Position numbers and translations under genes: made by a program. The notes beneath the pieces were generated by a model. The model did no database searches. It was not told the origin of the DNA and worked only from the letters and a program-made list of their open reading frames with translations. A stretch of 64,000 bases of DNA, taken from contig NZ_CP133548.1 of assembly GCF_031198435.1 (NCBI RefSeq), positions 3,196,001 to 3,260,000 of the forward strand, read 5' to 3'. The stretch's first letter is position 1; every line of letters starts with the position of its first letter. Positions 1-64,000 of this stretch are shown here, piece after piece. The DNA comes from Pleionea litopenaei. Lineage in GTDB: Bacteria; Pseudomonadota; Gammaproteobacteria; Enterobacterales; Kangiellaceae.

Positions 1-538
1 TATAGCTCAGTTGCTGACGATCAATCAATTCGCTATCCCATACGCGGTGAAGATTACTGTCTTGCCAAAAAAACTTCACTTTAAAATCATTTCCGCCTTT
101 ATCGGTACCATTACCAGCATGTAGGGGTTGATGCAGGTCGCCGATGATATGCACGATAAACTTTAACGCAATGGCTTTCTCTTCGGTCGTTGAAGTATTT
201 GATTGTAACGTTTGGGTGAATTTTTTTAGCGCAATAATTGCATCACCTTTTTGAGGTGGCGTGGTTTGAGCGTAGACCTTACCCCTTGGAACCGTGACAT
301 AGTGGTAAGGGTTAGCGGTCTTCTGCCAAAACTCACTGGGATTGGATTTCATTTCATCTGCAAATGTCGATGCTTGCGCGAGACTTTCAGTCCCGATAAT
401 TGATTGAATCGCCTTTTTCGCCGAATCATTTAAATATTCTTCAGCGATAGCTCCGGTCACTCTATGTCCGGTTTGTCCAAAACTAAACGCGTTAACGCTT
501 ATAAAGCCTGCGATTAAAAATACTAAGCCTCTACTCAT
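1..538 (-). CDS. S1/P1-type secreted nuclease, C-terminus beyond the window edge
   Basis: Probable zinc-dependent single-strand nuclease of the S1/P1 family, exported and likely active on extracellular or periplasmic nucleic acid. The 179 codons visible begin with a signal peptide (about residues 1-19), then FGQTGHRVTGAIAEEY, the family's N-terminal block, and the zinc-ligand segment HIIGDLHQPLHAGN. The first mature residue in this family is usually Trp, whose backbone binds zinc; here the matching position looks like Phe. The start ATG at 536-538 lies in an ATGAGTAG overlap with the stop of the upstream PhoD-like gene, so the two are probably translated together. Together they could release phosphate from nucleic acids. 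The remaining part lies off the left edge. Confidence 0.85.
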   Translation of the reverse strand, partial: MSRGLVFLIAGFISVNAFSFGQTGHRVTGAIAEEYLNDSAKKAIQSIIGTESLAQASTFADEMKSNPSEFWQKTANPYHYVTVPRGKVYAQTTPPQKGDAIIALKKFTQTLQSNTSTTEEKAIALKFIVHIIGDLHQPLHAGNGTDKGGNDFKVKFFWQDSNLHRVWDSELIDRQQLSY

Positions 539-1625
539 CTTCAATGCTCACTGTTACTTGATTTTTTGATTGGTTATTGATGTTACGAATTGATCCACTA
601 ATGTCAATGGTGTTTGCCGTCTTGGTGATTTCTAACCACCCGAAATGAGGTTCAATCACTGCTGGTTGAAGACGATGTTTATTGGGGGCTGCCGGATACA
701 GCTTGGCATCTAATCCACTGGCCGTCAGCTCAATGATATTTCTTCCATTAAAAGTCATTGATGAAATTTCGCCGCGATGTACATCGCCGCTGATGATGAT
801 TGGGTAAGCTGTGTTTGAAGCGCTTAGCCAATTGAGTAACTGTTCGCGTTGCTCAGGAAAATTTAACCAAGACTCCCATCCCGTAAAGTCGGCAACTACT
901 TGAATACTCGATGCGATGATTCGAACGTCAGCATTGACCTCGAGTTGCTTGTTTAGCCAACGCCATTGTTCTTTTCCGAGCAGCTGCTTTTTTGAATCCT
1001 TTGTTGATTGGTAAGGTCCTAACAACTTTTTCTTACGTTGTTCAAGCGAAAGGTCACTCGGGGTTAAATCATCGCGATACCAACGCGTGTCGAGCATAAT
1101 GATCTGAATGGTTAGGTTGCCTTGCTGCATGATTCGAGCGTGATAAATGCCTTGAGGCTTATGACGGAGCTGCTCAAGTTCGTCATAGCTAAAAAAGTCG
1201 ATAAAGGCTTCTTTTGCATGAGCTTTGCCAACAAATTCTTTTCCCCCATCGTTTAAACCATAATCGTGATCATCCCAAGTGGCCAAGAGTGACGTGGAAT
1301 CTTTGAAGGATTTAAAGTTGGGATTGGCATACCACGTTTGATAGGCCTTTTGCATGTCCGCAGGATCGGCTGAGTCAATGTATGCATTGTCACCAAGAAG
1401 AATAAATAGGTTGGGATTATTCGCAGCAATGGTTTGCCAAATTGATTGTTCGGCCGTTTGAACCGCACATGAGCCAAAACCGATTCGCACTTTATCGGTG
1501 CGAATTTTTTTAGACAGACTCGCTTCTGGTGCAACCGCTAACGTCGCGAAATTGCTCGAATTGAGATTCTTTGCGGTAATTAGTGAATGGCTTATCAAAA
1601 GCAGTAAAAAAATTGTTATACGCAT
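531..1625 (-). CDS. PhoD-like metallophosphatase/phosphodiesterase, exported
   Basis: Member of the PhoD-like calcineurin-type phosphoesterase family, expected to remove phosphate from monoesters or diesters outside the cytoplasm. A signal peptide covers about residues 1-19. Metal-binding blocks are visible in order: GFGSCAVQ, LLGDNAYID, WDDHDYGLNDGG and IISGDVHRGEIS. At 364 residues it is in the range of the short bacterial PhoD-like enzymes rather than the 550-residue Bacillus PhoD. It overlaps the downstream S1/P1 nuclease by 8 bases, which suggests translational coupling and a joint job in phosphate or nucleotide scavenging. No Pho box was recognised upstream. Confidence 0.85.
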   Translation of the reverse strand: MRITIFLLLLISHSLITAKNLNSSNFATLAVAPEASLSKKIRTDKVRIGFGSCAVQTAEQSIWQTIAANNPNLFILLGDNAYIDSADPADMQKAYQTWYANPNFKSFKDSTSLLATWDDHDYGLNDGGKEFVGKAHAKEAFIDFFSYDELEQLRHKPQGIYHARIMQQGNLTIQIIMLDTRWYRDDLTPSDLSLEQRKKKLLGPYQSTKDSKKQLLGKEQWRWLNKQLEVNADVRIIASSIQVVADFTGWESWLNFPEQREQLLNWLSASNTAYPIIISGDVHRGEISSMTFNGRNIIELTASGLDAKLYPAAPNKHRLQPAVIEPHFGWLEITKTANTIDISGSIRNINNQSKNQVTVSIEDE

Positions 1626-1883
1626 AAGGCTTTCTTTATTGTTCGCAACCGGATGTAGCTTATGACATTAGTGCGTCGCTTTTATGACAATAATTTTGAG
1701 AGTGTAATTATTACCAATGGATATTTTTTGGTTGAAAAAATTTAAATTGTCTCGATAGATTATTTTTTCAACACTTAAGGCATCTCATATATTAATTTTC
1801 ATATTAGTGTAACACTTCCGTAGCATTTCACCTTTAACATCCGCGCGTTGTTTTAAATTCTAATGCTTAGTTAAGGACGTACC

Positions 1884-4800
1884 ATGAAAAAACAATTGAT
1901 CGCTTCGGCAATTGCGATCGCATTGGGGACCATTGGCGTTGTTTCTGCAGATGAGACTTCGTCGTCTATCCGCGGACAAATTAGTACACCGCAAGGCGCT
2001 CCGGCTGCGAACACCACCATTATTATTACTCATGTACCAACCGGTACTCAACGACGTTTCACCACCAATGAGCAAGGCTCTTTTAATGCAAGCGGTTTAC
2101 CTGTGGGCGGACCTTATACCATTCTAATTGACTCAGATACTTACCAAGACAAAGAAATTACCAACGTTCAGCTTGAACTGGGTAACCCTTTTGTATTGCG
2201 GGAAGTATTACAAGCGATTACCGGTGAGGTGGTGACTATCACTGCATCAGCTAGCGACTTCCGCTACCCCAATAGCGGCTCAAATAGCAGCTTTGGATCT
2301 CGCGAGATTGAAGGATCACCAAGTGTTAATCGTGATTTGAAAAGCGTTTTACGTCGAAACCCATTAGTTAACGTGCTAGACAATGACGAAGGCTCTATGT
2401 CGGTTGCAGGAAGCAATCCTCGTTATAACAGCATTACCATTGACGGTATTCGGCAAGACGATGACTTTGGCTTAAATGGTAGTGGTTACCCGACGCAACG
2501 TTCACCCATTTCATTGGATGCGGTCGAACAAATCAGCATCGCAACCAACCCATACGATGCCTCAAAAGGCGGCTTTTCTGGCGCGGGCATTTCGGTGGTC
2601 ACTAAGTCAGGGACCAACGAATTTTCTGGGAACGTATTTTACGAATACTTTGATGATAAGTTTGCCGGTCCTTCACGTGAGTCAGGCGCTAGCGATGTAA
2701 TTCCAACCGCCTTTACTGAACGCACCTATGGCTTTTCTGTTGGCGGACCAATCATCGCCGATAAATTATTTTTCTTTGCAAACTATGAAAAGTTTGAAGC
2801 ACCTGGCACGGTAGAGGCTGGTCCAGATGGATACCCATCTGGTAATCCTGCTGATGTTTCGATTGCTGACGCCAATGAAGTGATTCGTATCGCTCGTGAA
2901 ATTTATGGTGTTGAGCCTGGAACATGGGAACTTGGCTCAATCGAAGAAGATGTGAAGAAGCTGTTAAAAGTTGACTGGAATATCAATGATTACCACCGCG
3001 CGAGTTTTACTTATCAAGATACCGACGGTAAACAAACTTCGAACAATGTTGGCGGACGTACTCTGAACTTGTCATCGCATTGGTACACACGTGGCGACCA
3101 TTTACGTGCCTACTCAGCGCAATGGTTTGCTGATTGGAGCAATAACTTTGCAACGGAACTTCGTATTGCAGATAAAAGCGTAGACAATACTCAAGATCCA
3201 CTTGAAGGACGAGGTTATGGTCAAGTATCGGTGCGTACACCATCGGGCACCGTAGAGTTTGGTCCGGATCGTTCACGCCATGCCAATGAATTACGTAATG
3301 ATACCTTCCAAGTTGCTTTCGAAGCAGAATACTTGTCAGGAGACCATACTTGGACGTTCGGTTACGTTTATGATGACTTAGATGTATATAACGTTTTTGT
3401 TCAAGACTCATTAGGCTCATGGTCATTCGATAGCTTAGCGGATTTTGAAAACCGCGATGCAAGTGAGTTTAATTATCAAAACTCATTCTTGAATTCAGCC
3501 GATGACGCAGCCGCAATCTTTAACTTCAAAACTCATACATTTTATGTGGGCGATGTTTGGGATGTTAATGCCGACTTAATTCTAAACTACGGTTTGCGTT
3601 ACGAGCGAATTACCACCAGTGATACACCTCGCTTGAATCCTAACTTTGTTAACCGCTATGGTTTTGGTAACGATGCCTCTATGGATGGCAAAGATATTTT
3701 ACTGCCAAGAATTGGTTTCGATTATCAAGTTGCTGAGAACGTAAAGTTGAGTGGTGGTATCGGTCGATTCAGTGGTGGACGCCCTAATGTGTGGTTATCG
3801 AATGCCTACACCAATGATGGTGTAACTATCGTTGTTCCTGATGTTGATACCAATGATCCACAATATCTAGCAGACGTCTTAACCAACGTCGATGTGACCA
3901 GCATTCCGACCTATGTAACGGATCGTATGGTTGCTGGAAATGGTAACTCAACACCGATCGATCCTAACTTTGATATTCCATCAGAATGGCGCTACTCATT
4001 GAAAGCGGATTGGAATACCAGCTTGGGTGTGCTTGGTGATAACTGGTTAATCAGTTCTGAAGCCATCTTTAAAGACATCGATAAAGACGTTCAATGGATC
4101 GACTTAGCTCGAGAGCAAATCGGTACTACCGTGGCCGGGCAACCTATCTACGGACCAGTTGATGCGAATAACCCAGATCAATACGATTTGTTATTAACCA
4201 ACATTTCTGGTGGTGACAGTCGCATCTTGACCTTCAGTATGGATAAACAATGGGACAACGGTTTGCATTTAAACCTGTCTTATACCAACCAAGACATTAA
4301 CGATCGCGTACCGGGTACTTCGTCAACGGCGACGTCAAATTATCAATATACAACAACCTACGATCGTCAAAACCCTGCGATTGCAACAGCATCGTATGAA
4401 GTGAAGCATCGTTTAGCGTTGAACCTTGACTATGATGTTGAAATTTTCAATGGGTTAAACACAACCTTCGGCTTATTTGCTGAGCGTGTTTCGGGCCGCC
4501 CTTACAGCTGGACACTCGGTTCGTTCCGCGACGGAGACCTTGGTGATCAAAGCGATTTTGATGATTCAGACGTGTACTTACCGTATATTCCGACTGGACC
4601 AAATGATCCGGCGGTTGATTTCTCATGCAATAGCTGTTTGAGCTACGACGAGATTATTGATCATTTAAATGACAACGGTATCTCTACCAGTGGTGGATTC
4701 TTGAGCCGGAATGCTTATCGCAGCCCGTACAAGACCAACATTGACTTGTTTATCCGACAAGAAGTACCGGGTCTGTTCAACGATCAAAAAGGTGAGGTTT

Positions 4801-5027
4801 ACTTCCATATTGATAACTTATTGAATTTGGTGGATAGCTCGCAGGGTAAAATTTACTCGAATCCATTTAGTGAGAGCCAACAAATTCTTTTCGATTACGA
4901 TGTTAATCAAAATGGTCAATATCAATATCAAGAGCCATTTGGTGATTATCGTTATGGCTCGCCAGCTAACTTCCGAGAAATTGAGTCGGCTTGGCGCGTT
5001 AAAGTTGGTGTACGCTATAAGTTTTAA
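1884..5027 (+). CDS. Oar-like TonB-dependent outer-membrane receptor
   Basis: Large outer-membrane transporter of the OmpA-related/Oar type. Residues 1-22 form a signal peptide. Next comes a carboxypeptidase-regulatory-like fold (about 27-110, with PQGAPAANTTIIITHVPTG), then a plug domain (about 125-245, with the plug-like stretch YNSITIDGIRQDD) and a barrel ending in GVRYKF, the terminal aromatic residue expected for BAM-dependent insertion. Length (1047) is typical of Oar proteins. A short Cys-x-x-Cys (CNSC) near residue 915 may form a loop disulfide. The substrate cannot be told from sequence; Oar relatives have been linked to export or import of proteins and peptides. It is monocistronic, with a strong terminator just after it. 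No TonB or ExbBD genes are near. Confidence 0.88.
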   Translation: MKKQLIASAIAIALGTIGVVSADETSSSIRGQISTPQGAPAANTTIIITHVPTGTQRRFTTNEQGSFNASGLPVGGPYTILIDSDTYQDKEITNVQLELGNPFVLREVLQAITGEVVTITASASDFRYPNSGSNSSFGSREIEGSPSVNRDLKSVLRRNPLVNVLDNDEGSMSVAGSNPRYNSITIDGIRQDDDFGLNGSGYPTQRSPISLDAVEQISIATNPYDASKGGFSGAGISVVTKSGTNEFSGNVFYEYFDDKFAGPSRESGASDVIPTAFTERTYGFSVGGPIIADKLFFFANYEKFEAPGTVEAGPDGYPSGNPADVSIADANEVIRIAREIYGVEPGTWELGSIEEDVKKLLKVDWNINDYHRASFTYQDTDGKQTSNNVGGRTLNLSSHWYTRGDHLRAYSAQWFADWSNNFATELRIADKSVDNTQDPLEGRGYGQVSVRTPSGTVEFGPDRSRHANELRNDTFQVAFEAEYLSGDHTWTFGYVYDDLDVYNVFVQDSLGSWSFDSLADFENRDASEFNYQNSFLNSADDAAAIFNFKTHTFYVGDVWDVNADLILNYGLRYERITTSDTPRLNPNFVNRYGFGNDASMDGKDILLPRIGFDYQVAENVKLSGGIGRFSGGRPNVWLSNAYTNDGVTIVVPDVDTNDPQYLADVLTNVDVTSIPTYVTDRMVAGNGNSTPIDPNFDIPSEWRYSLKADWNTSLGVLGDNWLISSEAIFKDIDKDVQWIDLAREQIGTTVAGQPIYGPVDANNPDQYDLLLTNISGGDSRILTFSMDKQWDNGLHLNLSYTNQDINDRVPGTSSTATSNYQYTTTYDRQNPAIATASYEVKHRLALNLDYDVEIFNGLNTTFGLFAERVSGRPYSWTLGSFRDGDLGDQSDFDDSDVYLPYIPTGPNDPAVDFSCNSCLSYDEIIDHLNDNGISTSGGFLSRNAYRSPYKTNIDLFIRQEVPGLFNDQKGEVYFHIDNLLNLVDSSQGKIYSNPFSESQQILFDYDVNQNGQYQYQEPFGDYRYGSPANFREIESAWRVKVGVRYKF

Positions 5028-5065
5028 TTTTACCGTACTACCAAAATTACGCTTGTGGTAATCTT

Positions 5066-5096
5066 GCAGAGCTCATTCGTGAGCTCTGCTTTTTTG
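5066..5096 (+). terminator. Rho-independent terminator after the Oar-like receptor
   Basis: A perfect 10-bp stem (5066-5075 with 5080-5089) closes a TTCG tetraloop and is followed by six T residues. It ends the receptor transcript before udk. Confidence 0.9.
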
Positions 5097-5120
5097 TATT
5101 TAAGGATTCGATAATTAATT

Positions 5121-5762
5121 ATGTTCGTGATGGCAATCACCGGTGCTTCCGGTTCAGGTAAGTCAACGTTAGCTGAAGCGTTAAGAGAAGCCTTAGTTTC
5201 TGACGAGCAAGAAAGTCAAGTACAGATAATCTCAGAAGACTTCTATTATGCCGATCATTCGCAGCTTACCTTTGAGCAACGCGGACAGTTAAACTTTGAT
5301 CACCCGAGTGCGATCGACCATCCGCGGTTACAACAAGATTTAGTTGAGTTGAAGCAATCAGGAAAAGTATCCATTCCTCAGTATTGTTTTAAGCAACACT
5401 TAAGAGAGCCGCAAACTCGATTAATTAAACAACCGAAAGTGTTAATTCTCGAAGGTCTGCATTTAATGTTCGATCCAAACATCCGTAACGAAATCGATTT
5501 TTCGGTTTATTTAGATGCGCCACTTGACCTCTGCTTTATTCGTCGATTACAGCGCGACCAGCAACAAAGAGGACGCGCAAGCGACGATATCATTCGTCAG
5601 TACTTAGAACAGGTACGTCCTATGTTTTTAGAGTTCATAGCACGTGGTAAATCAAAAGCCGACGTCGTATTATCGGGTGAAAGTCCGATTGATTCATTGG
5701 TTGAAGATATTTTGTCACAACCTCATTTAAGTCAAATTACTCATAGAATTAAAAATAAGTAG
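5121..5762 (+). CDS. udk: Uridine kinase
   Basis: Phosphorylates uridine (and usually cytidine) to the monophosphate in pyrimidine salvage, in the cytoplasm. The P-loop [11 protein letters not shown] sits at residues 6-16. The nucleoside/phosphate-binding segment ISEDFYY, the FDHPSAID block and the LILEGLH strand are typical of the Udk/PRK family. Length of 213 matches bacterial Udk. The ATG at 5121 is used; an in-frame ATG at 5130 would remove only three residues. The concentrative nucleoside transporter follows 10 bases downstream, so uptake and phosphorylation of nucleosides are probably co-expressed. It resembles standard Udk less closely than E. coli does, so substrate preference is inferred. 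Confidence 0.85.
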
Positions 5763-5772
5763 GATCCAGACA

Positions 5773-7002
5773 ATGATGGATATCGTGCAGGCTTTAATCG
5801 GAATTTCAGCGATTTTTTTTATCGCATGGATAAGTTCAACGGATCGAAAAAAGATTAATTGGCGCACGGTGTTAAGTGCTTTTGCTTTGCAGGTCTTCTT
5901 TGCCGCAATGGTTTTATGGTTTCCTTGGGGAAAGTCCGTATTATTGTCAATCACCAATGCAGTCAACTCGGTCATTGACTACAGTCAGCAAGGTATCAAC
6001 TTTATATTTGGCGATATAGGTCGTCAGAAACTCGGGTTTATTTTTGCCTTTCAGGTGCTTCCCGTGATTGTATTCTTTTCTTCTTTAATCGCGGTTTTGT
6101 ATTACTTAGGCATTATGTCGAAAGTTATCCGAATTGTTGGTGGGTTCTTGCATCGAGTGTTAGGTACTAGCCGCGCAGAGTCTATGTCGGCAACAGCGAA
6201 TGTGTTTGTCGGGCAAATTGAGGCGCCGCTAGTGATAAAACCTTATTTGCCAATTCTAACGCGTTCAGAACTGTTCACCGTAATGGTCGGGGGCTTAGCC
6301 AGTGTATCTGGATCAGTCCTTGCTGGATTTGCCAGTATAGGCGTTAATCTTGAATATTTGATTGCGGCGAGCTTTATGGCTGCTCCAGCTGGTTTATTAA
6401 TTGCGAAAATATTAATGCCTGAAATAGAAGCGCCTCATCAAAATGTCGATGTGGCTCGTGAAGTCACGCAGCATGCCAATATCATTGATGCAGCGTCAAC
6501 AGGGGCGATTAACGGTCTTAAACTTGCTGCGAATATTGGTGCCGTTTTACTGGCCTTTGTCGGACTCATTGCATTGTTAAATGGCCTCTTAGGCGGCATT
6601 GGCAACTGGTTTGGCGTTGAGAACTTATCTTTGCAATGGTTGTTGGGCTATGCCTTTCAGCCGGTCGCCTATTTAATGGGTGTACCTTGGCAAGAGGCTT
6701 CGACGGCGGGCAGTTTGATCGGTCAAAAAATCGTTATCAATGAATTTTTTGCCTTTTTAGAGTTTATGAAAGTAAGCGATACTTTTTCTGAAAAGACGCA
6801 AGTGATTGTCACTTTTGCGTTGTGTGGCTTTGCTAACTTTGGTTCGATTGCCGTGCTGTTAGGCGGACTAGGAAGTTTAGCTGAAAATCGTCGACAAGAT
6901 ATCGCTCGCTATGGATTAAAAGCGGTGTTTGCCGGAACACTTGCCAATTTATTGAGTGCTACCGTCGCTGGAATGTTCTTCAGTATTGCTCAGGCGAGTT
7001 AA
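5773..7002 (+). CDS. nupC: Concentrative nucleoside transporter, NupC/CNT family
   Basis: Inner-membrane, ion-coupled importer of nucleosides. The protein is strongly hydrophobic throughout with about ten membrane segments. It shows the CNT hallmarks [14 protein letters not shown] (nucleoside and ion site, about residues 152-165) and later [13 protein letters not shown] and [15 protein letters not shown]. Length of 409 is normal. The start has ATGATG with an AGGA about eight bases upstream at 5761-5764. It follows udk closely, forming a two-gene salvage unit. Its 3' end overlaps the 3' end of truC on the other strand by 54 bases, so the two transcripts converge with no space for a terminator. 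Confidence 0.92.
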
Positions 7003-7755
7003 CTCCTTCATCACCTCAGCGAAACTCCTATCATAGTTTGCTGAAAACTGAAGCGGCTCGGCCGTTGTTGGATGCGTAAAAGATAGTTGATTGGCGTGCA
7101 GTAATAAACGACGACACGCCAACTCGTTTCGAAAATAATTGTTGTGACTGGTTTTACCGTAAGACGTATCGCCAATGATTGGGTGGGCAATATGTTTCAT
7201 GTGACGACGAAGCTGGTGTCGGCGACCGGTCGATGGTTTTAACTCCACCAAGCTGTAGCGAGACTGGGGGTAACGATCAACGGTAACAGGAATTTCGTAA
7301 CTCTCCAAGCGTGTTAAGTCTGTGATGGCGCTTTGTGTTTTTAACTTATCGGTGTTCTGCGATTTAAAAACGGCCTTTTCTTTTAATGGATAATCGATAT
7401 GAAGGTTGTTTGGAGCGTGGCCTCTGACAATTGCATGATAGGTTTTCGCCACTTGGTTTTCTTCAAATTGATGGCTTAAATTGATCAGAGCAGGCTTGTT
7501 CAGTGCAAACACCATTGCGCCTGATGTTGGCTTATCTAAACGATGCACTGGAAACACGGTCAAATCGGTTAACTGCTTAAGTGCTTGTATTAAAAAACGA
7601 GTTTCGTGACGGTCGATGGCACTGCGATGAACGAGCCAGTCACAGGGTTTATTAACGACCAGAATATCTTCGTCTTGATAAATAACCACTGACTGAGGTA
7701 GGGCTGAAACAGAAGAATCAGGTTCCCTATCTGTTGTCGCTTCCTTATTATTCAT
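6949..7755 (-). CDS. truC: tRNA pseudouridine(65) synthase
   Basis: RluA-family pseudouridine synthase; the TruC group converts uridine 65 in certain tRNAs. The catalytic motif [10 protein letters not shown] places the active Asp at residue 74 of the protein counted from [24 protein letters not shown] is the conserved second block. The start at 7755 is preferred over an in-frame ATG at 7773 because it forms an ATGAATAA overlap with the stop of rsuA, giving translational coupling and about 268 residues, close to E. coli TruC (260). The short acidic and Ser-rich tail is not conserved. TruC rather than RluA/C/D is chosen because there is no S4 domain and the length fits; a tRNA modification assay would settle it. 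Confidence 0.85.
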
Positions 7756-8461
7756 TGGCGGCAATTGAAGCAATTTCTTCTGTAGTCAACGCTCGATACT
7801 CTCCCGGCGCGAGTTGCTGATCGAGGATAATTCCGCCAACGCGTTCTCGATGCAGAGCTTCAACGTGATTCTCGACCGCCGCAAACATGCGTTTTACTTG
7901 ATGATATCGGCCTTCGGTGATGGTTATTCGGTAGTGGTATTCATCTACGACGGTTACCACCGCGGGAGCCGTGCGTTTCTTCTCATTGTTTAACCACACC
8001 CCTTGCTCAAGTTTATGGATAGCTTTGTCAGACAAGGGCGATTGAGTTTCAACAAGATAGCATTTTTCGCATTGATGTTTGGGCGAAATTACTTGATGTA
8101 ACCACTGCCCATCGTCAGTTAATAAGACTAGGCCAGTGGTGTCTATATCAAGTCGTCCAGCAACACTTAAATTTTCTTTGCGCGGTTCATCAATGAATTC
8201 GAGTACGGTCATGTGTTCTCGATCTTTGGTTGCACTAACAAATCCCTCGGGTTTATTAAGCATGAAATAGCGCGGTGTCAGTTCGCCTAAAACCTCGCCA
8301 ACAACACTGACTTTGTCGGACTCATCAATTTTTAAATCAGCCTGAAAAACAGGCTCTTGATTCACGGTGATTTCGCCGTCTTTTAACAACCGCTTGACTT
8401 GTTTGCGAGAGAAGTCGGTTGACTGGCTGATAAAACGATCCAAACGAATAGGAAATTTCAT
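7748..8461 (-). CDS. rsuA: 16S rRNA pseudouridine(516) synthase
   Basis: Makes pseudouridine 516 in 16S rRNA during small-subunit assembly. An N-terminal S4 RNA-binding domain (about 3-50, LDRFISQSTDFSRKQVKRLL) is followed by the catalytic domain with RYFMLNKPEGFVSAT and AGRLDIDTTGLVLLTDDGQW, catalytic Asp at 105. The closing segments EGRYHQVKRMFAAV and LAPGEYRALTTEEI match E. coli RsuA closely, and the length is the same class (237 against 231). It is the first gene of a two-gene unit with truC and is divergent from tcdA. Confidence 0.93.
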   Translation of the reverse strand: MKFPIRLDRFISQSTDFSRKQVKRLLKDGEITVNQEPVFQADLKIDESDKVSVVGEVLGELTPRYFMLNKPEGFVSATKDREHMTVLEFIDEPRKENLSVAGRLDIDTTGLVLLTDDGQWLHQVISPKHQCEKCYLVETQSPLSDKAIHKLEQGVWLNNEKKRTAPAVVTVVDEYHYRITITEGRYHQVKRMFAAVENHVEALHRERVGGIILDQQLAPGEYRALTTEEIASIAANE

Positions 8462-8504
8462 GAGTAATACAAGGTCACTTGCTGATCAATTCGAGTAACC
8501 ATTA

Positions 8505-8510
8505 TATAAT
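8505..8510 (+). promoter_or_regulatory. Consensus -10 box upstream of tcdA
   Basis: A perfect TATAAT lies 34 bases before the chosen tcdA start. The best -35 candidate at 17-bp spacing (8482-8487) is weak. A transcript from here would begin near 8517, after the in-frame ATG at 8479, so it supports the later GTG start. Confidence 0.5.
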
Positions 8511-8544
8511 CGAACGTCCTTTGAAAACAGGTATTAGGTGTTTG

Positions 8545-9333
8545 GTGTCAGATTTTGATTTTCGTTTCGGCGGATTACAACGATTGTACGGAGTACAGGT
8601 TGTAGACGCTTATCGCGCAGCGCATGTCTGTGTTATCGGTATTGGCGGTGTCGGCAGCTGGAGTGCTGAGGCGTTGGCTCGTTCGGCGATTGGCGAAATA
8701 ACCCTGATCGATCTTGACGATGTTTGTACGTCGAATATCAATCGGCAGGTTGTCGCACTGGACTCAACCGTGGGACGCTCGAAGGTTGAGGTGATGGCCC
8801 AGCGAATTAAAGAAATTAACCCAGAATGTAAAGTGCATGCGGTGACTGACTTTATTACTCCAAATAATTTGTCCGAGTTGATCTCGAGTGACGTCACTGT
8901 GGTACTCGATGCAATTGATAGTGTGAAACCGAAAGTTGCGTTATTGGCGCATTGTAAGCGTCAAAAGATACCTGTGATCTGTGTCGGTGGTGCTGGAGGA
9001 CAAATTGATCCTGGGCAAATTTTAGTGAGCGATTTAAACAAGACACAACAAGATCCATTGCTGGCTAAAGTGCGCAGTGAATTACGCCGGAATTTCCATT
9101 TCTCCCGCAACCCTAAAAGACGTTATGGCATTGAGTGCATTCATTCACACGAGCAGCTTGTTTATCCTCAGCCCGATGGTAGTGTGTGTCAAAGCAAGAG
9201 CGCCAGCAGTACTGGCACTCGGCTTGATTGTTCCGGAGGGTTCGGCTCAAGCACCGTCGTCACCGCCAGTTTTGGAATGCGAGCCGCGGCGCGAGTACTT
9301 GAAAAAATTAAACGCTTAGCAGAAAAGGCTTAA
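8545..9333 (+). CDS. tcdA: tRNA threonylcarbamoyladenosine dehydratase
   Basis: E1-like enzyme (TcdA, formerly CsdL/YgdL) that uses ATP to cyclise threonylcarbamoyl-A37 on tRNA. The ThiF/MoeB-type nucleotide fold is clear: VIGIGGVGSWSAEALARS, LIDLDDVCTSNINRQ and VLDAIDSVKPKVALL. CVGGAGGQIDPGQI and the C-terminal GFGSSTVVTASFG are family-specific. The GTG at 8545 is taken as start because E. coli TcdA aligns from the SDFDFRFGG region and a TAGG lies six to eight bases upstream. An in-frame ATG at 8479 would add 22 unconserved residues and precede the likely promoter. It is divergent from rsuA, so this locus is rich in RNA-modification genes. Confidence 0.92.
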   Translation: MSDFDFRFGGLQRLYGVQVVDAYRAAHVCVIGIGGVGSWSAEALARSAIGEITLIDLDDVCTSNINRQVVALDSTVGRSKVEVMAQRIKEINPECKVHAVTDFITPNNLSELISSDVTVVLDAIDSVKPKVALLAHCKRQKIPVICVGGAGGQIDPGQILVSDLNKTQQDPLLAKVRSELRRNFHFSRNPKRRYGIECIHSHEQLVYPQPDGSVCQSKSASSTGTRLDCSGGFGSSTVVTASFGMRAAARVLEKIKRLAEKA

Positions 9334-9530
9334 ATAGGGGCTTGAGGGTACAAGTCTTCATTTAAATGCCGAATATATAGCATGAGCTCTTTTTCGGCTT
9401 CATTGTGGCTATTAAAAGGACCTTGCTGAGTATTTTCGCGAGTCACGAAAAACCAGCCATTATCGGTGTGAAAAAACCGGTCACTCCTGAACCAAGTTTT
9501 CTTTAACTCACCAGCACGGACTTTCATCAT
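9330..9530 (-). CDS. Small conserved protein, DUF6316-like
   Basis: A 66-residue cytoplasmic protein with no signal peptide or membrane segment. The core RSDRFFHTDNGWFFVTRE, the GPF and the YIRHL near the end resemble a family of short gammaproteobacterial proteins annotated as DUF6316; that assignment is from memory. Aromatic-rich strands suggest a small beta fold that may bind another protein or a nucleic acid, but no function is known. Its stop overlaps the 3' end of tcdA by four bases on the opposite strand. Two adjacent ATG codons (9528-9530 and 9525-9527) are possible starts. Confidence 0.7.
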   Translation of the reverse strand: MMKVRAGELKKTWFRSDRFFHTDNGWFFVTRENTQQGPFNSHNEAEKELMLYIRHLNEDLYPQAPI

Positions 9531-9648
9531 ACGAACTCCTTGTTTATCTCGCAGCTGAAGTTTAAGTTTAGCGAAATTGTGACGAATGTTTTATGATATT
9601 TCCTTGTATAAAACCCTCTTGCTTATAATCATTAGTGCAGGTTGATGG

Positions 9649-11727
9649 ATGAATCTCAGTGATTACCATATTTCAGAGTTGAATGGCGTTGGTCCCGCGG
9701 TCAGTGAAAAGCTGAGCCGTATGGGCATCGAAACCTGGCAAGATTTACTGTTTCATCTACCGTTACGTTACGAAGATCGTACCCGAGTTCTCCCAATTGC
9801 TGGGCTATCTCAAGGGCAATCCGCTCAGGTGTTAGTTAAGGTTGAGCACTCAGGAATTCGTTTTGGAAAGCGTCGAACTCTTATCTGCCGAGTCTCTGAT
9901 TCGAGTGGTTCCATGGATTTACGTTTCTTTTATTTTTCGAAAGCACAACAAAATCGTTTGCAACCTGGCCAGTGGTTATTGTGTTTTGGTGATGTCACCT
10001 ACGTTTCGGGGGTTGCGTCTATGGTTCATCCTGAAATGACTTGGGTGAAAGACCCTTCTCGGCCTCCTCTGAGCGATCAATTAACTCCAGTCTATCCGGT
10101 TACTGATGGCGTGAAACAGCCTTTGATGCGAAAGTTGACCGATCAAGTACTTGCTAAGTTGCACCATGATTCTTTACCTGAGCTGCTTCCCGAGACGATC
10201 AAGCATCACTTTCAAATGGATGATTTAGCCGCTGCTCTAAGGTTTGTGCATCGACCGCCAAGAGGAACGTCGCTGACCCAGTTAATCGATGGTGAGCACC
10301 CCGCACGGCAACGCCTAGCCATGGAAGAGTTGCTCGCTTTTCAATTGAGCATGTTGCGATTAAGAAATAAAGTGGTACGAGAAGATGCTTGGCCTTTGGC
10401 GGCTGCCAAACAATTAAACCAAGCCATGTTGCAGCAGCTTCCGTTTTCGCTAACCGGTGCTCAGGTTCGAGTGATTGACGAAATTGAACAAGATTTAAAA
10501 CAGCCGCACCCAATGTTGCGCCTTGTGCAAGGGGATGTCGGGGCGGGTAAAACGCTGGTCGCTGCAATGGCCGCGCTGCAGGCTATCGAACAAGGTTTCC
10601 AAGTCGCTTTAATGGCCCCTACGGAAATATTAGCGGAACAACATTGGAATAACTTTTCAGATTGGTTCTCGGCATTGGACATTCAATGTGGGTTCTTAGT
10701 CAGTAAACTTAAAGCGGGGGAACGCCGCGAAATGTTGAGTCAAATAGCCAGTGGTGAAGCACAACTGGTGGTCGGCACGCATGCGTTGTTTCAAGAGACG
10801 GTTGAGTTTTCTAAATTGACTTTGGTGATCGTCGATGAGCAACATAGATTTGGCGTGCACCAACGAATGGCGCTGAAAGAGAAAGGGCGTTATCAAGGTC
10901 GCGTGCCACATCAGTTGATCATGACTGCAACGCCCATACCTCGAACCTTGGCGATGACCGCTTACGCTGACCTAGAAACCTCGATTATTGATGAGCTGCC
11001 GCCTGGTAGAAAGCCAGTTCAAACCTTGGTGTTGCCTGACGCTCGGCGCGAGCAAGTGGTGGCAAGAGTGGAGCAGGCCTGTCGACGAGATAAAGCACAA
11101 GCCTATTGGGTTTGTACTTTGATTGATGAATCTGAAGAGTTACAAGCTCAAGCGGCCGAAGTAACCGCTGAACAGTTAGCCGTTAACATGCCGGAACTTT
11201 CGATTGGTTTGGTTCATGGGCGCCTAAAGCCGTTTGAAAAGCAGGCCATTATGGAGGGCTTTAAACAGGGCGACATTGATCTTTTGGTGGCGACAACGGT
11301 GATAGAAGTCGGTGTTGATGTACCCAATGCCAATTTAATGGTGATAGAGAATCCAGAACGACTGGGATTAGCCCAATTACATCAATTGCGTGGTCGGATT
11401 GGGCGAGGGCAACGAGAGAGTCATTGTGTTTTACTGTACCAAGCGCCTTTGTCGCGAAACGGGCAAGCTCGCTTAGAGATTATGCGCGAAACCAATGACG
11501 GTTTTAAGATTGCAGAGAAAGACTTGGAGATCCGCGGGCCAGGGGAAGTACTGGGAACCCGTCAAACGGGGTTATTGCAGTTTAAAATTGCTGACGTGAT
11601 GCGAGACCAAGTGCTATTGCCTAAAGTCCAGCAGGTCGCTCGCGAGCTATTGGCTCAGCAACCGGATACCGCCCAAGCACTGATAGCGCGTTGGATGAGT
11701 GGACGAGAAGAGTACGGCCAAGTTTAA
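9649..11727 (+). CDS. recG: ATP-dependent DNA helicase RecG
   Basis: Branch-migrating helicase that regresses stalled forks and processes recombination intermediates. N-terminal wedge/OB region (about 1-180, with the opening ELNGVGPAVSEKLSRMGI) is followed by superfamily 2 motor domains. Walker A GDVGAGKT is near residue 295 and the DEQH box near 395. TATPIPRTLAMT, ATTVIEVGVDVPNA and QLRGRIGRG are the later helicase motifs. Length of 692 equals that of E. coli RecG. The ATG at 9649 has only a weak ribosome site. It stands alone, with mdh beginning 252 bases downstream behind its own promoter. Confidence 0.97.
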   Translation: MNLSDYHISELNGVGPAVSEKLSRMGIETWQDLLFHLPLRYEDRTRVLPIAGLSQGQSAQVLVKVEHSGIRFGKRRTLICRVSDSSGSMDLRFFYFSKAQQNRLQPGQWLLCFGDVTYVSGVASMVHPEMTWVKDPSRPPLSDQLTPVYPVTDGVKQPLMRKLTDQVLAKLHHDSLPELLPETIKHHFQMDDLAAALRFVHRPPRGTSLTQLIDGEHPARQRLAMEELLAFQLSMLRLRNKVVREDAWPLAAAKQLNQAMLQQLPFSLTGAQVRVIDEIEQDLKQPHPMLRLVQGDVGAGKTLVAAMAALQAIEQGFQVALMAPTEILAEQHWNNFSDWFSALDIQCGFLVSKLKAGERREMLSQIASGEAQLVVGTHALFQETVEFSKLTLVIVDEQHRFGVHQRMALKEKGRYQGRVPHQLIMTATPIPRTLAMTAYADLETSIIDELPPGRKPVQTLVLPDARREQVVARVEQACRRDKAQAYWVCTLIDESEELQAQAAEVTAEQLAVNMPELSIGLVHGRLKPFEKQAIMEGFKQGDIDLLVATTVIEVGVDVPNANLMVIENPERLGLAQLHQLRGRIGRGQRESHCVLLYQAPLSRNGQARLEIMRETNDGFKIAEKDLEIRGPGEVLGTRQTGLLQFKIADVMRDQVLLPKVQQVARELLAQQPDTAQALIARWMSGREEYGQV

Positions 11728-11829
11728 ATGAGCCAGGTTACCACCCTGTAATTTTCCAATAAGTTGACTAAGCTTACACCCGTCGACTCGGTTGTTTATG
11801 ACCGGTCGTTATTGAAAGGTGCGACTTTA

Positions 11830-11865
11830 GTCGTGAGGATTGGATTACGCGAGATCCTAAGCGAC
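11830..11865. repeat. Imperfect inverted repeat upstream of mdh
   Basis: GTCG..AGGAT (11830-11840) is mirrored by ATCCT...CGAC (11854-11865). The right arm overlaps where the -35 region of the mdh promoter would sit, so it could be an operator. No regulator family was recognised from the half-sites. Confidence 0.3.
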
Positions 11866-11870
11866 AATTA

Positions 11871-11879
11871 TGCTAGAAT
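11871..11879 (+). promoter_or_regulatory. Extended -10 promoter element of mdh
   Basis: TGC-TAGAAT is an extended -10 box, followed by CCGGCGCC. The same form appears before kbl (TGC-TACAAT) and rapA (TGG-TAGAAT) in this window, which raises confidence. The untranslated leader to the mdh ATG would be about 95 bases. Confidence 0.5.
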
Positions 11880-11979
11880 CCGGCGCCGTTATTACATGAA
11901 TCTGTTGCCAGCACAAATTCGCTGTTTTGGCTAAGTTGTTGGCAGCGCTTTTTTGAGATTAATTCAAGAGGAAATCGGG

Positions 11980-12960
11980 ATGAAACAACCAGTTCGCGTT
12001 GCAGTCACCGGCGCTGCGGGTCAAATCGGCTACGCTTTATTGTTTCGAATTGCATCAGGTGCAATGCTTGGAAACGACCAACCAGTAATTCTTCAATTGT
12101 TAGATATCACTCCTGCTATGGATGCGCTTCAAGGCGTTAAAATGGAGCTTGACGATTGCGCTTTCCCTTTATTGGCCGATGTCATTTGCTCTGATGATCC
12201 AAATGTTGCTTTTAAAGATGCTGACTACGCATTGTTAGTTGGTGCTCGTCCACGTGGACCAGGTATGGAGCGTAAAGATTTGCTAGAAGCCAATGCAGCG
12301 ATTTTCTCGGTGCAAGGGAAAGCATTAAATGATTACGCGAGCAAAAACGTAAAAGTGTTGGTTGTTGGCAACCCAGCAAATACCAATGCATTAATTGCAC
12401 AGCGTAATGCTCCTGATCTTGACCCTCGTAACTTTACGGCGATGACACGTCTCGATCACAATCGAGCATTGAGCCAGTTAGCGCAAAAAACTGACAACGC
12501 AGTGACTGCTGCGACACACATGACAATTTGGGGTAACCACTCTTCGACTCAGTTCCCCGATCTATTTCATGCAAAAGTTAATGGCGCGACTGCAATTGAG
12601 CAGGTTGAACAAGATTGGTATGAGAATGACTTTATTCCTACCGTTCAACAACGCGGAGCGGCGATCATTAAAGCGCGTGGTGCTTCATCGGCAGCGTCAG
12701 CAGCCAATGCAGCGATTGATCACATGCGTGATTGGGCACTAGGCTCGCAAGACAATGATTGGGTCAGCATGGCGGTTTATTCTGACGGTTCTTACGGTAT
12801 TCAAGAGGGTCTCATTTTCTCTTTCCCTTGCGAATGCAAAAACGGCGACTGGTCAATTGTTCAAGGCCTAGAAATTAATGAGTTCAGTAAAGCGAAGCTT
12901 GCTGAGACAGAAAAAGAGCTTGCTGAAGAGCGTGACGCAGTGAGTCACTTGCTACCTTAA
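11980..12960 (+). CDS. mdh: Malate dehydrogenase (NAD, type 2)
   Basis: Oxidises malate to oxaloacetate with NAD in the TCA cycle. The Rossmann motif [16 protein letters not shown] is at residues 9-24. [34 protein letters not shown] (mobile loop with substrate arginines) and MTRLDHNRA mark the group with cytosolic-type MDH rather than the E. coli type. The catalytic His lies in [13 protein letters not shown]. The ATG at 11980 is chosen because AAGAGGAA sits six bases upstream; an in-frame earlier start at 11953 lacks this. The product is 326 residues, normal for the group. A terminator follows. Confidence 0.95.
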
Positions 12961-12984
12961 TTGCTTGTCAAATTGCTCTAGTTT

Positions 12985-13009
12985 AAAGGCCGCATTTGCG
13001 GCCTTTTTT
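12985..13009 (+). terminator. Rho-independent terminator of mdh
   Basis: GC-rich stem AAGGCCGC/GCGGCCTT with a short loop, followed by a run of six T residues, 25 bases after the mdh stop. Confidence 0.88.
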
Positions 13010-13036
13010 ATTGTTGCTCGTTTTTATTGTTGCTCG
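13005..13036 (+). repeat. Perfect 16-bp tandem duplication
   Basis: TTTTTATTGTTGCTCG occurs twice head to tail (13005-13020 and 13021-13036). The first copy begins in the T-tract of the mdh terminator. It looks like a slippage duplication with no coding role. Confidence 0.75.
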
Positions 13037-13278
13037 GCTCACGTGAGCCTGTTTATTGGGTTCTAGAAGGGTAACTTTCAGGTTAGTATCAGGCATGGAC
13101 GTTTTGACTAAGAAATAACGAATTTGACCTATTGGAGCGAAAGTCTAATTCTAACCCTATGAATTTTAAGCACTTAATTTTTGGCCGCTGAATTGCATTA
13201 GGGTAGTTGTTCTTTCTAAACCATGGTCTTTTAAACATTGAGTTTTAACTCAACGACGCTAGCCTAAGAGGGTAATTG
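13037..13278. other. Non-coding stretch between mdh and yccF
   Basis: The whole mdh-yccF gap is 318 bases, the longest in the window. Besides the terminator and tandem duplication it holds a perfect 14-bp palindrome, GGCTCACGTGAGCC (13036-13049), not followed by a T-tract, and AT-rich DNA before yccF. No convincing ORF, RNA gene or complete promoter was seen. Confidence 0.6.
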
Positions 13279-13671
13279 ATGAGTTTATTGATGAATATTT
13301 TATGGATAATCCTGGGTGGATTTTGGGTGTTCCTTGGTTACCTTTCCGGTGGAATTGCTTTGTGTTTTACCATCATAGGTATTCCTTGGGGGTTTCAGTG
13401 TTTTAAGTTAGCGATTTTCTCATTGTTTCCGTTTGGCAGCGATACGCGAGCGCGTATTCAAGAACCGAGTAGCGAGACGTTAAATTTATTAGCCAATATT
13501 GTTTGGTTAATATTTGGTGGCATTTGGGTGGTTTTAGGTCATTTGTTTTGGGGAATTGCTCTATGCTTCACGATTATTGGCATTCCTTTTGGCTTGCAGC
13601 ACTTTAAAATGATGCGGTTAGGCTTTACGCCATTTGGTCGCGAAATTTATGATCCAGAAGCTTATGCTTAA
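13279..13671 (+). CDS. yccF: YccF family inner-membrane protein
   Basis: Small integral membrane protein of the YccF (DUF307) family, function unknown. It is built from two similar halves: NILWIILGGFWVFLGYL with GIALCFTIIGIPWGFQ, then NIVWLIFGGIWVVLGHL with GIALCFTIIGIPFGLQ. Each half ends near a (F/T)PFG motif, so about four membrane segments result from an internal duplication. ATG at 13279 has AAGAGGG six bases upstream; a TTG at 13276 is unlikely. It overlaps the convergent coiled-coil gene by four bases. Confidence 0.88.
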   Translation: MSLLMNILWIILGGFWVFLGYLSGGIALCFTIIGIPWGFQCFKLAIFSLFPFGSDTRARIQEPSSETLNLLANIVWLIFGGIWVVLGHLFWGIALCFTIIGIPFGLQHFKMMRLGFTPFGREIYDPEAYA

Positions 13672-15017
13672 GTTGGCTCACACAATTCTTTGATTTGCTC
13701 TTCAACGGCAAGACGTTTCTTAACTAACTCTTGCCGTTTGTTTCGAGCACCACTGTCTTCTTGGCCATTCAGTTCACTAATTTCCACTTCGATGCGATAG
13801 ATTTCTCCGGCCAGAACGCACAACTTTTCATCTAATTCAGAGGCTGACTCTTCAACGTATTTACGGTGCAATGCGAGCAACTGGTGATCTCGGGCGGCCA
13901 AAAAAGATAGGGCATCTTGGTTGGATAGCTTAAGCTGTTTTAGGTCGGAGTTTAATTGTTTTTCACGAGACTGAAGAATCACGATGCGCGTCGATTGATC
14001 TTGAAACTTACGGGTCATCGCTAGAAAATCACCAATAATTTCTTTGCCGTTATTGAGTTCATTACCTAAGTGTTCGATGAACAATTTTGCTTCGTCGAGC
14101 ATCCGAGTGTAACGCTTATTATTGGCCAGAACTTGATCGCGATCGAGAGTTTCTCCTGATTCGTAATTATTTCGATTGGCATCAACCACGTTATAATGTT
14201 CATTCACTGCTTGCGTTACATCGTCTTGATGTTTTAATGCATTCTCAAAATTTTCCATTAAGTTCATGCCCTTCTCGTAGGCTAAACGAATGGCTTTTAC
14301 TTCATCTTCTAGTTGATTGGCGGTATCACTGGTGGTAATACCCGAGAGTTCACCAAAGGCTTCCATTGAGTTATTCAACTCTTCAAGCAAAGCATTGAGC
14401 TTATCTTCGTCCATACCATCGTCGATGATGTCGGATAAACGTAACGCAAGCGAGCGAATGGTTTCTTTGCTCTTTTGCAGAGTGATCAAAAGCTCATCGT
14501 ATAAATTTCGATAATGACTGTCTTCATGTTGATGCTGCTCACGATGATGCGGTGACGCGCTCGTTGGCTCTGTCGCGGCCGCCTTCGACAGCGGACGGAG
14601 TGATTCCAACTGTTGTTCAAATGACTCGAGTAATTCTGTACTGGCTATCGGGTTTTGAAAGTGTTCTTGGTCAAAGGTTAGTAGTTTGTAGCGTAAGTGA
14701 TAAATCCATTGTTTTAGCGAATCAGTATCGACCTCTGAATCAATCGACTGCTCAGGAAATTCCTCGGCAAATATCTGCTGAAGCTGTTCAAGTTGATTGT
14801 CAAAGTAGTTCTGTGATGAGTCGTCGGGCGCTTCATCGGATGCCCGTTGCTCGACCATCTGGCGCTTCAATCGAGCGTGATCTCGCCGCGTCGCCATGTA
14901 GTTTTTTCGCAAGCGTTTTAACTCGCGAAAAGAAAACCATAAACCAGCACCTAACACCAAGTTAAGTAGGACCGCCAGTTCTAGCCCAATAAGGAGAGGG
15001 AAGGCATTGCCATTCAT
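13668..15017 (-). CDS. Membrane-anchored coiled-coil protein of unknown function
   Basis: No family recognised. Residues 8-30 form a single N-terminal membrane segment (LLIGLELAVLLNLVLGAGLW) followed by a basic patch, so the rest most likely faces the cytoplasm. After an acidic Asp/Ser-rich linker (about 55-75) there are long heptad-like stretches: about 165-225, 235-320 and 330-445, rich in Leu, Glu, Lys and Gln. Two His-rich bases (HHREQHQHEDSH) occur near 153-164. The architecture recalls RmuC-like or chemotaxis-signalling-like scaffolds, but no nuclease or signalling motif is visible. It is divergent from kbl and stands alone. Confidence 0.75.
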   Translation of the reverse strand: MNGNAFPLLIGLELAVLLNLVLGAGLWFSFRELKRLRKNYMATRRDHARLKRQMVEQRASDEAPDDSSQNYFDNQLEQLQQIFAEEFPEQSIDSEVDTDSLKQWIYHLRYKLLTFDQEHFQNPIASTELLESFEQQLESLRPLSKAAATEPTSASPHHREQHQHEDSHYRNLYDELLITLQKSKETIRSLALRLSDIIDDGMDEDKLNALLEELNNSMEAFGELSGITTSDTANQLEDEVKAIRLAYEKGMNLMENFENALKHQDDVTQAVNEHYNVVDANRNNYESGETLDRDQVLANNKRYTRMLDEAKLFIEHLGNELNNGKEIIGDFLAMTRKFQDQSTRIVILQSREKQLNSDLKQLKLSNQDALSFLAARDHQLLALHRKYVEESASELDEKLCVLAGEIYRIEVEISELNGQEDSGARNKRQELVKKRLAVEEQIKELCEPT

Positions 15018-15139
15018 CGTAACAACTTGAAATAATTGAAATCTTTATCAAGTATAGACAACAAATCTCAAAGTGGTGGTGTTCGTTAGTGGGGGCGATT
15101 GGTCCGACAGGTTTGTATGGCGAGTTGAGGCCAAGAATA

Positions 15140-15148
15140 TGCTACAAT
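15140..15148 (+). promoter_or_regulatory. Extended -10 promoter element of the kbl-tdh operon
   Basis: TGC-TACAAT, 33 bases before the kbl ATG. No good -35 box is present at 17 bp, as expected for an extended -10 promoter. Confidence 0.45.
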
Positions 15149-15181
15149 TCGGCTAATTTCGACTGACAGGAATAAGGTGTA

Positions 15182-16375
15182 ATGAAACAAGATTTTTACC
15201 AACAGCTGCAGCAACAGATAGCAGAACTTCACGAGGAAGGGTTGTACAAAGAAGAGCGAGTCATCGACTCTCAGCAGCAAGCCGATATTCATGTAACCAC
15301 TGGCCAAAACGTATTGAATTTTTGTGCGAACAATTATCTTGGGTTAGCCAATGATCCCGCTCTGATCGAAGCCGGAAAGAAAGGACTCGATAAGTGGGGT
15401 TTTGGTATGGCATCCGTGCGCTTCATTTGCGGTACACAAGCCGTACATAAAGAGCTGGAGCAACGAATCAGTCAATTTCTTGGCATGGAAGATACCATTT
15501 TGTATCCCTCTTGTTTTGATGCCAATGGCGGATTATTTGAAACGCTTTTAGGTCCAGAAGATGCTGTCGTGTCTGATGCGTTAAATCATGCGTCGATCAT
15601 CGATGGAATTCGTTTGTGTAAAGCGAAGCGATATCGATATGCCAATAACGATATGGCGGAATTAGAAGCCCAACTTAAACAAGCCCGCGCAGATGGTGCT
15701 AAAAATATCATTATCGCGACCGATGGCGTGTTTTCGATGGATGGCTATATCGCCAATCTTCCGGCCATTTGTGACCTAGCTGACGCCCATGGGGCATTAG
15801 TGATGGTGGATGATTGCCATGCTGTTGGATTTATTGGTGATAAGGGACGTGGTACTCATGAGTATTGTGATGTCATGGGGCGTGTCGATATTATCACCGG
15901 TACCCTAGGTAAGGCGCTGGGTGGCGCATCGGGTGGCTATACTTCAGGTAAAAAAGAAGTGATTGAGTGGTTGCGTCAACGTTCGCGCCCTTATTTATTC
16001 TCAAATACCTTGGCTCCGGTCATTGCTGAAGCTTCATTAACGGTTTTAGACATGTTGGAGCAAGGCGATGAGTTACGAGTGAAACTGCGAAGAAATGCAG
16101 AACACTTCCGTAGCAAGATGACCGAACTTGGGTTTAATTTATTGCCAGGCGAGCATCCGATTATTCCGGTGATGATCGGTGATGCGGCGCTGGCAAAATC
16201 GTTTGCCGATAAAATGTTAGAAGAAGGTGTTTATGTGGTTGGGTTTAGTTTCCCTGTGGTACCGAAAGGCCAAGCACGTATTCGCACACAAATGTCAGCT
16301 GCGCATGAGTTACATCATATCGACAAAGCGGTTGCCGCATTTGAAAAAGTAGGCAAAGCGTTAAATATTATCTAG
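15182..16375 (+). CDS. kbl: Glycine C-acetyltransferase (2-amino-3-ketobutyrate CoA ligase)
   Basis: PLP enzyme that splits 2-amino-3-ketobutyrate with CoA into glycine and acetyl-CoA, the second step of threonine breakdown. [39 protein letters not shown] and [21 protein letters not shown] are typical of the alpha-oxoamine synthase family. The PLP lysine is in [15 protein letters not shown]. The length of 397 matches E. coli Kbl. It lies 89 bases before tdh, whose product supplies its substrate, so the pair is a threonine-degradation operon. Confidence 0.96.
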
Positions 16376-16464
16376 ACCTGTATGCAATCAAGCGCAGTTT
16401 TTTATCCAATTAAATCGTCTTTGGTGGTTGCCAAAGACGTGCAATCAACGGGCGGAAGCAACAC

Positions 16465-17496
16465 ATGAAAACACTTACCAAAGCAAAATCAGAGCCTGGC
16501 ATTTGGATGACTGATCAACCACGTCCCGCAGTCGGACATAACGACGTATTGATCAAAATCCGTAAAACGGCCATTTGTGGCACTGACATGCATATTTATA
16601 ATTGGGACGACTGGTCGCAAAAAACCATTCCGGTTCCGATGGTTGTTGGGCACGAGTTCGTTGGCGAGGTTGCCGAGGTTGGTCAAGAGGTTAAAGGCTT
16701 TAAAGTCGGCGATAGAGTGTCAGGTGAAGGGCACATTACTTGTGGGCATTGCCGTAACTGTCGCGCAGGGCGTCGTCATTTGTGCCGTAATACCGTTGGT
16801 GTTGGTGTTAATCGTGCGGGCGCGTTTGCTGAATACTTAGCCATTCCGGCTGAAAACGCCTTTAAAATTCCTGATGATATCTCTGATGATCTTGCGTCTA
16901 TTTTTGACCCTTTTGGTAATGCGGTGCATACGGCATTATCGTTTGATCTGGTTGGTGAAGATGTGTTGATAACCGGCGCTGGACCGATTGGAATCATGGC
17001 GGCAGCTGTGTGTCGTCATGTCGGTGCGCGCCATGTTGTGATTACCGATGTGAATGAATACCGTCTTGAGCTAGCCACCAAAATGGGCGCGACTCGGGCT
17101 GTCAATGTCGCCAAAGAATCCTTAAAAGACACCATGAATGAGCTTGGGATGACCGAAGGGTTTGATGTCGGTTTAGAAATGTCTGGTGTGCCGTCGGCGT
17201 TCCAGCAAATGCTCAATACGATGAACCATGGTGGCAAGATTGCCATGTTAGGCATTCCTCCAGGTGAAATGGGGATTGATTGGAACCAGGTGATTTTCAA
17301 AGGTTTGGTGATAAAAGGTATCTATGGTCGTGAGATGTATGAAACTTGGTACAAGATGGTGAGCATGTTGCAGTCTGGGCTAGACATTTCTCCGATCATT
17401 ACTCACCGCTATTCAGTGGATGAATTCCAGAATGGGTTTGATGCGATGGGCTCGGGCCAGTCTGGCAAAGTGGTCTTGGATTGGACTGGCGCATGA
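16465..17496 (+). CDS. tdh: L-threonine 3-dehydrogenase
   Basis: Zinc- and NAD-dependent enzyme that oxidises threonine to 2-amino-3-ketobutyrate for Kbl. Catalytic zinc ligands are in [10 protein letters not shown] and GHEFVGE; the structural zinc site is [15 protein letters not shown] (about residues 93-107). The Rossmann nucleotide-binding motif is [15 protein letters not shown]. The 343 residues equal the usual length. Its stop overlaps the start of the ElaA-like gene (ATGA at 17493-17496), so translation is coupled. Confidence 0.96.
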
Positions 17497-17984
17497 GTCA
17501 AGACGCTGAGCCTAAAGAATCCGTCGCGGTAACATGGCAATGGGCAAACTATTCTGATTTAACTCGAGATCAGCTGTTAGCTGCTTTAGCATTGCGGCAA
17601 GATGTTTTTATTGTTGAGCAAAATTGCCCTTTTCACGACATCGATGGACTCGACCAGCAGGCGCTTCACTTACTCGGTTGGTTTGATGGTCGTTTGATTG
17701 CAACATTGCGTTTGTTTCCTCAGTTTGAGGAATACAACAATCGATGTTCGATAGGTCGTATTTGTACTCATCGTGACTTCCGTCGCTTCGGTGTGGGGCG
17801 TGAACTGGTAGCAGAAGGTTTGGCTTATATTGATCAGCATTGGCCAGAGCAAGAAACAGAGATTGGCGCTCAGTTGTATTTAGAGCGCTTTTATCAAAGC
17901 TTTGGTTTTCAACGTTCATCGGATGTTTACGACGAAGATGGCATTGACCATATCCATATGATTCGGTCAGCACAAGGTAATTAA
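17493..17984 (+). CDS. GNAT acetyltransferase, ElaA family
   Basis: GNAT-fold N-acetyltransferase resembling ElaA; substrate unknown. The early block [15 protein letters not shown] with [14 protein letters not shown] is the ElaA signature, [18 protein letters not shown] is the acetyl-CoA loop, and [28 protein letters not shown] is split over the C-terminal end. The ATG at 17493 overlaps the tdh stop as ATGA and is preferred over the TTG at 17481. The rhomboid gene starts five bases after it. Its place in a threonine-catabolism operon may be historical rather than functional. Confidence 0.85.
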
Positions 17985-17989
17985 AGTCT

Positions 17990-18880
17990 ATGAGTGATTG
18001 GTATGTTGTGGGAGCCGTTCCTTCGCAACGAGCTGCACTTGCTGTTTGTGACTTTTTGACCGCTCAAAAAATATCAGCACAGCCCACTCAATATGCTGAA
18101 CAAATAGTTATCGTGGTGAACAACGAAGCAGACTTGGAGCCTGCAAAACGAGTCCTGGAAGAGTTTTTAAATCATCCAAATGACCCGCGCTTTCTTGCCG
18201 CATCCTGGCAAACCGGCAAGTCAATCAGGAGCACATCGAAAGCCAATGGGACGAGTATTTGGCGGCAGTTGTGGCGTTCATCTGGTTGGGTGACGAGAAT
18301 AGTGAGCGTGCTTGCTATTTTAGTTACTTTACTTATTTTGTTCGTTAATAATCAGCTAATTTATTGGTTTAATTTTAATCTGGAGCAGATTGCATCAGGA
18401 CAAATCTTTCGACTTATTACGCCAATATTTATGCACTTTCCGGTATTTGGCTCTTGGTGGATGCACTTGGTGTTTAATCTGGTTTGGTGGTGGTGGTTAG
18501 GTGGTCGAATTGAGCAGCAAGTCGGCAGCGCAACACTCACTTATCATGTTGCTATAATTGCACTGGCTTCAAACTTGGCGCAGTCTTGGGCGACGGTAGA
18601 AGAGGGCGTTTTTGGCGGATTGTCGGGTGTTTGCCTAGGCGCTGCAAGTTATATGATCCTGCGACATCAATTACAGACTAAATTTCAATCAAGCTTACCG
18701 CTTAGTGCTCTTTTGGGCTTGGGTATATACATTGCCATTGGCTTCACAGGAATATTAGGATCGACGGCTAATGCTGCGCATTGTGTCGGCTTCTTGACGG
18801 GTATGGTTCTCGCGTTGCTTGATGTAAAAGTGTTTCATTTAAAATTACGTTCTGTGAATCGTAGCGCAATCGACGCTTAA
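17990..18880 (+). CDS. glpG: Rhomboid intramembrane serine protease, GlpG type
   Basis: Cleaves membrane-embedded substrates within the inner membrane. A soluble N-terminal domain (about 1-75) precedes a six-helix membrane core. HLVFNLVWWWWLGGRIE (about 159-175) corresponds to the conserved GlpG segment. The catalytic pair is visible: Ser212 in FGGLSGVCLG and His264 in NAAHCVGFLTG. Length of 296 is close to E. coli GlpG (276). It is followed 19 bases later by glpE, the partner it also has in E. coli, although there glpE comes first. Confidence 0.93.
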   Translation: MSDWYVVGAVPSQRAALAVCDFLTAQKISAQPTQYAEQIVIVVNNEADLEPAKRVLEEFLNHPNDPRFLAASWQTGKSIRSTSKANGTSIWRQLWRSSGWVTRIVSVLAILVTLLILFVNNQLIYWFNFNLEQIASGQIFRLITPIFMHFPVFGSWWMHLVFNLVWWWWLGGRIEQQVGSATLTYHVAIIALASNLAQSWATVEEGVFGGLSGVCLGAASYMILRHQLQTKFQSSLPLSALLGLGIYIAIGFTGILGSTANAAHCVGFLTGMVLALLDVKVFHLKLRSVNRSAIDA

Positions 18881-18899
18881 AGAATGGAGAAGAATAAAC

Positions 18900-19220
18900 G
18901 TGTTTAAACGCATTGCTATCGTTGAAGCCAATCGCTTGCAACAAGAGGCGGAAGCTCAGGTTGTCGATATTCGCGATCCACAATCGTATGCTTTGGGACA
19001 TATTGAAGGTTCGATTCGCGTCGACAACCAATCGCTGCCAACATTTTTAGACAGCGCCGATAAAAATAAGCCATTGGTGGTGGTGTGTTACCACGGAAAC
19101 TCTAGCCAGCAAGCGGCGGAGTTTTTTAACCAACAGGGCTTTCATGATGTTTACAGTATGGATGGTGGTTTTGAAGCTTGGAAGCTACAGTACCCTTATG
19201 CAGAGAGCGACTCTAATTAA
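18900..19220 (+). CDS. glpE: Thiosulfate sulfurtransferase GlpE
   Basis: Single-domain rhodanese that transfers sulfane sulfur from thiosulfate to cyanide or thiols. The active Cys63 lies in VVVCYHGNSSQQAA. VVDIRDPQSYALGHIEGS is the CH2 motif region. At 106 residues it matches E. coli GlpE (108). The start codon is GTG, supported by GGAGAAG eight bases upstream. It is the last gene of the kbl-tdh-elaA-glpG-glpE run and faces the FliL-like gene. Confidence 0.93.
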   Translation: MFKRIAIVEANRLQQEAEAQVVDIRDPQSYALGHIEGSIRVDNQSLPTFLDSADKNKPLVVVCYHGNSSQQAAEFFNQQGFHDVYSMDGGFEAWKLQYPYAESDSN

Positions 19221-19234
19221 AGAACACGGACTAA

Positions 19235-19645
19235 CTATTGATAGATGAACTTCGTGAAAAGCACATCTTCAATGATTGGTTCGCCTGTTTCTTCTTTTAA
19301 TACGGCACTCAGTCGTTGTTTGATTTTGTCGCGAATAGCATTTCGTTGCGCAATATCTTTGATGATCGTTTCGTCCTGTGAGTTAATGACATCGATTAAC
19401 GTGTCTTCAATAAGAGGTTTGTGATACTCGAGAGCATCTAAGTTTGCAACTGAACTTACCTGAAATTGAACATCGATGGTTATGAAACCGAGGCGACGGG
19501 ATGGAGGCTTTTGATAATTGGTAATTATATTCGGGTCGAGATCGAAATAATGTACTTCCTTAACTGGCTCAGGTTCTTCTTGAGCGTGTAAAAAGCTGGC
19601 TGCGAGACACAGCGAAATCAGTAGCAAATATGGGTTTGTGCGCAT
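19235..19645 (-). CDS. FliL-like exported protein
   Basis: Resembles the FliL family (flagellar basal-body-associated, stomatin-like periplasmic domain): VHYFDLDPNIITNYQ, then LGFITIDVQFQV and the C-terminal pattern IIEDVLFTKFIYQ, which parallels the FliL end. Unlike flagellar FliL, the N-terminus looks like a cleavable signal peptide (about 1-21) instead of a permanent anchor. No flagellar gene is near. Many marine gammaproteobacteria carry such stand-alone FliL-like proteins of unknown role. Monocistronic; 15 bases separate its stop from the convergent glpE stop. Confidence 0.75.
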   Translation of the reverse strand: MRTNPYLLLISLCLAASFLHAQEEPEPVKEVHYFDLDPNIITNYQKPPSRRLGFITIDVQFQVSSVANLDALEYHKPLIEDTLIDVINSQDETIIKDIAQRNAIRDKIKQRLSAVLKEETGEPIIEDVLFTKFIYQ

Positions 19646-19861
19646 AGTCTTTTAAATGTCAGTGGTTGAGTGAGCTGTTTAATAATCGTGTCATAGAGCC
19701 TTTTGGGCTCCAGCGGAGTCTTCTTCGCTAAGTATAGACGTTGCTTGCCAATTCTCAATTTTCGACATCAACCTGAATATTTTGGGGTTGTGAGTTTCGA
19801 TATTACAAACATTCACGATACAATCAGGACATTATTGAAGTTAGATAGAACTATCTCTGGC

Positions 19862-20374
19862 ATGAACGAACATAATGAGTGGCTGACCTTTACCGGATCT
19901 CTTACCGAGAAAATGGAACAATGGACCGGTGAAGCCATGGCGGTGACCGTGCAAAGCCAGGGCATGCAAAAACTTATTCGCGATGAACAGGAGATTTTAG
20001 CTCTGGCAAATCGTCAATGGGGATGGATACGGGAAGTTGAACTGGCATTTTCAGGACGAGCTTGGGTAATGGCTAGAACCGTCGTACCATTAGCTCTGAT
20101 GAATGCAGCGGCTGGTCGCCTAAGGTTGTTGAAACAGAAACCTTTAGGTCCAGTGCTGTTCAATCGACTGAGAGCTCAACGGCACGCCATTGATTTTTTT
20201 AAGATAGCGAAAGTTCAGTGGAACCAACATGTCGATTCGCAAGCATTATGGTGTCGTCGCTCAATATTTTATATTGATAATTTTCCATTGCTGTTAAAAG
20301 AGGTTTTTTTACCCGATCATCCCATTTATCAGCAGTCTATGGGATACAATACTAGCAACTCTAAAAATGACTAA
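19862..20374 (+). CDS. ubiC: Chorismate lyase
   Basis: Splits chorismate into pyruvate and 4-hydroxybenzoate, the first dedicated step of ubiquinone synthesis. Conserved positions include TGSLTEKMEQ, REVELAFSGRAWVMARTVVP (read in two parts), LGPVLF and LWCRRSIFYI, then LLLKEVFLPDHPIY, the family's C-terminal signature. ATG at 19862 gives 170 residues against 165 in E. coli. A GTG at 19790 and an ATG at 19703 are in frame but add unconserved sequence, and a TACAAT at 19819-19824 suggests transcription begins after them. No strong ribosome site is seen, so the start is moderately sure. ubiA follows three bases later. Confidence 0.87.
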   Translation: MNEHNEWLTFTGSLTEKMEQWTGEAMAVTVQSQGMQKLIRDEQEILALANRQWGWIREVELAFSGRAWVMARTVVPLALMNAAAGRLRLLKQKPLGPVLFNRLRAQRHAIDFFKIAKVQWNQHVDSQALWCRRSIFYIDNFPLLLKEVFLPDHPIYQQSMGYNTSNSKND

Positions 20375-20377
20375 ATT

Positions 20378-21361
20378 ATGGGATTAGGCGAAAAGACAAC
20401 AAAAGATTATTGGTTGATTTGGTCTAAGTGGGTCAACCAAAAAGCGCCTTGGCTGTTTAAGTCGGTGCGTGAAATCTATTGGCAGAAAGTTCCACAACCT
20501 TATGCATCGAAGCTAGTAGAGTATTCTCTGCTAATGCGCATGAACAAACCGATTGGTACCTATCTTTTGTTGTGGCCAACGCTGTGGGCTCTGTTATTCG
20601 CTGAAAAAGGCGCGCCTTCACTGTTTTTATTATTTGTGTTTATTTGCGGTACTTTCTTAATGCGTTCGGCTGGCTGTGTTATCAACGATATTGCTGACCG
20701 AAAGTTTGATGGGCATGTTGAGCGTACTCAAGCGCGACCATTAGCTCGCAAAGCCGTCTCAACGAAAGAGGCCGTCGCTTTATTTCTAGTATTGAGTTTG
20801 GTCGCGTTTGGCTTAGTATTACTGCTCAACGTATTGACCATTACTTTGTCGTTTGTCGCCATTATTATTGCTTCTCTTTATCCCTATATGAAACGCTACA
20901 CCTATTTTCCTCAGCTTATCTTAGGTGCTGCTTTTGCGTGGTCAATTCCTATGGCGTATGCGGCTTCAACTAATACTGTACCGCCAGAAGCTTGGTTATT
21001 GTATATATCAACATTATTGTGGGTATTGGCGTACGATACTTTTTATGGAATGGTCGATCGTAAAGACGATATGAAAATAGGAATAAAGTCGACCGCTATT
21101 TTATTTGGCGACGCCGACCTACCGATCATTGCGATGATTCAAGGGTTCTTTCTATTTGGCATGTTACTACTCGGAAATCGTTACGACTTAACATGGCCAT
21201 ACTATCTATCACTATTGGCAAGTGTGGGCTTTATGGCCTATCAATTCTGGATTACTCGTAAGCGTCAACCCGATCAGTGCTTCAAAGCATTCTTGAATAA
21301 CAATTACATCGGGCTGAGTATTTTTGTAGGTATTGCTTTGCATTACGCAATCGGCGGTTAG
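20378..21361 (+). CDS. ubiA: 4-hydroxybenzoate polyprenyltransferase
   Basis: Inner-membrane prenyltransferase that joins the polyprenyl chain to 4-hydroxybenzoate, the next step after UbiC. The first aspartate-rich motif is NDIADRKFDGHVERT (from residue 103) and the second is DRKDDMKIG. MNKPIGTYLLLWPTLWALL and RYTYFPQLILGAAFAWSIP match E. coli UbiA closely. The N-terminus carries about 35 more residues than E. coli, with Trp- and Lys-rich sequence; no better in-frame start is visible. The stop lies only five bases from the frame-corrected end of plsB on the other strand. Confidence 0.95.
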   Translation: MGLGEKTTKDYWLIWSKWVNQKAPWLFKSVREIYWQKVPQPYASKLVEYSLLMRMNKPIGTYLLLWPTLWALLFAEKGAPSLFLLFVFICGTFLMRSAGCVINDIADRKFDGHVERTQARPLARKAVSTKEAVALFLVLSLVAFGLVLLLNVLTITLSFVAIIIASLYPYMKRYTYFPQLILGAAFAWSIPMAYAASTNTVPPEAWLLYISTLLWVLAYDTFYGMVDRKDDMKIGIKSTAILFGDADLPIIAMIQGFFLFGMLLLGNRYDLTWPYYLSLLASVGFMAYQFWITRKRQPDQCFKAFLNNNYIGLSIFVGIALHYAIGG

Positions 21362-21366
21362 ACGAG

Positions 21367-21500
21367 TTAATCGTCCTCGCGCCATTTCTTCATTGCCCAA
21401 CGCGCGGTTTTCAGTAAGCTTTCTTGCGCTTGATGGCTTAATAGCGACATCACCAAGTGTTGTAAGTCAGGTACGCTACCGCTAATCGACAGCTCCCCCC
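21367..21500 (-). other. Out-of-frame C-terminal tail of plsB with a G6 run
   Basis: The plsB frame runs into unrelated residues after a run of six G (coding strand; 21495-21500). With one more G, translation continues as ELSISGSVPDLQHLVMSLL and on to a stop at 21367-21369. This is the kind of leucine-rich tail other PlsB proteins have. The corrected gene ends five bases from ubiA. Confidence 0.75.
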
Positions 21501-23834
21501 TTCACCATTGGTAATAAGATGACTTTGTCGCAAGGTGCTGACGATTTGCTGGAATAAACTTTTGTCAAAAGCTTCCGGCGCATAAATGCTGTAAAGCGCA
21601 GCAATGCGTTGCGCTAATTTTTGACTTTGGTTTTCAAGTTCTGCACGACTAATGGCACCCACGCCAGCATGCGTTGCTAAAAGAGTTAGTGTTATTCCAT
21701 ATCGCTCCAAAGTCTCGCGCAATGTATCTGCAAGCAACATCAAGCTAGAGAAAGCTTCACTTTCGAGCTTAGGTCGTAATATATCGTCATTGACGACTTC
21801 TAATAATCCGTGAGAATCGAAAAACGATAAGGTTTGATCAATCGCTTGATTAAGCTCTGAGTCTGAATAAGACAAAAATAACTCTCGTTTCAATAACGGA
21901 TAGAGCGCTTTACAACCAGCTATAAGTTGCTGCTTTTTAATGCTGCTTTTTTGTCTGAAGTGAGACGCAATTAACGCGGGAAGCGCAAATAAATGAATAA
22001 TGTTGTTCCGATAGTAAGTCATTAATACTGCGGAGCGTTCAGTAATTTGACATAGATTTCCTAATGGATTTTCAAATTCATTTAAAGCACCTAGAAGCTT
22101 GGCTTCATCGATAATGCTTTTGGCACTATCATAGGCACAGTTTATGTCTTGATGGTATGGGAGCTCTTTCAGAAATTTCAAATATAACTCAAGTTGACTC
22201 GCCAGTTCTTGTTTGCCCAGTGTTCGTCGTTGAGTAGAGAGTAAAATCAAACTGGTTAAGTTGACACAATTTACAACGGTGCTTTGGTTAATTCGGGTCA
22301 TGCACAATTCACCAAGATTACTTACCGACTCAGAAAGCCAAGCAGGCTTTTCATCGGTCTTGTGGCTTCGCCAGTTTTCATCCGATTGTGATAACCAAGA
22401 TTCTAAATTAATCGGGTCAGCAAAGTTTACATAAACTTTCCCGTAACGTTGTTTTAACTGATTGCGTACTTTTAACAGTTGTCCCATTGATTCCTTTTTC
22501 TTTTGCGCTCCTTGCATTTCTTTTACGTAACTTTTTCCTTCCATCATTCGTTCATAGCCGACATAAACAGGAACGACCATGATCGGTTTGCGGCATCCTC
22601 GCATAAAGTTTTGAATCATCATGCTCATCATGCCCGTTTTCGGTTGAAGCAATCGGCCGGTACGACTGCGGCCGCCTTCTGGGAAAAACTCAACGGGAAT
22701 TCCTTTGTTGAGCAAAGAATGAAAATAAGCGTTAAAAACGGCCGTGTAGAGTTTGTTTCCACTAAAGCTTCTGCGAATAAAAAATGCACCACCGCGGCGC
22801 AATATGCTGCCGATTGGCCAGAAATTTAGATTAATACCCGCTGCAATGTGTGGTGGAACTAAACCTTCATAATATAAAACGTAAGACAACAGCAAATAAT
22901 CGATGTGGCTTCGATGGCAAGGCACATAAACAATTTCGTGGTCACTCGCTAATTCCCGAACTCTCTCTGCATTTTGTACTTTGATGCCGCCGTACATCTT
23001 GTTCCACAACCATGAAAGAACGGTACTCATAAACCGAACGGTTTTGTAGGAGTAACTTGAAGCAATTTCGTCGGCGTATTTTAAGGCTAGCTTTTGTGCT
23101 TTACGGTAAGTTAAGTTTTTCTTTTTTTGTTCTCGTTTAATCGCTTCAATGACTTTGTCGTCAGCCATTAAGCTGGTAATCATTTGCTTGCGGTTGGCGA
23201 CTAATGGACCCATGGCTGCGATCCATTGACGATGAAAATAAACTCTTAATGTTCTGACAATTTTAAGAACATTAACTTTCGCACTTTGGGATTTTCCAAG
23301 ACGCGCTAATTGCAAAGGACGTCCGAAGTTTATAAAGCTATTGCGACCTTGGAATAATAAAATTAAAAACTTTCGGAACGGTGTTGCACTTTCCGTATCT
23401 GTGAAAAAGAGTCTTAGCAATGACTTTTCTTTTCCTGGGTTGCGTCCCCAATAAATAGACACAGGAACCAATTGTATGTCGTCTACATTGTCTTGATGCT
23501 GTTCTAAGAGTTTTTCGAGTTGATTGGCATACTTGGTAATGGTTGACGGACGTCTACCAAATATCTGTTTGTGTTGAATAAAAAAAGCGCCGCCGTTAGG
23601 CACTTCTGTTTGATTGGAAGACAGATAGTTAGGTTGCGGTAAGCCGTGTTTTTCGCATTCTTGCTGCAACATTAAAAAGCTGCTGGTAGAGCGAGTGCGC
23701 ATAACATAGTAAATGGGCTTGGTAGTATCTAGATCGAGTGACTCAATGGGGTTTTCTGGAAGGGTTTTCACTTTAACCAGCCATTTAAGTGGTAGCTTAA
23801 CTAAATTAAAATACAAGTGACGTAGACCTAACAT
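21450..23834 (-). CDS. plsB: Glycerol-3-phosphate 1-O-acyltransferase (C-terminus frameshifted)
   Basis: Inner-membrane enzyme that adds the first acyl chain to glycerol-3-phosphate in phospholipid synthesis. Acyltransferase blocks are in order: VPCHRSHIDYLLLSY (HX4D, near residue 306), GGAFFIRRSF, FFPEGGRSRTGRLLQPKTGM and PIMVVPVYVGYERM. The annotated frame gives 794 residues. The last 15 or so (SCRLAVAYLTYNTW) do not look like PlsB, while a one-base insertion at the G6 run restores a conserved-looking tail about 28 residues longer. Either a sequencing error or a real late frameshift. It is divergent-free at its start; the PLP decarboxylase gene lies upstream on the same strand, 17 bases away. 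Confidence 0.93.
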   Translation of the reverse strand: MLGLRHLYFNLVKLPLKWLVKVKTLPENPIESLDLDTTKPIYYVMRTRSTSSFLMLQQECEKHGLPQPNYLSSNQTEVPNGGAFFIQHKQIFGRRPSTITKYANQLEKLLEQHQDNVDDIQLVPVSIYWGRNPGKEKSLLRLFFTDTESATPFRKFLILLFQGRNSFINFGRPLQLARLGKSQSAKVNVLKIVRTLRVYFHRQWIAAMGPLVANRKQMITSLMADDKVIEAIKREQKKKNLTYRKAQKLALKYADEIASSYSYKTVRFMSTVLSWLWNKMYGGIKVQNAERVRELASDHEIVYVPCHRSHIDYLLLSYVLYYEGLVPPHIAAGINLNFWPIGSILRRGGAFFIRRSFSGNKLYTAVFNAYFHSLLNKGIPVEFFPEGGRSRTGRLLQPKTGMMSMMIQNFMRGCRKPIMVVPVYVGYERMMEGKSYVKEMQGAQKKKESMGQLLKVRNQLKQRYGKVYVNFADPINLESWLSQSDENWRSHKTDEKPAWLSESVSNLGELCMTRINQSTVVNCVNLTSLILLSTQRRTLGKQELASQLELYLKFLKELPYHQDINCAYDSAKSIIDEAKLLGALNEFENPLGNLCQITERSAVLMTYYRNNIIHLFALPALIASHFRQKSSIKKQQLIAGCKALYPLLKRELFLSYSDSELNQAIDQTLSFFDSHGLLEVVNDDILRPKLESEAFSSLMLLADTLRETLERYGITLTLLATHAGVGAISRAELENQSQKLAQRIAALYSIYAPEAFDKSLFQQIVSTLRQSHLITNGEGGSCRLAVAYLTYNTW

Positions 23835-23851
23835 AGCAGTTTCTTCTTCTT

Positions 23852-25096
23852 TTAAACTAATACTTCGATGGGTTGTGGATGGCTTAAAAAGTCTCTCGGA
23901 CTCGCTGTAAAGCCATAAGCTCCTGACTGAAACACCGCCACGAGATCGCCAATTTCAATTTCTGGAAATTGCATGTTCTTCGCAAGGAGATCTAAAGGCG
24001 TACACAAAGGACCGGTTATGGTTGCAGTTTGCGACTGTGTTTGATTGATTTTATTCGCAATTTTAACGGGATAGTTTTTTCTAATGACCTGACCAAAATT
24101 GCCTGACGCAGATAAATGGTGATGGAGGCCGCCATCAACAATAACGAAGTTTTCGCCTCGAGATTGTTTAATGTCGATCACTCGGGTTATATACACGCCA
24201 GCGTTGCCGACCAGATAGCGACCAAGTTCTAATATTATTTCCGTGGTAGAGAATTGTTTCTGATATGCTTTTCGTAATTTGGCGAGGTTGTCGGCAATCG
24301 GCGGTAAATCTAATGGCGTTTCGCCGGGAAAATAGGGTATGCCAAAACCACCTCCAATGTTTAAATGATCAAGCGAGCAATTGAGCTGTTCGCTTAATTT
24401 TGCTGCCAGTTCAAAAATATTATTATGCGCGGCTTGAATGGCTTCACTTTTTAAATTTTGTGAACCGGTAAATATATGTAAGCCCTTAAGGTTTATTTTC
24501 TCGTGTTGTAACAGAGGGGTTAGTTGCGCAATCTTCTCAGCATCGATGCCAAACTGCTGCGCACCTCCGGCCATTTTCATACCAGAGGCTTTTAGATCAA
24601 AGTCGGGGTTAACCCGTAATGCGATATTGGCAGCATAATTTGAAGAATCACAAATTCGCATGATTCGCTCTAACTCGATGGCAGATTCGACATTGATAGT
24701 GACACCCGCAGCAATCGCCATTAGCAATTCTTGGGATTGTTTTCCTGGGCCAGCGAAGCTAATTTTATTCGGTGAGATACCACTGTTTAAGGCGACCGTT
24801 AATTCTTTGCCTGAAGCGACATCTAACCCGTCGACTAATGGTGAAATAAAGTCAACCAAAGCACTCATCGGGTTTGCTTTGATCGCATAGTGAAGATTGG
24901 CTAACGAATTAAACTGTTCTCGCAGCTGATGAATATTATTGGCGATGACGCTGCGATCGTAAGCATAAAAGGGTGTCTGACCAACGCGATCACACAGCTG
25001 AGAAACAGGAACATGATTGATCACTAGCTGATCGCCCGACGTTTCAAACTGGCTCATCTCGCAGTGTGTAGGTTTTACTTTATTGGTTGCAGACAT
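23852..25096 (-). CDS. PLP-dependent decarboxylase, exosortase-A-associated type
   Basis: Fold-type III PLP decarboxylase related to diaminopimelate and ornithine decarboxylases. VGQTPFYAYDRSVI and LHYAIKANPMSALV (PLP lysine) begin the alanine-racemase-like barrel. DGLDVASGKEL, ISFAGPGKQSQEL, LNIGGGFGIPYFPGE and GPLCTPLDLL are the cofactor and substrate blocks. The sequence style, and its pairing with the next gene, match the subfamily described as associated with exosortase A (TIGR03099-type, from memory). The substrate is unknown. It lies 30 bases downstream of the acyl-CoA ligase and 17 bases before plsB. An internal ATG 13 codons in is an alternative start. Confidence 0.85.
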   Translation of the reverse strand: MSATNKVKPTHCEMSQFETSGDQLVINHVPVSQLCDRVGQTPFYAYDRSVIANNIHQLREQFNSLANLHYAIKANPMSALVDFISPLVDGLDVASGKELTVALNSGISPNKISFAGPGKQSQELLMAIAAGVTINVESAIELERIMRICDSSNYAANIALRVNPDFDLKASGMKMAGGAQQFGIDAEKIAQLTPLLQHEKINLKGLHIFTGSQNLKSEAIQAAHNNIFELAAKLSEQLNCSLDHLNIGGGFGIPYFPGETPLDLPPIADNLAKLRKAYQKQFSTTEIILELGRYLVGNAGVYITRVIDIKQSRGENFVIVDGGLHHHLSASGNFGQVIRKNYPVKIANKINQTQSQTATITGPLCTPLDLLAKNMQFPEIEIGDLVAVFQSGAYGFTASPRDFLSHPQPIEVLV

Positions 25097-25126
25097 TAGT
25101 TAGGCGCTCGGTTCATTTTAGTGTGA

Positions 25127-26713
25127 CTACGCTGTGAAATAATCATTATAAACCTGTCGAAGGTGCGCTCGATCGATTTTTCCATTGGCATTTTTGGGCA
25201 ATGTTGTTTGCTTAATAGATGCATGTGGTTGCATATAGTTAGGCAGCTGCTGACGACAATGAGTTTGGATGTCATTTTGTGCTAATTCCTTGCCTTCCTT
25301 GGGACAGTATAGCAGCAGAATACCTTGGCCCAATACTGGATGAGGAACTCCCAACACGGCCGACTCGGCAATGTCGGGAATTTGATAAATAACCTCTTCG
25401 ATTTCTTGCGGGCTAATGCGATGGCCTGAACTTTTGATCATTTCATCGTTTCGGGAAACAAAATACAGAAAGCCTTCATCATCGACCGTCACCTGATCGC
25501 CAGAATAGACCGCAATTTCACTGATTCCGCCAGTCACCCAATGAGGCAATGGTTTAAAGCGTTCAGCGGTTTTCTCTGGTGCTTGCCAATACCCTTGAGC
25601 GACATGCACGCCACGATGGACCAACTCTCCTTGTTCTCCCGCAGCCACCGGATTTCCGTGTTCATTGAGCACTAGAATTTCAGCATTCGGAATGGCTTTA
25701 CCCATTGAGGTGGGTTTATCGATGACTCGTTCGGGCGGTAGATAGGTACTTCTGAACGCCTCAGTAAGTCCATACATAAGGTAAGGAGCCGCGTTTGGCA
25801 TGACTTGCTGTAGTCGCTGTAAGGTTGTGGTTGGCATAGCACCACCGCTATTGGTCCAATACCTTAAACTGGGTAAAGACTCGGGCCAATCGAGCTCACT
25901 GAGTTGAATCCATACTGGAGGCACGGCAGCGACGCCAGTCACTTGGTAGTGATTGATTGCTTTAATAACATCTCTTGGTAGTAAGTAATCCAATAACACG
26001 ACACTGGCACCGCTTAAAAATGCAGTGGTTAATTGACTAAAACCATAGTCAAAGCTTAATGGCAGCAGGGCGAGTAAGCGATCACTTGACGTGTTTTCGA
26101 GGTATTGAGCGACACTTTTAGCGCCCTCAACCATATTTTGATGAGACAACATGACGCCCTTGGCCTTACCAGTACTGCCAGAGGTGTAGAGCAGAGCTGC
26201 GAGTGCTAAATGATCATTGCTTGGAGTTGATAGCCGACTTTCTTCGACGTTCAACGCCCATTCAACCATCTTTATGGTAGATGGCAGAACAGCGGAACGA
26301 AGGTTTTCACTGAGGCGGTCAATCAACACGACATTGGTTAAATGTTTGAGTTCTGACGGCTGTGGACGATGCAATCCCTGCCAACGTTGTTGACTGGTAA
26401 CCAATATCGATGCCTCTGAGTCATTTAAAATATGCTCGACTTGAGAGGCTCGTAACTGAGGGTTTATCGGTACCATGACCGCGCCGAAATGCAGCGCACC
26501 AAATAAAGCGATAACGGTTTCGAACTGTTTCGGTAAATAAACAGCGACGCGATCACCCGCTCGAATATTGAGTTGCTCTAGAAGGTTTGCAAAGTGATTA
26601 ACGGCATTATTGAGTTGGCGATAACTCAAAGACTGCTGTTTGTGCAGCAGAGCTGTAGCTTCTGGCGTTGCGGCAGCACGGTCGGTTATCAATTGGCTTA
26701 ACAAAGTGCTCAT
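25127..26713 (-). CDS. AMP-forming acyl-CoA ligase, exosortase-A-associated type
   Basis: Adenylate-forming ligase that activates a carboxylic acid with ATP and passes it to CoA or a carrier protein. The ATP-binding loop is LLYTSGSTGKAKGVMLSH (about 173-190), LMYGLTEAFRSTYLPPE is the A5 region, SGDQV the A7 aspartate, and the C-terminal lysine is in LPKNANGKIDR. It pairs with the PLP decarboxylase downstream, an arrangement known from exosortase-A polysaccharide loci. No carrier protein, hydrolase or exosortase lies in the window. The substrate is unknown. The gene is divergent from the VanZ-like gene, 187 bases apart. Confidence 0.87.
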   Translation of the reverse strand: MSTLLSQLITDRAAATPEATALLHKQQSLSYRQLNNAVNHFANLLEQLNIRAGDRVAVYLPKQFETVIALFGALHFGAVMVPINPQLRASQVEHILNDSEASILVTSQQRWQGLHRPQPSELKHLTNVVLIDRLSENLRSAVLPSTIKMVEWALNVEESRLSTPSNDHLALAALLYTSGSTGKAKGVMLSHQNMVEGAKSVAQYLENTSSDRLLALLPLSFDYGFSQLTTAFLSGASVVLLDYLLPRDVIKAINHYQVTGVAAVPPVWIQLSELDWPESLPSLRYWTNSGGAMPTTTLQRLQQVMPNAAPYLMYGLTEAFRSTYLPPERVIDKPTSMGKAIPNAEILVLNEHGNPVAAGEQGELVHRGVHVAQGYWQAPEKTAERFKPLPHWVTGGISEIAVYSGDQVTVDDEGFLYFVSRNDEMIKSSGHRISPQEIEEVIYQIPDIAESAVLGVPHPVLGQGILLLYCPKEGKELAQNDIQTHCRQQLPNYMQPHASIKQTTLPKNANGKIDRAHLRQVYNDYFTA

Positions 26714-26900
26714 TTAATCTATAGGTTCGTTCTTGGTTGGTTTGGCAGGCTTTAGCCTAGAAGGCTTGGGCTTGACCTTTATCTATCGTCAAGTTAGTTC
26801 GCTAAGTTATTGAATTAAGGTTGTTTGTTGGCCTTCAAGGCGGCATAGTGTAGCATGCGCTAAAGCAAACGTCAGCAACCCTAAACAGAGCGAGCCCGGT

Positions 26901-28097
26901 ATGCGTCGAATGTTAGCGGTGGTCGCCCTAGTTATCGGGTACGGCTCACTCTATCCATTCAATTTTCATTTCGAACTAGCCATGAATAATGACTGGTGGC
27001 ATTGGCTATTTGATGTCAGTGCTGCGACCTCACGTGGTGATGTGCTCGGTAATGTGCTGCTGTTTATTCCATTGGGTTTTATTGCTGCCTTTGGCTGGCA
27101 TGATCGCTCGTTGGCTGAACATCGAACCTGGCGTTTCGGTTTGCTTCTTGCCGCGTGTGTTTATGCTTTGGTGTTACAAATGGCACAAGTTATGCTCCCG
27201 TCGCGTGTGGCCTCGATGAGCGATACCTGGGCGAACCTACTGGGAATCGCAATTGGAGCGTTAGCATTTAAAATCATCGCTAGTCAGAAAATGGCAACGT
27301 GGATGCAAAGCGATCGAGTGATTGCCGAGCGAGCAATACCGGCATTTTTAGTTTGCTGCTGGCTCGGTTATTTATGGTTTCCATTCATACCGTCACTGCG
27401 CTGGGAACAAATCGTTTACAGTTTTCGCCCATTGACTCACTGGCATCTCCTGTCGCCTTTTAATTGGCTAGATGACTGGGTCTTTTGGAGTCTATTTTGG
27501 TGGCTGTTGGCTCGAATGCTGCCACGATCGCCTTCAATGTGGCAGCAGGTGGGAATGGTCATCGCCATTATGCTGGTACAAGCGGTGTTGGTTCGAAATA
27601 TTATGACCCTGTCCCACGTATTGGCTGCGCTGGTCTCGATAGCAACATTGCCGGTTATCGCACGATTTAAAGATCATCAACTGGCTATTTTCTTATTGTG
27701 TTGGTGGTTGTTACGAGTGTGGTATCCGTTTCATCTACAACCTACCTCAGGTCATTTTTCATGGATCCCTTTTTCTGGTTTTTTAACCGGGTCACATTGG
27801 ATTAATAGTTTCGTTATTTTTGAGAGTGTTTTTATTCTAGGAGCTATTGCCTACTGTTTGCGACATGGTTTTACACAATGGCAGTTTGGGTGGAATAAAT
27901 ACGTTATACCGCTTGTCGCCACCGCTTGGATTTTAATGGTGGAAGTTGGTCAGATATGGTTTGGTGACAAACGGTTCAGCGTTTCGAGTAGCTTTATTTT
28001 TGCCTTGTTGTATTTTTCGTTTGATCGACTTAAGCATTCCGCAGAGATGATCTCTCCTACGGTCACGATAGAGCAGAAACTCGATCAAGAAACCTAA
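26901..28097 (+). CDS. VanZ-like multi-spanning membrane protein
   Basis: Membrane protein with about ten hydrophobic segments. The N-terminal 125 residues resemble the VanZ-like domain: a first helix with GYGSLYPFNF, then GDVLGNVLLFIPLGFIAAF and SRVASMSDTWANLLGIAIG, the pattern of VanZ family proteins. The C-terminal half (about 140-385) has six more helices and a second VanZ-like stretch, VEVGQIWFGDKRFSVSS. VanZ-like proteins often occur in exosortase and polysaccharide loci, consistent with the divergent decarboxylase and ligase genes. Molecular function unknown. Confidence 0.82.
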   Translation: MRRMLAVVALVIGYGSLYPFNFHFELAMNNDWWHWLFDVSAATSRGDVLGNVLLFIPLGFIAAFGWHDRSLAEHRTWRFGLLLAACVYALVLQMAQVMLPSRVASMSDTWANLLGIAIGALAFKIIASQKMATWMQSDRVIAERAIPAFLVCCWLGYLWFPFIPSLRWEQIVYSFRPLTHWHLLSPFNWLDDWVFWSLFWWLLARMLPRSPSMWQQVGMVIAIMLVQAVLVRNIMTLSHVLAALVSIATLPVIARFKDHQLAIFLLCWWLLRVWYPFHLQPTSGHFSWIPFSGFLTGSHWINSFVIFESVFILGAIAYCLRHGFTQWQFGWNKYVIPLVATAWILMVEVGQIWFGDKRFSVSSSFIFALLYFSFDRLKHSAEMISPTVTIEQKLDQET

Positions 28098-28170
28098 TAT
28101 TGTCATAACTGTGTAAAAAATCACCACTAAGATAAAAGCTCAACGATAAAGATAGTTGAGGAGTTATCTC

Positions 28171-28665
28171 ATGTCGGTGGCATACCCTGCGTTTGATGCC
28201 TTGCAGTCAAACACCTTACCCAGCTCTGGAAAACACCACGCTGAGGCGTATTTAGCACTCGCTCGTTCCATGGTAAACGAAGAACCTCTGGCGCGGAGAG
28301 AACAGCTCGATCGTTGGCTGCTCGCACATGGTTATGATATGCAACAAGGTGTGATGTGGGAGCTTGAACGTTCATCTTGTACAAATGCCGGTGAGTTTTG
28401 GCAACAGGAGTATCGCAGAACAACGGACAATGCCTATCAAGCGGGTTTATACTACTCCGATGCGTTTCAAAAGCGTCTTTACCATCGTTTCATTGAAAAT
28501 GACCGAGTTTTGCTGAGTGAGGCGCAACGCATTCAGCAGCAACAACAGGTTTCACGACATCAAGAGTCTCAATCTAACCGTGAAAATTCAGCGGTGCGAC
28601 TTCTGAGTGTGTCTTCATTATTAGTCGTGACCGCTTTGCTTCTAGCGCCTTTACTTTTGATTTGA
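28171..28665 (+). CDS. Tail-anchored protein of unknown function
   Basis: Not recognised. The ATG at 28171 has a strong GAGGAG eight bases upstream, so the 164-residue reading (starting MSVAYPAF) is preferred over an earlier in-frame start. Residues 1-130 are soluble and mainly helical, with many Gln and Arg; a Gln-rich segment (IQQQQQVSRHQESQ) leads to a single C-terminal membrane helix (about 143-163) ending in LLLAPLLLI. This makes it a likely tail-anchored inner-membrane protein facing the cytoplasm. A perfect hairpin follows the stop. It may belong to the same transcript as the VanZ-like gene (73 bases upstream). Confidence 0.7.
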   Translation: MSVAYPAFDALQSNTLPSSGKHHAEAYLALARSMVNEEPLARREQLDRWLLAHGYDMQQGVMWELERSSCTNAGEFWQQEYRRTTDNAYQAGLYYSDAFQKRLYHRFIENDRVLLSEAQRIQQQQQVSRHQESQSNRENSAVRLLSVSSLLVVTALLLAPLLLI

Positions 28666-28671
28666 AGCGAC

Positions 28672-28697
28672 GCTACTTCTAGGTATCTAGAAGTAGC
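28672..28697. terminator. Perfect 11-bp hairpin, possible terminator
   Basis: GCTACTTCTAG and its exact complement flank a four-base loop (28683-28686), seven bases after the stop of the tail-anchored gene. No T-tract follows, so it may act as a Rho-dependent end, an RNA stabiliser or a protein site. Confidence 0.5.
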
Positions 28698-28766
28698 CTA
28701 TTCTGACTTGAAAAATGCGATAGCTAAGCCTAGAGTAGCGCACGCTAAATTTAAATCGTCACAAAT

Positions 28767-29444
28767 ATGTCAAATTGGCCTGATAGCCTTGCCGCGGCAA
28801 AAGTCGATCAATGTCGTTTAGCGACGCAAGTTCAACTGAAAAGTTTTCCTCTCAGCAATCTCAACTCGACCAAGAAGGTTGCCGGTGTGGATGTCGGTGT
28901 TGATGTCGTATCCGGTAAGTTGCGAGCGGCAGCTGTTTTGATTGATCCGATAACCGCTGAACTTATTGAGTGGTGTGTTGCCCAACAAGCGCCGCAATTC
29001 GATTATCAGCCGGGCTATTTGTCGTATCGAGAACTGCCCGTCGTGTTAGAAGCGCTTGAGGGCTTGTCGAGTATTCCCGACATTATTTTTTGTGATGGTC
29101 AAGGCATTGCTCATCCGAGAGGCGTGGGTATCGCGAGTCATTTAGGCGTATTGGTTCAGCGACCAACGATTGGTGTGGCAAAAAAATTATTGTTTGGTCG
29201 AAGTCGTGAGCCAGAGAACAAATTAGGCTTCCACACTTTGATAAAATATCAGCACCAAATTTTGGGATGTGCGCTGCGCTCTCGGGTTAATGTAAAACCC
29301 ATTTATGTATCACCGGGTCATTTAATAACGGTATCAGACGCCACTGCTTGGGTTATGCACTTTAGCCGTGGATACAAACTGCCAGAGCCTACAAGAATCG
29401 CTGACCGCATAGCGTCAAGGCGAACTAAGGCTTGGCAATCGTAA
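28767..29444 (+). CDS. nfi: Endonuclease V (deoxyinosine 3' endonuclease)
   Basis: Cuts DNA one base 3' of deoxyinosine, starting repair of deaminated adenine. All three active-site acids appear at the family's standard positions: Asp42 in VAGVDVGVD, Glu89 in PGYLSYREL and Asp110 in FCDGQGIAHPRG. GIASHLGVLVQRPTIGVAKK completes the signature. The length (225) equals that of E. coli and Thermotoga enzymes. It lies 25 bases before the alkaline phosphatase gene, with which it may share a transcript. Confidence 0.95.
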   Translation: MSNWPDSLAAAKVDQCRLATQVQLKSFPLSNLNSTKKVAGVDVGVDVVSGKLRAAAVLIDPITAELIEWCVAQQAPQFDYQPGYLSYRELPVVLEALEGLSSIPDIIFCDGQGIAHPRGVGIASHLGVLVQRPTIGVAKKLLFGRSREPENKLGFHTLIKYQHQILGCALRSRVNVKPIYVSPGHLITVSDATAWVMHFSRGYKLPEPTRIADRIASRRTKAWQS

Positions 29445-29468
29445 GGCATTTAAGGGGAATCTATTTCC

Positions 29469-30842
29469 ATGTTTTTTTGTTCAAAATTACTGAGCCGCAA
29501 GGTTTGTTTTGTGGCTATTGCATTTTTACTAACTTCGACCAGTTCTTTTGCTGAGCCACCGACAAAAACGATCGCACCGAAAAATATTATTTTAATGATC
29601 GGTGATGGAATGGGGCCGGCACAGATTAAAGCTTATCGGTTATATAAAGATAATTTAGCAACGGCGGGGGTTGATCCTATAACCTTGGATGCATTTTTAG
29701 TAGGAACCTTAGCGACGGAGCCTGCGGCGGCAGCCGATGCTGATGATCATGTACATTCGACGTATATCGTAACCGACTCAGCGGCGTCTGCGACCGCTTA
29801 CAGTACCGGGCAACGTACTTATAATGGTGCGGTAGGTGTTGATTTAGAGCGTCAACCCATGTCAACGGTATTGGAACAAGCAAAGCAAGTTGGAAAGAAA
29901 GTCGGGTTAGTTGCAACCTCGCAGATTGTTCATGCCACACCAGCGTCTTTTATTGCTCACGTTGATAGTCGTCGAAAATACAACGATATTGCCGACGCTT
30001 TTGTCGATAATCAGTTGAATGAACAACCGCTTTTGGATGTCTTTTTAGGAGGGGGCTGGCGTTACTTTAAGAGAGACGATAGAGACTTAACCAAAGAGTT
30101 GCAATCCTTTGGATATCAAATTGTTCGCACCCGACAAGAGCTGTTAACAGCGAGCAAAAAAGTAGCAGGCTTGTTCGCAGAGGTCGCGTTATCACCTGCC
30201 ATTGATCGAACCGACGATGAGCCAAGCTTAAAAGAAATGACCGAAGCGGCCATTACTCGATTAGATAATCCGCAGGGATTTTTCTTAATGGTGGAAGGAA
30301 GTCAGATTGACTGGAGTGGTCACGCCAACGACATCGCAGGCGTAGTCAATGAGATGGATGACTTTCATCAAGCAATACAAGCGGCCATCGCCTTTGCTGA
30401 AAAAGATGGGGATACGCTAGTGATTGTGACGGCGGATCACGAGACCGGTGGCTTGTCGATTGGACGTAATTTAGAAAAGAAGTCGGTCTATGCTTACAAT
30501 GTTGCGCCGATTAAAGGGTTAGAGCAATCTTTACCGGCCTATCAAAAGGAAATTTTGGCAACTCGAAATAACCGAGCGTTTCTACAACATAGCGGTATCG
30601 AGTTAACCGACGATGAACAAAAGCAGTGGAAAGAAATCAGTAAAAAGTTGGAGAAAGAGGCCGTTTGGAAGTGGTTAGTTGGAGTCATGAGCAGAGCAAC
30701 TCTGACCGGGTGGACCACCAATGGTCATACTGGTGTTGATGTTAACATCTATGCTTTTGGACCTGGCGCAACAGCCTTTTATGGCTATCATGATAATACT
30801 CATGTTGGTCAAGCTATCCGACGCTGGCTAACTCCAAAATAG
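29469..30842 (+). CDS. phoA: Periplasmic alkaline phosphatase, PhoA family
   Basis: Zinc/magnesium phosphomonoesterase acting in the periplasm. A signal peptide covers about residues 1-28. The first metal site is LMIGDGMGPAQIKA; the catalytic serine is Ser104 in VTDSAASATAYSTGQRTY. Further metal ligands are in VEGSQIDWSGHAND, VTADHETGG and TNGHTGVDV. Length of 457 is close to E. coli PhoA (471). With the PhoD-like gene at the left end, the window has two secreted phosphatases and a secreted nuclease. No Pho box was identified. A VOC-family gene follows 14 bases later. Confidence 0.95.
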   Translation: MFFCSKLLSRKVCFVAIAFLLTSTSSFAEPPTKTIAPKNIILMIGDGMGPAQIKAYRLYKDNLATAGVDPITLDAFLVGTLATEPAAAADADDHVHSTYIVTDSAASATAYSTGQRTYNGAVGVDLERQPMSTVLEQAKQVGKKVGLVATSQIVHATPASFIAHVDSRRKYNDIADAFVDNQLNEQPLLDVFLGGGWRYFKRDDRDLTKELQSFGYQIVRTRQELLTASKKVAGLFAEVALSPAIDRTDDEPSLKEMTEAAITRLDNPQGFFLMVEGSQIDWSGHANDIAGVVNEMDDFHQAIQAAIAFAEKDGDTLVIVTADHETGGLSIGRNLEKKSVYAYNVAPIKGLEQSLPAYQKEILATRNNRAFLQHSGIELTDDEQKQWKEISKKLEKEAVWKWLVGVMSRATLTGWTTNGHTGVDVNIYAFGPGATAFYGYHDNTHVGQAIRRWLTPK

Positions 30843-30856
30843 AGAGAGGAACTTTC

Positions 30857-31216
30857 ATGGCCAAGAAAATATTGTGGACGGACTTAACGGTTGCGGATGC
30901 AAAAGACATTCGTGATTTTTATTCAGCCGTCGTCGGTTGGACAGCGAACCCAGTGAGTATGGGAGATTATAACGATTTTAATATGATCGCTGATAATCCA
31001 GACGAGCCTGATGTGGGGATCTGTCATGCCCGAGGCGCCAATGCCGACTTGCCCCCTGTGTGGATGGTTTACCTCGCCGTCGACAATTTACAGACTGCGT
31101 TAGCCGAAGTAACCGAGCGTGGTGGTAAAGTTCTGAAAGCGCCAACTGCGGGAGGCAAGTACGCCGTTATCGAAGATCCTGCCGGCGCTGTGTGTGCTTT
31201 GTATGAAAGTACTTAA
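30857..31216 (+). CDS. VOC-family (glyoxalase/bleomycin-resistance fold) protein
   Basis: A 119-residue single-module vicinal oxygen chelate protein. ILWTDLTVADAKDIRDFYS is the typical N-terminal beta-alpha unit, and VYLAVDNLQTALAEVTERGG with VIEDPAGAVCALYE the C-terminal one. The metal-ligand positions are not fully obvious, so enzyme activity is unsure; many such proteins are annotated only as VOC family. It is 14 bases after phoA with AGAGAGGAA just before its ATG. Confidence 0.85.
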   Translation: MAKKILWTDLTVADAKDIRDFYSAVVGWTANPVSMGDYNDFNMIADNPDEPDVGICHARGANADLPPVWMVYLAVDNLQTALAEVTERGGKVLKAPTAGGKYAVIEDPAGAVCALYEST

Positions 31217-31250
31217 TCCACTCGGTTAGTTATTTAGCCATCGCGCTGAT

Positions 31251-31769
31251 CTAGTCGCTCAGCTCTTCAAAGAACCAACCTGCAAACTCATGTCGGCCAG
31301 TGACTCCAGCTTTTGAATAAATGTTGGAGGCTTGCTGGCGAGTTGACTTTTCTTTGACGTCTCTAATCGACGCGATTTCCTTTAGGCTGAGGCCTTTCAA
31401 TAACAAAAAGCCAATCTCTTGCTCAGTCTCGGTTAATCCCCACTGAGAAAATTGCGATCGAATGGTTTGGCTATAGTCTTTTCGTGCTCGCTGCATATCG
31501 TCTGATTGTTGTGCATGCAACTGGTTGATGTTTTTTAGTTCGAGGCGAATTTCTTTTAACTTATTTTGGCTGAAGATAAGCGTTCGGACCAACACGAGAA
31601 TAATGCTAATAAAAATAAGAACCATAATCGATTCTTCAATTACGTGAGACAACGAAGAGCCTTCAAGCAGGTCGTCATAAATGTCGATGATGTTTAGCGT
31701 AACCAATAAGGTGAAAAAAACGATAACGATTTTTAATCGACTTAGATGGTTGAGGGTAAAGTTGATCAT
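31251..31769 (-). CDS. Membrane-anchored LuxR-type transcription regulator
   Basis: Two N-terminal hydrophobic helices (about 12-32 and 42-65) are followed by a short coiled segment (about 68-105) and a C-terminal LuxR/GerE-type helix-turn-helix: LTETEQEIGFLLLKGLSLKEIASIRD, then KSTRQQASNIYSKAGVTGRHE (read in two parts). It has no receiver or ligand-binding domain, so the signal may be sensed in the membrane. It is divergent from the TlpA-DUF4266-DUF3570-ApbE operon, which starts 232 bases away, and is a candidate regulator of it; that link is inferred from position only. Confidence 0.85.
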   Translation of the reverse strand: MINFTLNHLSRLKIVIVFFTLLVTLNIIDIYDDLLEGSSLSHVIEESIMVLIFISIILVLVRTLIFSQNKLKEIRLELKNINQLHAQQSDDMQRARKDYSQTIRSQFSQWGLTETEQEIGFLLLKGLSLKEIASIRDVKEKSTRQQASNIYSKAGVTGRHEFAGWFFEELSD

Positions 31770-32001
31770 ATTTAGTTTTCTTTTCTCCGACTAACGTTGC
31801 TTAGAAAGGTTAAGGCAGAGTTAGTTCCATTACCTTCTCTCATATTGAGATTATTTAAATTATTATTATTAATCAGTAAGTTAATGCGCAGAGGGGCAAA
31901 TGTCCAATGGCATAATTAACGGTTACCTTCTATTTTAAGATAAATATTTTGGTATTTCAGAAAATAATGCCGAATCGTTTAACCCTAAGAGGAGTAAGCC
32001 G

Positions 32002-32538
32002 TTGAGTCCATTAGCGAGTCGTTTGGGTGATGGCAAAGTCATTTTAAAGTCGCTGCTAACCGTATTTCTGCTCACTAGCAGCTGGGTGTCGGTGCGAGCC
32101 GATGCAGTTAGCGATCTAAAGCAACGTATTCAAGACGCTCATGGCAAGGTCATCTATGTCGACTTTTGGGCATCTTGGTGTAAGCCCTGTCGACATTCTT
32201 TCCCTTGGATGAACGATATGAAGCGCAAATATGAGTCACACGGTTTATCCATTATCACCGTGAACTTGGATAAAGAAAGGCACTTAGCTGAAGGTTTTTT
32301 AAAAGAAAACCCTGCCGAGTTTGACATTATTTATGACGAGAATGGCGATACAGCCCGTCAATTTAAGTTGAAAGGCATGCCAATGAGTTTTGTGATTGAT
32401 CGCTCGGGTAAACCTGTGTCGAGTCATGTTGGTTTCAATGAAGAAAAACAAAAAGAGTACGAAAACGAACTTCGCAAGTTATTGCAAGCGGGTATGGAAA
32501 ATCAAACGCTGAAAAAAGAGGCGACGAATGAACAGTAA
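32002..32538 (+). CDS. TlpA-like exported thioredoxin
   Basis: Periplasmic thioredoxin-fold protein of the TlpA/ResA group. The start codon is TTG at 32002, supported by AAGAGGAG seven bases upstream; no ATG is available before the signal peptide (about residues 12-34, cleaved near VRADA). The active site WASWCKPC has its cysteines at 60 and 63. The cis-Pro region GMPMSFVIDRSGK is conserved. At 178 residues it is a single domain. Its end overlaps the DUF4266 gene by 11 bases, making it the first gene of a tightly coupled four-gene operon. It probably reduces or isomerises thiols in a partner, plausibly the Cys-tailed lipoprotein next to it. Confidence 0.9.
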   Translation: MSPLASRLGDGKVILKSLLTVFLLTSSWVSVRADAVSDLKQRIQDAHGKVIYVDFWASWCKPCRHSFPWMNDMKRKYESHGLSIITVNLDKERHLAEGFLKENPAEFDIIYDENGDTARQFKLKGMPMSFVIDRSGKPVSSHVGFNEEKQKEYENELRKLLQAGMENQTLKKEATNEQ

Positions 32539-32767
32539 AGGTATCAGAGCGGCAGTAAAGCCAGCGACATTGATTGGCTGCTTATTAATATTAGCCGGTT
32601 GCGGAACATTAGGTGTCGAACCCTGGGAGCGAGATTTACTGGCCAAGCCACAAATGGCAATAGTGTCTGACCCTATCGAATCTGGGCTTGATGATCATAT
32701 TTATTTCTCCAAAGAAGCGACCAGTGGTGGTCGCAGTTTTGCTGGCGGAGGCTGCGGATGCAATTAG
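32528..32767 (+). CDS. DUF4266 small lipoprotein with Gly/Cys-rich tail
   Basis: A 79-residue lipoprotein. The lipobox ILAGC puts the lipidated cysteine at 25. The mature part is short: EPWERDLLAKPQM, a conserved-looking block of the DUF4266 family, then the C-terminus SFAGGGCGCN with cysteines at 76 and 78. The paired cysteines two residues apart at the very end are striking and could form a redox, metal or covalent-cofactor site. It overlaps the thioredoxin gene by 11 bases and the DUF3570 gene by 10, so production of the three proteins is coupled. Function unknown; the family name is from memory. Confidence 0.85.
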   Translation: MNSKGIRAAVKPATLIGCLLILAGCGTLGVEPWERDLLAKPQMAIVSDPIESGLDDHIYFSKEATSGGRSFAGGGCGCN

Positions 32768-34080
32768 TTGATAAAAAACAGGCGACCCATCGAGGTCAAA
32801 TTGCCAGTGCAATTGCAGCGGCGTCGTGCGGTCTACTTGGAACACCGGTACAAGCAGACGGTGAGTTCTGGGACTTTTCAAAGAACTGGTCATTCGACAC
32901 GGGCTTTTTATATTACAGTGAAACCGATCGAGTCAGTGCCGTTGAAGGCGTCTTTAGTGCGACACGAGAAGCCGACGTAAACGATATTTTTAATTTTAAG
33001 GTCGTACTCGATAGTTTAACGGGCGCTTCACCGTCCGGTGCTGTTGCTCAGCCAGGAGTGCAAACCTTCACTCGCCCTTCCGGACGAGGTCAGTATCAGG
33101 TCGAAGGTGGCGAAATTCCCTTAGATGATACTTTTCGAGATACTCGGTTACAGATGAATGCTCAATGGACCAAGCCAGCTTGGGAAGCGGTCACCTCCAG
33201 CTACGGTGTTCACTTTTCTAAAGAGTATGACTACCTATCACTTGCATTGAATGGCAGCCTCGCGTGGGATTTAAACAACAAGAACTCAACGTTCTCGGTC
33301 GGCTTGTCGTATGCGTCTGATACCTATGAGCCAGAAGGTGGTATTCCCGATCCATTGGCGTCGATGGTTGTCGATTTAGGACAGTTTCCGACCGACGATG
33401 ATTATCAAGCGGCGTTTGACAGTACGCGTGTAGACTCGAGTGATACTCGTACAACCACCGATCTGCTTCTTGGTTGGACGCAAGTCATTAATCGACGTAC
33501 GATCATGCAGTTCAATTATTCTTACTCGAATGTTTCGGGTTACTTGACCGATCCTTTCAAAATTTTCTCGATTGTGGATGCCGGTGGCGTTGCTCTTGAT
33601 AATCGTTATGAAAGTCGTCCTGACTCTCGAACCAAACACAGTATTTTTTGGCAAACTAAGCACCATTTTGATGAGTCAGTTGCTGATGTTTCGTTTCGCT
33701 ATATGACGGATGACTGGGAAATAGAGTCGCAAACGGTAGAATATAAACATTACTTTTGGATCGGTGAAAATAGCTTTATCGAGCCACAATTTAGATACTA
33801 TCAACAAACGGCTGCAGAGATTTATCAACCTTATGTTCTTGACGGACAGCCATTGCCAGAGTTTATTTCTTCCGACAATCGTTTGGGTTCCTTTACTGCC
33901 TATACGTTGGGGCTGAAATATGGTTGGAAAACTGGTGACGGCAATGACATGGCGTTGCGCTTATCGTATTATCAACAAACGGCCGATGACGAAATTGCAA
34001 GTCACCCCGGCGTGTTGGCAGATTTAGAGATTTACCCTGATCTGGACGCGGTATTCTTGCAATTGACCTATTCATTTTAG
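32758..34080 (+). CDS. DUF3570 outer-membrane barrel protein with ApbE-type flavinylation motif
   Basis: Exported protein with a signal peptide (cleavage after about residue 33, PVQA-D) and many alternating-hydrophobic strands, ending in FLQLTYSF, as expected for an outer-membrane barrel. It matches the DUF3570 family in FLYYSETDRVSAVEGV and FTRPSGRGQY. Near residue 85 it has DSLTGAS (Asp85 to Ser91; 33010-33030). This fits the D-x-x-(S/T)-G-A-(S/T) pattern at which ApbE enzymes attach FMN to the last Ser/Thr. An ApbE gene follows directly. That the barrel is flavinylated at Ser91 is therefore a specific inference, not shown. Start ATG overlaps the DUF4266 stop. Confidence 0.88.
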   Translation: MQLVDKKQATHRGQIASAIAAASCGLLGTPVQADGEFWDFSKNWSFDTGFLYYSETDRVSAVEGVFSATREADVNDIFNFKVVLDSLTGASPSGAVAQPGVQTFTRPSGRGQYQVEGGEIPLDDTFRDTRLQMNAQWTKPAWEAVTSSYGVHFSKEYDYLSLALNGSLAWDLNNKNSTFSVGLSYASDTYEPEGGIPDPLASMVVDLGQFPTDDDYQAAFDSTRVDSSDTRTTTDLLLGWTQVINRRTIMQFNYSYSNVSGYLTDPFKIFSIVDAGGVALDNRYESRPDSRTKHSIFWQTKHHFDESVADVSFRYMTDDWEIESQTVEYKHYFWIGENSFIEPQFRYYQQTAAEIYQPYVLDGQPLPEFISSDNRLGSFTAYTLGLKYGWKTGDGNDMALRLSYYQQTADDEIASHPGVLADLEIYPDLDAVFLQLTYSF

Positions 34081-34086
34081 AGCGAT

Positions 34087-34968
34087 TTGAACGAGCAATT
34101 TTCAACGACAGAGTTTGGTTTTCGCGGCAGCTTTTTGGCCATGGCCAGTCCGTGCGAGTGTCTTATAGAGACTCAAGACTTAGACGAAGCGAAAGCCATC
34201 TTTGAATTAGTTAAAAATGAAACGGCTCGAATTGAACAAAAGTACAGTCGCTACCTCTCTACAAACTTGTGTGCTGCGATCAATGCGAGTCGCGGCATTC
34301 CTGTGCCTATCGACGATGAAACCTTTCAGTTACTTGAGTTTGCCAACCAGTGCTTTGAAATTAGTGAGGGGTTGTTTGATTTAACGTCGGGTGTTTTACG
34401 AAAAGTCTGGCGGTTCGGACCAGAAGGGAAGTTTCCCGCCGCCGCAGATGTTAGTGCTCTGTTGCCCAACATAGGTTGGTCGAACATTCGGTATGATCAC
34501 AATCAAGTCACGTTACCGGAAGGCATGGAAATTGACTTTGGCGGGATTGGTAAAGAATACGCCGTAGACCGGTGCGCTCAACTCATCATGGCCGCTTATC
34601 CTGAGATCTCTGTTTTGATCAATTTCGGTGGTGATTTACGAGTGACCGTTGCGCCAAAAACTCGCGAATATTGGATGGTTGGAGTGGATAGCCAAGTGAC
34701 ACCGGTTAATCACTCAGTGCGCTTAAAAACAGGGGGCGTATGCACCAGTGGTAATACTGAGCGATTCATTATGCATCAGGGTAAACGGTATGGTCATATT
34801 TTAAACCCTATGACAGGGTATCCCCCAGAAGGCTCGCCAGCGACGGTCACCGTGCTGGCTGACCAATGTCTGTCGGCTGGTTTAATTGCAACCTTAGCCA
34901 TTTTGCAGGGAGCCCAAGCAGAAGCTTTTTTAAAAGCGCAAGGCGTGAAGTATTACCTACAGCTCTAG
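34087..34968 (+). CDS. apbE: ApbE-family FAD:protein FMN transferase
   Basis: Transfers FMN from FAD onto a Ser or Thr of a target protein. GSFLAMASPCECLIE is the N-terminal block, FDLTSGVLRKVWRFG the FAD region, IDFGGIGKEYAVDRCAQLI, LINFGGDLRV and TGGVCTSGNTERF with HILNPMTGYPP the remaining family motifs. Only a TTG (34087) is available as start. The same frame is closed upstream by the DUF3570 stop two codons earlier, so no signal peptide can be hidden upstream. The enzyme therefore looks cytoplasmic, unlike the usual lipoprotein or exported ApbE. The six-base spacing and the motif in DUF3570 suggest that protein is its target. Confidence 0.92.
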   Translation: MNEQFSTTEFGFRGSFLAMASPCECLIETQDLDEAKAIFELVKNETARIEQKYSRYLSTNLCAAINASRGIPVPIDDETFQLLEFANQCFEISEGLFDLTSGVLRKVWRFGPEGKFPAAADVSALLPNIGWSNIRYDHNQVTLPEGMEIDFGGIGKEYAVDRCAQLIMAAYPEISVLINFGGDLRVTVAPKTREYWMVGVDSQVTPVNHSVRLKTGGVCTSGNTERFIMHQGKRYGHILNPMTGYPPEGSPATVTVLADQCLSAGLIATLAILQGAQAEAFLKAQGVKYYLQL

Positions 34969-35079
34969 TAACCCGAGCAACCGATAATTTTTTTGACATC
35001 ATTGAATTGGAGATTATTCAGAGTTTACTATTAAGCGCAAAGGTCGATGCAACGACGATGGTGAAACAGGAGGTTATCG

Positions 35080-36072
35080 GTGAAAGTTGCGATGTTTAGT
35101 TCGAAACCCTACGATCGAGAATATTTTGTTAAGCATAATCGTGACTATTCGTTTGAGTTGGATTTCTTTGACGATCAATTGAATGAAACAACGGTTGCTA
35201 TAGCTGCGAAGTATGAAGCGGTTTGTGTTTTTGTCAATGACCGTTTAAATAAACAGGTACTCACTCAGTTAAGCCAAGGAAAAACACAATTTATTGCCTT
35301 GCGTTGTGCCGGTTACAATAATTTAGATTGGCACAGCGCCAAAGAATTAAAATTGCGCTGCGCTCGAGTTCCAGATTATTCACCAACAGCGGTTGCCGAA
35401 CATGTGCTGGCAATGTTGTTAACGTTATATCGCTCTACGCACAAAGCTTATAATCGCGTGAAAGAAGGTAATTTTTCGTTGTATGGACTAAATGGGCAAG
35501 AGGTTCGAGGGAAAACGGTAGCCTTGGTCGGAACCGGTAAAATTGGTAAGTTAACGGCCGAAATTTTTAAGGGACTAGGTTGCGAGCTCTATGCTTATGA
35601 TATTCAGCCGGATCATTCTTGGGCAAACTCCATTGGACTGACTTATATCGATTTGCCAGAACTCTATGCTAAAGCCGATATAATATCTCTGCATTGTCCG
35701 TTGACCGATACTAATCGTCATATGATTAATGCTGAATCGTTAGCGCAAATGAAGCCCGGTGTTACCTTGATCAATACTAGCCGAGGTGGTTTAGTTGATA
35801 CCGAGGCAGCCTATCAAGCACTTAAAGATCGAACGCTTGGTTATTTAGCCATCGATGTATATGAAGAAGAGGCAAACTTGTTTTTTGAAGATCTTTCAAC
35901 CGACATTATTATGGACGATCTTTTTATGCGCCTCACCACGTTTCCAAATGTTTTAGTCACTGGACATCAAGGTTTTTTTACTGAACATGCGTTAAATAAT
36001 ATAGCGCGAACGACACTTGAAAATTTGGCCGCAATGAAAAGCAACCAAAAGTGTGTTGGCGATATTGTTTGA
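35080..36072 (+). CDS. ldhA: D-lactate dehydrogenase (fermentative, NAD)
   Basis: Reduces pyruvate to D-lactate with NADH. It belongs to the D-2-hydroxyacid dehydrogenase family: ALRCAGYNNLDWHSAKEL, RVPDYSPTAVAEHVLAML, the NAD loop GTGKIGKLTAEIFKGLG, the catalytic Arg in INTSRGGLVDT, the Glu in DVYEEEANLFFED and the His in VTGHQGFFTEHA. This pattern and the 330-residue length match E. coli LdhA. The start is GTG, placed six bases after a perfect AGGAGG. It is 111 bases after apbE and probably independently expressed. Confidence 0.94.
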   Translation: MKVAMFSSKPYDREYFVKHNRDYSFELDFFDDQLNETTVAIAAKYEAVCVFVNDRLNKQVLTQLSQGKTQFIALRCAGYNNLDWHSAKELKLRCARVPDYSPTAVAEHVLAMLLTLYRSTHKAYNRVKEGNFSLYGLNGQEVRGKTVALVGTGKIGKLTAEIFKGLGCELYAYDIQPDHSWANSIGLTYIDLPELYAKADIISLHCPLTDTNRHMINAESLAQMKPGVTLINTSRGGLVDTEAAYQALKDRTLGYLAIDVYEEEANLFFEDLSTDIIMDDLFMRLTTFPNVLVTGHQGFFTEHALNNIARTTLENLAAMKSNQKCVGDIV

Positions 36073-36098
36073 AGAATCTACGTCGAAAAAACTAACGG

Positions 36099-36509
36099 TT
36101 ACTTCGTCTTTTTCGTCGGGAAAGCGTCGTGCTTATCAAGTTCGCACACATCTTTAAACCAACTCGCGTGCGAGTTCCAAAAGATATTTCCTTGCGGTTC
36201 AATATTTGGTGACTCGTCTAATGTACCAACGGGCACGATCACATTGCTGCCACCTTGTACTAACCAGGGTAACGAAGAGCCGCATTGCCGACAAAACTGA
36301 GTAGCGAAATACTTTGCATCAGAAACTTCATAACGACCAACGTATTCTTCGCCAGTTATCCAGTTAAATTGTGCAGGAGGAACGAACAAGTTGGGCGCGA
36401 ATGCGCTCCCAGTAAATTTACGACAGCGACTGCAATGACAGTATTGAAATATTTTAAACGGTGGTTTGATCTCATAGGTCACTGTCTGACATAAACATGA
36501 GCCTTTCAT
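36099..36509 (-). CDS. GFA-family (CENP-V/glutathione-dependent formaldehyde-activating fold) zinc protein
   Basis: A 136-residue zinc protein. Zinc cysteines appear in SCLCQTVTYE, YCHCSRCRKFTGSAFA and FCRQCGSSLPW, in the spacing usual for the GFA/CENP-V family. Most family members have no proven activity, so the formaldehyde-related name should not be taken literally. It is on the same strand as the DUF4442 gene and tatC upstream, 24 bases after DUF4442, so it may be the last gene of the tat transcript. Confidence 0.88.
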   Translation of the reverse strand: MKGSCLCQTVTYEIKPPFKIFQYCHCSRCRKFTGSAFAPNLFVPPAQFNWITGEEYVGRYEVSDAKYFATQFCRQCGSSLPWLVQGGSNVIVPVGTLDESPNIEPQGNIFWNSHASWFKDVCELDKHDAFPTKKTK

Positions 36510-36533
36510 GGGCGACTCCTATTGTTAAAAACA

Positions 36534-36989
36534 TTAACGTTTACGGCGAACGTGCAAAATCTTTGTCACTTTAGCAACTAGCTGCTGATTGGCATCGAAG
36601 ATGTCTACTTCGAATTCAGGTTCGTACTTTTCTTGTTGGTCGGTGAGTTGTTTTATTTCTAACACTTTTTCTGGCGAGAGTTTGAACTCACAATAGACAT
36701 CGGTGGTTCCTGGTCGAATATATTTAATCGTCGCCCCCTTGTCCCAAACAATATAATCGCGGCCTAACTGGTTCACTAATAACAAGGCGTAAAATGGATC
36801 AGTCATAGAGTAAAGCGAGCCGCCATAAGCGGTACCGAAATAATTGCTGTTAAGACGTCCTTTGCGAAGTTTAACTCTGGCGTAATCCCATTGTTCAGTG
36901 ATCTCTAAAACTTTTAATCCAGCGCCTAAGTAGGGAGGCCAAATATTGAAAAGTCGTTTTAACCAGATGGCGTTGAGTTTACGTTTCAT
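36534..36989 (-). CDS. DUF4442 hotdog-fold protein, probable thioesterase-like
   Basis: Hotdog-fold protein of the DUF4442 type. The segment NYFGTAYGGSLYSMTDPFYA contains the hotdog helix with the Gly-Gly-Ser and Asp usual in this family; KGATIKYIRPGTTDVYCEF is the central strand pair. Related proteins are annotated as acyl-CoA thioesterase-like, but the substrate is unknown. The ATG at 36989 lies 11 bases inside the tatC end and is preferred over the GTG at 36992. It is co-transcribed with tatABC. Confidence 0.82.
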   Translation of the reverse strand: MKRKLNAIWLKRLFNIWPPYLGAGLKVLEITEQWDYARVKLRKGRLNSNYFGTAYGGSLYSMTDPFYALLLVNQLGRDYIVWDKGATIKYIRPGTTDVYCEFKLSPEKVLEIKQLTDQQEKYEPEFEVDIFDANQQLVAKVTKILHVRRKR

Positions 36990-37764
36990 CACTAGGCTTT
37001 TCAGCGGGTGAAGGTTTTATCCAGGTCGCTAGAAATAACCCTAACTCAAACAGCATCCACATAGGAACGGCAAGTAAGGTTTGTGAAATCATATCGGGCG
37101 GCGTCAGGAGCATGCCGATGACGAAAGCGCCGACAATAATGTAAGGTCGCTTTTCTTTCAAATTCGCAACAGTGGTCGTTCCGCTCCACACAAGCAACAT
37201 AGTGACGATGGGCACTTCAAAGGCAACGCCGAATGCAAAAAACAGTTTTAACATGATGTTTAAGCTGTCGGTCATATCGGGTATGTAACGAATGCCTTCG
37301 GGAATCACCGATGGGAAAAACTGAAACATCAATGGGAAGACAATAAAATAACAAAACACCATGCCGCTGTAAAAGAGCACAACGCTACTGAATAATAACG
37401 GAATCGCTAAACGTTTTTCGTTTTGATACAGCGCTGGAGAAATAAATGCCCATAGCTGATGCAGAACAACCGGTATGGCTAAAAAGAAAGCCAGTACCAA
37501 TGATAATTTAAAAGGGGTGAAAAAAGGAGCAATGACACTGGTAGACACCATTTCACTGCCTTCTGGAAGATGGGCGATTAAAGGTTTTGCCACAATAAGG
37601 TAAAGATCATTGGCGAAATAAACCAGCCCTAAAAAGAGAACAACAATGGTGATAACTGCTTTTAACAGACGTGATCTTAATTCTACTAAATGACCCAGTA
37701 GTGGCATTTCCGCAGCGCTATTTTGGGACTCATCTTTTGCTGCATTCGATTGTGGTTCAGTCAT
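36979..37764 (-). CDS. tatC: Sec-independent protein translocase TatC
   Basis: Six-helix inner-membrane subunit that recognises twin-arginine signal peptides. HLVELRSRLLKAVI is the N-terminal cytoplasmic signature. The periplasmic loop and helices follow the family, with AFGVAFEVPIVTMLL the conserved Glu-bearing helix and GAFVIGMLLTPPDMISQTLLAVPMWMLFE (read in parts) near the end. The length (261) is normal. The start lies two bases after the stop of the TatB tail ORF. The C-terminus overlaps the DUF4442 gene. Confidence 0.96.
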   Translation of the reverse strand: MTEPQSNAAKDESQNSAAEMPLLGHLVELRSRLLKAVITIVVLFLGLVYFANDLYLIVAKPLIAHLPEGSEMVSTSVIAPFFTPFKLSLVLAFFLAIPVVLHQLWAFISPALYQNEKRLAIPLLFSSVVLFYSGMVFCYFIVFPLMFQFFPSVIPEGIRYIPDMTDSLNIMLKLFFAFGVAFEVPIVTMLLVWSGTTTVANLKEKRPYIIVGAFVIGMLLTPPDMISQTLLAVPMWMLFELGLFLATWIKPSPAEKPSDET

Positions 37765-37766
37765 GC

Positions 37767-38027
37767 TTAGTTACCGCTATGGTCCTTTGGACGGGCAATT
37801 TTCTCTGCCGACGCTGTCGGTTCGTTCGCTTGGCGTTGCTCTCTTGGTAAGGGTTCAAACTCGACTGGATTGTCACATCCTGACTGCTCATCAAGCTCAT
37901 CGTCTGGTTGACTATCTATGGATTGATGGTGCTCTGTCTGCTGTTGTTTATCGCGTTCAAACTGCTGGCGAGTCTCGGCAATTTTTTTCTGCAACTCTTC
38001 AGGTGTCTCTTCAGGCGTCTTTTTCAT
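37767..38027 (-). CDS. Probable displaced C-terminal part of TatB
   Basis: An 86-residue acidic, Gln-rich reading frame (starting MKKTPEETPEELQKKIAET) with no membrane segment. It overlaps the TatB 3' end by 17 bases in another frame. Removing one base from an A5 run (T5 at 38020-38024 on the plus strand) joins the two frames as PMDEKTPEETPEELQ and gives a TatB of about 165 residues, the usual length. The composition is that of a TatB tail. So it is most likely not an independent gene, though translation from its own ATG in the tat operon cannot be excluded. Confidence 0.55.
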   Translation of the reverse strand: MKKTPEETPEELQKKIAETRQQFERDKQQQTEHHQSIDSQPDDELDEQSGCDNPVEFEPLPREQRQANEPTASAEKIARPKDHSGN

Positions 38028-38265
38028 CCATAGGACGATTCATAAATGCGTCCATTTGTTGTTGCTGTTGTTTAATTTGCTGACGAAGTTCGTCAATTTG
38101 TAACTCGCGATCAATTTCTTGTTTGAACGAGCTAAAGGCGCGGCGGGCCTTTCCAATCCAGCGTCCAATAGCGCGTGCAGCAACAGGCAAACGCTCAGGC
38201 CCTAAGACCACGAGACCAACAATTGTTACCAAGCAGAGCTCTAGAAAACCAATATCGAAAGGCAT
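38011..38265 (-). CDS. tatB: Sec-independent protein translocase TatB (short; probably frameshifted)
   Basis: Tat subunit that works with TatC in substrate binding. The start MPFDIGFLELCLVTIVGLVVLGPERLPVAARAIGRW (read in parts) gives the single N-terminal helix, the glycine-proline hinge LGPERLP and the amphipathic helix characteristic of TatB. The reading frame ends at 84 residues (DEKDA), about half the usual length. The missing hydrophilic tail is encoded immediately after, in another frame. Even a short TatB can function in E. coli, so activity is plausible either way. It lies between tatA and tatC. Confidence 0.9.
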   Translation of the reverse strand: MPFDIGFLELCLVTIVGLVVLGPERLPVAARAIGRWIGKARRAFSSFKQEIDRELQIDELRQQIKQQQQQMDAFMNRPMDEKDA

Positions 38266-38280
38266 GGTAGTAAAGGCAGC

Positions 38281-38505
38281 TTATCGATGTTCTTGGTCTT
38301 TTTGCTTTTCGGTTACTTCACCTTCAATGACGTCTTCTTCTTTTGGCAAGTTCTTTTGCGCGTCATTTTGCTCTTCATCGTTCATACCTTTTTTAAACCC
38401 TTTTACTGCAGCGCCTAAATCACCGCCAACGTTACGGAGTTTTTTAGTACCGAAGAGTAATATGACGATCAATAAGATGATCAATATCTGCCACATACTT
38501 ATCAT
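38281..38505 (-). CDS. tatA: Sec-independent protein translocase TatA
   Basis: Pore-forming subunit of the twin-arginine translocase, a 74-residue single-helix protein. [38 protein letters not shown] (read in parts) shows the membrane helix, the FGTKKLR hinge and the amphipathic helix; the C-terminus is highly charged. First gene of tatABC on this strand, with hinT 30 bases upstream. Confidence 0.95.
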
Positions 38506-38535
38506 GTTGCTAGTTCCTTATCATTCAATCTATGT

Positions 38536-38871
38536 TTAGGCGAAAGGCATTGGCCCGCCACCGAGGAGGTGAAAATGTATATGAAAAACTTCTTGTCCAC
38601 CGCCTTTTCCGGTATTTAAAACGGTTCTGAAACCATCGTTCAGGCCATGCTGCTGCGCAAGCTTGGGTAGTGTAAGCATAATATGTGACATTAATTCACT
38701 GTCGTCTGCGTTAGCTTCAGCCAGACTGTGTATATGTTTACGAGGAACAACCAACACATGAGTAGGGGCCTTAGGAGCAATATCGTGAAAGACCACTAGC
38801 TGTTCATCTTGATACACCTGCTTTGATGGTATTTCACCAGCAATGATTTTACAGAATAAGCAGTCACTCAT
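38536..38871 (-). CDS. hinT: HIT-family purine nucleoside phosphoramidase HinT
   Basis: Small nucleotide-binding hydrolase acting on adenosine phosphoramidates. The histidine triad is HIHFH at residues 97-101, within EVFHIHFHLLGGGPM. CLFCKIIAGEIPSKQVYQDE at the N-terminus is typical, with two cysteines that may bind zinc. At 111 residues it matches the short HinT class. It sits between ubiB and tatA on the same strand. Confidence 0.94.
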   Translation of the reverse strand: MSDCLFCKIIAGEIPSKQVYQDEQLVVFHDIAPKAPTHVLVVPRKHIHSLAEANADDSELMSHIMLTLPKLAQQHGLNDGFRTVLNTGKGGGQEVFHIHFHLLGGGPMPFA

Positions 38872-38995
38872 AGCGTCTCCTATTGGTATTCAAAGTGTTG
38901 GTCGCATTTGCCATACCGTTTCGGTCTACAAGTTTATGGCTCATGTGGTCTCATGTCTACGGTAATTTGCTGTTTATGAGCGCTAACGCAAGGTT

Positions 38996-40624
38996 TCAAC
39001 GGCTTAAAGAAAGGATAAAAAAGACCGCACTAATTGCCCCACTGGTTATCGCGAACGCAGGTTGTGAAGTGCTTACAAAGCCGGTTGCTAGTATGGCCAA
39101 ACTTGTTCCAATTAATGCACAGTTGAGCTTTTGGCTATTTTTTTTCTGTCGCGCTTGCTGAACTTGTATTAACGGTTGAAATTGAGCCAGCTGCTCACTG
39201 GTTTGGCTTTGCTGCTCAAGAAACTGTGCTAGCTTCTCGGGCATTTCTGGAAACTCTTCAATCCAAGTTGGCCATTTGTTTCGAAGTCGTCGAACTATCG
39301 CTTTTACGCCATATTGCTGTTTGACCCAGTCTTTTAAAAAGGGTTTGGCTGTCGCCCATAAATCTAAATCTGGATAGAGCTGTCGTCCAAGACCTTCAAT
39401 ATACAAAAGCGTTTTTTGGAGCAAGACCAACTGGGGTTGAACTTCCATATTAAAACGTCGGGCAACTTGGAACAATTGAATTAAAAAGTGGCCGAATGAA
39501 ATTTCTGATAATGGTTTACCAAAAATTGGTTCGCATGCGGTTCGAATGGCCGACTCAAATGCTTCAACCGGCGTCTCAGCGGGGATCCAACCTGATTGGA
39601 TATGGAGCTCGGCAATGCGTCGATAATCACGGTCGAAAAACGCGACAAAGTTTTCCGCAAGATAGCGCTTATCGTTAGCGCCTAGCGTGCCCATGATTCC
39701 ACAGTCGATACCAATGTAAACCGGCTTCTGGGGATCTCTAACATCAACAAATATATTGCCGGGGTGCATATCGGCGTGAAAAAAGCTATCACGAAAGACT
39801 TGAGTAAAAAATATTTCGACACCACGATGAGCCAGCTCTTGCATATCGGTATTGGCTGCTTTGAGAGCGTTGACATCAGAAATTGGAATGCCATAAATCC
39901 GCTCTTGAACCATGACTTTTTCTCGGGTTAAGTCCCAATAGACTTCTGGAATATACAGTAACTCGCTGTTTTCAAAGTTGCGTTTTAGTTGAGAGGTGTT
40001 GGCCGCTTCAGTGCGTAAATCAAGTTCGTTATAGATCGTTGCTTCATAATCTGAAACAACGTGTTTGGGTTTAAAGCGTTTTGCTTCACTAAAATATCTT
40101 TCAACCCAAGAAGCTAGTTGACGGAGCAGTGCCAGATCTCTTTTAAGTTGTGCGCGAATGCCTGGACGAATGACTTTAACGACCACTGCCTTTCCATTGG
40201 GTAAGGTCGCAGCGTGGACTTGAGCCATTGAAGCTGAGGCTAATGGCGTTGCCGAAAAATCATTAAAGACATCGCTAACTGGCTGCCCTAATTGTTGTTC
40301 AATTCTTGCTTTGGCCTGCTGTTCAGGAAAAGGTGGTACCTTATCTTGCAATAACATAAGCTCATCGGCGAGATCCGGTGGCAGTAAGTCGCGACGAGTT
40401 GATAACATTTGGCCAAACTTAACGAAGATAGGACCGAGCTCCGTGAGTGCTTCTCTAACACGTTGACCTTGAGGAATTTGCGAGTTACAACGTCGCGTCA
40501 ATGCAACGAGTCGAAGCAATGGAATAAAGGGTTTTAATGGAGTATCGCTAAAATACTCATCGAGTCGATATTTGATCAACACTCGGTTAATCGTCATTGC
40601 TCGGCGCAGATTTTTAAACGTCAT
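38996..40624 (-). CDS. ubiB: Ubiquinone biosynthesis protein kinase-like UbiB
   Basis: Atypical kinase-like ATPase needed for ubiquinone synthesis. [21 protein letters not shown] contains the KxGQ motif; [18 protein letters not shown] follows as the A-rich nucleotide loop and [13 protein letters not shown] with [10 protein letters not shown] form the catalytic and metal-binding regions. Two C-terminal helices (about 498-518 and 522-542) anchor it to the inner membrane. The length (542) equals the E. coli protein. It follows ubiJ by 15 bases on the same strand. Confidence 0.96.
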
Positions 40625-40639
40625 ACCGAAAGCCGACTC

Positions 40640-41275
40640 CTATGAACTCATTTTATTAGTTAAGACTGAAATTCTAGCTTCTAAGCGGCTGACATCAGAT
40701 TTTAGTTCATCGATCTCAGAAAATAGCGTGTCTGCTTCGCTGACCGTTGGCGTTAATAGTAACTCTTCGGTCATGTATTCTTGACTGTTTTGCTTAAAGG
40801 TAAAAAAGCTTTTTTTGGCAAACTGATGAAACTGCTTGAGTGATCGACCTGCCTGATGAGCAAAGATATCACCGGTGTATTTGGATAAAGCTTCCTCCCA
40901 GTCTAGATCCAACTGTTGCCAAAATGCTTGAAAGGTTTGGGCCGTGTTAATTTCACCGCTAAAGTGTAGCTCACCGGTAAAAAATGCATCACCGCCGCGT
41001 TGTTGTTGTGCCATATTAAAAAAAGCGAAGCTGGTGCCACTGAGTGTTACATTGGCACTGTGCTCTAGGCGACTGTGGACCGCTACAATGGGTTGTCCGG
41101 CAATGGGCGACTCATTAAACGCTAGCCAAAACTCAAGTTCCCAGTCAGTAAGAGAGAGACATATGGTTTTTCCAGCCAATGGCTGAGCTTTATGCAAGAC
41201 ATCGGAATCGAGCGCAATCACTTGATTGAGCATCTTTTCAATCACGGTAGCGAGGGCTAAATTTAAGCTACTCAT
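40640..41275 (-). CDS. ubiJ: Ubiquinone biosynthesis accessory factor UbiJ
   Basis: SCP2-domain lipid-binding scaffold of the soluble ubiquinone-synthesis complex, partnered with UbiK. The N-terminal part (about 15-115) is the SCP2 fold; the C-terminal region (about 160-208) is a coiled coil with SEIDELKSDVSRLEARISVL. Length of 211 and position between ubiE and ubiB are standard. The protein is not strongly conserved at sequence level, so context is part of the call. Confidence 0.9.
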   Translation of the reverse strand: MSSLNLALATVIEKMLNQVIALDSDVLHKAQPLAGKTICLSLTDWELEFWLAFNESPIAGQPIVAVHSRLEHSANVTLSGTSFAFFNMAQQQRGGDAFFTGELHFSGEINTAQTFQAFWQQLDLDWEEALSKYTGDIFAHQAGRSLKQFHQFAKKSFFTFKQNSQEYMTEELLLTPTVSEADTLFSEIDELKSDVSRLEARISVLTNKMSS

Positions 41276-41287
41276 AGTGTTGAAAAA

Positions 41288-42031
41288 TTAAAACTTAAAG
41301 CCACGGTGCAAAGCGACGATGCCGCCGGTCATGTTCTGATAATCAACTTCATCAAAGCCAGCCGCTAGCATCATGCTTTTTAAGGTTTCTTGGTCAGGAT
41401 GCATTCGAATCGACTCGGCTAAATATTGATAGCTGTCGCTGTCGTTAACTAATAATTTACCCATTTTGGGAAGTAAATTAAAAGAATAAAAATCGTAAGC
41501 TTTGCTGAGTAACGGTAATTCTGGCTTTGAGAATTCTAATACGAGCAATCGACCGCCAGGTTTTAGTACGCGCTGCATGCTGGCCAATGCTTTCTCTTTA
41601 TCAGTAACATTGCGCAGCCCGAAGCCAATGGTGATCACATCAAAAGTATTGTCGGCAAAAGGAAGTGATTCTGCATTGACTTGAGCGAATTCAATCCTTC
41701 CACCATAACCCCTGTCGATGAGCTTATCGCGCCCGACATTTAACATGGAGGCGTTGATATCGGCCAGAATGACTTGGCCACTAGCACCCACTTTGTCTGC
41801 AAACTTCATGGCTAAGTCGCCTGTTCCACCGGCTAAGTCCAAAACTTTATGTCCGGGTCTCACACCACTCATTTCAATGGTAAAACGTTTCCATAAACGA
41901 TGAATACCCATCGACATGACATCATTCATTAGATCGTACTTGGCGGCGACAGAATGAAAGACATCGGCAACCTTATGCTGTTTCTGTTCAACGTCGACGG
42001 TTTGATAACCAAAATGTGTTTTATCGCTCAT
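41288..42031 (-). CDS. ubiE: Ubiquinone/menaquinone C-methyltransferase UbiE
   Basis: SAM-dependent methyltransferase acting on the quinone precursor ring. [21 protein letters not shown] is the SAM-binding motif [17 protein letters not shown] follows, and [18 protein letters not shown] and [13 protein letters not shown] are UbiE-specific. Length of 247 is normal. It heads the ubiE-ubiJ-ubiB run, with the DUF971 gene 28 bases upstream. Confidence 0.97.
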
Positions 42032-42059
42032 TCGCGGATACCGTTATGTAAGTGTGAAA

Positions 42060-42443
42060 TTAAGTTATCTTTTTAAACTTGGGCTCGCTATTTGGTTCGC
42101 GCGAAGCATGCTCTTGTTGCAGTCGGTTTAAATAGTTCTGCCACAAGGTCTCTTGTTGGGCGCCAAGTTCTTGAAAGGTCTGCCAAGTATACAGTCCTGA
42201 ATCATGGCCGTCATCAAAGGTAATTTGAATGGCATAGTGCCCGACGGGTTTCAGGTTAGTGATTCGAACCTGCTTTTTACCGGCCACTAATTTTAGCGGA
42301 CCACCGCCGTGTCCTCGAACTTCGGCAGAAGGTGAGTATACTCGTAAAAACTCAGCACTAAATTGATAGCTATGTTCAGCAAATATCACTTCCAAATATT
42401 GGCTTTTTTGGTGAAATTTTATATCGAGTGGAGCTTGAGTCAC
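42060..42443 (-). CDS. DUF971 domain protein
   Basis: A 127-residue cytoplasmic protein of the DUF971 family, related to the N-terminal domain of gamma-butyrobetaine hydroxylase. FSAEFLRVYSPSAEVRGHG, VRITNLKPVGHYAIQITFDDGHDSGLYTWQTFQELG (read in parts) are family marks. It is often found beside hslVU and ubiE in gammaproteobacteria, as here. Function unknown; related proteins have been linked to iron-sulfur or oxygen-dependent chemistry, but no ligands are obvious here. Confidence 0.88.
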   Translation of the reverse strand: MTQAPLDIKFHQKSQYLEVIFAEHSYQFSAEFLRVYSPSAEVRGHGGGPLKLVAGKKQVRITNLKPVGHYAIQITFDDGHDSGLYTWQTFQELGAQQETLWQNYLNRLQQEHASREPNSEPKFKKIT

Positions 42444-42552
42444 AAAAATAACCTCAACGACAAGGCGTTTTGATTCGGTAGCGCAAGTGTAGCAACTTTT
42501 CGATCATAACGTCATCTGTTGCTACACTCGCCATGGTGAGTTTAGAGAAGGT

Positions 42553-43887
42553 TTAGAGGATAAAGCGGCTTAAATCTTCATCTTCAACTAGGTCAGTCAG
42601 TTGTTGATTGACATAAGCTGCATCGATGGTCACTGCCTCATCTACCTCAGAGGCGCTGAAACTAATGTCTTCGAGCAGTTTTTCCATCACCGTTTGTAAG
42701 CGGCGAGCGCCAATATTCTCGGTACGCTCGTTGACTTGCCAAGCTATCTCTGCAATTCGCTGAATGCCACTGTCGGCAAACTCGATCTGACGATTTTCGG
42801 TGGCCATTAGAGCTTTGTATTGCTTTGTGAGCGAGGCGTCGGGCTCGGTCAGAATACGAATGAAATCATTGGTTGATAGCGCCTTCAACTCCACGCGGGT
42901 AGGCAATCGACCTTGTAATTCGGGAATCAAATCTGACGGTTTGGCCAAATGAAATGCCCCTGAGGCAATGAATAAAATGTGGTCTGTTTTTATCATTCCG
43001 TACTTGGTGCTGACCGTGCAACCCTCGACGAGCGGTAATAGGTCTCTTTGTACACCTTCGCGAGAGACATCACCACCGGACGCTTCTTGGCGTTTTGCCA
43101 CCTTATCAATTTCATCAATAAACACTATTCCGTTTTGCTCAACGGCGTCAACGGCATTGTTTTTTAAGTCGTCTAAATTGATCAGCCGCTCCGCTTCTTC
43201 TTCGCGAATGAGCTTAAACGCGTCTTTAACTTTCAACTTCCGACGTTTAGTTTTACCTGGAGACATGTTCTGAAACATGTTTTGTAGCTGACTGGTCATT
43301 TCTTCCATGCCAGGTGGTGCCATAATTTCGACACCAACTTGTGGCGCAGCAATATCGACTTCGATTTCTTTATCGTCGAGTTCACCCTCACGTAACTTTT
43401 TACGAAACAGTTGTCGGCTGGCGCTCTCTTGCTCTGGTTGTGAATCGCTGGTATCGAAGCCCATACTCCGAGGTGGCGGTAATAAGGCGTCAAGAATGCG
43501 CTCTTCTGCGGCATCTTCGGCCCTGGGTTTTACTCGTTCAACTTCTTGCTCTCGCAGCATTTTAAACGCCGCATCGACTAAATCACGGACAATGGAGTCG
43601 ACATCGCGTCCTACATAGCCAACTTCGGTAAATTTAGTGGCCTCGATTTTTATAAAGGGTGCATTGGCTAATTTCGCTAAGCGCCGAGCAATTTCTGTTT
43701 TCCCGACCCCGGTAGGGCCAATCATAAGAATGTTCTTGGGAGTAATTTCATTGCGCAATTGGTCATCAACTTGCATTCGACGCCAGCGGTTACGTAGGGC
43801 AATAGCCACTGCGCGCTTAGCGGCATCTTGGCCGATAATGTGTTTATCTAATTCGTGAACAATCTCTCGTGGAGTCATGTGTGACAT
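42553..43887 (-). CDS. hslU: HslU ATPase subunit of the HslUV protease
   Basis: AAA+ unfoldase that feeds proteins to HslV. It starts [20 protein letters not shown]; this ATG (43885-43887) is chosen over one seven codons earlier because the residues align with E. coli HslU. Walker A is [14 protein letters not shown], Walker B FIDEIDK, and the pore motif [10 protein letters not shown] follows. The I domain is about residues 110-240. [11 protein letters not shown] is the C-terminal tail that docks on HslV. It is 27 bases after hslV on the same strand. Confidence 0.97.
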
Positions 43888-43914
43888 AGTGAACTCTCTC
43901 GCTCTCAAAGTCGG

Positions 43915-44460
43915 TTAATCAAGGACTTCGATGGTTAAATTTTGGTTGGTGTATACGCAGATATCACCGGCAATTTTTAAGCTGGCCTGAACAATCTCTT
44001 TAGCACCCATGTCGGTGTTTTCGAGCAGTGCTTTGGCAGCTGATTGAGCAAAGGCGCCACCGGATCCAATGGCTAATAATCCGCCATCTTCTAATTCAGG
44101 TTCAATCACATCGCCGTTGCCAGAAATAATAAATGAATGCTCGTGGTCTGCCACGATTAACATGGCCTCTAAGCGCCGTAGCATACGGTCTGTACGCCAG
44201 TCTTTGGCGAGCTCGACAGCGGCTCGTAGTAATTTGCCTTGATGCATTTCTAACTTGGCCTCAAAACGCTCGAATAGCGTAAAGGCGTCGGCAGTACCGC
44301 CGGCAAATCCGGCCAAAACTTTATTGTGGTATAACCGGCGAACCTTGCGTGCATTGCCTTTCATTACGGTATTCCCAAGGGATACTTGGCCGTCTCCGCC
44401 AATGACGACTTGTCCTTTTCGACGGACTGAGACAATGGTGGTTCCTCGAAACTGTTCCAA
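43915..44460 (-). CDS. hslV: HslV protease subunit of HslUV
   Basis: Threonine peptidase of the bacterial proteasome-like HslUV complex. [20 protein letters not shown] matches the mature N-terminus of HslV. The only start in range is TTG (44458-44460), with AGGAG six bases upstream; it makes MEQFRG precede the first threonine. So a six-residue propeptide would have to be removed to free the catalytic Thr, instead of Met alone as in E. coli. [32 protein letters not shown] is the strongly conserved core (read in parts). A heat-shock-type promoter lies upstream. Confidence 0.93.
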
Positions 44461-44496
44461 AATAGACTCCTGCTGCTCTTGGTGGGTCAGTTGCCT

Positions 44497-44526
44497 ATAA
44501 GTGGGGATCAGATATTGGAATTCAAG
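44497..44526 (-). promoter_or_regulatory. Heat-shock (sigma-32 type) promoter of hslVU
   Basis: On the minus strand CTTGAAT is followed after 13 bases by CCCCACTTAT, close to the sigma-32 consensus (CTTGAAA, 13-17 bases, CCCCATnT). It is 37 bases before the hslV start, in the right direction, and hslVU is a classic heat-shock operon. Confidence 0.8.
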
Positions 44527-44644
44527 GCTTGGGTGTGTCGGGCTGTTGATTTACTGATCGTCGACTCGAAACAGCTATCTACCCAAAAATCTTACTTGGT
44601 GGGCGATAGATAGCGGACTCAAGGCTTTAAATTCTCGTCATCGA

Positions 44645-44653
44645 TGGTAGAAT
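44645..44653 (+). promoter_or_regulatory. Extended -10 promoter element of rapA
   Basis: TGG-TAGAAT, 32 bases before the rapA ATG and followed by GCGCGCCC, like the mdh element. Confidence 0.45.
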
Positions 44654-44684
44654 GCGCGCCCTTTCTGGTCGTCGGTGAATAAAA

Positions 44685-47534
44685 ATGAGTCAAGTGGTGG
44701 TGGGTCAACGTTGGGTGAGTCATAGCGAGTCGAATTTGGGCTTGGGGATGATTCAGTCAGTGGAAGGTCGGCGAATGGAAATCTATTTTCCTGCTGTGAA
44801 CGAGTCGCGCCATTATGCGATCGACAATGCGCCTGTCAGTCGAATTCAATACCAAAGCGGCGATCGAATTTCAGATATGGATGACCAAGTCTTCCAAGTC
44901 ATTGAGGCCCACGAGCTCAATGGTTTAATGATCTATCTTGGTGAAGATGCGAACGGTGAGCAACACCAAATCACCGAGCTCCACCTTAATTGTTATGTTC
45001 AATTTAACGCTCCGGAAAAACGCCTCTTAAATGGTCAGATAGACTCAGATGACAGCTACCAGCTGAGGTTTGATACCTTTGCTCATCTTGATCGCTTACA
45101 ACAATCACCTGTGCAGGGCTTGTTGGGACCTCGAGTAGAACTATTACCTCATCAATTATATATCGCCCATGAGGTCGCTCACCGACCCGCACCTCGTGTG
45201 CTATTGGCAGATGAAGTTGGCCTGGGTAAAACCATTGAGGCTGGAATGATTATTCACCAGCAAATAGTCACTGGCCGTTCTGAGCGAGTATTGATTTTGG
45301 TACCAGACAGTCTAGTGCATCAATGGCTGGTAGAAATGTTGCGTCGTTTTAACTTGCGTTTTGCGTTGTACGACAAACCGCGATTCGATGCATTGCAGGC
45401 GCAGCCGATTCGCGATCTTGATAATGATGAAGAGGTGAATCCTTTTGCGATGGAACAGTTTATCATCGCGAGCCTTGATGGGTTGATGGAGTCGCCAGAC
45501 ATGCAGCAGCATTTATTGGTGTCGGACTGGGACCTTCTCGTGGTCGACGAAGCTCACCATTTGCGTTGGTCTGAGCAGGCATCAGGTGAGGACTATCAAT
45601 TAGTTGAGCAGGTAGCGAGTCGCTCCGAAGGTGTTTTGTTGTTAACGGCGACGCCAGAGCAAGCGGGCTTAGACAGCCATTTTGCACGCTTAAGATTGCT
45701 AGACCCGAAACGTTATCATGATCTTACTGCCTTTAAAGCTGAAGTCGCTGCGGAAACCGATCATCGTGAACTAATTGAAGCATTACAAGATACTGAGTTT
45801 AGCGATGTAGAGCGCTTAAAGAGTTTACTGCCAAACGAACTTCACTCGACGCTTACAGACAGTCTCGATGAAAGCATAAAACAGAAGTTACTTGATCAGT
45901 TAGTGGATCAATTTGGCAATGGTCGTGTGATGTTTCGTAACGCGCGTAGCTCATTAGATAACTTCCCAATTCGGTCGGTACAGAGTTATCCGATGCCTTG
46001 TCCAGAGATCTACCAACCCGAAGACGATGATCCTCTAAATGTCGGCATTGCTGGATTGACGCCAGAAGTTGAGTTGGTGCCTGACGTTTGGATCAAGCGC
46101 GATCCTCGAGTTGAGTGGTTGGAGCAAAAGCTTGAGCAACTGAGTGATGAGAAAGTTCTAGTGATTGCACATCATGCGAGTACCGCTTTAGCCTTACAAC
46201 AACACTTCTCGCGAAAGTTGGCAGTAAAATGCAGCTGCTTTCATGAAGGACTTAGTCTCATAGAAAGAGATCGCGCGGCGGCGTATTTTGCCGATCGCGA
46301 AGAAGGTGCAAGAGTTTTATTTTGTTCGGAAATTGGCAGTGAAGGTCGTAACTTTCAATTTGCACATCACTTAGTTCTATTTGATCTTCCGGCCAACCCA
46401 GATTTGGTTGAGCAGCGTATTGGACGTTTGGATCGTATCGGCCAAACGCAGACGATCAATATTCATATTCCTTACCTTGAAGGCTCGTCTCAACATGTAC
46501 TGTTCGACTGGTACCATAAGGGTCTTAATTTGTTCGAACAAAGTTTCAGTGCCGGATACAGTGTATTTCTCCGTTTTGAAGCGTCGTTGTTAGAGGCTAT
46601 GACGAATTTAACTCAAGATCGCTCAGAGTTAATTATGCAAACACAGAAGGTGGTAGCCGATATTGTTCAACAGCAAGAGCTCGGGCGTAACAAATTATTG
46701 GAGCTGAATTCTTGTCGTCAACCGCAAGCTGACGAGTTGGTTGAGCAACTGATTGAAAACGAACAACATGAGGTGTTAACGAAATACTTTGAAGGCTTGT
46801 TAGAAGAGTTTGGAGTAGATTACGAAGATCATTCAGCGCTGAGTTGGATTGTTAGGCCCAGTGATCAAATGAAGCATTCTTATTTTCCTGCTTTAAAGGA
46901 AGAAGGGACAACGGTTACCCTCGATCGCATGAAAGCTTTATCGCGAGACGACATCGAGTTTTTGAGCTGGGAGCACCCGATGGTCTCAGAGTCGATGGAA
47001 ATGTTGGCGAAAAGTGATGCAGGCAATACTTCGGTCACCACAATTTCTGTTAAGGGATTGAAGCCTGGAACGTTACTGCTAGAAACTTTTTACACGTTAG
47101 AATCGATAGCGCCGAAAAAATTACAACTCAGCCGCTATGTATCTGCAAAACCGCAACGGTTTTTAATCGACGCGACGGGTAAAGATTTATCAAAGGTAGT
47201 GAGTCATAGTGCTCTTAATCAATTAAGCCAACCTCTAAAAGGAAAAGTAGCCAGACAAATTGTCGCGCAAGTTAAAACTCAGGTTGCTCCGATGATTGAG
47301 TTGAGTCATCAACTTTCTCAAACCAAGGTTGCTGATATTAAGTCTCATGCGCGTTCAAAATTAAACGAAGCATTAAACGGTGAAATTGAACGACTACGAC
47401 GTTTACGTGAGCGCAATTCGGCTATTCGAGAAGATGAAATTACTCGTTTAGAACAGCAAATACAGGATTGCGAAAGACACATTGAGAAGGCTCAGTTGCA
47501 ATTGCAGGGAATAAAGCTGGTGATCGCTAGCTAA
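44685..47534 (+). CDS. rapA: RNA polymerase-associated SWI2/SNF2 ATPase RapA
   Basis: Recycles RNA polymerase and releases stalled enzyme from DNA. Tudor-like N-terminal domains (about 1-107) precede the motor. Walker A DEVGLGKTIEAG is near residue 175, DEAHHLRW near 287 and LTATPEQ follows; the second lobe has LFCSEIGSEGRNFQFAHHLV and QRIGRLDRIGQ. The C-terminal part (about 600-949) ends in a coiled coil. The length (949) is close to E. coli RapA (968). It stands alone, divergent from hslVU. Confidence 0.96.
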   Translation: MSQVVVGQRWVSHSESNLGLGMIQSVEGRRMEIYFPAVNESRHYAIDNAPVSRIQYQSGDRISDMDDQVFQVIEAHELNGLMIYLGEDANGEQHQITELHLNCYVQFNAPEKRLLNGQIDSDDSYQLRFDTFAHLDRLQQSPVQGLLGPRVELLPHQLYIAHEVAHRPAPRVLLADEVGLGKTIEAGMIIHQQIVTGRSERVLILVPDSLVHQWLVEMLRRFNLRFALYDKPRFDALQAQPIRDLDNDEEVNPFAMEQFIIASLDGLMESPDMQQHLLVSDWDLLVVDEAHHLRWSEQASGEDYQLVEQVASRSEGVLLLTATPEQAGLDSHFARLRLLDPKRYHDLTAFKAEVAAETDHRELIEALQDTEFSDVERLKSLLPNELHSTLTDSLDESIKQKLLDQLVDQFGNGRVMFRNARSSLDNFPIRSVQSYPMPCPEIYQPEDDDPLNVGIAGLTPEVELVPDVWIKRDPRVEWLEQKLEQLSDEKVLVIAHHASTALALQQHFSRKLAVKCSCFHEGLSLIERDRAAAYFADREEGARVLFCSEIGSEGRNFQFAHHLVLFDLPANPDLVEQRIGRLDRIGQTQTINIHIPYLEGSSQHVLFDWYHKGLNLFEQSFSAGYSVFLRFEASLLEAMTNLTQDRSELIMQTQKVVADIVQQQELGRNKLLELNSCRQPQADELVEQLIENEQHEVLTKYFEGLLEEFGVDYEDHSALSWIVRPSDQMKHSYFPALKEEGTTVTLDRMKALSRDDIEFLSWEHPMVSESMEMLAKSDAGNTSVTTISVKGLKPGTLLLETFYTLESIAPKKLQLSRYVSAKPQRFLIDATGKDLSKVVSHSALNQLSQPLKGKVARQIVAQVKTQVAPMIELSHQLSQTKVADIKSHARSKLNEALNGEIERLRRLRERNSAIREDEITRLEQQIQDCERHIEKAQLQLQGIKLVIAS

Positions 47535-47556
47535 GCCAAGTATCGAGTGAAATTAA

Positions 47557-47583
47557 GGGTAGGAAGCTAAAGCTTCTTACCCC
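47557..47583. terminator. Convergent hairpin between rapA and the SPOR gene
   Basis: A 12-bp stem with one wobble pair (GGGTAGGAAGCT at 47557-47568 and AGCTTCTTACCC at 47571-47582) lies between two converging genes and covers the SPOR gene's last codons. AT-rich sequence follows on the plus strand. Probable bidirectional terminator. Confidence 0.5.
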
Positions 47584-48136
47584 AAATTTTACAGTCATTG
47601 ATGTCATTTTCTTGTAAACGGTGGCGAATGGATTCGGCTTGTCGCTTACTTGAAAATGGGCCTAATTGCACTCGGTACAAGCGGCGACTTTTCGTATCAA
47701 TCGGAAGAATTTTGCTCTCAAAACCCAAAAACGCAATTTTTGCTTTTAGGGCATCGGCGTTTTTAACATCACCGAATGCAGCACATGGCATAACGTATTG
47801 CATTGAGACTTTGTTCTCAGGACGCTGTAGCTCTTCTTCGGGAATCACGACTTCTTTGTCTTCTAAAATATCGTGAAAAGTATATTTCGGAACCTCTTCA
47901 ACTTTGGGTTGCGGCTTGGGTTGAGGTTTCGTTGTCGGTTGAACCGTCTGTTTAGACTCGATGGCCGTGTTTCCTGTTTGCGGAATAAATTTTAGATAAG
48001 CTAAAAAGGCCACAAATCCACCAACGATCATGCCGACAACCAAAACTGCTGCGGTGGGGAACCCTTGTTTTTTTCTTCGAGTTGCATTGCGAGTGCGCTT
48101 TTTGGGAGCGCTTTTTTTTGCGTAATCTCTAGCCAT
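47567..48136 (-). CDS. SPOR-domain membrane protein, FtsN-like
   Basis: Bitopic cell-division-type protein: a basic cytoplasmic tail (MARDYAKKSAPKKRTRNATRRKK, in parts), one membrane helix (about 29-48), a Lys/Pro/Thr-rich periplasmic linker and a C-terminal SPOR domain (about 115-189) that binds denuded glycan. YVMPCAAFGDVKNADALKAKIAFLG and RLYRVQLGPFSSKRQAESIRHRL are the SPOR core (in parts). The ATG at 48134-48136 is preferred over one 23 codons upstream. This gene between argS and hslVU is common in gammaproteobacteria and often called ftsN, but it lacks E. coli FtsN's length, so only FtsN-like is claimed. Confidence 0.88.
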   Translation of the reverse strand: MARDYAKKSAPKKRTRNATRRKKQGFPTAAVLVVGMIVGGFVAFLAYLKFIPQTGNTAIESKQTVQPTTKPQPKPQPKVEEVPKYTFHDILEDKEVVIPEEELQRPENKVSMQYVMPCAAFGDVKNADALKAKIAFLGFESKILPIDTKSRRLYRVQLGPFSSKRQAESIRHRLQENDINDCKIWGKKL

Positions 48137-48252
48137 AAACTTTATTATTCCGTCCTGTCTACTTCTTCTGACTGGCGCAGAGTCTACGCCCAGGCGGCAG
48201 ATCATTTTTGTTCGCTCGACTTTTCGTTAAGCTCAATAGATATTTTGCTATC

Positions 48253-48342
48253 AGAGTCTCTTTATGCGTAGACTCTCTTTTTGTTCAGACTCTATTCTTG
48301 TTTAGAGTCCTTTTAAGTGTAGAGTCTCTTTGTGTTGAGAGT
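48253..48342. repeat. 17-bp tandem repeat, five units and a partial sixth
   Basis: Head-to-tail units of exactly 17 bases begin at 48253, 48270, 48287, 48304 and 48321, each opening AGAGTC or AGACTC; a sixth starts AGAGT at 48338. Units differ at several positions, mainly in the second half. It lies in the 248-base gap between argS and the SPOR gene and codes for nothing recognisable. Confidence 0.8.
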
Positions 48343-48345
48343 ACT

Positions 48346-48365
48346 AACGAGCGTAACCGCTCGTT
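48346..48365. repeat. 8-bp inverted repeat downstream of argS
   Basis: AACGAGCG and CGCTCGTT flank TAAC, immediately after the tandem repeat and 19 bases beyond the argS stop. There is no T-tract on either strand, so terminator function is doubtful. Confidence 0.45.
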
Positions 48366-48384
48366 GTGTTTACTCGCATCAGAA

Positions 48385-50088
48385 CTACATTTTTTGTGGA
48401 GCAGTGACTCCGAGCAAGTCTAATCCATTTTTAAGCACTTGTTTCACTGCACTGATTAAAGTTAAACGTGCATCACACAAGTTTTGCTCTTCGACTATCC
48501 AGCGTTTCGAGTCATCATCAGAGCCAACTTGATAATACCCATGCAGTAGTGCAGCTAACTCACGTAAGTAATGCGCGATAACATGTGGTTCGCAATGTTT
48601 CGCTGCATTTCTTACCAAGTCAGGGAACTGGCTCATTTTGTCCATTAAATCGGTTTCTTGTGGTAAATCGAGCTGCTCTAAATGATTCAGACCATTGCTG
48701 ATATCAAAGGTTCTTTCTTGCTCAGTGAGTTTACGTAACGCAGAGCAAACTCGAGCATGAGCGTATTGAATATAAAACACGGGGTTGTCAGTGGTTTGTG
48801 ACTTGGCCAATTCAATATCAAAAGTTAATTGCGACTCAGCACGACGGGCCGCTAAGAAATAACGGGTAGCATCGCGTCCCACTTCATCGATTAAATCGCG
48901 AAGAGTGACATAGCTGCCTGCACGTTTGGATATTTTGACTTCTTCACCACCGCGCATAACGGTGACCATCTGATGCAAAACGTAATCTGGGTAGCCTTCA
49001 GGGATCTCCATATTCAATGCTTGCAGGCCAGCTCTTACGCGGGTAATGGTAGAGTGATGATCGGCGCCTTGCTCATTAATGACGCGTTTAAATCCTCGTT
49101 GGTATTTATCGAGGTGGTAGGCGACATCGGGCACAAAATAAGTATATCCACCGTCTTTTTTGCGCATAACACGATCTTTGTCATCACCGAATTCAGTGGT
49201 TTTAAGCCATAAGGCACCACCTTCTTCGTAGGTGTATCCCTGAGCTATCAATCGTTGCACCGTTTGTTCTACTTTACCGTCTTGATATAACGACGATTCT
49301 AAAAAGTAGTTATCAAAATTGACTGCAAAGGCTTTAAGATCGAGATCTTGCTCGCGACGGAGATAAGCGACCGCAAAATGTCGGATGGCATCCAAGTCAT
49401 CGATATCACCTTTGCCGACGACATGTTGATCTTCGGCATCGATCGCCGCTTTCGCCATATAGTCATTGGCGACATCGTTGATGTAATCGCCTTGATACCA
49501 ATCAGGTTGCCATTGCTCATCGTCGGGTGATAGGCCTTTGCATCGAGCCTGCACTGAATGGGCTAAATTATTAATCTGTTGTCCGGCGTCATTGTAGTAA
49601 AACTCTGCTGTCACCGACCAACCATTAGCTTTGAGTAATCGGCAGATACTGTCTCCCACCGCCGCGCCACGGCCATGACCAATATGTAATGGCCCGGTTG
49701 GATTGGCTGAAACAAATTCCACCTGAACCGCTTGGTTCTGTCCGTCACTGTTGTGTCCAAAGCGATCGTTTTGCTCAATAACTTGCTGCACGATCGCGCT
49801 TTGGGCGGCTTGCGCCATAAAGAAGTTAATAAAGCCTGGGCCCGCGATGACCACCTCGGTAATAGCCGGTGAGTCAGGTAACGCGTTGACAATCATTTCG
49901 GCAACGTCACGCGGTGGTTTGCCCACGGGCTTAGCTAAAAGCATTGCCAAATTCGTCGCAAGATCACCGTGTGCTTTATCTTTGGTGTGAGTAACCTGAA
50001 GGTTCGGCGAAAAGTCGGGCGCGAGTACGCCAGTGCTTTTTAGTTGCGCTATGGCCTGTTCGAGAAGATTGACGAGCGTGTCTTTCAT
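48385..50088 (-). CDS. argS: Arginyl-tRNA synthetase
   Basis: Class I synthetase that charges tRNA-Arg. The HIGH motif is NPTGPLHIGHGRGAAVGD; the KMSKS-like region is VKISKRAGSYVTLRDL. The N-terminal additional domain (about 1-110) and the C-terminal anticodon-binding helical domain ending in RLTLISAVKQVLKNGLDLLGV are typical. Length of 567 is normal. It lies upstream of the SPOR gene on the same strand, after priA. Confidence 0.97.
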   Translation of the reverse strand: MKDTLVNLLEQAIAQLKSTGVLAPDFSPNLQVTHTKDKAHGDLATNLAMLLAKPVGKPPRDVAEMIVNALPDSPAITEVVIAGPGFINFFMAQAAQSAIVQQVIEQNDRFGHNSDGQNQAVQVEFVSANPTGPLHIGHGRGAAVGDSICRLLKANGWSVTAEFYYNDAGQQINNLAHSVQARCKGLSPDDEQWQPDWYQGDYINDVANDYMAKAAIDAEDQHVVGKGDIDDLDAIRHFAVAYLRREQDLDLKAFAVNFDNYFLESSLYQDGKVEQTVQRLIAQGYTYEEGGALWLKTTEFGDDKDRVMRKKDGGYTYFVPDVAYHLDKYQRGFKRVINEQGADHHSTITRVRAGLQALNMEIPEGYPDYVLHQMVTVMRGGEEVKISKRAGSYVTLRDLIDEVGRDATRYFLAARRAESQLTFDIELAKSQTTDNPVFYIQYAHARVCSALRKLTEQERTFDISNGLNHLEQLDLPQETDLMDKMSQFPDLVRNAAKHCEPHVIAHYLRELAALLHGYYQVGSDDDSKRWIVEEQNLCDARLTLISAVKQVLKNGLDLLGVTAPQKM

Positions 50089-50321
50089 TGCGGTTAATAA
50101 ACTTTAATTTAATTGAAATAATCGGCTTATTATCCTTGAAAAAATTCTGATTATCGATAGATAAAACTAAGTAATTTCGCCGAAATTAGAATTTTTTAGC
50201 CGTGGTTTCAGATGATTTTCGAATATCACCAAGTTTTAATGAGGCTAGGCAGCGAATTATCCTTCTTAGCAGTCTACGCAAATTAAAAAGCTGCGACCAA
50301 TCGGCTTTGCTTTGGTGGTTG

Positions 50322-52412
50322 CTAGAGTAAGTCTTGTGGGTCAATGTCGAGAGACCAACGAACGCGACTCGCCAAAGGTAAATTTTCTATATCGGGCAAT
50401 ATCTGCGAAATAGCCGGGTGCAACTCTGAGCGTCGAGTGGCGTTAATCAATAATTGGAAGCGATACCGACCGGCTTTTCGGCTGATAGCACAGGCGACAG
50501 GGCCGAGCAGTTCTAGTTGACTATTGGTGGCGCTCATTCGCTCTCGTGCAGCTGATAGAAAGTCTAACGCTTGTTGTTTGTTGTGGCTTTCGGCTCGAAT
50601 TAACGCCATGTGAGTGTGAGGAGGTAGTAATGAAGCCGCTCGCTCCTGCAGTAACGTTTTCGCCACTTGCTGATAATTTAAATGAGTGAGTGAGCGTAAC
50701 AATGGGTGGTCCGGGTGATGTGTTTGAATCATTACTTCACCTTGTGTCAGTTCTCGACCAGCTCTTCCTGCGACTTGAATGAGCAATTGTGCCGCACGTT
50801 CCGGCGCTCTAAAGTCACTACTGAACAAGGCTCCATCAATATCTAAAACAGCCACTAGGGTGACCTTGGGAAAGTGATGACCTTTCGCAATCATTTGGGT
50901 GCCAACCAACAGGCGCGTTGATCCAGATTTTGCGGCTTCAATGTATTGGCTCATCGCTTGTTTGCGGCGAGTGGTATCACGATCGATACGTTGAATCGGA
51001 TAGTCGGGGAAGCGCTTTGCTAGAAACTGCTCGATGCGCTCAGTGCCTTGGCCGACAGAAATCAGCTCTTTTTCGTGGCATTTTGGACAATGATCGGGAT
51101 GCTTTTGGTAGTGGCCACAGTGGTGACATTGCAGATAAGAGTGGGAAGCTCCTTGATGCAGTGTTAAATAGCTGTCGCAGCGCTTACAGTCAGCAATCCA
51201 ACCGCATTTGTGACACATTAGAATCGGCGCAAATCCGCGTCGGTTGATAAAGACCAATACTTGTTGCTGGTCCGCCAAGTGGCGTTCGATCGCCTGCAGT
51301 AAAGGCTGGCTGAACCCTTCTATCAATGGTTGATTTTTGCAGTCGAGTAACGTTAATGCGGGCGGAGGGTGACCACTTGCTCGATGCGTCAGTATAAGGT
51401 GCTTGTAGCGATCATTTAGCGCATTTTGTAGGCTCTCGAGTGATGGCGTTGCACTGCCTAAGATAACCGGTATGTTGGTGAGTTGGCCGCGCATAATGGC
51501 CAGATCGCGCGACGAGTATTTGAGCCCATCTTGCTGTTTAAACGATAGATCATGCTCTTCATCAACAATGATCATGCCCAGTGTTTTCATTGGTGTAAAT
51601 ATTGCTGAACGAGTGCCGATAATGATCTTGAGAATTCCTTCTCGAGCTTTTAACCAAGTCGTCAATCTTTGACCGTCAGTTAGACCCGAGTGCAGCACTC
51701 CAACTTGATTCGCGAAGCGCTGCTCAAAGCGTTGAACCGTTTGCGGGGTTAACCCGATCTCTGGGATCAGTATGAGTACTTGACGACCCAGTTCAATTTG
51801 TTTGGCGATCGCCTGTAAGTAGACTTCGGTTTTACCGCTCCCAGTGACGCCATCAATTAAAAGGGTTTTAAAGCAGTTTTGGTAGTCATTGATAGCATCG
51901 ACTGCGGTGCGCTGTTGATCATTTAATGTTAGAGATTGACCGACCGTAACTTTGGCTGGTGTTTCGGATAAGTATTGGGCGTTTATCCAGCCTTTATTGG
52001 CTAAGCTGCGCAGTGTTGATGCACTGATGTCTTGAATGTTGAGTTCTTCTGAGCTGACTGGATTGGCGGCTTCAATAAAATATTGCATGGCTTGTCGCTG
52101 GCGTACGGCGCGAGCCGGTATCATGGCATAGTCAGTCTTGCCGAGTTCAGTGACTTGCCATGTTTTTTGTGGCTCTAATTTCGCTGGCTTTCCTTTGATA
52201 AGTGCATTGGGTAAAGCGGTGGCTAGTACATCACCCAGACTATGGTGATAGTAATGACTAGCTTTTATAAGTAAAGTCCAGAGGTTCGGATCAGTGAAAA
52301 TGGGTTGAGTATCAATCACTTCAATCACTGACTTGAGATCTGTTTCGGTTAATGGTGTGTTTTCTAAGTTAGCACTTACTACACCAATCAGTTCTCTTGA
52401 ACCAAATGGCAC
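50322..52412 (-). CDS. priA: Primosomal helicase PriA (N-terminus displaced)
   Basis: Helicase that restarts replication at forks. Walker A GVTGSGKTEVYL is at 188-199 of this frame; DEEHDLSFKQQ follows. Eight cysteines in the zinc-binding region (CHKCGWIADCKRC and CHHCGHYQKHPDHCPKC) and LVGTQMIAKGHHFP are PriA hallmarks. The continuous frame opens at GTG (52412) in VPFGSREL, which in other PriA proteins lies about 37 residues inside. The missing N-terminal part is present upstream in another frame, separated by a C6 run (52432-52437). The N-terminal domain binds the 3' DNA end, so if the frameshift is real, fork recognition would suffer. Confidence 0.94.
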   Translation of the reverse strand: MPFGSRELIGVVSANLENTPLTETDLKSVIEVIDTQPIFTDPNLWTLLIKASHYYHHSLGDVLATALPNALIKGKPAKLEPQKTWQVTELGKTDYAMIPARAVRQRQAMQYFIEAANPVSSEELNIQDISASTLRSLANKGWINAQYLSETPAKVTVGQSLTLNDQQRTAVDAINDYQNCFKTLLIDGVTGSGKTEVYLQAIAKQIELGRQVLILIPEIGLTPQTVQRFEQRFANQVGVLHSGLTDGQRLTTWLKAREGILKIIIGTRSAIFTPMKTLGMIIVDEEHDLSFKQQDGLKYSSRDLAIMRGQLTNIPVILGSATPSLESLQNALNDRYKHLILTHRASGHPPPALTLLDCKNQPLIEGFSQPLLQAIERHLADQQQVLVFINRRGFAPILMCHKCGWIADCKRCDSYLTLHQGASHSYLQCHHCGHYQKHPDHCPKCHEKELISVGQGTERIEQFLAKRFPDYPIQRIDRDTTRRKQAMSQYIEAAKSGSTRLLVGTQMIAKGHHFPKVTLVAVLDIDGALFSSDFRAPERAAQLLIQVAGRAGRELTQGEVMIQTHHPDHPLLRSLTHLNYQQVAKTLLQERAASLLPPHTHMALIRAESHNKQQALDFLSAARERMSATNSQLELLGPVACAISRKAGRYRFQLLINATRRSELHPAISQILPDIENLPLASRVRWSLDIDPQDLL

Positions 52413-52516
52413 TTTGACTCGGCAGCCGATAGGGGGGCCGGAAGTGTGGTTTGATAGGTAAATTCGCGGCGCAGAGGCACTGGTAAGGCGACTGCTACCA
52501 AAGCGCTATCTGTCAA
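52413..52516 (-). other. Out-of-frame N-terminal coding segment of priA with a C6 run
   Basis: Reading from TTG at 52514-52516 gives LTDSALVAVALPVPLRREF and continues TYQTTLPAPP, which closely parallels the start of E. coli PriA. It joins IGCRVKVPFG only if the C6 run at 52432-52437 is read as seven. Start codon is inferred; no ribosome site is clear. Confidence 0.75.
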
Positions 52517-52630
52517 GATTGAGTTCTGCTTTAGTGGATCATGGTGCCCTATGGTATGCGTTGCTTCAAATAAGTAAAGTAAAAAGCCATGGGAATCGAG
52601 AGGTTAGTTTATTTATCTGATTCAGAGTGG

Positions 52631-52659
52631 TTGAATTTCGAACATGCTAAGAGTATGAT
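52631..52659 (+). promoter_or_regulatory. Sigma-70 promoter of rpmE
   Basis: TTGAAT (52631-52636), 17 bases, then TATGAT (52654-52659), 79 bases before the rpmE ATG. Close to consensus with ideal spacing. Confidence 0.75.
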
Positions 52660-52737
52660 CCGCGTCCCCTAATTGGGTGGATGGTGTTTTTGCCACAGGG
52701 GTAAAGATAGCGATCCACGTAGAAAGAGAGACATATT

Positions 52738-52953
52738 ATGAAAGAAGGTATTCATCCTAAATACGAAGAAATTACAGCAAGCTGCAGCTGCGGTAATGAA
52801 ATTAAAGTGGGTTCAACTTTGTGTAAAGACATTTCGCTAGACGTATGCTCTGCCTGTCACCCATTCTTTACCGGTAAGCAGAAAATTGTTGATACTGGCG
52901 GTCGTGTTGATCGTTTCCGTAAGCGTTTTGGTGCTCGTGGCGGCAAAAAATAA
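52738..52953 (+). CDS. rpmE: 50S ribosomal protein L31 (zinc-binding form)
   Basis: Ribosomal protein of the central protuberance, linking the subunits. [21 protein letters not shown] is the conserved start; the zinc ligands are CSC at 16-18 and CSAC near 37-40. This marks the zinc-dependent RpmE rather than the RpmE2 (zinc-free) form, so a second copy may be used under zinc limitation elsewhere. The C-terminus ([11 protein letters not shown]) is conserved. It has its own promoter and terminator. Confidence 0.97.
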
Positions 52954-52971
52954 GCTTGTTCGGATTTATGA

Positions 52972-52998
52972 AAAAGGCGCCTTTGAGGCGCCTTTTTT
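52972..52998 (+). terminator. Rho-independent terminator of rpmE
   Basis: A 10-bp stem AAAAGGCGCC/GGCGCCTTTT around a five-base loop, followed by T residues, 19 bases after the rpmE stop. Confidence 0.92.
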
Positions 52999-53062
52999 GT
53001 TAGCTTTTGGTAAGGTCTTCGATTAGACGTTTTGTTAGGTCTCCAATGAGCGCTAGTCGCCG

Positions 53063-55603
53063 TTAAAAAACTTCGCCAAATGGATCGTCTTGTCCCGGCA
53101 AGGTTGTCTCAGGTTCTTTCTCCGGCAGATACTCTGAGCGGAATATTTCAAAAATCGTCTTTTCAGTTTGGCTATTTGCGAGCTTTCCAGTTTCTTGATT
53201 GATACGAGCGGTCACAATACCTTGTGGTTGTGCCATGGCATTGTGTGGTTTGTCAGCCAGCGCTAATTCCATAAATTTTTGCCAAATCGGTAAGGCTGCT
53301 TTACCGCCGTACTCACGATTTCCAAGAGTTAATGAGTAGTCTGCAAAGCCGACCCATGCGGTGGCTGCGTAATCACCGTTGAACCCAGAAAACCAAGCAT
53401 CTTTCGCATCATTCGTGGTACCTGTTTTCCCACCAATATCTTGGCGTTTTAATAGCGGACTCTGCGAATTATGAAGTTGCCGCCAAGCAGTGCCTCGATG
53501 AATAACGTCTTGCATCATAGAGTTCACGATAAAGACATTTCGTTCATCGACCACTCGCTTTGCGATTTTATTTTCATCGATAGGTAACGCTGGCAATGGT
53601 TGCAATGGTTCATCTGTCGAATAGTCTACTGTCCAGTCAGTTGGCTGATTCGAAGGCTCTGTCGCGCCTGCTGTTAAGCTTGGTTCGGTATCGGAAGTAA
53701 GTTCTGCGACGGCGGTCATTTCTGCTTGTTTCGCTAACTGCTCTTCGCAAGGACGACAGACTTGGACTGGCTCAGCTTGAAAGATGATTTCTTCATTGGC
53801 ACTCTCGATGCGTTCAATGAAATAAGGCTCCACTTGATAGCCAGTGTTTGCAAACACCGCATAACCACGAACGACCTCTAATGGCGTAAAGCTGGCACTG
53901 CCTAACGCCAATGACGTGTAGGGATCCATATATTCATCGGGAAAACCGAAGTTTAGGAGGTATTTTTCAGCATAGGCCGGATTGATCGCGTTCATTAATC
54001 GCACAGAAATGGAGTTGTTCGAGAAGCGTAACGCGTCGCGAAGGCGGGTAGGGCCTTTATAGCGACCACTGTCGTTTTTCGGACGCCAAAAGTCTTCTGC
54101 TGTTTTATCCTCTTTCACGAAAGGCGCATCGTTTAATACGCTCGCTGCGGTGTAGCCTTTCTCTAGGGCTGCTGAATAAATAAAGGGTTTAATGTTGGAG
54201 CCAGGCTGTCTTCGAGCTTGAGTCACCATATTGAATTGGTTGAGAGAGAAGTCGTAGCCACCCACTAACGCTTCAATGGCCCCCGTTTGTGGCTTGAGGG
54301 CGATAAAGCCACCGGCGACTTCAGGAATTTGGCTCAGTTTAAAGGCCCCATCGGGTTTTGCCAGTAGTCGTATTACGTCACCTTTTTTGACAATGTCGGC
54401 GGCGGTTTTAGGGGCAGGTCCGCGCGCATCTGAAGAAATAAAAGGCGAAGCCCATTTTATGTCTTCCCAGGTCAGTTCGACCGTTTGTTTATCGAGAGTC
54501 AGCGCGCTGAAGCTTTGGTCTTGAACACTGGTTACAATAGCTGGGTGAAGCAATGCCACCGCTGGCAAGCTTTCTAGATAAGACTGTAAGTCGTCATTCG
54601 ACAGGGTTTCAATCGCTTCAATGGTTTGCTCAGGTCCGCGATAGCCGTGGCGCTCATCGTATTCAAGTAAACTTTGTCTTAATGCTGCTTGTGCGGCTAC
54701 CTGCAGTTTATTGTTCACGGTGGTGAATACTCGCAATCCATTATTGTATGCAGCTTCACGACCAAAACGCTCAATCATGTCGCGACGAACCATTTCGGCA
54801 AGATAAGGCGCAGAGAAAGAGACATCGGCTCCGTGTTTACGCGTGTCGACAGGCTGCTCGATGGCCGATTGGTATTGCTCTTGGTTGATATAACCCTCGG
54901 CGAGCATTCGCCCTAACACATGATTTCGACGCTCGAGCGCACGATCGGGATTTGAAATGGGGTTGTAAATCGACTCCCCTTTCGGAATACCTGCGAGTAC
55001 CGCTGCTTCATGAAGCTCTAACTCACCCAATTCTTTTCCGTAATACACCTGAGCCGCTGCACCTAAGCCATAGGCACGATGACTGAAGTGAGCCTTATTA
55101 ATAAAGAGCTCTAAAATTTCATTCTTTGATATTTCTGACTCTATTTTCCAAGCCAAAAACATCTCTCGAAATTTTCGCGTGAACGTCTTCTTTCTATTGA
55201 GGTAAACATTTCGTGCAACGAGTTGAGTGATGGTACTTGCGCCCTGACTACGGGTACCGGTTGTGATATTGTTCACAAAAGCACGCATTACCCCTAAGAA
55301 ATCTACGCCTGAGTGCTCGTAAAATCGTTTATCTTCTGTTGCAATAAGCGCGTGTATAAATGTTTGTGGTACCTCTCCTAACGTTACCGGTATTCGACGC
55401 TTATCCCCAAACTCAGCAATGAGTTCACCTTCTTGGCTGTAAACCGTCATGGGTGTCTGTAGACGTATGTCTCTTATGGAGTCGACATTAGGTAGGTGTG
55501 GGCCTAGATACAAATAAAGGCCGCAAAATCCCATAAATCCGGCGATCGCGAAGAGGATCACAAAATATACGCCTTTATTGATAGCACTCAGTAGATATTT
55601 CAT
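53063..55603 (-). CDS. mrcA: Penicillin-binding protein 1A
   Basis: Bifunctional peptidoglycan synthase. Residues 10-32 form the membrane anchor. The transglycosylase domain has the catalytic Glu in ATEDKRFYEHSGVDF and STITQLVARN. An OB-like insertion lies between. The transpeptidase shows GSNIKPFIYSAALEKGY (Ser-x-x-Lys), RFSNNSISVRL (Ser-x-Asn) and GGKTGTTNDAKDAWF (Lys-Thr-Gly). Length of 846 matches PBP1A (850 in E. coli). It is divergent from pilM, the common gammaproteobacterial arrangement. Confidence 0.96.
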   Translation of the reverse strand: MKYLLSAINKGVYFVILFAIAGFMGFCGLYLYLGPHLPNVDSIRDIRLQTPMTVYSQEGELIAEFGDKRRIPVTLGEVPQTFIHALIATEDKRFYEHSGVDFLGVMRAFVNNITTGTRSQGASTITQLVARNVYLNRKKTFTRKFREMFLAWKIESEISKNEILELFINKAHFSHRAYGLGAAAQVYYGKELGELELHEAAVLAGIPKGESIYNPISNPDRALERRNHVLGRMLAEGYINQEQYQSAIEQPVDTRKHGADVSFSAPYLAEMVRRDMIERFGREAAYNNGLRVFTTVNNKLQVAAQAALRQSLLEYDERHGYRGPEQTIEAIETLSNDDLQSYLESLPAVALLHPAIVTSVQDQSFSALTLDKQTVELTWEDIKWASPFISSDARGPAPKTAADIVKKGDVIRLLAKPDGAFKLSQIPEVAGGFIALKPQTGAIEALVGGYDFSLNQFNMVTQARRQPGSNIKPFIYSAALEKGYTAASVLNDAPFVKEDKTAEDFWRPKNDSGRYKGPTRLRDALRFSNNSISVRLMNAINPAYAEKYLLNFGFPDEYMDPYTSLALGSASFTPLEVVRGYAVFANTGYQVEPYFIERIESANEEIIFQAEPVQVCRPCEEQLAKQAEMTAVAELTSDTEPSLTAGATEPSNQPTDWTVDYSTDEPLQPLPALPIDENKIAKRVVDERNVFIVNSMMQDVIHRGTAWRQLHNSQSPLLKRQDIGGKTGTTNDAKDAWFSGFNGDYAATAWVGFADYSLTLGNREYGGKAALPIWQKFMELALADKPHNAMAQPQGIVTARINQETGKLANSQTEKTIFEIFRSEYLPEKEPETTLPGQDDPFGEVF

Positions 55604-55762
55604 AGGGTAGAAACTATATATTTAGTGGTCACTTATTAATTTTGACACAGTATATCGTTGATTAGTTGCTTATGGATATTTTTTTTGAAAAATAGGTGAA
55701 ATATCGGGAAGTTAGCGCTATTATTTAATGTGAATACACATGTAAATGGTGTAAATATATAA

Positions 55763-56850
<1,088 letters not shown>

Positions 56851-56851
<1 letters not shown>

Positions 56852-57429
56852 TGGCAAGAATTAACTTACTACCTTGGCGTGAAGAGCTGAGGAAAGAGAA
56901 ACAGCGTCAGTTTCTGAGTATCTTAGGCTTAGTTCTTGTGCTTGGTGTGGTCGTCGTCTTCTCGTACAAATCGACGGTTGGTTTACAAATCAGTGGCCAG
57001 CAAGACCGTAATCGTTTTTTAAATCAAGAAATCGCCAAGCTTGATCTGCAAATCAAAGAAATTGAAAAGCTTGAAGAAGAGCGTCAGCGCTTAATCGAGC
57101 GAATGAACATGATCACCACCTTGCAGCAAAGTCGACCAAAAGTGGTTCGAATCTTTGACGAGCTTGTTCGAGCGATTCCGGAAGGGTTAAACCTAAAGTC
57201 AATTGAACGCAAACAAGCCAAGTTAATTGTCATTGGTTCAGCTGAGTCTGCTCAACGTGTTACAGCATTCATGCGAAAAATCGAAGAGTCTCCATGGTTG
57301 CAAAATGGCACTTTGAAAGACATCGACTCCGACAAAGATTATGGAGCAGGTCGTAAAGAGTTCTCTTTGACAATAGAAGAAGTCACCAAGAAAGAAGGTG
57401 AAGTGACCGAAGACAAGGGAGATTCTTAA
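56851..57429 (+). CDS. pilN: Type IV pilus assembly protein PilN
   Basis: Bitopic inner-membrane protein of the alignment complex. The N-terminal INLLPWREE motif (residues 4-12) is the PilM-binding peptide. The membrane helix spans about 22-43, followed by a coiled coil (about 48-90) and a ferredoxin-like periplasmic domain. Length of 192 is standard. pilO starts two bases after its stop. Confidence 0.94.
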
Positions 57430-57430
57430 C

Positions 57431-58054
57431 ATGAGTAGTATGAAAGATTTCGATGTTAGTGATCTCGACATTAACAACATGGGGGTTTGGCCCACGCCGG
57501 TAAAAGTCATTACTGGTATTTTGGTGTTTGGCCTAGTGTTGCTTCTTGGGTATCAGTTTTTCATCAGTGACGACCTCGATGCCTTGGAAGCGGAAAGAGG
57601 CAAAGAGTTCAGACTGAAACAAGATTTTGAAAAGAAGCAACGTAAAGCGGTTCATCTCGAAGATTACAAAAACCAGATGGCTTCTATTAAAAAGGCTTTT
57701 GAAGGGCTTTTGAAACAGCTTCCACAGCGCAGTGAGGTCCCTGGATTAGTCGATGAGATTTCCTATGCAGTCACTGGTGCTGGACTCGAATTAGAAAATA
57801 TTTCTTTGAAAGGCGAAGTGAGTCGTGAAATCTACTTTGAAGAGCCTCTAGAAATCAATGTTTCTGGTGGTTACCATCAAATTGCTGACTTTGTTAGCCG
57901 CGTATCAAATATGCCTCGAATCGTAACGTTACACGACTTCACGATCAGAACCACGGATCGAGAAGTGTTCGGTTCGGAGGGCGAGAAAATGTTAGTCATG
58001 ACAGTAACGGCGAAAACCTACCGATACGCTGAAGTCGGGGAGGATCAACTATGA
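57431..58054 (+). CDS. pilO: Type IV pilus assembly protein PilO
   Basis: Partner of PilN with the same layout: short cytoplasmic tail, membrane helix about 24-45, coiled coil about 50-90 and periplasmic domain with VSGGYHQIADFVSRVSNMPRIVTLHDF (in parts). The ferredoxin-like fold is typical of PilO. Length of 207 is normal. It overlaps pilP by four bases (ATGA). Confidence 0.93.
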   Translation: MSSMKDFDVSDLDINNMGVWPTPVKVITGILVFGLVLLLGYQFFISDDLDALEAERGKEFRLKQDFEKKQRKAVHLEDYKNQMASIKKAFEGLLKQLPQRSEVPGLVDEISYAVTGAGLELENISLKGEVSREIYFEEPLEINVSGGYHQIADFVSRVSNMPRIVTLHDFTIRTTDREVFGSEGEKMLVMTVTAKTYRYAEVGEDQL

Positions 58055-58590
58055 GAAAACTCCTGACGATTATCAGTGTTGGCTCTCTACTTCTAGCAGG
58101 ATGTACGTCAAATACGGACGACCTGAATGAGTGGGTGGAGTCGGTAAAAGCCAAGCCCGCAGGTTCAATTACGCCTGCGCCTGAAGTAAAGCAAACTCCA
58201 AAGTTTGAGTATTCCGCCTCCGATTTCCGTAGTCCGTTTGCGGAGCTTGAGCCCGAAGTTGAAAGCGAGCTACAAGTCATCGCTGAAGGTTGTGATGCTA
58301 GCGTTCAGCCAGATCCCAATAGAACCCGTGAAGACTTAGAACGTTTCTCTCTAGACTCAATGGAAATGGTTGGTGCCATGGCCAAATCAGATGTGAAATG
58401 GGGTTTGATAAAAATGTCATCTGGTCCATCTCAAGGCAAAGTTTTTAAAGTTGCTATCGGAAATTACTTGGGTGTGAATCATGGCAAAATAACCGATATC
58501 GACGAGTTTCGTATCGTCATCGAAACATTGGTTCCGGATGGTCAAGGCTGCTGGGAAAAGCGCGTAGTCAATATGGCTCTGAATGAGTAA
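58051..58590 (+). CDS. pilP: Type IV pilus lipoprotein PilP
   Basis: Inner-membrane lipoprotein connecting PilNO to the secretin. The lipobox LLLAGC sets the lipidated cysteine at about residue 17. A flexible Pro-rich linker (about 25-65) leads to the beta domain containing VGAMAKSDVKWGLIKMSSG and VAIGNYLGVNHGKI. Length of 179 is standard. It overlaps pilO and is followed by pilQ. Confidence 0.93.
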   Translation: MRKLLTIISVGSLLLAGCTSNTDDLNEWVESVKAKPAGSITPAPEVKQTPKFEYSASDFRSPFAELEPEVESELQVIAEGCDASVQPDPNRTREDLERFSLDSMEMVGAMAKSDVKWGLIKMSSGPSQGKVFKVAIGNYLGVNHGKITDIDEFRIVIETLVPDGQGCWEKRVVNMALNE

Positions 58591-58612
58591 GCGGCAGTAG
58601 GAGAAAATAGAC

Positions 58613-60751
58613 ATGTTATTGAGTAAGTCGGGGAATCTGACAATGATTACAAAGTTTTTAAAAGCTGCTGTTTTATTCAGTGTGACGGCGCTTTCTGTGG
58701 TTGCAAAAGCGAATGAGCTGAATGCGATTAATTTTAATGTGCTTCCGGGCGATCGGGTTGCTTTGCGACTAAGTATGTCAGCTACGCCAGAAGTACCTCG
58801 GGTATTTACTACCGAAAATCCTGCGCGTATCGCACTAGACTTCGCGAATACCACCGTTTCATTAGACGACAAGACCATTCCTGTAGCGATTGGCGCAACT
58901 CGCAGCATTTCTGCGGTTGAAGCTCAAGGCCGTACTCGTGTGGTTATCAGTCTAGTTGAGTCGGTCAAGTATACAACAGCGGTTGATGGAAACGACTTTA
59001 TCGTCACTATTGGTGGCGACGGAAGTGCCGCTGCAAGCACTACGACTGCGGCGACAACCACTGGAAATATGTCCGGCACCAGTGCCATGGTACCTAAGCC
59101 AGTGGCGGCTCAAGGTAAAGCCATCACAGGCATTGACTTTCGACGCGGTGAGCAAGGTGAAGGCCGCGTGGTTGTAACCTTAGCTAACCCAAATATCGGA
59201 ATTGATTTACGTCAAGAAGGCCGCGATGTAGTCGCAGACTTTGTTGACGCTGATATCGCAAATGAATTGATTCGTAAGTTAGACGTTATGGATTTCGCAA
59301 CGCCCGCTAAAATTGTTGAGACAAAGCAAGTTGGTGCGAATACCCGATTAACGATTAAAACAATCAATGAGTTTGAGTTCCTAGCCTATCAGGCTGACAC
59401 GGAATACACCATTGAGTTAAAGCCTCTCACTCCAGAGGAAGTTGAGCGTCGTCGTTTACAAGAGCCTCAATACACGGGTGAGCGTATGTCTTTAACCTTC
59501 CAAGACATCACCATTCGCGCGGTTCTTCAATTAATTGCCGATATCGCAAACGTCAACATGGTAACCAGCGATACGGTTTCTGGGTCGATTACTTTGCAAT
59601 TGCAAAATGTTCCTTGGGATCAAGCGCTTGATATTATTTTAAAAACGAAAGGTTTAGATAAACGTCAGAACGGCAATGTGTTATTGATTGCTCCTGCTGA
59701 TGAGATTGCTGCGCGTGAGGCATTAGAGCTTCAATCAGAGCAGCAGGTTGAGCAGTTAGCGCCGCTTCGTTCTGAGTTCGTGCAGGTGAACTATGCGAAA
59801 GCAAAGGTTCTATCTGAAATTATTCAAGGCGATAAAACGTCCTTTTTGTCGGATCGTGGTAGCGTAACGGTTGATGATCGTACTAATACGCTTATGTTAC
59901 GTGATACAGCCAAAAAACTGGATGAAATTAGGCAACTCATTAGAACGCTCGATATTCCAGTTCGACAGGTAATGATTGAGTCGCGAATCGTTGTTGCTGA
60001 AGACGGTGTTGGAAGTGAAATTGGTGTTCGCTTTGGTGTGACCGATTCTTCTGATAATTTATTGAACCCGTCCACTGGTGACTCAACCACAATATCAGGA
60101 ACCAATAACGCGAGTAACTTCTTTGCAGGTTTGAGTTCAGAAGATACTTTACCGCTAAATGAGTCTTATAACGTGAATCTTCCGGTGAGTGAACCTGCTG
60201 GAACCATCGGGTTGACCTTTGCGCGATTAAGTGACGGTATTATTCTTGATGCTGAACTATCGGCTTTAGAAAGCGAGAATAAAAGTGAAGTCATCGCTTC
60301 TCCAAAGGTGGTGACTGCGAACCAGAAAGAAGCTTATATCGAGGCGGGTGAAGAGATTCCTTATCAAGAGTCGGCTGGTGGTGCGAGTGGCGCGACCAAA
60401 ATCCAATTCAAAAAGGCGGTTTTAAGTTTACGTGTTACCCCACAGATAACGCCTGATGACCGCATCATCCTTGATCTGCTGGTTAACCAAGATACCCGTG
60501 GTGAAGAAACCTTAAGCGGACCTGCTATTAACACCCGAGAAGTCGGTACTCAGGTACTGGTTGATAATGGCGAAACGGTCGTTCTTGGGGGCATTTATCA
60601 GCAGCGTAACAATAAAGATGTTAGCAAAGTTCCATTGCTCGGTGACATTCCTGGATTAGGTATTTTGTTCCGACGAACTGTCGAATCGGAAGCCAAATCG
60701 GAATTATTGATATTTGTGACTCCAAAAATTATCAAAGAAGGGGTAAGATAA
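58613..60751 (+). CDS. pilQ: Type IV pilus secretin PilQ
   Basis: Outer-membrane channel for the pilus. A signal peptide (about residues 11-33) precedes two AMIN domains (about 40-140 and 165-260), an STN/N0 domain with MSLTFQDITIRAVLQLIADIANVNMV (in parts), the N1 domain and the secretin ring with VIASPKVVTANQKEAYIEAGEEIPY (in parts) and TQVLVDNGETVVLGGIYQQ. The ATG at 58613 has AGGAGA nine bases upstream; an ATG ten codons later is an alternative. A terminator follows, separating pilQ from aroK. Confidence 0.96.
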   Translation: MLLSKSGNLTMITKFLKAAVLFSVTALSVVAKANELNAINFNVLPGDRVALRLSMSATPEVPRVFTTENPARIALDFANTTVSLDDKTIPVAIGATRSISAVEAQGRTRVVISLVESVKYTTAVDGNDFIVTIGGDGSAAASTTTAATTTGNMSGTSAMVPKPVAAQGKAITGIDFRRGEQGEGRVVVTLANPNIGIDLRQEGRDVVADFVDADIANELIRKLDVMDFATPAKIVETKQVGANTRLTIKTINEFEFLAYQADTEYTIELKPLTPEEVERRRLQEPQYTGERMSLTFQDITIRAVLQLIADIANVNMVTSDTVSGSITLQLQNVPWDQALDIILKTKGLDKRQNGNVLLIAPADEIAAREALELQSEQQVEQLAPLRSEFVQVNYAKAKVLSEIIQGDKTSFLSDRGSVTVDDRTNTLMLRDTAKKLDEIRQLIRTLDIPVRQVMIESRIVVAEDGVGSEIGVRFGVTDSSDNLLNPSTGDSTTISGTNNASNFFAGLSSEDTLPLNESYNVNLPVSEPAGTIGLTFARLSDGIILDAELSALESENKSEVIASPKVVTANQKEAYIEAGEEIPYQESAGGASGATKIQFKKAVLSLRVTPQITPDDRIILDLLVNQDTRGEETLSGPAINTREVGTQVLVDNGETVVLGGIYQQRNNKDVSKVPLLGDIPGLGILFRRTVESEAKSELLIFVTPKIIKEGVR

Positions 60752-60767
60752 GCCCTCAAAATCGGAG

Positions 60768-60801
60768 CAAGAGCCCGCTTTGAGCGGGTTCTTGTATTTT
60801 T
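60768..60801 (+). terminator. Rho-independent terminator after pilQ
   Basis: A 12-bp stem with one wobble pair (60768-60779 with 60783-60794), three-base loop and T-rich tail. It ends the pil transcript 17 bases after pilQ, so aroK needs its own promoter or read-through. Confidence 0.82.
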
Positions 60802-60854
60802 GAGAGGTGAAAAATCTTTTATATCAATAAGATAGGAAAGTGTTGTAGTCATAT

Positions 60855-61379
60855 ATGAAGAATAAACGTAACGTATTCTTAGTCGGCCCAATGGGAGCTG
60901 GCAAAACTACGATTGGTAAACAGCTCGCAGATATCCTGAAACTCGAGTTTATTGATACCGATCAGGAATTAGAAAAACGCACTGGAGCACCGATCGATTG
61001 GATCTTTGATATCGAAGGAGAAGAGGGCTTTCGTGAGCGTGAGCAGAAAATAATCGAAGAACTGACCTCTATGCAAGGCATTGTGCTTGCGACAGGCGGT
61101 GGTGCGGTGATCCGTAAGGAAAATCGAATCCATCTGGCTGGACGAGGCGTTGTCGTATATTTAGAAGCCTCTATCGATCAGCAAGTCGAGCGAACTCGTC
61201 GAGATAAGCGCCGTCCGTTGTTGCAAAATGATGATCCTGAATCGACGCTAGTCGATCTGATGGAAGAGCGCGATCCACTCTACCGAGAAATTTCAGACTA
61301 TGTTGTAGCAACTAACGAGAACACGGTCAAAGCGGTAGCGAATAATATTGCAGAGCTCGTACAATCAACACAAATTTAA
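60855..61379 (+). CDS. aroK: Shikimate kinase I
   Basis: Phosphorylates shikimate in aromatic amino acid and chorismate synthesis. Walker A is [15 protein letters not shown] (residues 11-25), [20 protein letters not shown] carries the shikimate-binding Asp, and [15 protein letters not shown] the glycine loop. The lid has [10 protein letters not shown]. Length of 174 is standard. aroB starts five bases later. Confidence 0.96.
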
Positions 61380-61384
61380 AGCCT

Positions 61385-62464
61385 ATGAAGCAAGTTTCAG
61401 TTTCGGTAGATAACCATCAATACCCAATTTTTATCGGTGAAAACTTGCTCTCCTCTGGCTCATTGATTTCAGATTATATTGCCTCTGATCAAGTTCTTAT
61501 TGTAACCAACCCAACCGTAAAAGAACTGTATCTCCAACCGCTAAAAGACGCTCTATCCTCATTTCAAGTCGAGGTATTTGAAATGTCCGATGGCGAAGTC
61601 TTTAAGTCTTTAGAAACATTCGAAAAAATAATGCAGCAAATGTTGCTGAAAGGATTTCGACGAAATGCAACTATCGTGGCTTTGGGTGGTGGTGTTGTTG
61701 GTGATTTAGCGGGTTTTAGTGCTGCTTGTTATCAACGCGGAATCCCTTTTGTTCAAGTGCCAACCACCTTGTTGGCAATGGTAGACTCATCGGTTGGTGG
61801 TAAAACCGCGGTCAATCATCCGCTCGCAAAGAATATGATCGGAGCTTTTTATCAGCCGCAAGCCGTTATCGCTGACTTAACTTGCCTCTCATCATTACCA
61901 GCTCGAGAATTTTCAGCTGGTATGGCAGAGGTCATTAAGTATGGGTTAATCACTGACTTTACGTTGTTTGAATTTATTGAACAGCAAAGTACTGCACTGC
62001 TGGCAAGAGATGCCAAAGCTTTAAGCTCAATAATTGAACGTTGTTGCCAGATTAAAGCCGAGGTAGTCAACGCGGACGAGCGTGAACAAGGCGTTAGGGC
62101 TATATTAAATTTAGGTCATACTTTTGGCCATGCGATAGAAAAGGCTGGAAATTATCGACATTGGTTGCATGGCGAAGCGGTCGCTATCGGAACCATGATG
62201 GCGTTTCAATTAGCTTGTTGCCATGGACTTATCGAGCAATCTTATGTGGAACGCCTTGAGACTTTATTTTTAGCTTTCAACTTACCCACTAAGGTTCCTT
62301 CATCGACCAACGCGGATGAATTATTCGAAACCATGCGGCATGACAAAAAAAATATCTCAGACAAAATTCGATTGATCGTACCTAATGGTTTGGGGACGGT
62401 TATCATTACCGAGCAGTTTGATCGCGACCAAATAACGCAAGCAATAACAAGCTGCTTTGATTGA
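61385..62464 (+). CDS. aroB: 3-dehydroquinate synthase
   Basis: Converts DAHP to 3-dehydroquinate, the second step of the shikimate pathway. VALGGGVVGDLAGFSAACYQRG binds NAD; PTTLLAMVDSSVGGKTAVNH, EFSAGMAEVIKYGLI and NLGHTFGHAIEK supply metal and substrate ligands. Length of 359 matches E. coli AroB. It lies between aroK and damX, as in E. coli. Confidence 0.97.
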   Translation: MKQVSVSVDNHQYPIFIGENLLSSGSLISDYIASDQVLIVTNPTVKELYLQPLKDALSSFQVEVFEMSDGEVFKSLETFEKIMQQMLLKGFRRNATIVALGGGVVGDLAGFSAACYQRGIPFVQVPTTLLAMVDSSVGGKTAVNHPLAKNMIGAFYQPQAVIADLTCLSSLPAREFSAGMAEVIKYGLITDFTLFEFIEQQSTALLARDAKALSSIIERCCQIKAEVVNADEREQGVRAILNLGHTFGHAIEKAGNYRHWLHGEAVAIGTMMAFQLACCHGLIEQSYVERLETLFLAFNLPTKVPSSTNADELFETMRHDKKNISDKIRLIVPNGLGTVIITEQFDRDQITQAITSCFD

Positions 62465-62465
62465 T

Positions 62466-64000
62466 ATGACTGGCTCAAAGAATATTTTTCAACAACTCAT
62501 TAGCGCTAGCCAACGCATTTCGCTTGATAGCCAGTTACAGACCGTTGAAAAACTCGAGCATTTTGCAATTTACTCGGACCGGTTAGTTGGGCTTGTTGGA
62601 GATGCAGGTGCCGGTAAGACGACTTTACTCCAATTATTGTCAGAGTCACTTCCCAAATCCATTCAAACCATTTTGGTGGATTGTCGAGATTCGAATTGGT
62701 TTGGTCAAATTTTAGAACAACTAAACATAAGCAGTACTGCGGGTAGTACCAGTTTTCAGTTTGGTTTAGCACAAGTATCGCCAACCCAGGATGTTTTGCT
62801 TGCGCTCGATAATGCGGATGATTTGACCTTTGAGCATCTAGAAAAGTTAAGCGAAAAAGTAAGAAACGAACACGTACACTGTGTTTTGTCTTATCAAGGA
62901 AAGAGTCGAATTCATCAATGGTTTGAGAGTGAAACTAGTAACTCTCTTGAGGTTGATGTTTTAGCGTTAACGCCAGAAGAGTCCGTGATGTTGTGGCAGC
63001 AGTTAGCATCAATAGATTCTTCCATCGGAACATCGAGCCTGAGTAGCGAGTTACAGCGGGTGGGGAATCCTGCAAAGATTATTGCTGAAGCGCAAAAATT
63101 CTCATTAGATCGCTCGTCTGAGCCATCATCGAAATGGCCTTTTAAAGTGATTCTTACGACCTTTGCAGCGATAGTGTTCGTGCTATTAATTTCTCTGGTT
63201 TTATATTTTCAAGACGATATTAACCAGTCGATTACGGGGCCAGGTACAGCGCAAAAAGTCGAAACCAAAAGTAATAAGATTGGATCAAGCTCGGAGAAAA
63301 AAGCTTCACCGACAGGTGGTAGCGAATTAGTGACAAAGGACGCTGAACCAGAAGCATCTTCTAAATCAGGCAATCAATCAGAAGTTAAAAAAGACGAGCG
63401 TGTTCAGGTGACTGATAAAACGCTTGTGACGGATAATCAACAGCCGCTGAGCGCTGAGAAAAGTCAGTCGCAAGTAAAGCCAACAAGTGACTCCTCGTCA
63501 ACGGATGTCGGAAAAAACACGGAACAAGCAAGTGACAAAACGACGGTGCAAGATTCGAGTAGAAAAATAGTTGAAGAGGATAGCGTTCCCAAATCAGACT
63601 CAGCAGTGACGCCTCTCGGGAATTCGAAAGACACCACTGATCAACTCGGCCAAGAACCCAAAACGCCAGTTTCTGAAAATACCCCAGTCTCGAAGGACCC
63701 ATCAGTTTCGAAGGACCCATTAGTTTCGAAGGACACATCAGTCTCAAAAGAAAATGATGCTTTGAGTCCTGAAACGAGCGGTCATGGTGAGGTAAGCTCT
63801 GGCTCACAGAATTCAAGCTCCGAGACGTTAGCGGATGTGAAGAGTGGCTCGGAAAAGCAAGTTAAGCACCAACAAGAGCCACTCAATTCTGAGTCAAACA
63901 ATCAGCCGACTAAGAGTGATCCGTCTAATTCTGAAAAGGTCTCGGCGGCAGAAACAAAAACGCCCGCTCGGAATTCTAGTCAAGAGCCGACGTCCATTGC
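62466..64000 (+). CDS. damX: DamX-like division protein, C-terminus beyond the window edge
   Basis: Predicted septal-ring protein. An N-terminal AAA-type ATPase domain has Walker A GDAGAGKTT at residues 45-53 and VLLALDNADD as Walker B. A membrane helix lies at about 227-247. The long periplasmic region is extremely rich in Ser, Lys, Glu, Thr and Gln, and has SKDP repeats. The SPOR domain expected at the C-terminus is outside the window; 511 codons are visible. The ATG is one base after the aroB stop codon. Its position after aroK-aroB is the usual one. Confidence 0.9.
   Translation, partial: MTGSKNIFQQLISASQRISLDSQLQTVEKLEHFAIYSDRLVGLVGDAGAGKTTLLQLLSESLPKSIQTILVDCRDSNWFGQILEQLNISSTAGSTSFQFGLAQVSPTQDVLLALDNADDLTFEHLEKLSEKVRNEHVHCVLSYQGKSRIHQWFESETSNSLEVDVLALTPEESVMLWQQLASIDSSIGTSSLSSELQRVGNPAKIIAEAQKFSLDRSSEPSSKWPFKVILTTFAAIVFVLLISLVLYFQDDINQSITGPGTAQKVETKSNKIGSSSEKKASPTGGSELVTKDAEPEASSKSGNQSEVKKDERVQVTDKTLVTDNQQPLSAEKSQSQVKPTSDSSSTDVGKNTEQASDKTTVQDSSRKIVEEDSVPKSDSAVTPLGNSKDTTDQLGQEPKTPVSENTPVSKDPSVSKDPLVSKDTSVSKENDALSPETSGHGEVSSGSQNSSSETLADVKSGSEKQVKHQQEPLNSESNNQPTKSDPSNSEKVSAAETKTPARNSSQEPTSI
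63687..63758 (+). repeat. 18-bp coding repeat in damX
   Basis: Four units of 18 bases (from 63687, 63705, 63723, 63741), the first three nearly identical, encode VSKDPS, VSKDPL, VSKDTS and VSKEND in the disordered periplasmic linker. Confidence 0.75.

Follow-up and report, generated by a model that had tools for sequence, protein, structure and literature searches.

A gene for a DUF3570 protein lies directly upstream of a gene for an ApbE FMN transferase in Pleionea litopenaei, within the stretch of 64,000 nucleotides analysed here, hereafter the window. The pair raises the question of whether an outer-membrane barrel carries a covalent flavin and, if it does, where in the cell the flavin would be attached and what it would do there. 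Judged from homology and conservation, the barrel very probably carries a covalent flavin attached by the enzyme that its neighbour encodes.

A four-gene module and its flavinylation motif

The operon, whose gene order is read directly from the forward strand, starts earlier than DUF3570, with a thioredoxin-like gene followed by DUF4266. The first gene of the module (32002–32538, forward strand, exact start codon uncertain) encodes a TlpA/ResA-like thioredoxin (Redoxin PF08534, 61 bits) with the CxxC motif CKPC; its N-terminal hydrophobic stretch suggests that the protein is probably periplasmic, and a thioredoxin-like gene stands 5′ of DUF4266 in most related loci. The DUF4266 gene (32528–32767, forward strand; PF14086, 78.7 bits) encodes a lipoprotein with the lipobox LAGC, Cys25 and the C-terminal sequence GGGCGCN. 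The DUF3570 open reading frame (32758–34080, forward strand) encodes 440 amino acids and matches PF12094 with 475 bits over profile positions 2–427 of 427. The ApbE gene (34087–34968, forward strand; PF02424, 198 bits) starts six bases after the DUF3570 stop, as the first-pass annotation had stated, and in the same reading frame; an in-frame TAG nine bases upstream of its TTG start makes a longer N-terminus impossible. A check of the four genes by open reading frame and Pfam match found no multihaem cytochrome among them.

Residues 85–91 of the DUF3570 protein read DSLTGAS (33010–33030), and the TCA codon of Ser91, the predicted FMN attachment site, occupies 33028–33030, both as annotated at first pass. 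The pattern D-x-x-[ST]-G-A-[ST] occurs once in the 58 non-overlapping open reading frames of the window (20,244 amino acids), for which composition predicts 0.09 occurrences; for a single protein of 440 amino acids the expectation is 0.002, which, together with conservation, rules out a chance match. Conservation of the site alongside apbE, the check that the first-pass annotation had proposed, is complete at two positions, with Gly89 and Ser/Thr91 kept in 107 of 107 ApbE-adjacent DUF3570 sequences, the window included (frames shorter than 300 amino acids, those below 30 phmmer bits and those with identical last 200 residues were dropped). Among the 107, 93 fit D..[ST]GA[ST], 2 start with Glu and 12 have a relaxed form; counted by [ST]GA[ST], 87 have one, 13 have more than one and 7 have no strict form. 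The window protein has a single [ST]GA[ST], with SGAV five residues further on. DUF4266 was considered as a second target of the standard motif and rejected, its SKE[AG][ST]SGG stretch having no Ser/Thr at the last motif position.

The association also holds at a distance. In seven genomes a linked-type ApbE has no neighbouring DUF3570 within the piece analysed, two of the loci (L113 and L120) lying near contig ends, where an adjacent DUF3570 may be missing for that reason; six of the seven have a DUF3570 elsewhere, and all eight of these distant copies carry [ST]G[AS][ST]. Conversely, four DUF3570s keep the motif but have no ApbE next to them on the same strand; for three of these, a linked-type ApbE (365–396 bits) is encoded in another part of the genome or on the opposite strand.

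Flavinylation in this family has a precedent, since the DUF3570 of Chlorobium luteolum was flavinylated experimentally by its cognate ApbE, and the clusters described in the main text of that study unite DUF3570, ApbE, thioredoxin and DUF4266, the same four families as in the window, with a [ST]GA[ST] motif and a cognate ApbE in both (Meheust et al. 2021, PMC8238504). That text gives its DUF3570 family two [ST]GA[ST] sites, whereas the window barrel has one clear site. The earlier proposal that the adjacent ApbE flavinylates DUF3570 thus gains support from both the conserved positions and the relative's published flavinylation; its central inference is sound but not new, since flavinylation of the family was already known. 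The words 'barrel', 'cytosolic ApbE' and 'hydrazine' each have 0 occurrences in the main text of PMC8238504. Beyond the known flavinylation, it looks as if the ApbE acts inside the cell before export, and a sister form of the module is encoded with haem proteins.

The linked ApbE subfamily and the probable site of FMN loading

For exported proteins, the ApbE that attaches the flavin is usually assumed to be exported itself. The window ApbE has no hydrophobic stretch, signal peptide or lipobox. With hydrophobicity as the sole measure of a signal peptide, a hydrophobic N-terminus after the start codon was found in 23 of 24 comparators and in 0 of 39 linked ApbEs reached through DUF3570; when the whole upstream frame is counted, 4 of 110 linked ApbEs, L166 among them, reach the hydrophobicity threshold.

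Two positions set the linked enzymes apart. Glu157 (34555–34557, forward strand) is Gly in the other ApbEs compared, and Gly265 (34879–34881, forward strand), which aligns with FmnB Asp301, is Asp in nearly all of them. All 39 linked ApbEs that were reached through DUF3570 have both residues, whereas Gly and Asp stand at these positions in 37 of 39 other ApbEs and the Glu/Gly pair in none of those 39. A further 15 ApbE matches without a locus comprise 14 with Gly/Asp and 1 with Gly/Gln, none having Glu; the Gln of L292 is possibly an alignment slip. The comparison drops frames shorter than 240 amino acids, duplicates, L166:284-1306 (a second lipoprotein ApbE), L206 and L001, and the ApbE fragment G011:C14 lies outside it. 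L206, the DUF3570-linked ApbE of L040, scores only 186 bits and yet has the Glu/Gly pair; bit scores alone therefore do not separate the groups. An ApbE-pattern search contributed 66 ApbE-adjacent DUF3570 sequences and 70 linked ApbEs; because one ApbE pattern includes Lys-Glu, Glu157 is counted with a bias in those 70 but not in the 39.

Alongside its ApbE profile match, the window enzyme keeps the conserved active-site Ser and His: Ser221 and His237 align with positions 237 and 253 of the 7esa chain, taken as FmnB Ser257 and His273. The active-site Asp (FmnB Asp301, Vibrio cholerae Asp285) is absent, with Gly265 in its place; in a review, FmnB Asp301 is described as part of the proposed catalytic triad (PMC12052999). 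By the Glu157/Gly265 signature and the missing signal peptide, both read from the sequence, the linked ApbEs are a subfamily of their own, and because of these two properties FMN is probably attached in the cytoplasm. The same review describes a cytoplasmic ApbE of Klebsiella pneumoniae that flavinylates its own fumarate reductase (PMC12052999). Like it, the window ApbE has no signal peptide and a predicted target of its own; the K. pneumoniae target is a soluble cytoplasmic enzyme, whereas the one predicted for the window enzyme is an exported outer-membrane barrel.

We consider it unlikely that the barrel is instead flavinylated in the periplasm, either by the signal-less ApbE exported through an unrecognised route or by an exported ApbE encoded elsewhere, with the linked enzyme serving another target. 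The window genome does encode two further ApbEs, both with hydrophobic N-termini, and four motif-bearing Nitrospirota DUF3570s (L258, L264, L266 and L269) adjoin an ApbE whose N-terminus is hydrophobic; loading in the cytoplasm is therefore not a general rule. Against periplasmic loading, the linked ApbE tracks motif-bearing DUF3570 even where the two are not adjacent, none of the 39 linked ApbEs has a hydrophobic N-terminus and, outside the module, no neighbour family exceeds 32 of 73 loci. The Nitrospirota sample (21 loci; 19 of 25 genomes with a match; further copies in six genomes left out, as are the second copies of G462 and G635) also contains three DUF3570s with an eroded motif that adjoin an ApbE (L270–L272), so motif and ApbE are imperfectly linked. 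In five Nitrospirota copies (one cut by a contig end) the motif is kept although no ApbE is immediately adjacent, and two of their genomes, G490 and G505, gave no ApbE match anywhere.

The predicted barrel and a sister clade with haem proteins

The first-pass annotation called DUF3570 an outer-membrane barrel, and structure prediction agrees. The AlphaFold2 model (pLDDT 89.0, pTM 0.83) has 16 long strands, an even number, with all seven periplasmic turns of 2–5 residues and five of eight extracellular loops of 19–38, and its best Foldseek matches are the FadL, OmpG, AlgE and PelB barrels (TM 0.3–0.45 by query length); a comparison of the sequence with PDB chains gave no match up to E 10. By strand parity in this model, Ser91 lies at the extracellular end of strand 3, and the 37-residue extracellular loop 90–126 begins at the predicted FMN site. 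Invariant residues fall in the outer half or the extracellular loops in 23 of 24 cases, compared with 269 of 396 mapped residues (P 0.0009), and many of them are polar and close to the outer mouth. Conserved residues close to the outer rim could serve any ligand.

The GGGCGCN tail of DUF4266 (codons 32744–32764, forward strand) may be a flexible CxC redox arm. The ending CGCN is found in 133 of 134 DUF4266 copies of the main set, duplicates not removed, and many Nitrospirota copies end in CGCR or CGCEQ; AlphaFold2 gives residues 70–79 a pLDDT below 50. A role in iron was considered in view of neighbours in other loci, which include a permease whose family matches EfeU weakly (13/73 loci; 19 bits against a cut-off of 255), a cupredoxin (7/73) and a DsbD-family gene (5/73). 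None of these three adjoins the window operon, and no gene beside it points to a role in metal reduction.

In a sister clade of DUF3570, which has a paralog in the window genome, the motif Gly89 is mostly lost. An HzsA-like c-type cytochrome is encoded in 15 of 15 sister-clade loci with enough flank, against 0 of 81 ApbE-linked loci, and was found only with the sister clade and Nitrospirota relatives. Motif loss in Proteobacteria amounts to about one event, since it is confined to essentially one clade, and the independent-pairs test was not significant. Nor is the sister clade a clean flavin-free control. Its genomes hold other ApbEs. Of six loci that were extended, four (G055, G042, G073 and G418) have an ordinary ApbE at the haem-form cluster's edge, about 7–12 kb from DUF3570; in G051 and G039 it is outside the piece or not close by. 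One member of the clade, L097, has retained SGAS and has no linked-type ApbE; three Nitrospirota relatives adjoin an ApbE; and a Gly-to-Ala change of the motif in the K. pneumoniae fumarate reductase is reported to retain about half of the flavinylation (PMC12052999).

A proposed outer-membrane redox unit of flavin and thiols

The reading we favour, and hold to be likely on balance, is that the four genes encode an outer-membrane redox unit that works with flavin and thiols, with FMN loaded by the cytoplasmic ApbE before export of the barrel. The ApbE would move FMN from FAD onto Ser91 of the newly made DUF3570 precursor, and the flavinylated chain would be exported by Sec and BAM and assembled as a barrel, with FMN ending where strand 3 reaches the outside, at the outer mouth of the pore or inside it. 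On the periplasmic side, the thioredoxin-like protein and the DUF4266 lipoprotein, through its flexible Gly-Gly-Gly-Cys-Gly-Cys-Asn tail, would pass electrons to or from the flavin and thereby let reducing equivalents cross the outer membrane without haem. What we infer in this scheme is that loading takes place in the cytoplasm and that the flavin lies at the surface, together with the direction in which electrons flow and the substrate.

A bolder version, which we regard as doubtful, is a haem-free conduit in which the dedicated ApbE subfamily, with its relocated acidic residue, fastens FMN to the unfolded precursor in the cytoplasm, the FMN crosses SecYEG and BAM covalently bound to reach the outer pore mouth, the CGC tail of DUF4266 reaches it through the lumen, and flavin and haem are interchangeable in one machine. 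The interchange is proposed because a haem form of the same core of barrel, lipoprotein and thioredoxin exists, in which HzsA-like and further c-type cytochromes occur; the ordinary ApbE at the haem-cluster edge makes this version slightly less credible than it would otherwise be.

It is rather improbable that the flavinylated barrel uses its FMN for structure, gating or ligand binding in place of electron transfer across the outer membrane. The transport channels FadL, OmpG and AlgE among the fold matches and the polar invariant residues near the outer mouth would suit such a role, but the genes regularly found with it encode a thioredoxin-like protein and a CxC lipoprotein, and c-type cytochrome genes belong to the module of the sister clade. 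Least credible by far is that the motif goes unused here and that the linked ApbE, its metal site altered, serves in flavin trafficking or FAD hydrolysis, as the missing counterpart of FmnB Asp301 in the proposed triad (PMC12052999) might suggest, given that Gly89 and Ser/Thr91 are kept throughout and that, by analogy, the relative's DUF3570–ApbE pair is active (PMC8238504), the C. luteolum ApbE lying outside the Glu/Gly comparison because the compared set is without Chlorobiota and Bacteroidota.

The redox unit we favour also resembles other known systems in part. In Mtr-type porin–cytochrome conduits (MtrCAB), a barrel with redox partners is proposed to carry electrons across the outer membrane. 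The window module likewise combines a barrel and redox partners in a proposed route across that membrane, but in place of a multihaem cytochrome it has a predicted covalent FMN and a CxC lipoprotein, and we do not claim it as a member of that group. The FMN-binding domains of NqrC and RnfG carry FMN on a Ser/Thr of the same kind of motif in other folds, which are not known to be barrels. The window protein shares this kind of motif with them but, unlike them, is a predicted barrel; FMN-bind domains are described as small and soluble (PMC11334425).

If a cytoplasmic ApbE does act on an outer-membrane protein, a flavin can ride a chain through the export machinery and the cell surface can hold a covalent flavin. 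Both the flavin and the haem form of the module occur in the genome of P. litopenaei, which makes the proposed interchange of flavin and cytochrome testable.

The module and its predicted barrel

The module comprises four forward-strand genes encoding, in order, a thioredoxin-like protein (32002-32538), DUF4266 (32528-32767), DUF3570 (32758-34080) and ApbE (34087-34968). The first-pass annotation proposed that the DUF3570 barrel is flavinylated at Ser91 by the adjacent ApbE, and the two features it cited, the motif DSLTGAS at DUF3570 residues 85-91 and the six-base gap to the ApbE gene, are both present in the window sequence. A motif of this kind occurs once among the 58 open reading frames of the window, against 0.09 expected. 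DUF3570 and ApbE share one reading frame, with TAG and two codons between them (34078-34087).

For the family, this main claim is established, because a Chlorobium luteolum DUF3570 protein was flavinylated in Escherichia coli together with its cognate ApbE, as reported by Meheust et al. 2021 (PMC8238504); flavinylation was abolished only with the serines of both motifs changed. That paper describes clusters that also encode DUF4266 and a thioredoxin-like protein; 316 of these lack DsbD, and the window module has the same arrangement as they do. A literature search, with most subscription papers and preprints outside its reach, found PMC8238504 alone on DUF3570 and DUF4266 and, judged by result lists and the opening lines of abstracts, no other paper on flavinylated outer-membrane barrels. 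Its main text uses neither ‘barrel’ nor ‘cytosolic ApbE’, and ‘outer membrane’ once, of siderophore transporters. A later paper (PMC11334425) names the outer membrane among the locations of flavinylated domains, with no occurrence of DUF3570 in its accessible text.

AlphaFold2, with 65 aligned relatives, predicts the window DUF3570 as a barrel of 16 strands of at least 11 residues, with a few short ones (mean pLDDT 89.0, pTM 0.83). In Foldseek the model is closest to outer-membrane barrels, among them FadL, OmpG and AlgE (TM-scores 0.3-0.45, by query length). With sides assigned by counting from a periplasmic N-terminus, the periplasmic turns are all 2-5 residues long and the long loops (90-126, 191-228, 262-289, 351-378 and 410-428) are extracellular. 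Ser91 sits just past strand 3 (76-89), where the 37-residue loop 90-126 begins. Within strand 3, positions 78, 80, 82 and 84 are occupied mainly by hydrophobic residues and 79, 81 and 85 by polar ones; by this alternation Asp85, Gly89 and Ser91 would probably point into the lumen.

Invariant residues lie mainly in the barrel's outer half or in extracellular loops (23 of 24, against 269 of 396 mapped residues; P = 0.0009), as do those in strands alone (11 of 12 in the outer half; P = 0.003). Glu156, Asp158, Pro288, Arg291, Arg314, Asp318, Trp320, Arg346 and Gln350 are conserved in most aligned sequences, flavin motif or not; Glu55, Arg287 and Arg375 track the linked ApbE type, the signal-less subfamily accompanying motif-bearing DUF3570, and are substituted in the 20 sister-clade sequences. 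A 912-residue DUF3570 (L083:1390-4125) may be a two-barrel fusion; its roughly 350 extra C-terminal residues have no Pfam match above cut-off.

Motif conservation and the flavin and haem forms

Among 131 aligned DUF3570 sequences, Gly89 and Ser/Thr91 are present in all 107 that are ApbE-adjacent (same-strand ApbE no more than 3.5 kb away; window included), 66 of which came from an ApbE-based scan; 93 match D..[ST]GA[ST], 2 have Glu for Asp and 12 are relaxed. Where the downstream flank is 1 kb or longer, 21 sequences lack such an ApbE: 17 have lost the Gly (SSAS, SAAS, SNAS) and 4 keep the motif; three further ones with shorter flanks are eroded. Three of the motif-keeping loci (L035, L066 and L085) have a linked-type ApbE at another genomic site or on the opposite strand (365-396 bits), and the genome of the fourth, L097, has none. 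In an 87-sequence tree that excludes the motif columns, the eroded sequences and L097 form one clade of 20 (SH-aLRT 100), with L089 the sole eroded sequence outside it. Motif loss in the set is therefore close to one evolutionary event, and an independent-pairs test is not significant. Outside this tree, a DUF3570 with DSVSSAS (L219:958-2085), whose DUF4266 has a flavin-like stretch, may represent a second loss. Seven genomes have a linked-type ApbE that lacks a neighbouring DUF3570 on the segment compared; six of these encode DUF3570 elsewhere. Of those copies, eight read [ST]G[AS][ST], including one that has Asn in place of Asp and one SGST, and two are eroded.

The window's genome carries a second DUF3570 operon (L034:5754-12058; contig C1, about 1392753-1399057) of the haem form, with an eroded SAAS motif and no ApbE in the 13 kb around it. 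Its HzsA-like protein has 977 residues, two CxxCH, a lipobox and matches to HZS_alpha and PD40; the other members are an SH3-domain protein, a small barrel-like protein, thioredoxin and DUF4266. An HzsA-like gene is found in 15 of 15 sister-clade loci with enough flank and in 0 of 81 ApbE-linked loci that span 6 kb or more, upstream reach being uneven among loci. DUF4266 ends in CGCN in 133 of 134 copies (Nitrospirota copies often in CGCR); the stretch before this tail is FSKEASSGG or similar in the flavin form and AREGARGAEG or similar in the haem form. Beyond the HzsA-like gene, further one- and two-CxxCH genes occur in 5 of 6 extended haem-form loci. An ordinary ApbE lies at the cluster edge in 4 of 6, so flavin may be present in the haem form too. 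Clusters with such an edge ApbE are L273, L274, L275 and L276; L273-L275 have divergent genes of about 840 (two CxxCH) and 420 residues (one CxxCH), and a 540-residue gene. Flavin/cytochrome interchange was proposed for other systems by Meheust et al., and is not stated of DUF3570 in the available portion of PMC8238504.

Nitrospirota, represented by 21 loci in 19 of 25 genomes, show more combinations: motif with adjacent ApbE in six (L234 and L253 of linked type; L258, L264, L266 and L269 of ordinary type), eroded motif with adjacent ApbE in three (L270-L272), eroded motif without it in seven, and motif without it in five (L255, L260, L261, L268 and L262, the last cut by a contig end). L255 has an ordinary ApbE about 2.4 kb beyond the thioredoxin gene; the whole genomes of L260 and L268 (G490 and G505) have no ApbE match. 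L270-L272 are a mixed form: each has an HzsA-like gene and a DUF3570 whose site is eroded to SSAS, and the ApbE next to it combines a hydrophobic N-terminus with ASVGKLW in place of the usual GG..KGY.

The linked ApbE and the probable place of FMN attachment

The 39 linked ApbEs identified via DUF3570 all lack a hydrophobic stretch after the start codon, which in the window lies nine bases past an in-frame stop, and all 39 have Glu157 and Gly265. This Glu/Gly pair is in none of 39 comparators, other ApbEs from 21 genomes. The first 24 have a hydrophobic stretch in 23, Gly and Asp in 23 and Gly and Glu in 1; the 15 added later, compared for these residues only, have Gly and Asp in 14 and Gly and Gln in 1. 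One of the latter, L293, has no obvious signal peptide. A pattern scan, which favoured Lys-Glu, gave 70 linked ApbEs, all with the pair and one with a hydrophobic stretch.

Window Ser221, His237 and Gly265 align to chain positions 237, 253 and 281 of FmnB (PDB 7esa). Assuming an offset of 20, these are Ser257, His273 and Asp301, which a review (PMC12052999) gives as the proposed FmnB triad. Metal site 1 of the E. coli enzyme has ligands D280, T166, T284 and D283, according to PMC4767422, and from its spacing to Thr we infer that D280 is the residue replaced by Gly265. Glu157 lies one residue past the active-site Lys, and we propose that it may take over the role of the Asp lost at Gly265.

FMN loading of the window barrel is likely cytoplasmic, because the predicted barrel has a hydrophobic N-terminus (12-residue mean 1.86; at least 1.5 in 60 of 69 sequences beginning MQL) while the linked ApbE has none, and because outer-membrane precursors are held unfolded until export. 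The experiment in PMC8238504 argues the same way: the cloning strategy used truncated signal peptides and most DUF3570 was in the cell pellet, which suggests that ApbE can modify the unassembled barrel chain. Counting against cytoplasmic loading, the Nitrospirota loci L258, L264, L266 and L269 each encode a DUF3570 that bears the motif beside an ApbE whose N-terminus is hydrophobic; judging from these sequences, some members of the wider family are probably loaded in the periplasm.

Neighbouring genes and a possible electron path

A DsbD-family gene directly 3′ of the module in Rhizomicrobium electricum (L161:6806-8875; cluster in 5 of 73 loci) encodes a possible electron donor. A large hybrid sensor (L106:7676-11755; Reg_prop, Y_Y_Y, HisKA, response regulator and AraC-type HTH), whose single-linkage cluster is in 32 of 73 related loci, is perhaps a regulator or a chance neighbour. 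In Colwellia and its relatives, genes downstream of the module encode a Cupredoxin_1 protein (L118:9056-9487) and a permease weakly like EfeU (L150:9551-10462), hinting at iron; neither is beside the window operon.

In the E. coli lipoprotein sorting rule, Ser or Ala after the lipobox Cys points to the outer membrane. DUF4266 has Ser or Ala there in 103 of 134 copies (Gly in the window), which therefore points to an outer-membrane location, and its final ten residues are modelled with pLDDT below 50. Most likely, electrons would pass from the periplasmic thioredoxin to the DUF4266 CxC tail, which would reach through the lumen, then to the barrel FMN and on to an acceptor outside the cell; we infer the direction, the acceptor and how far the tail reaches.
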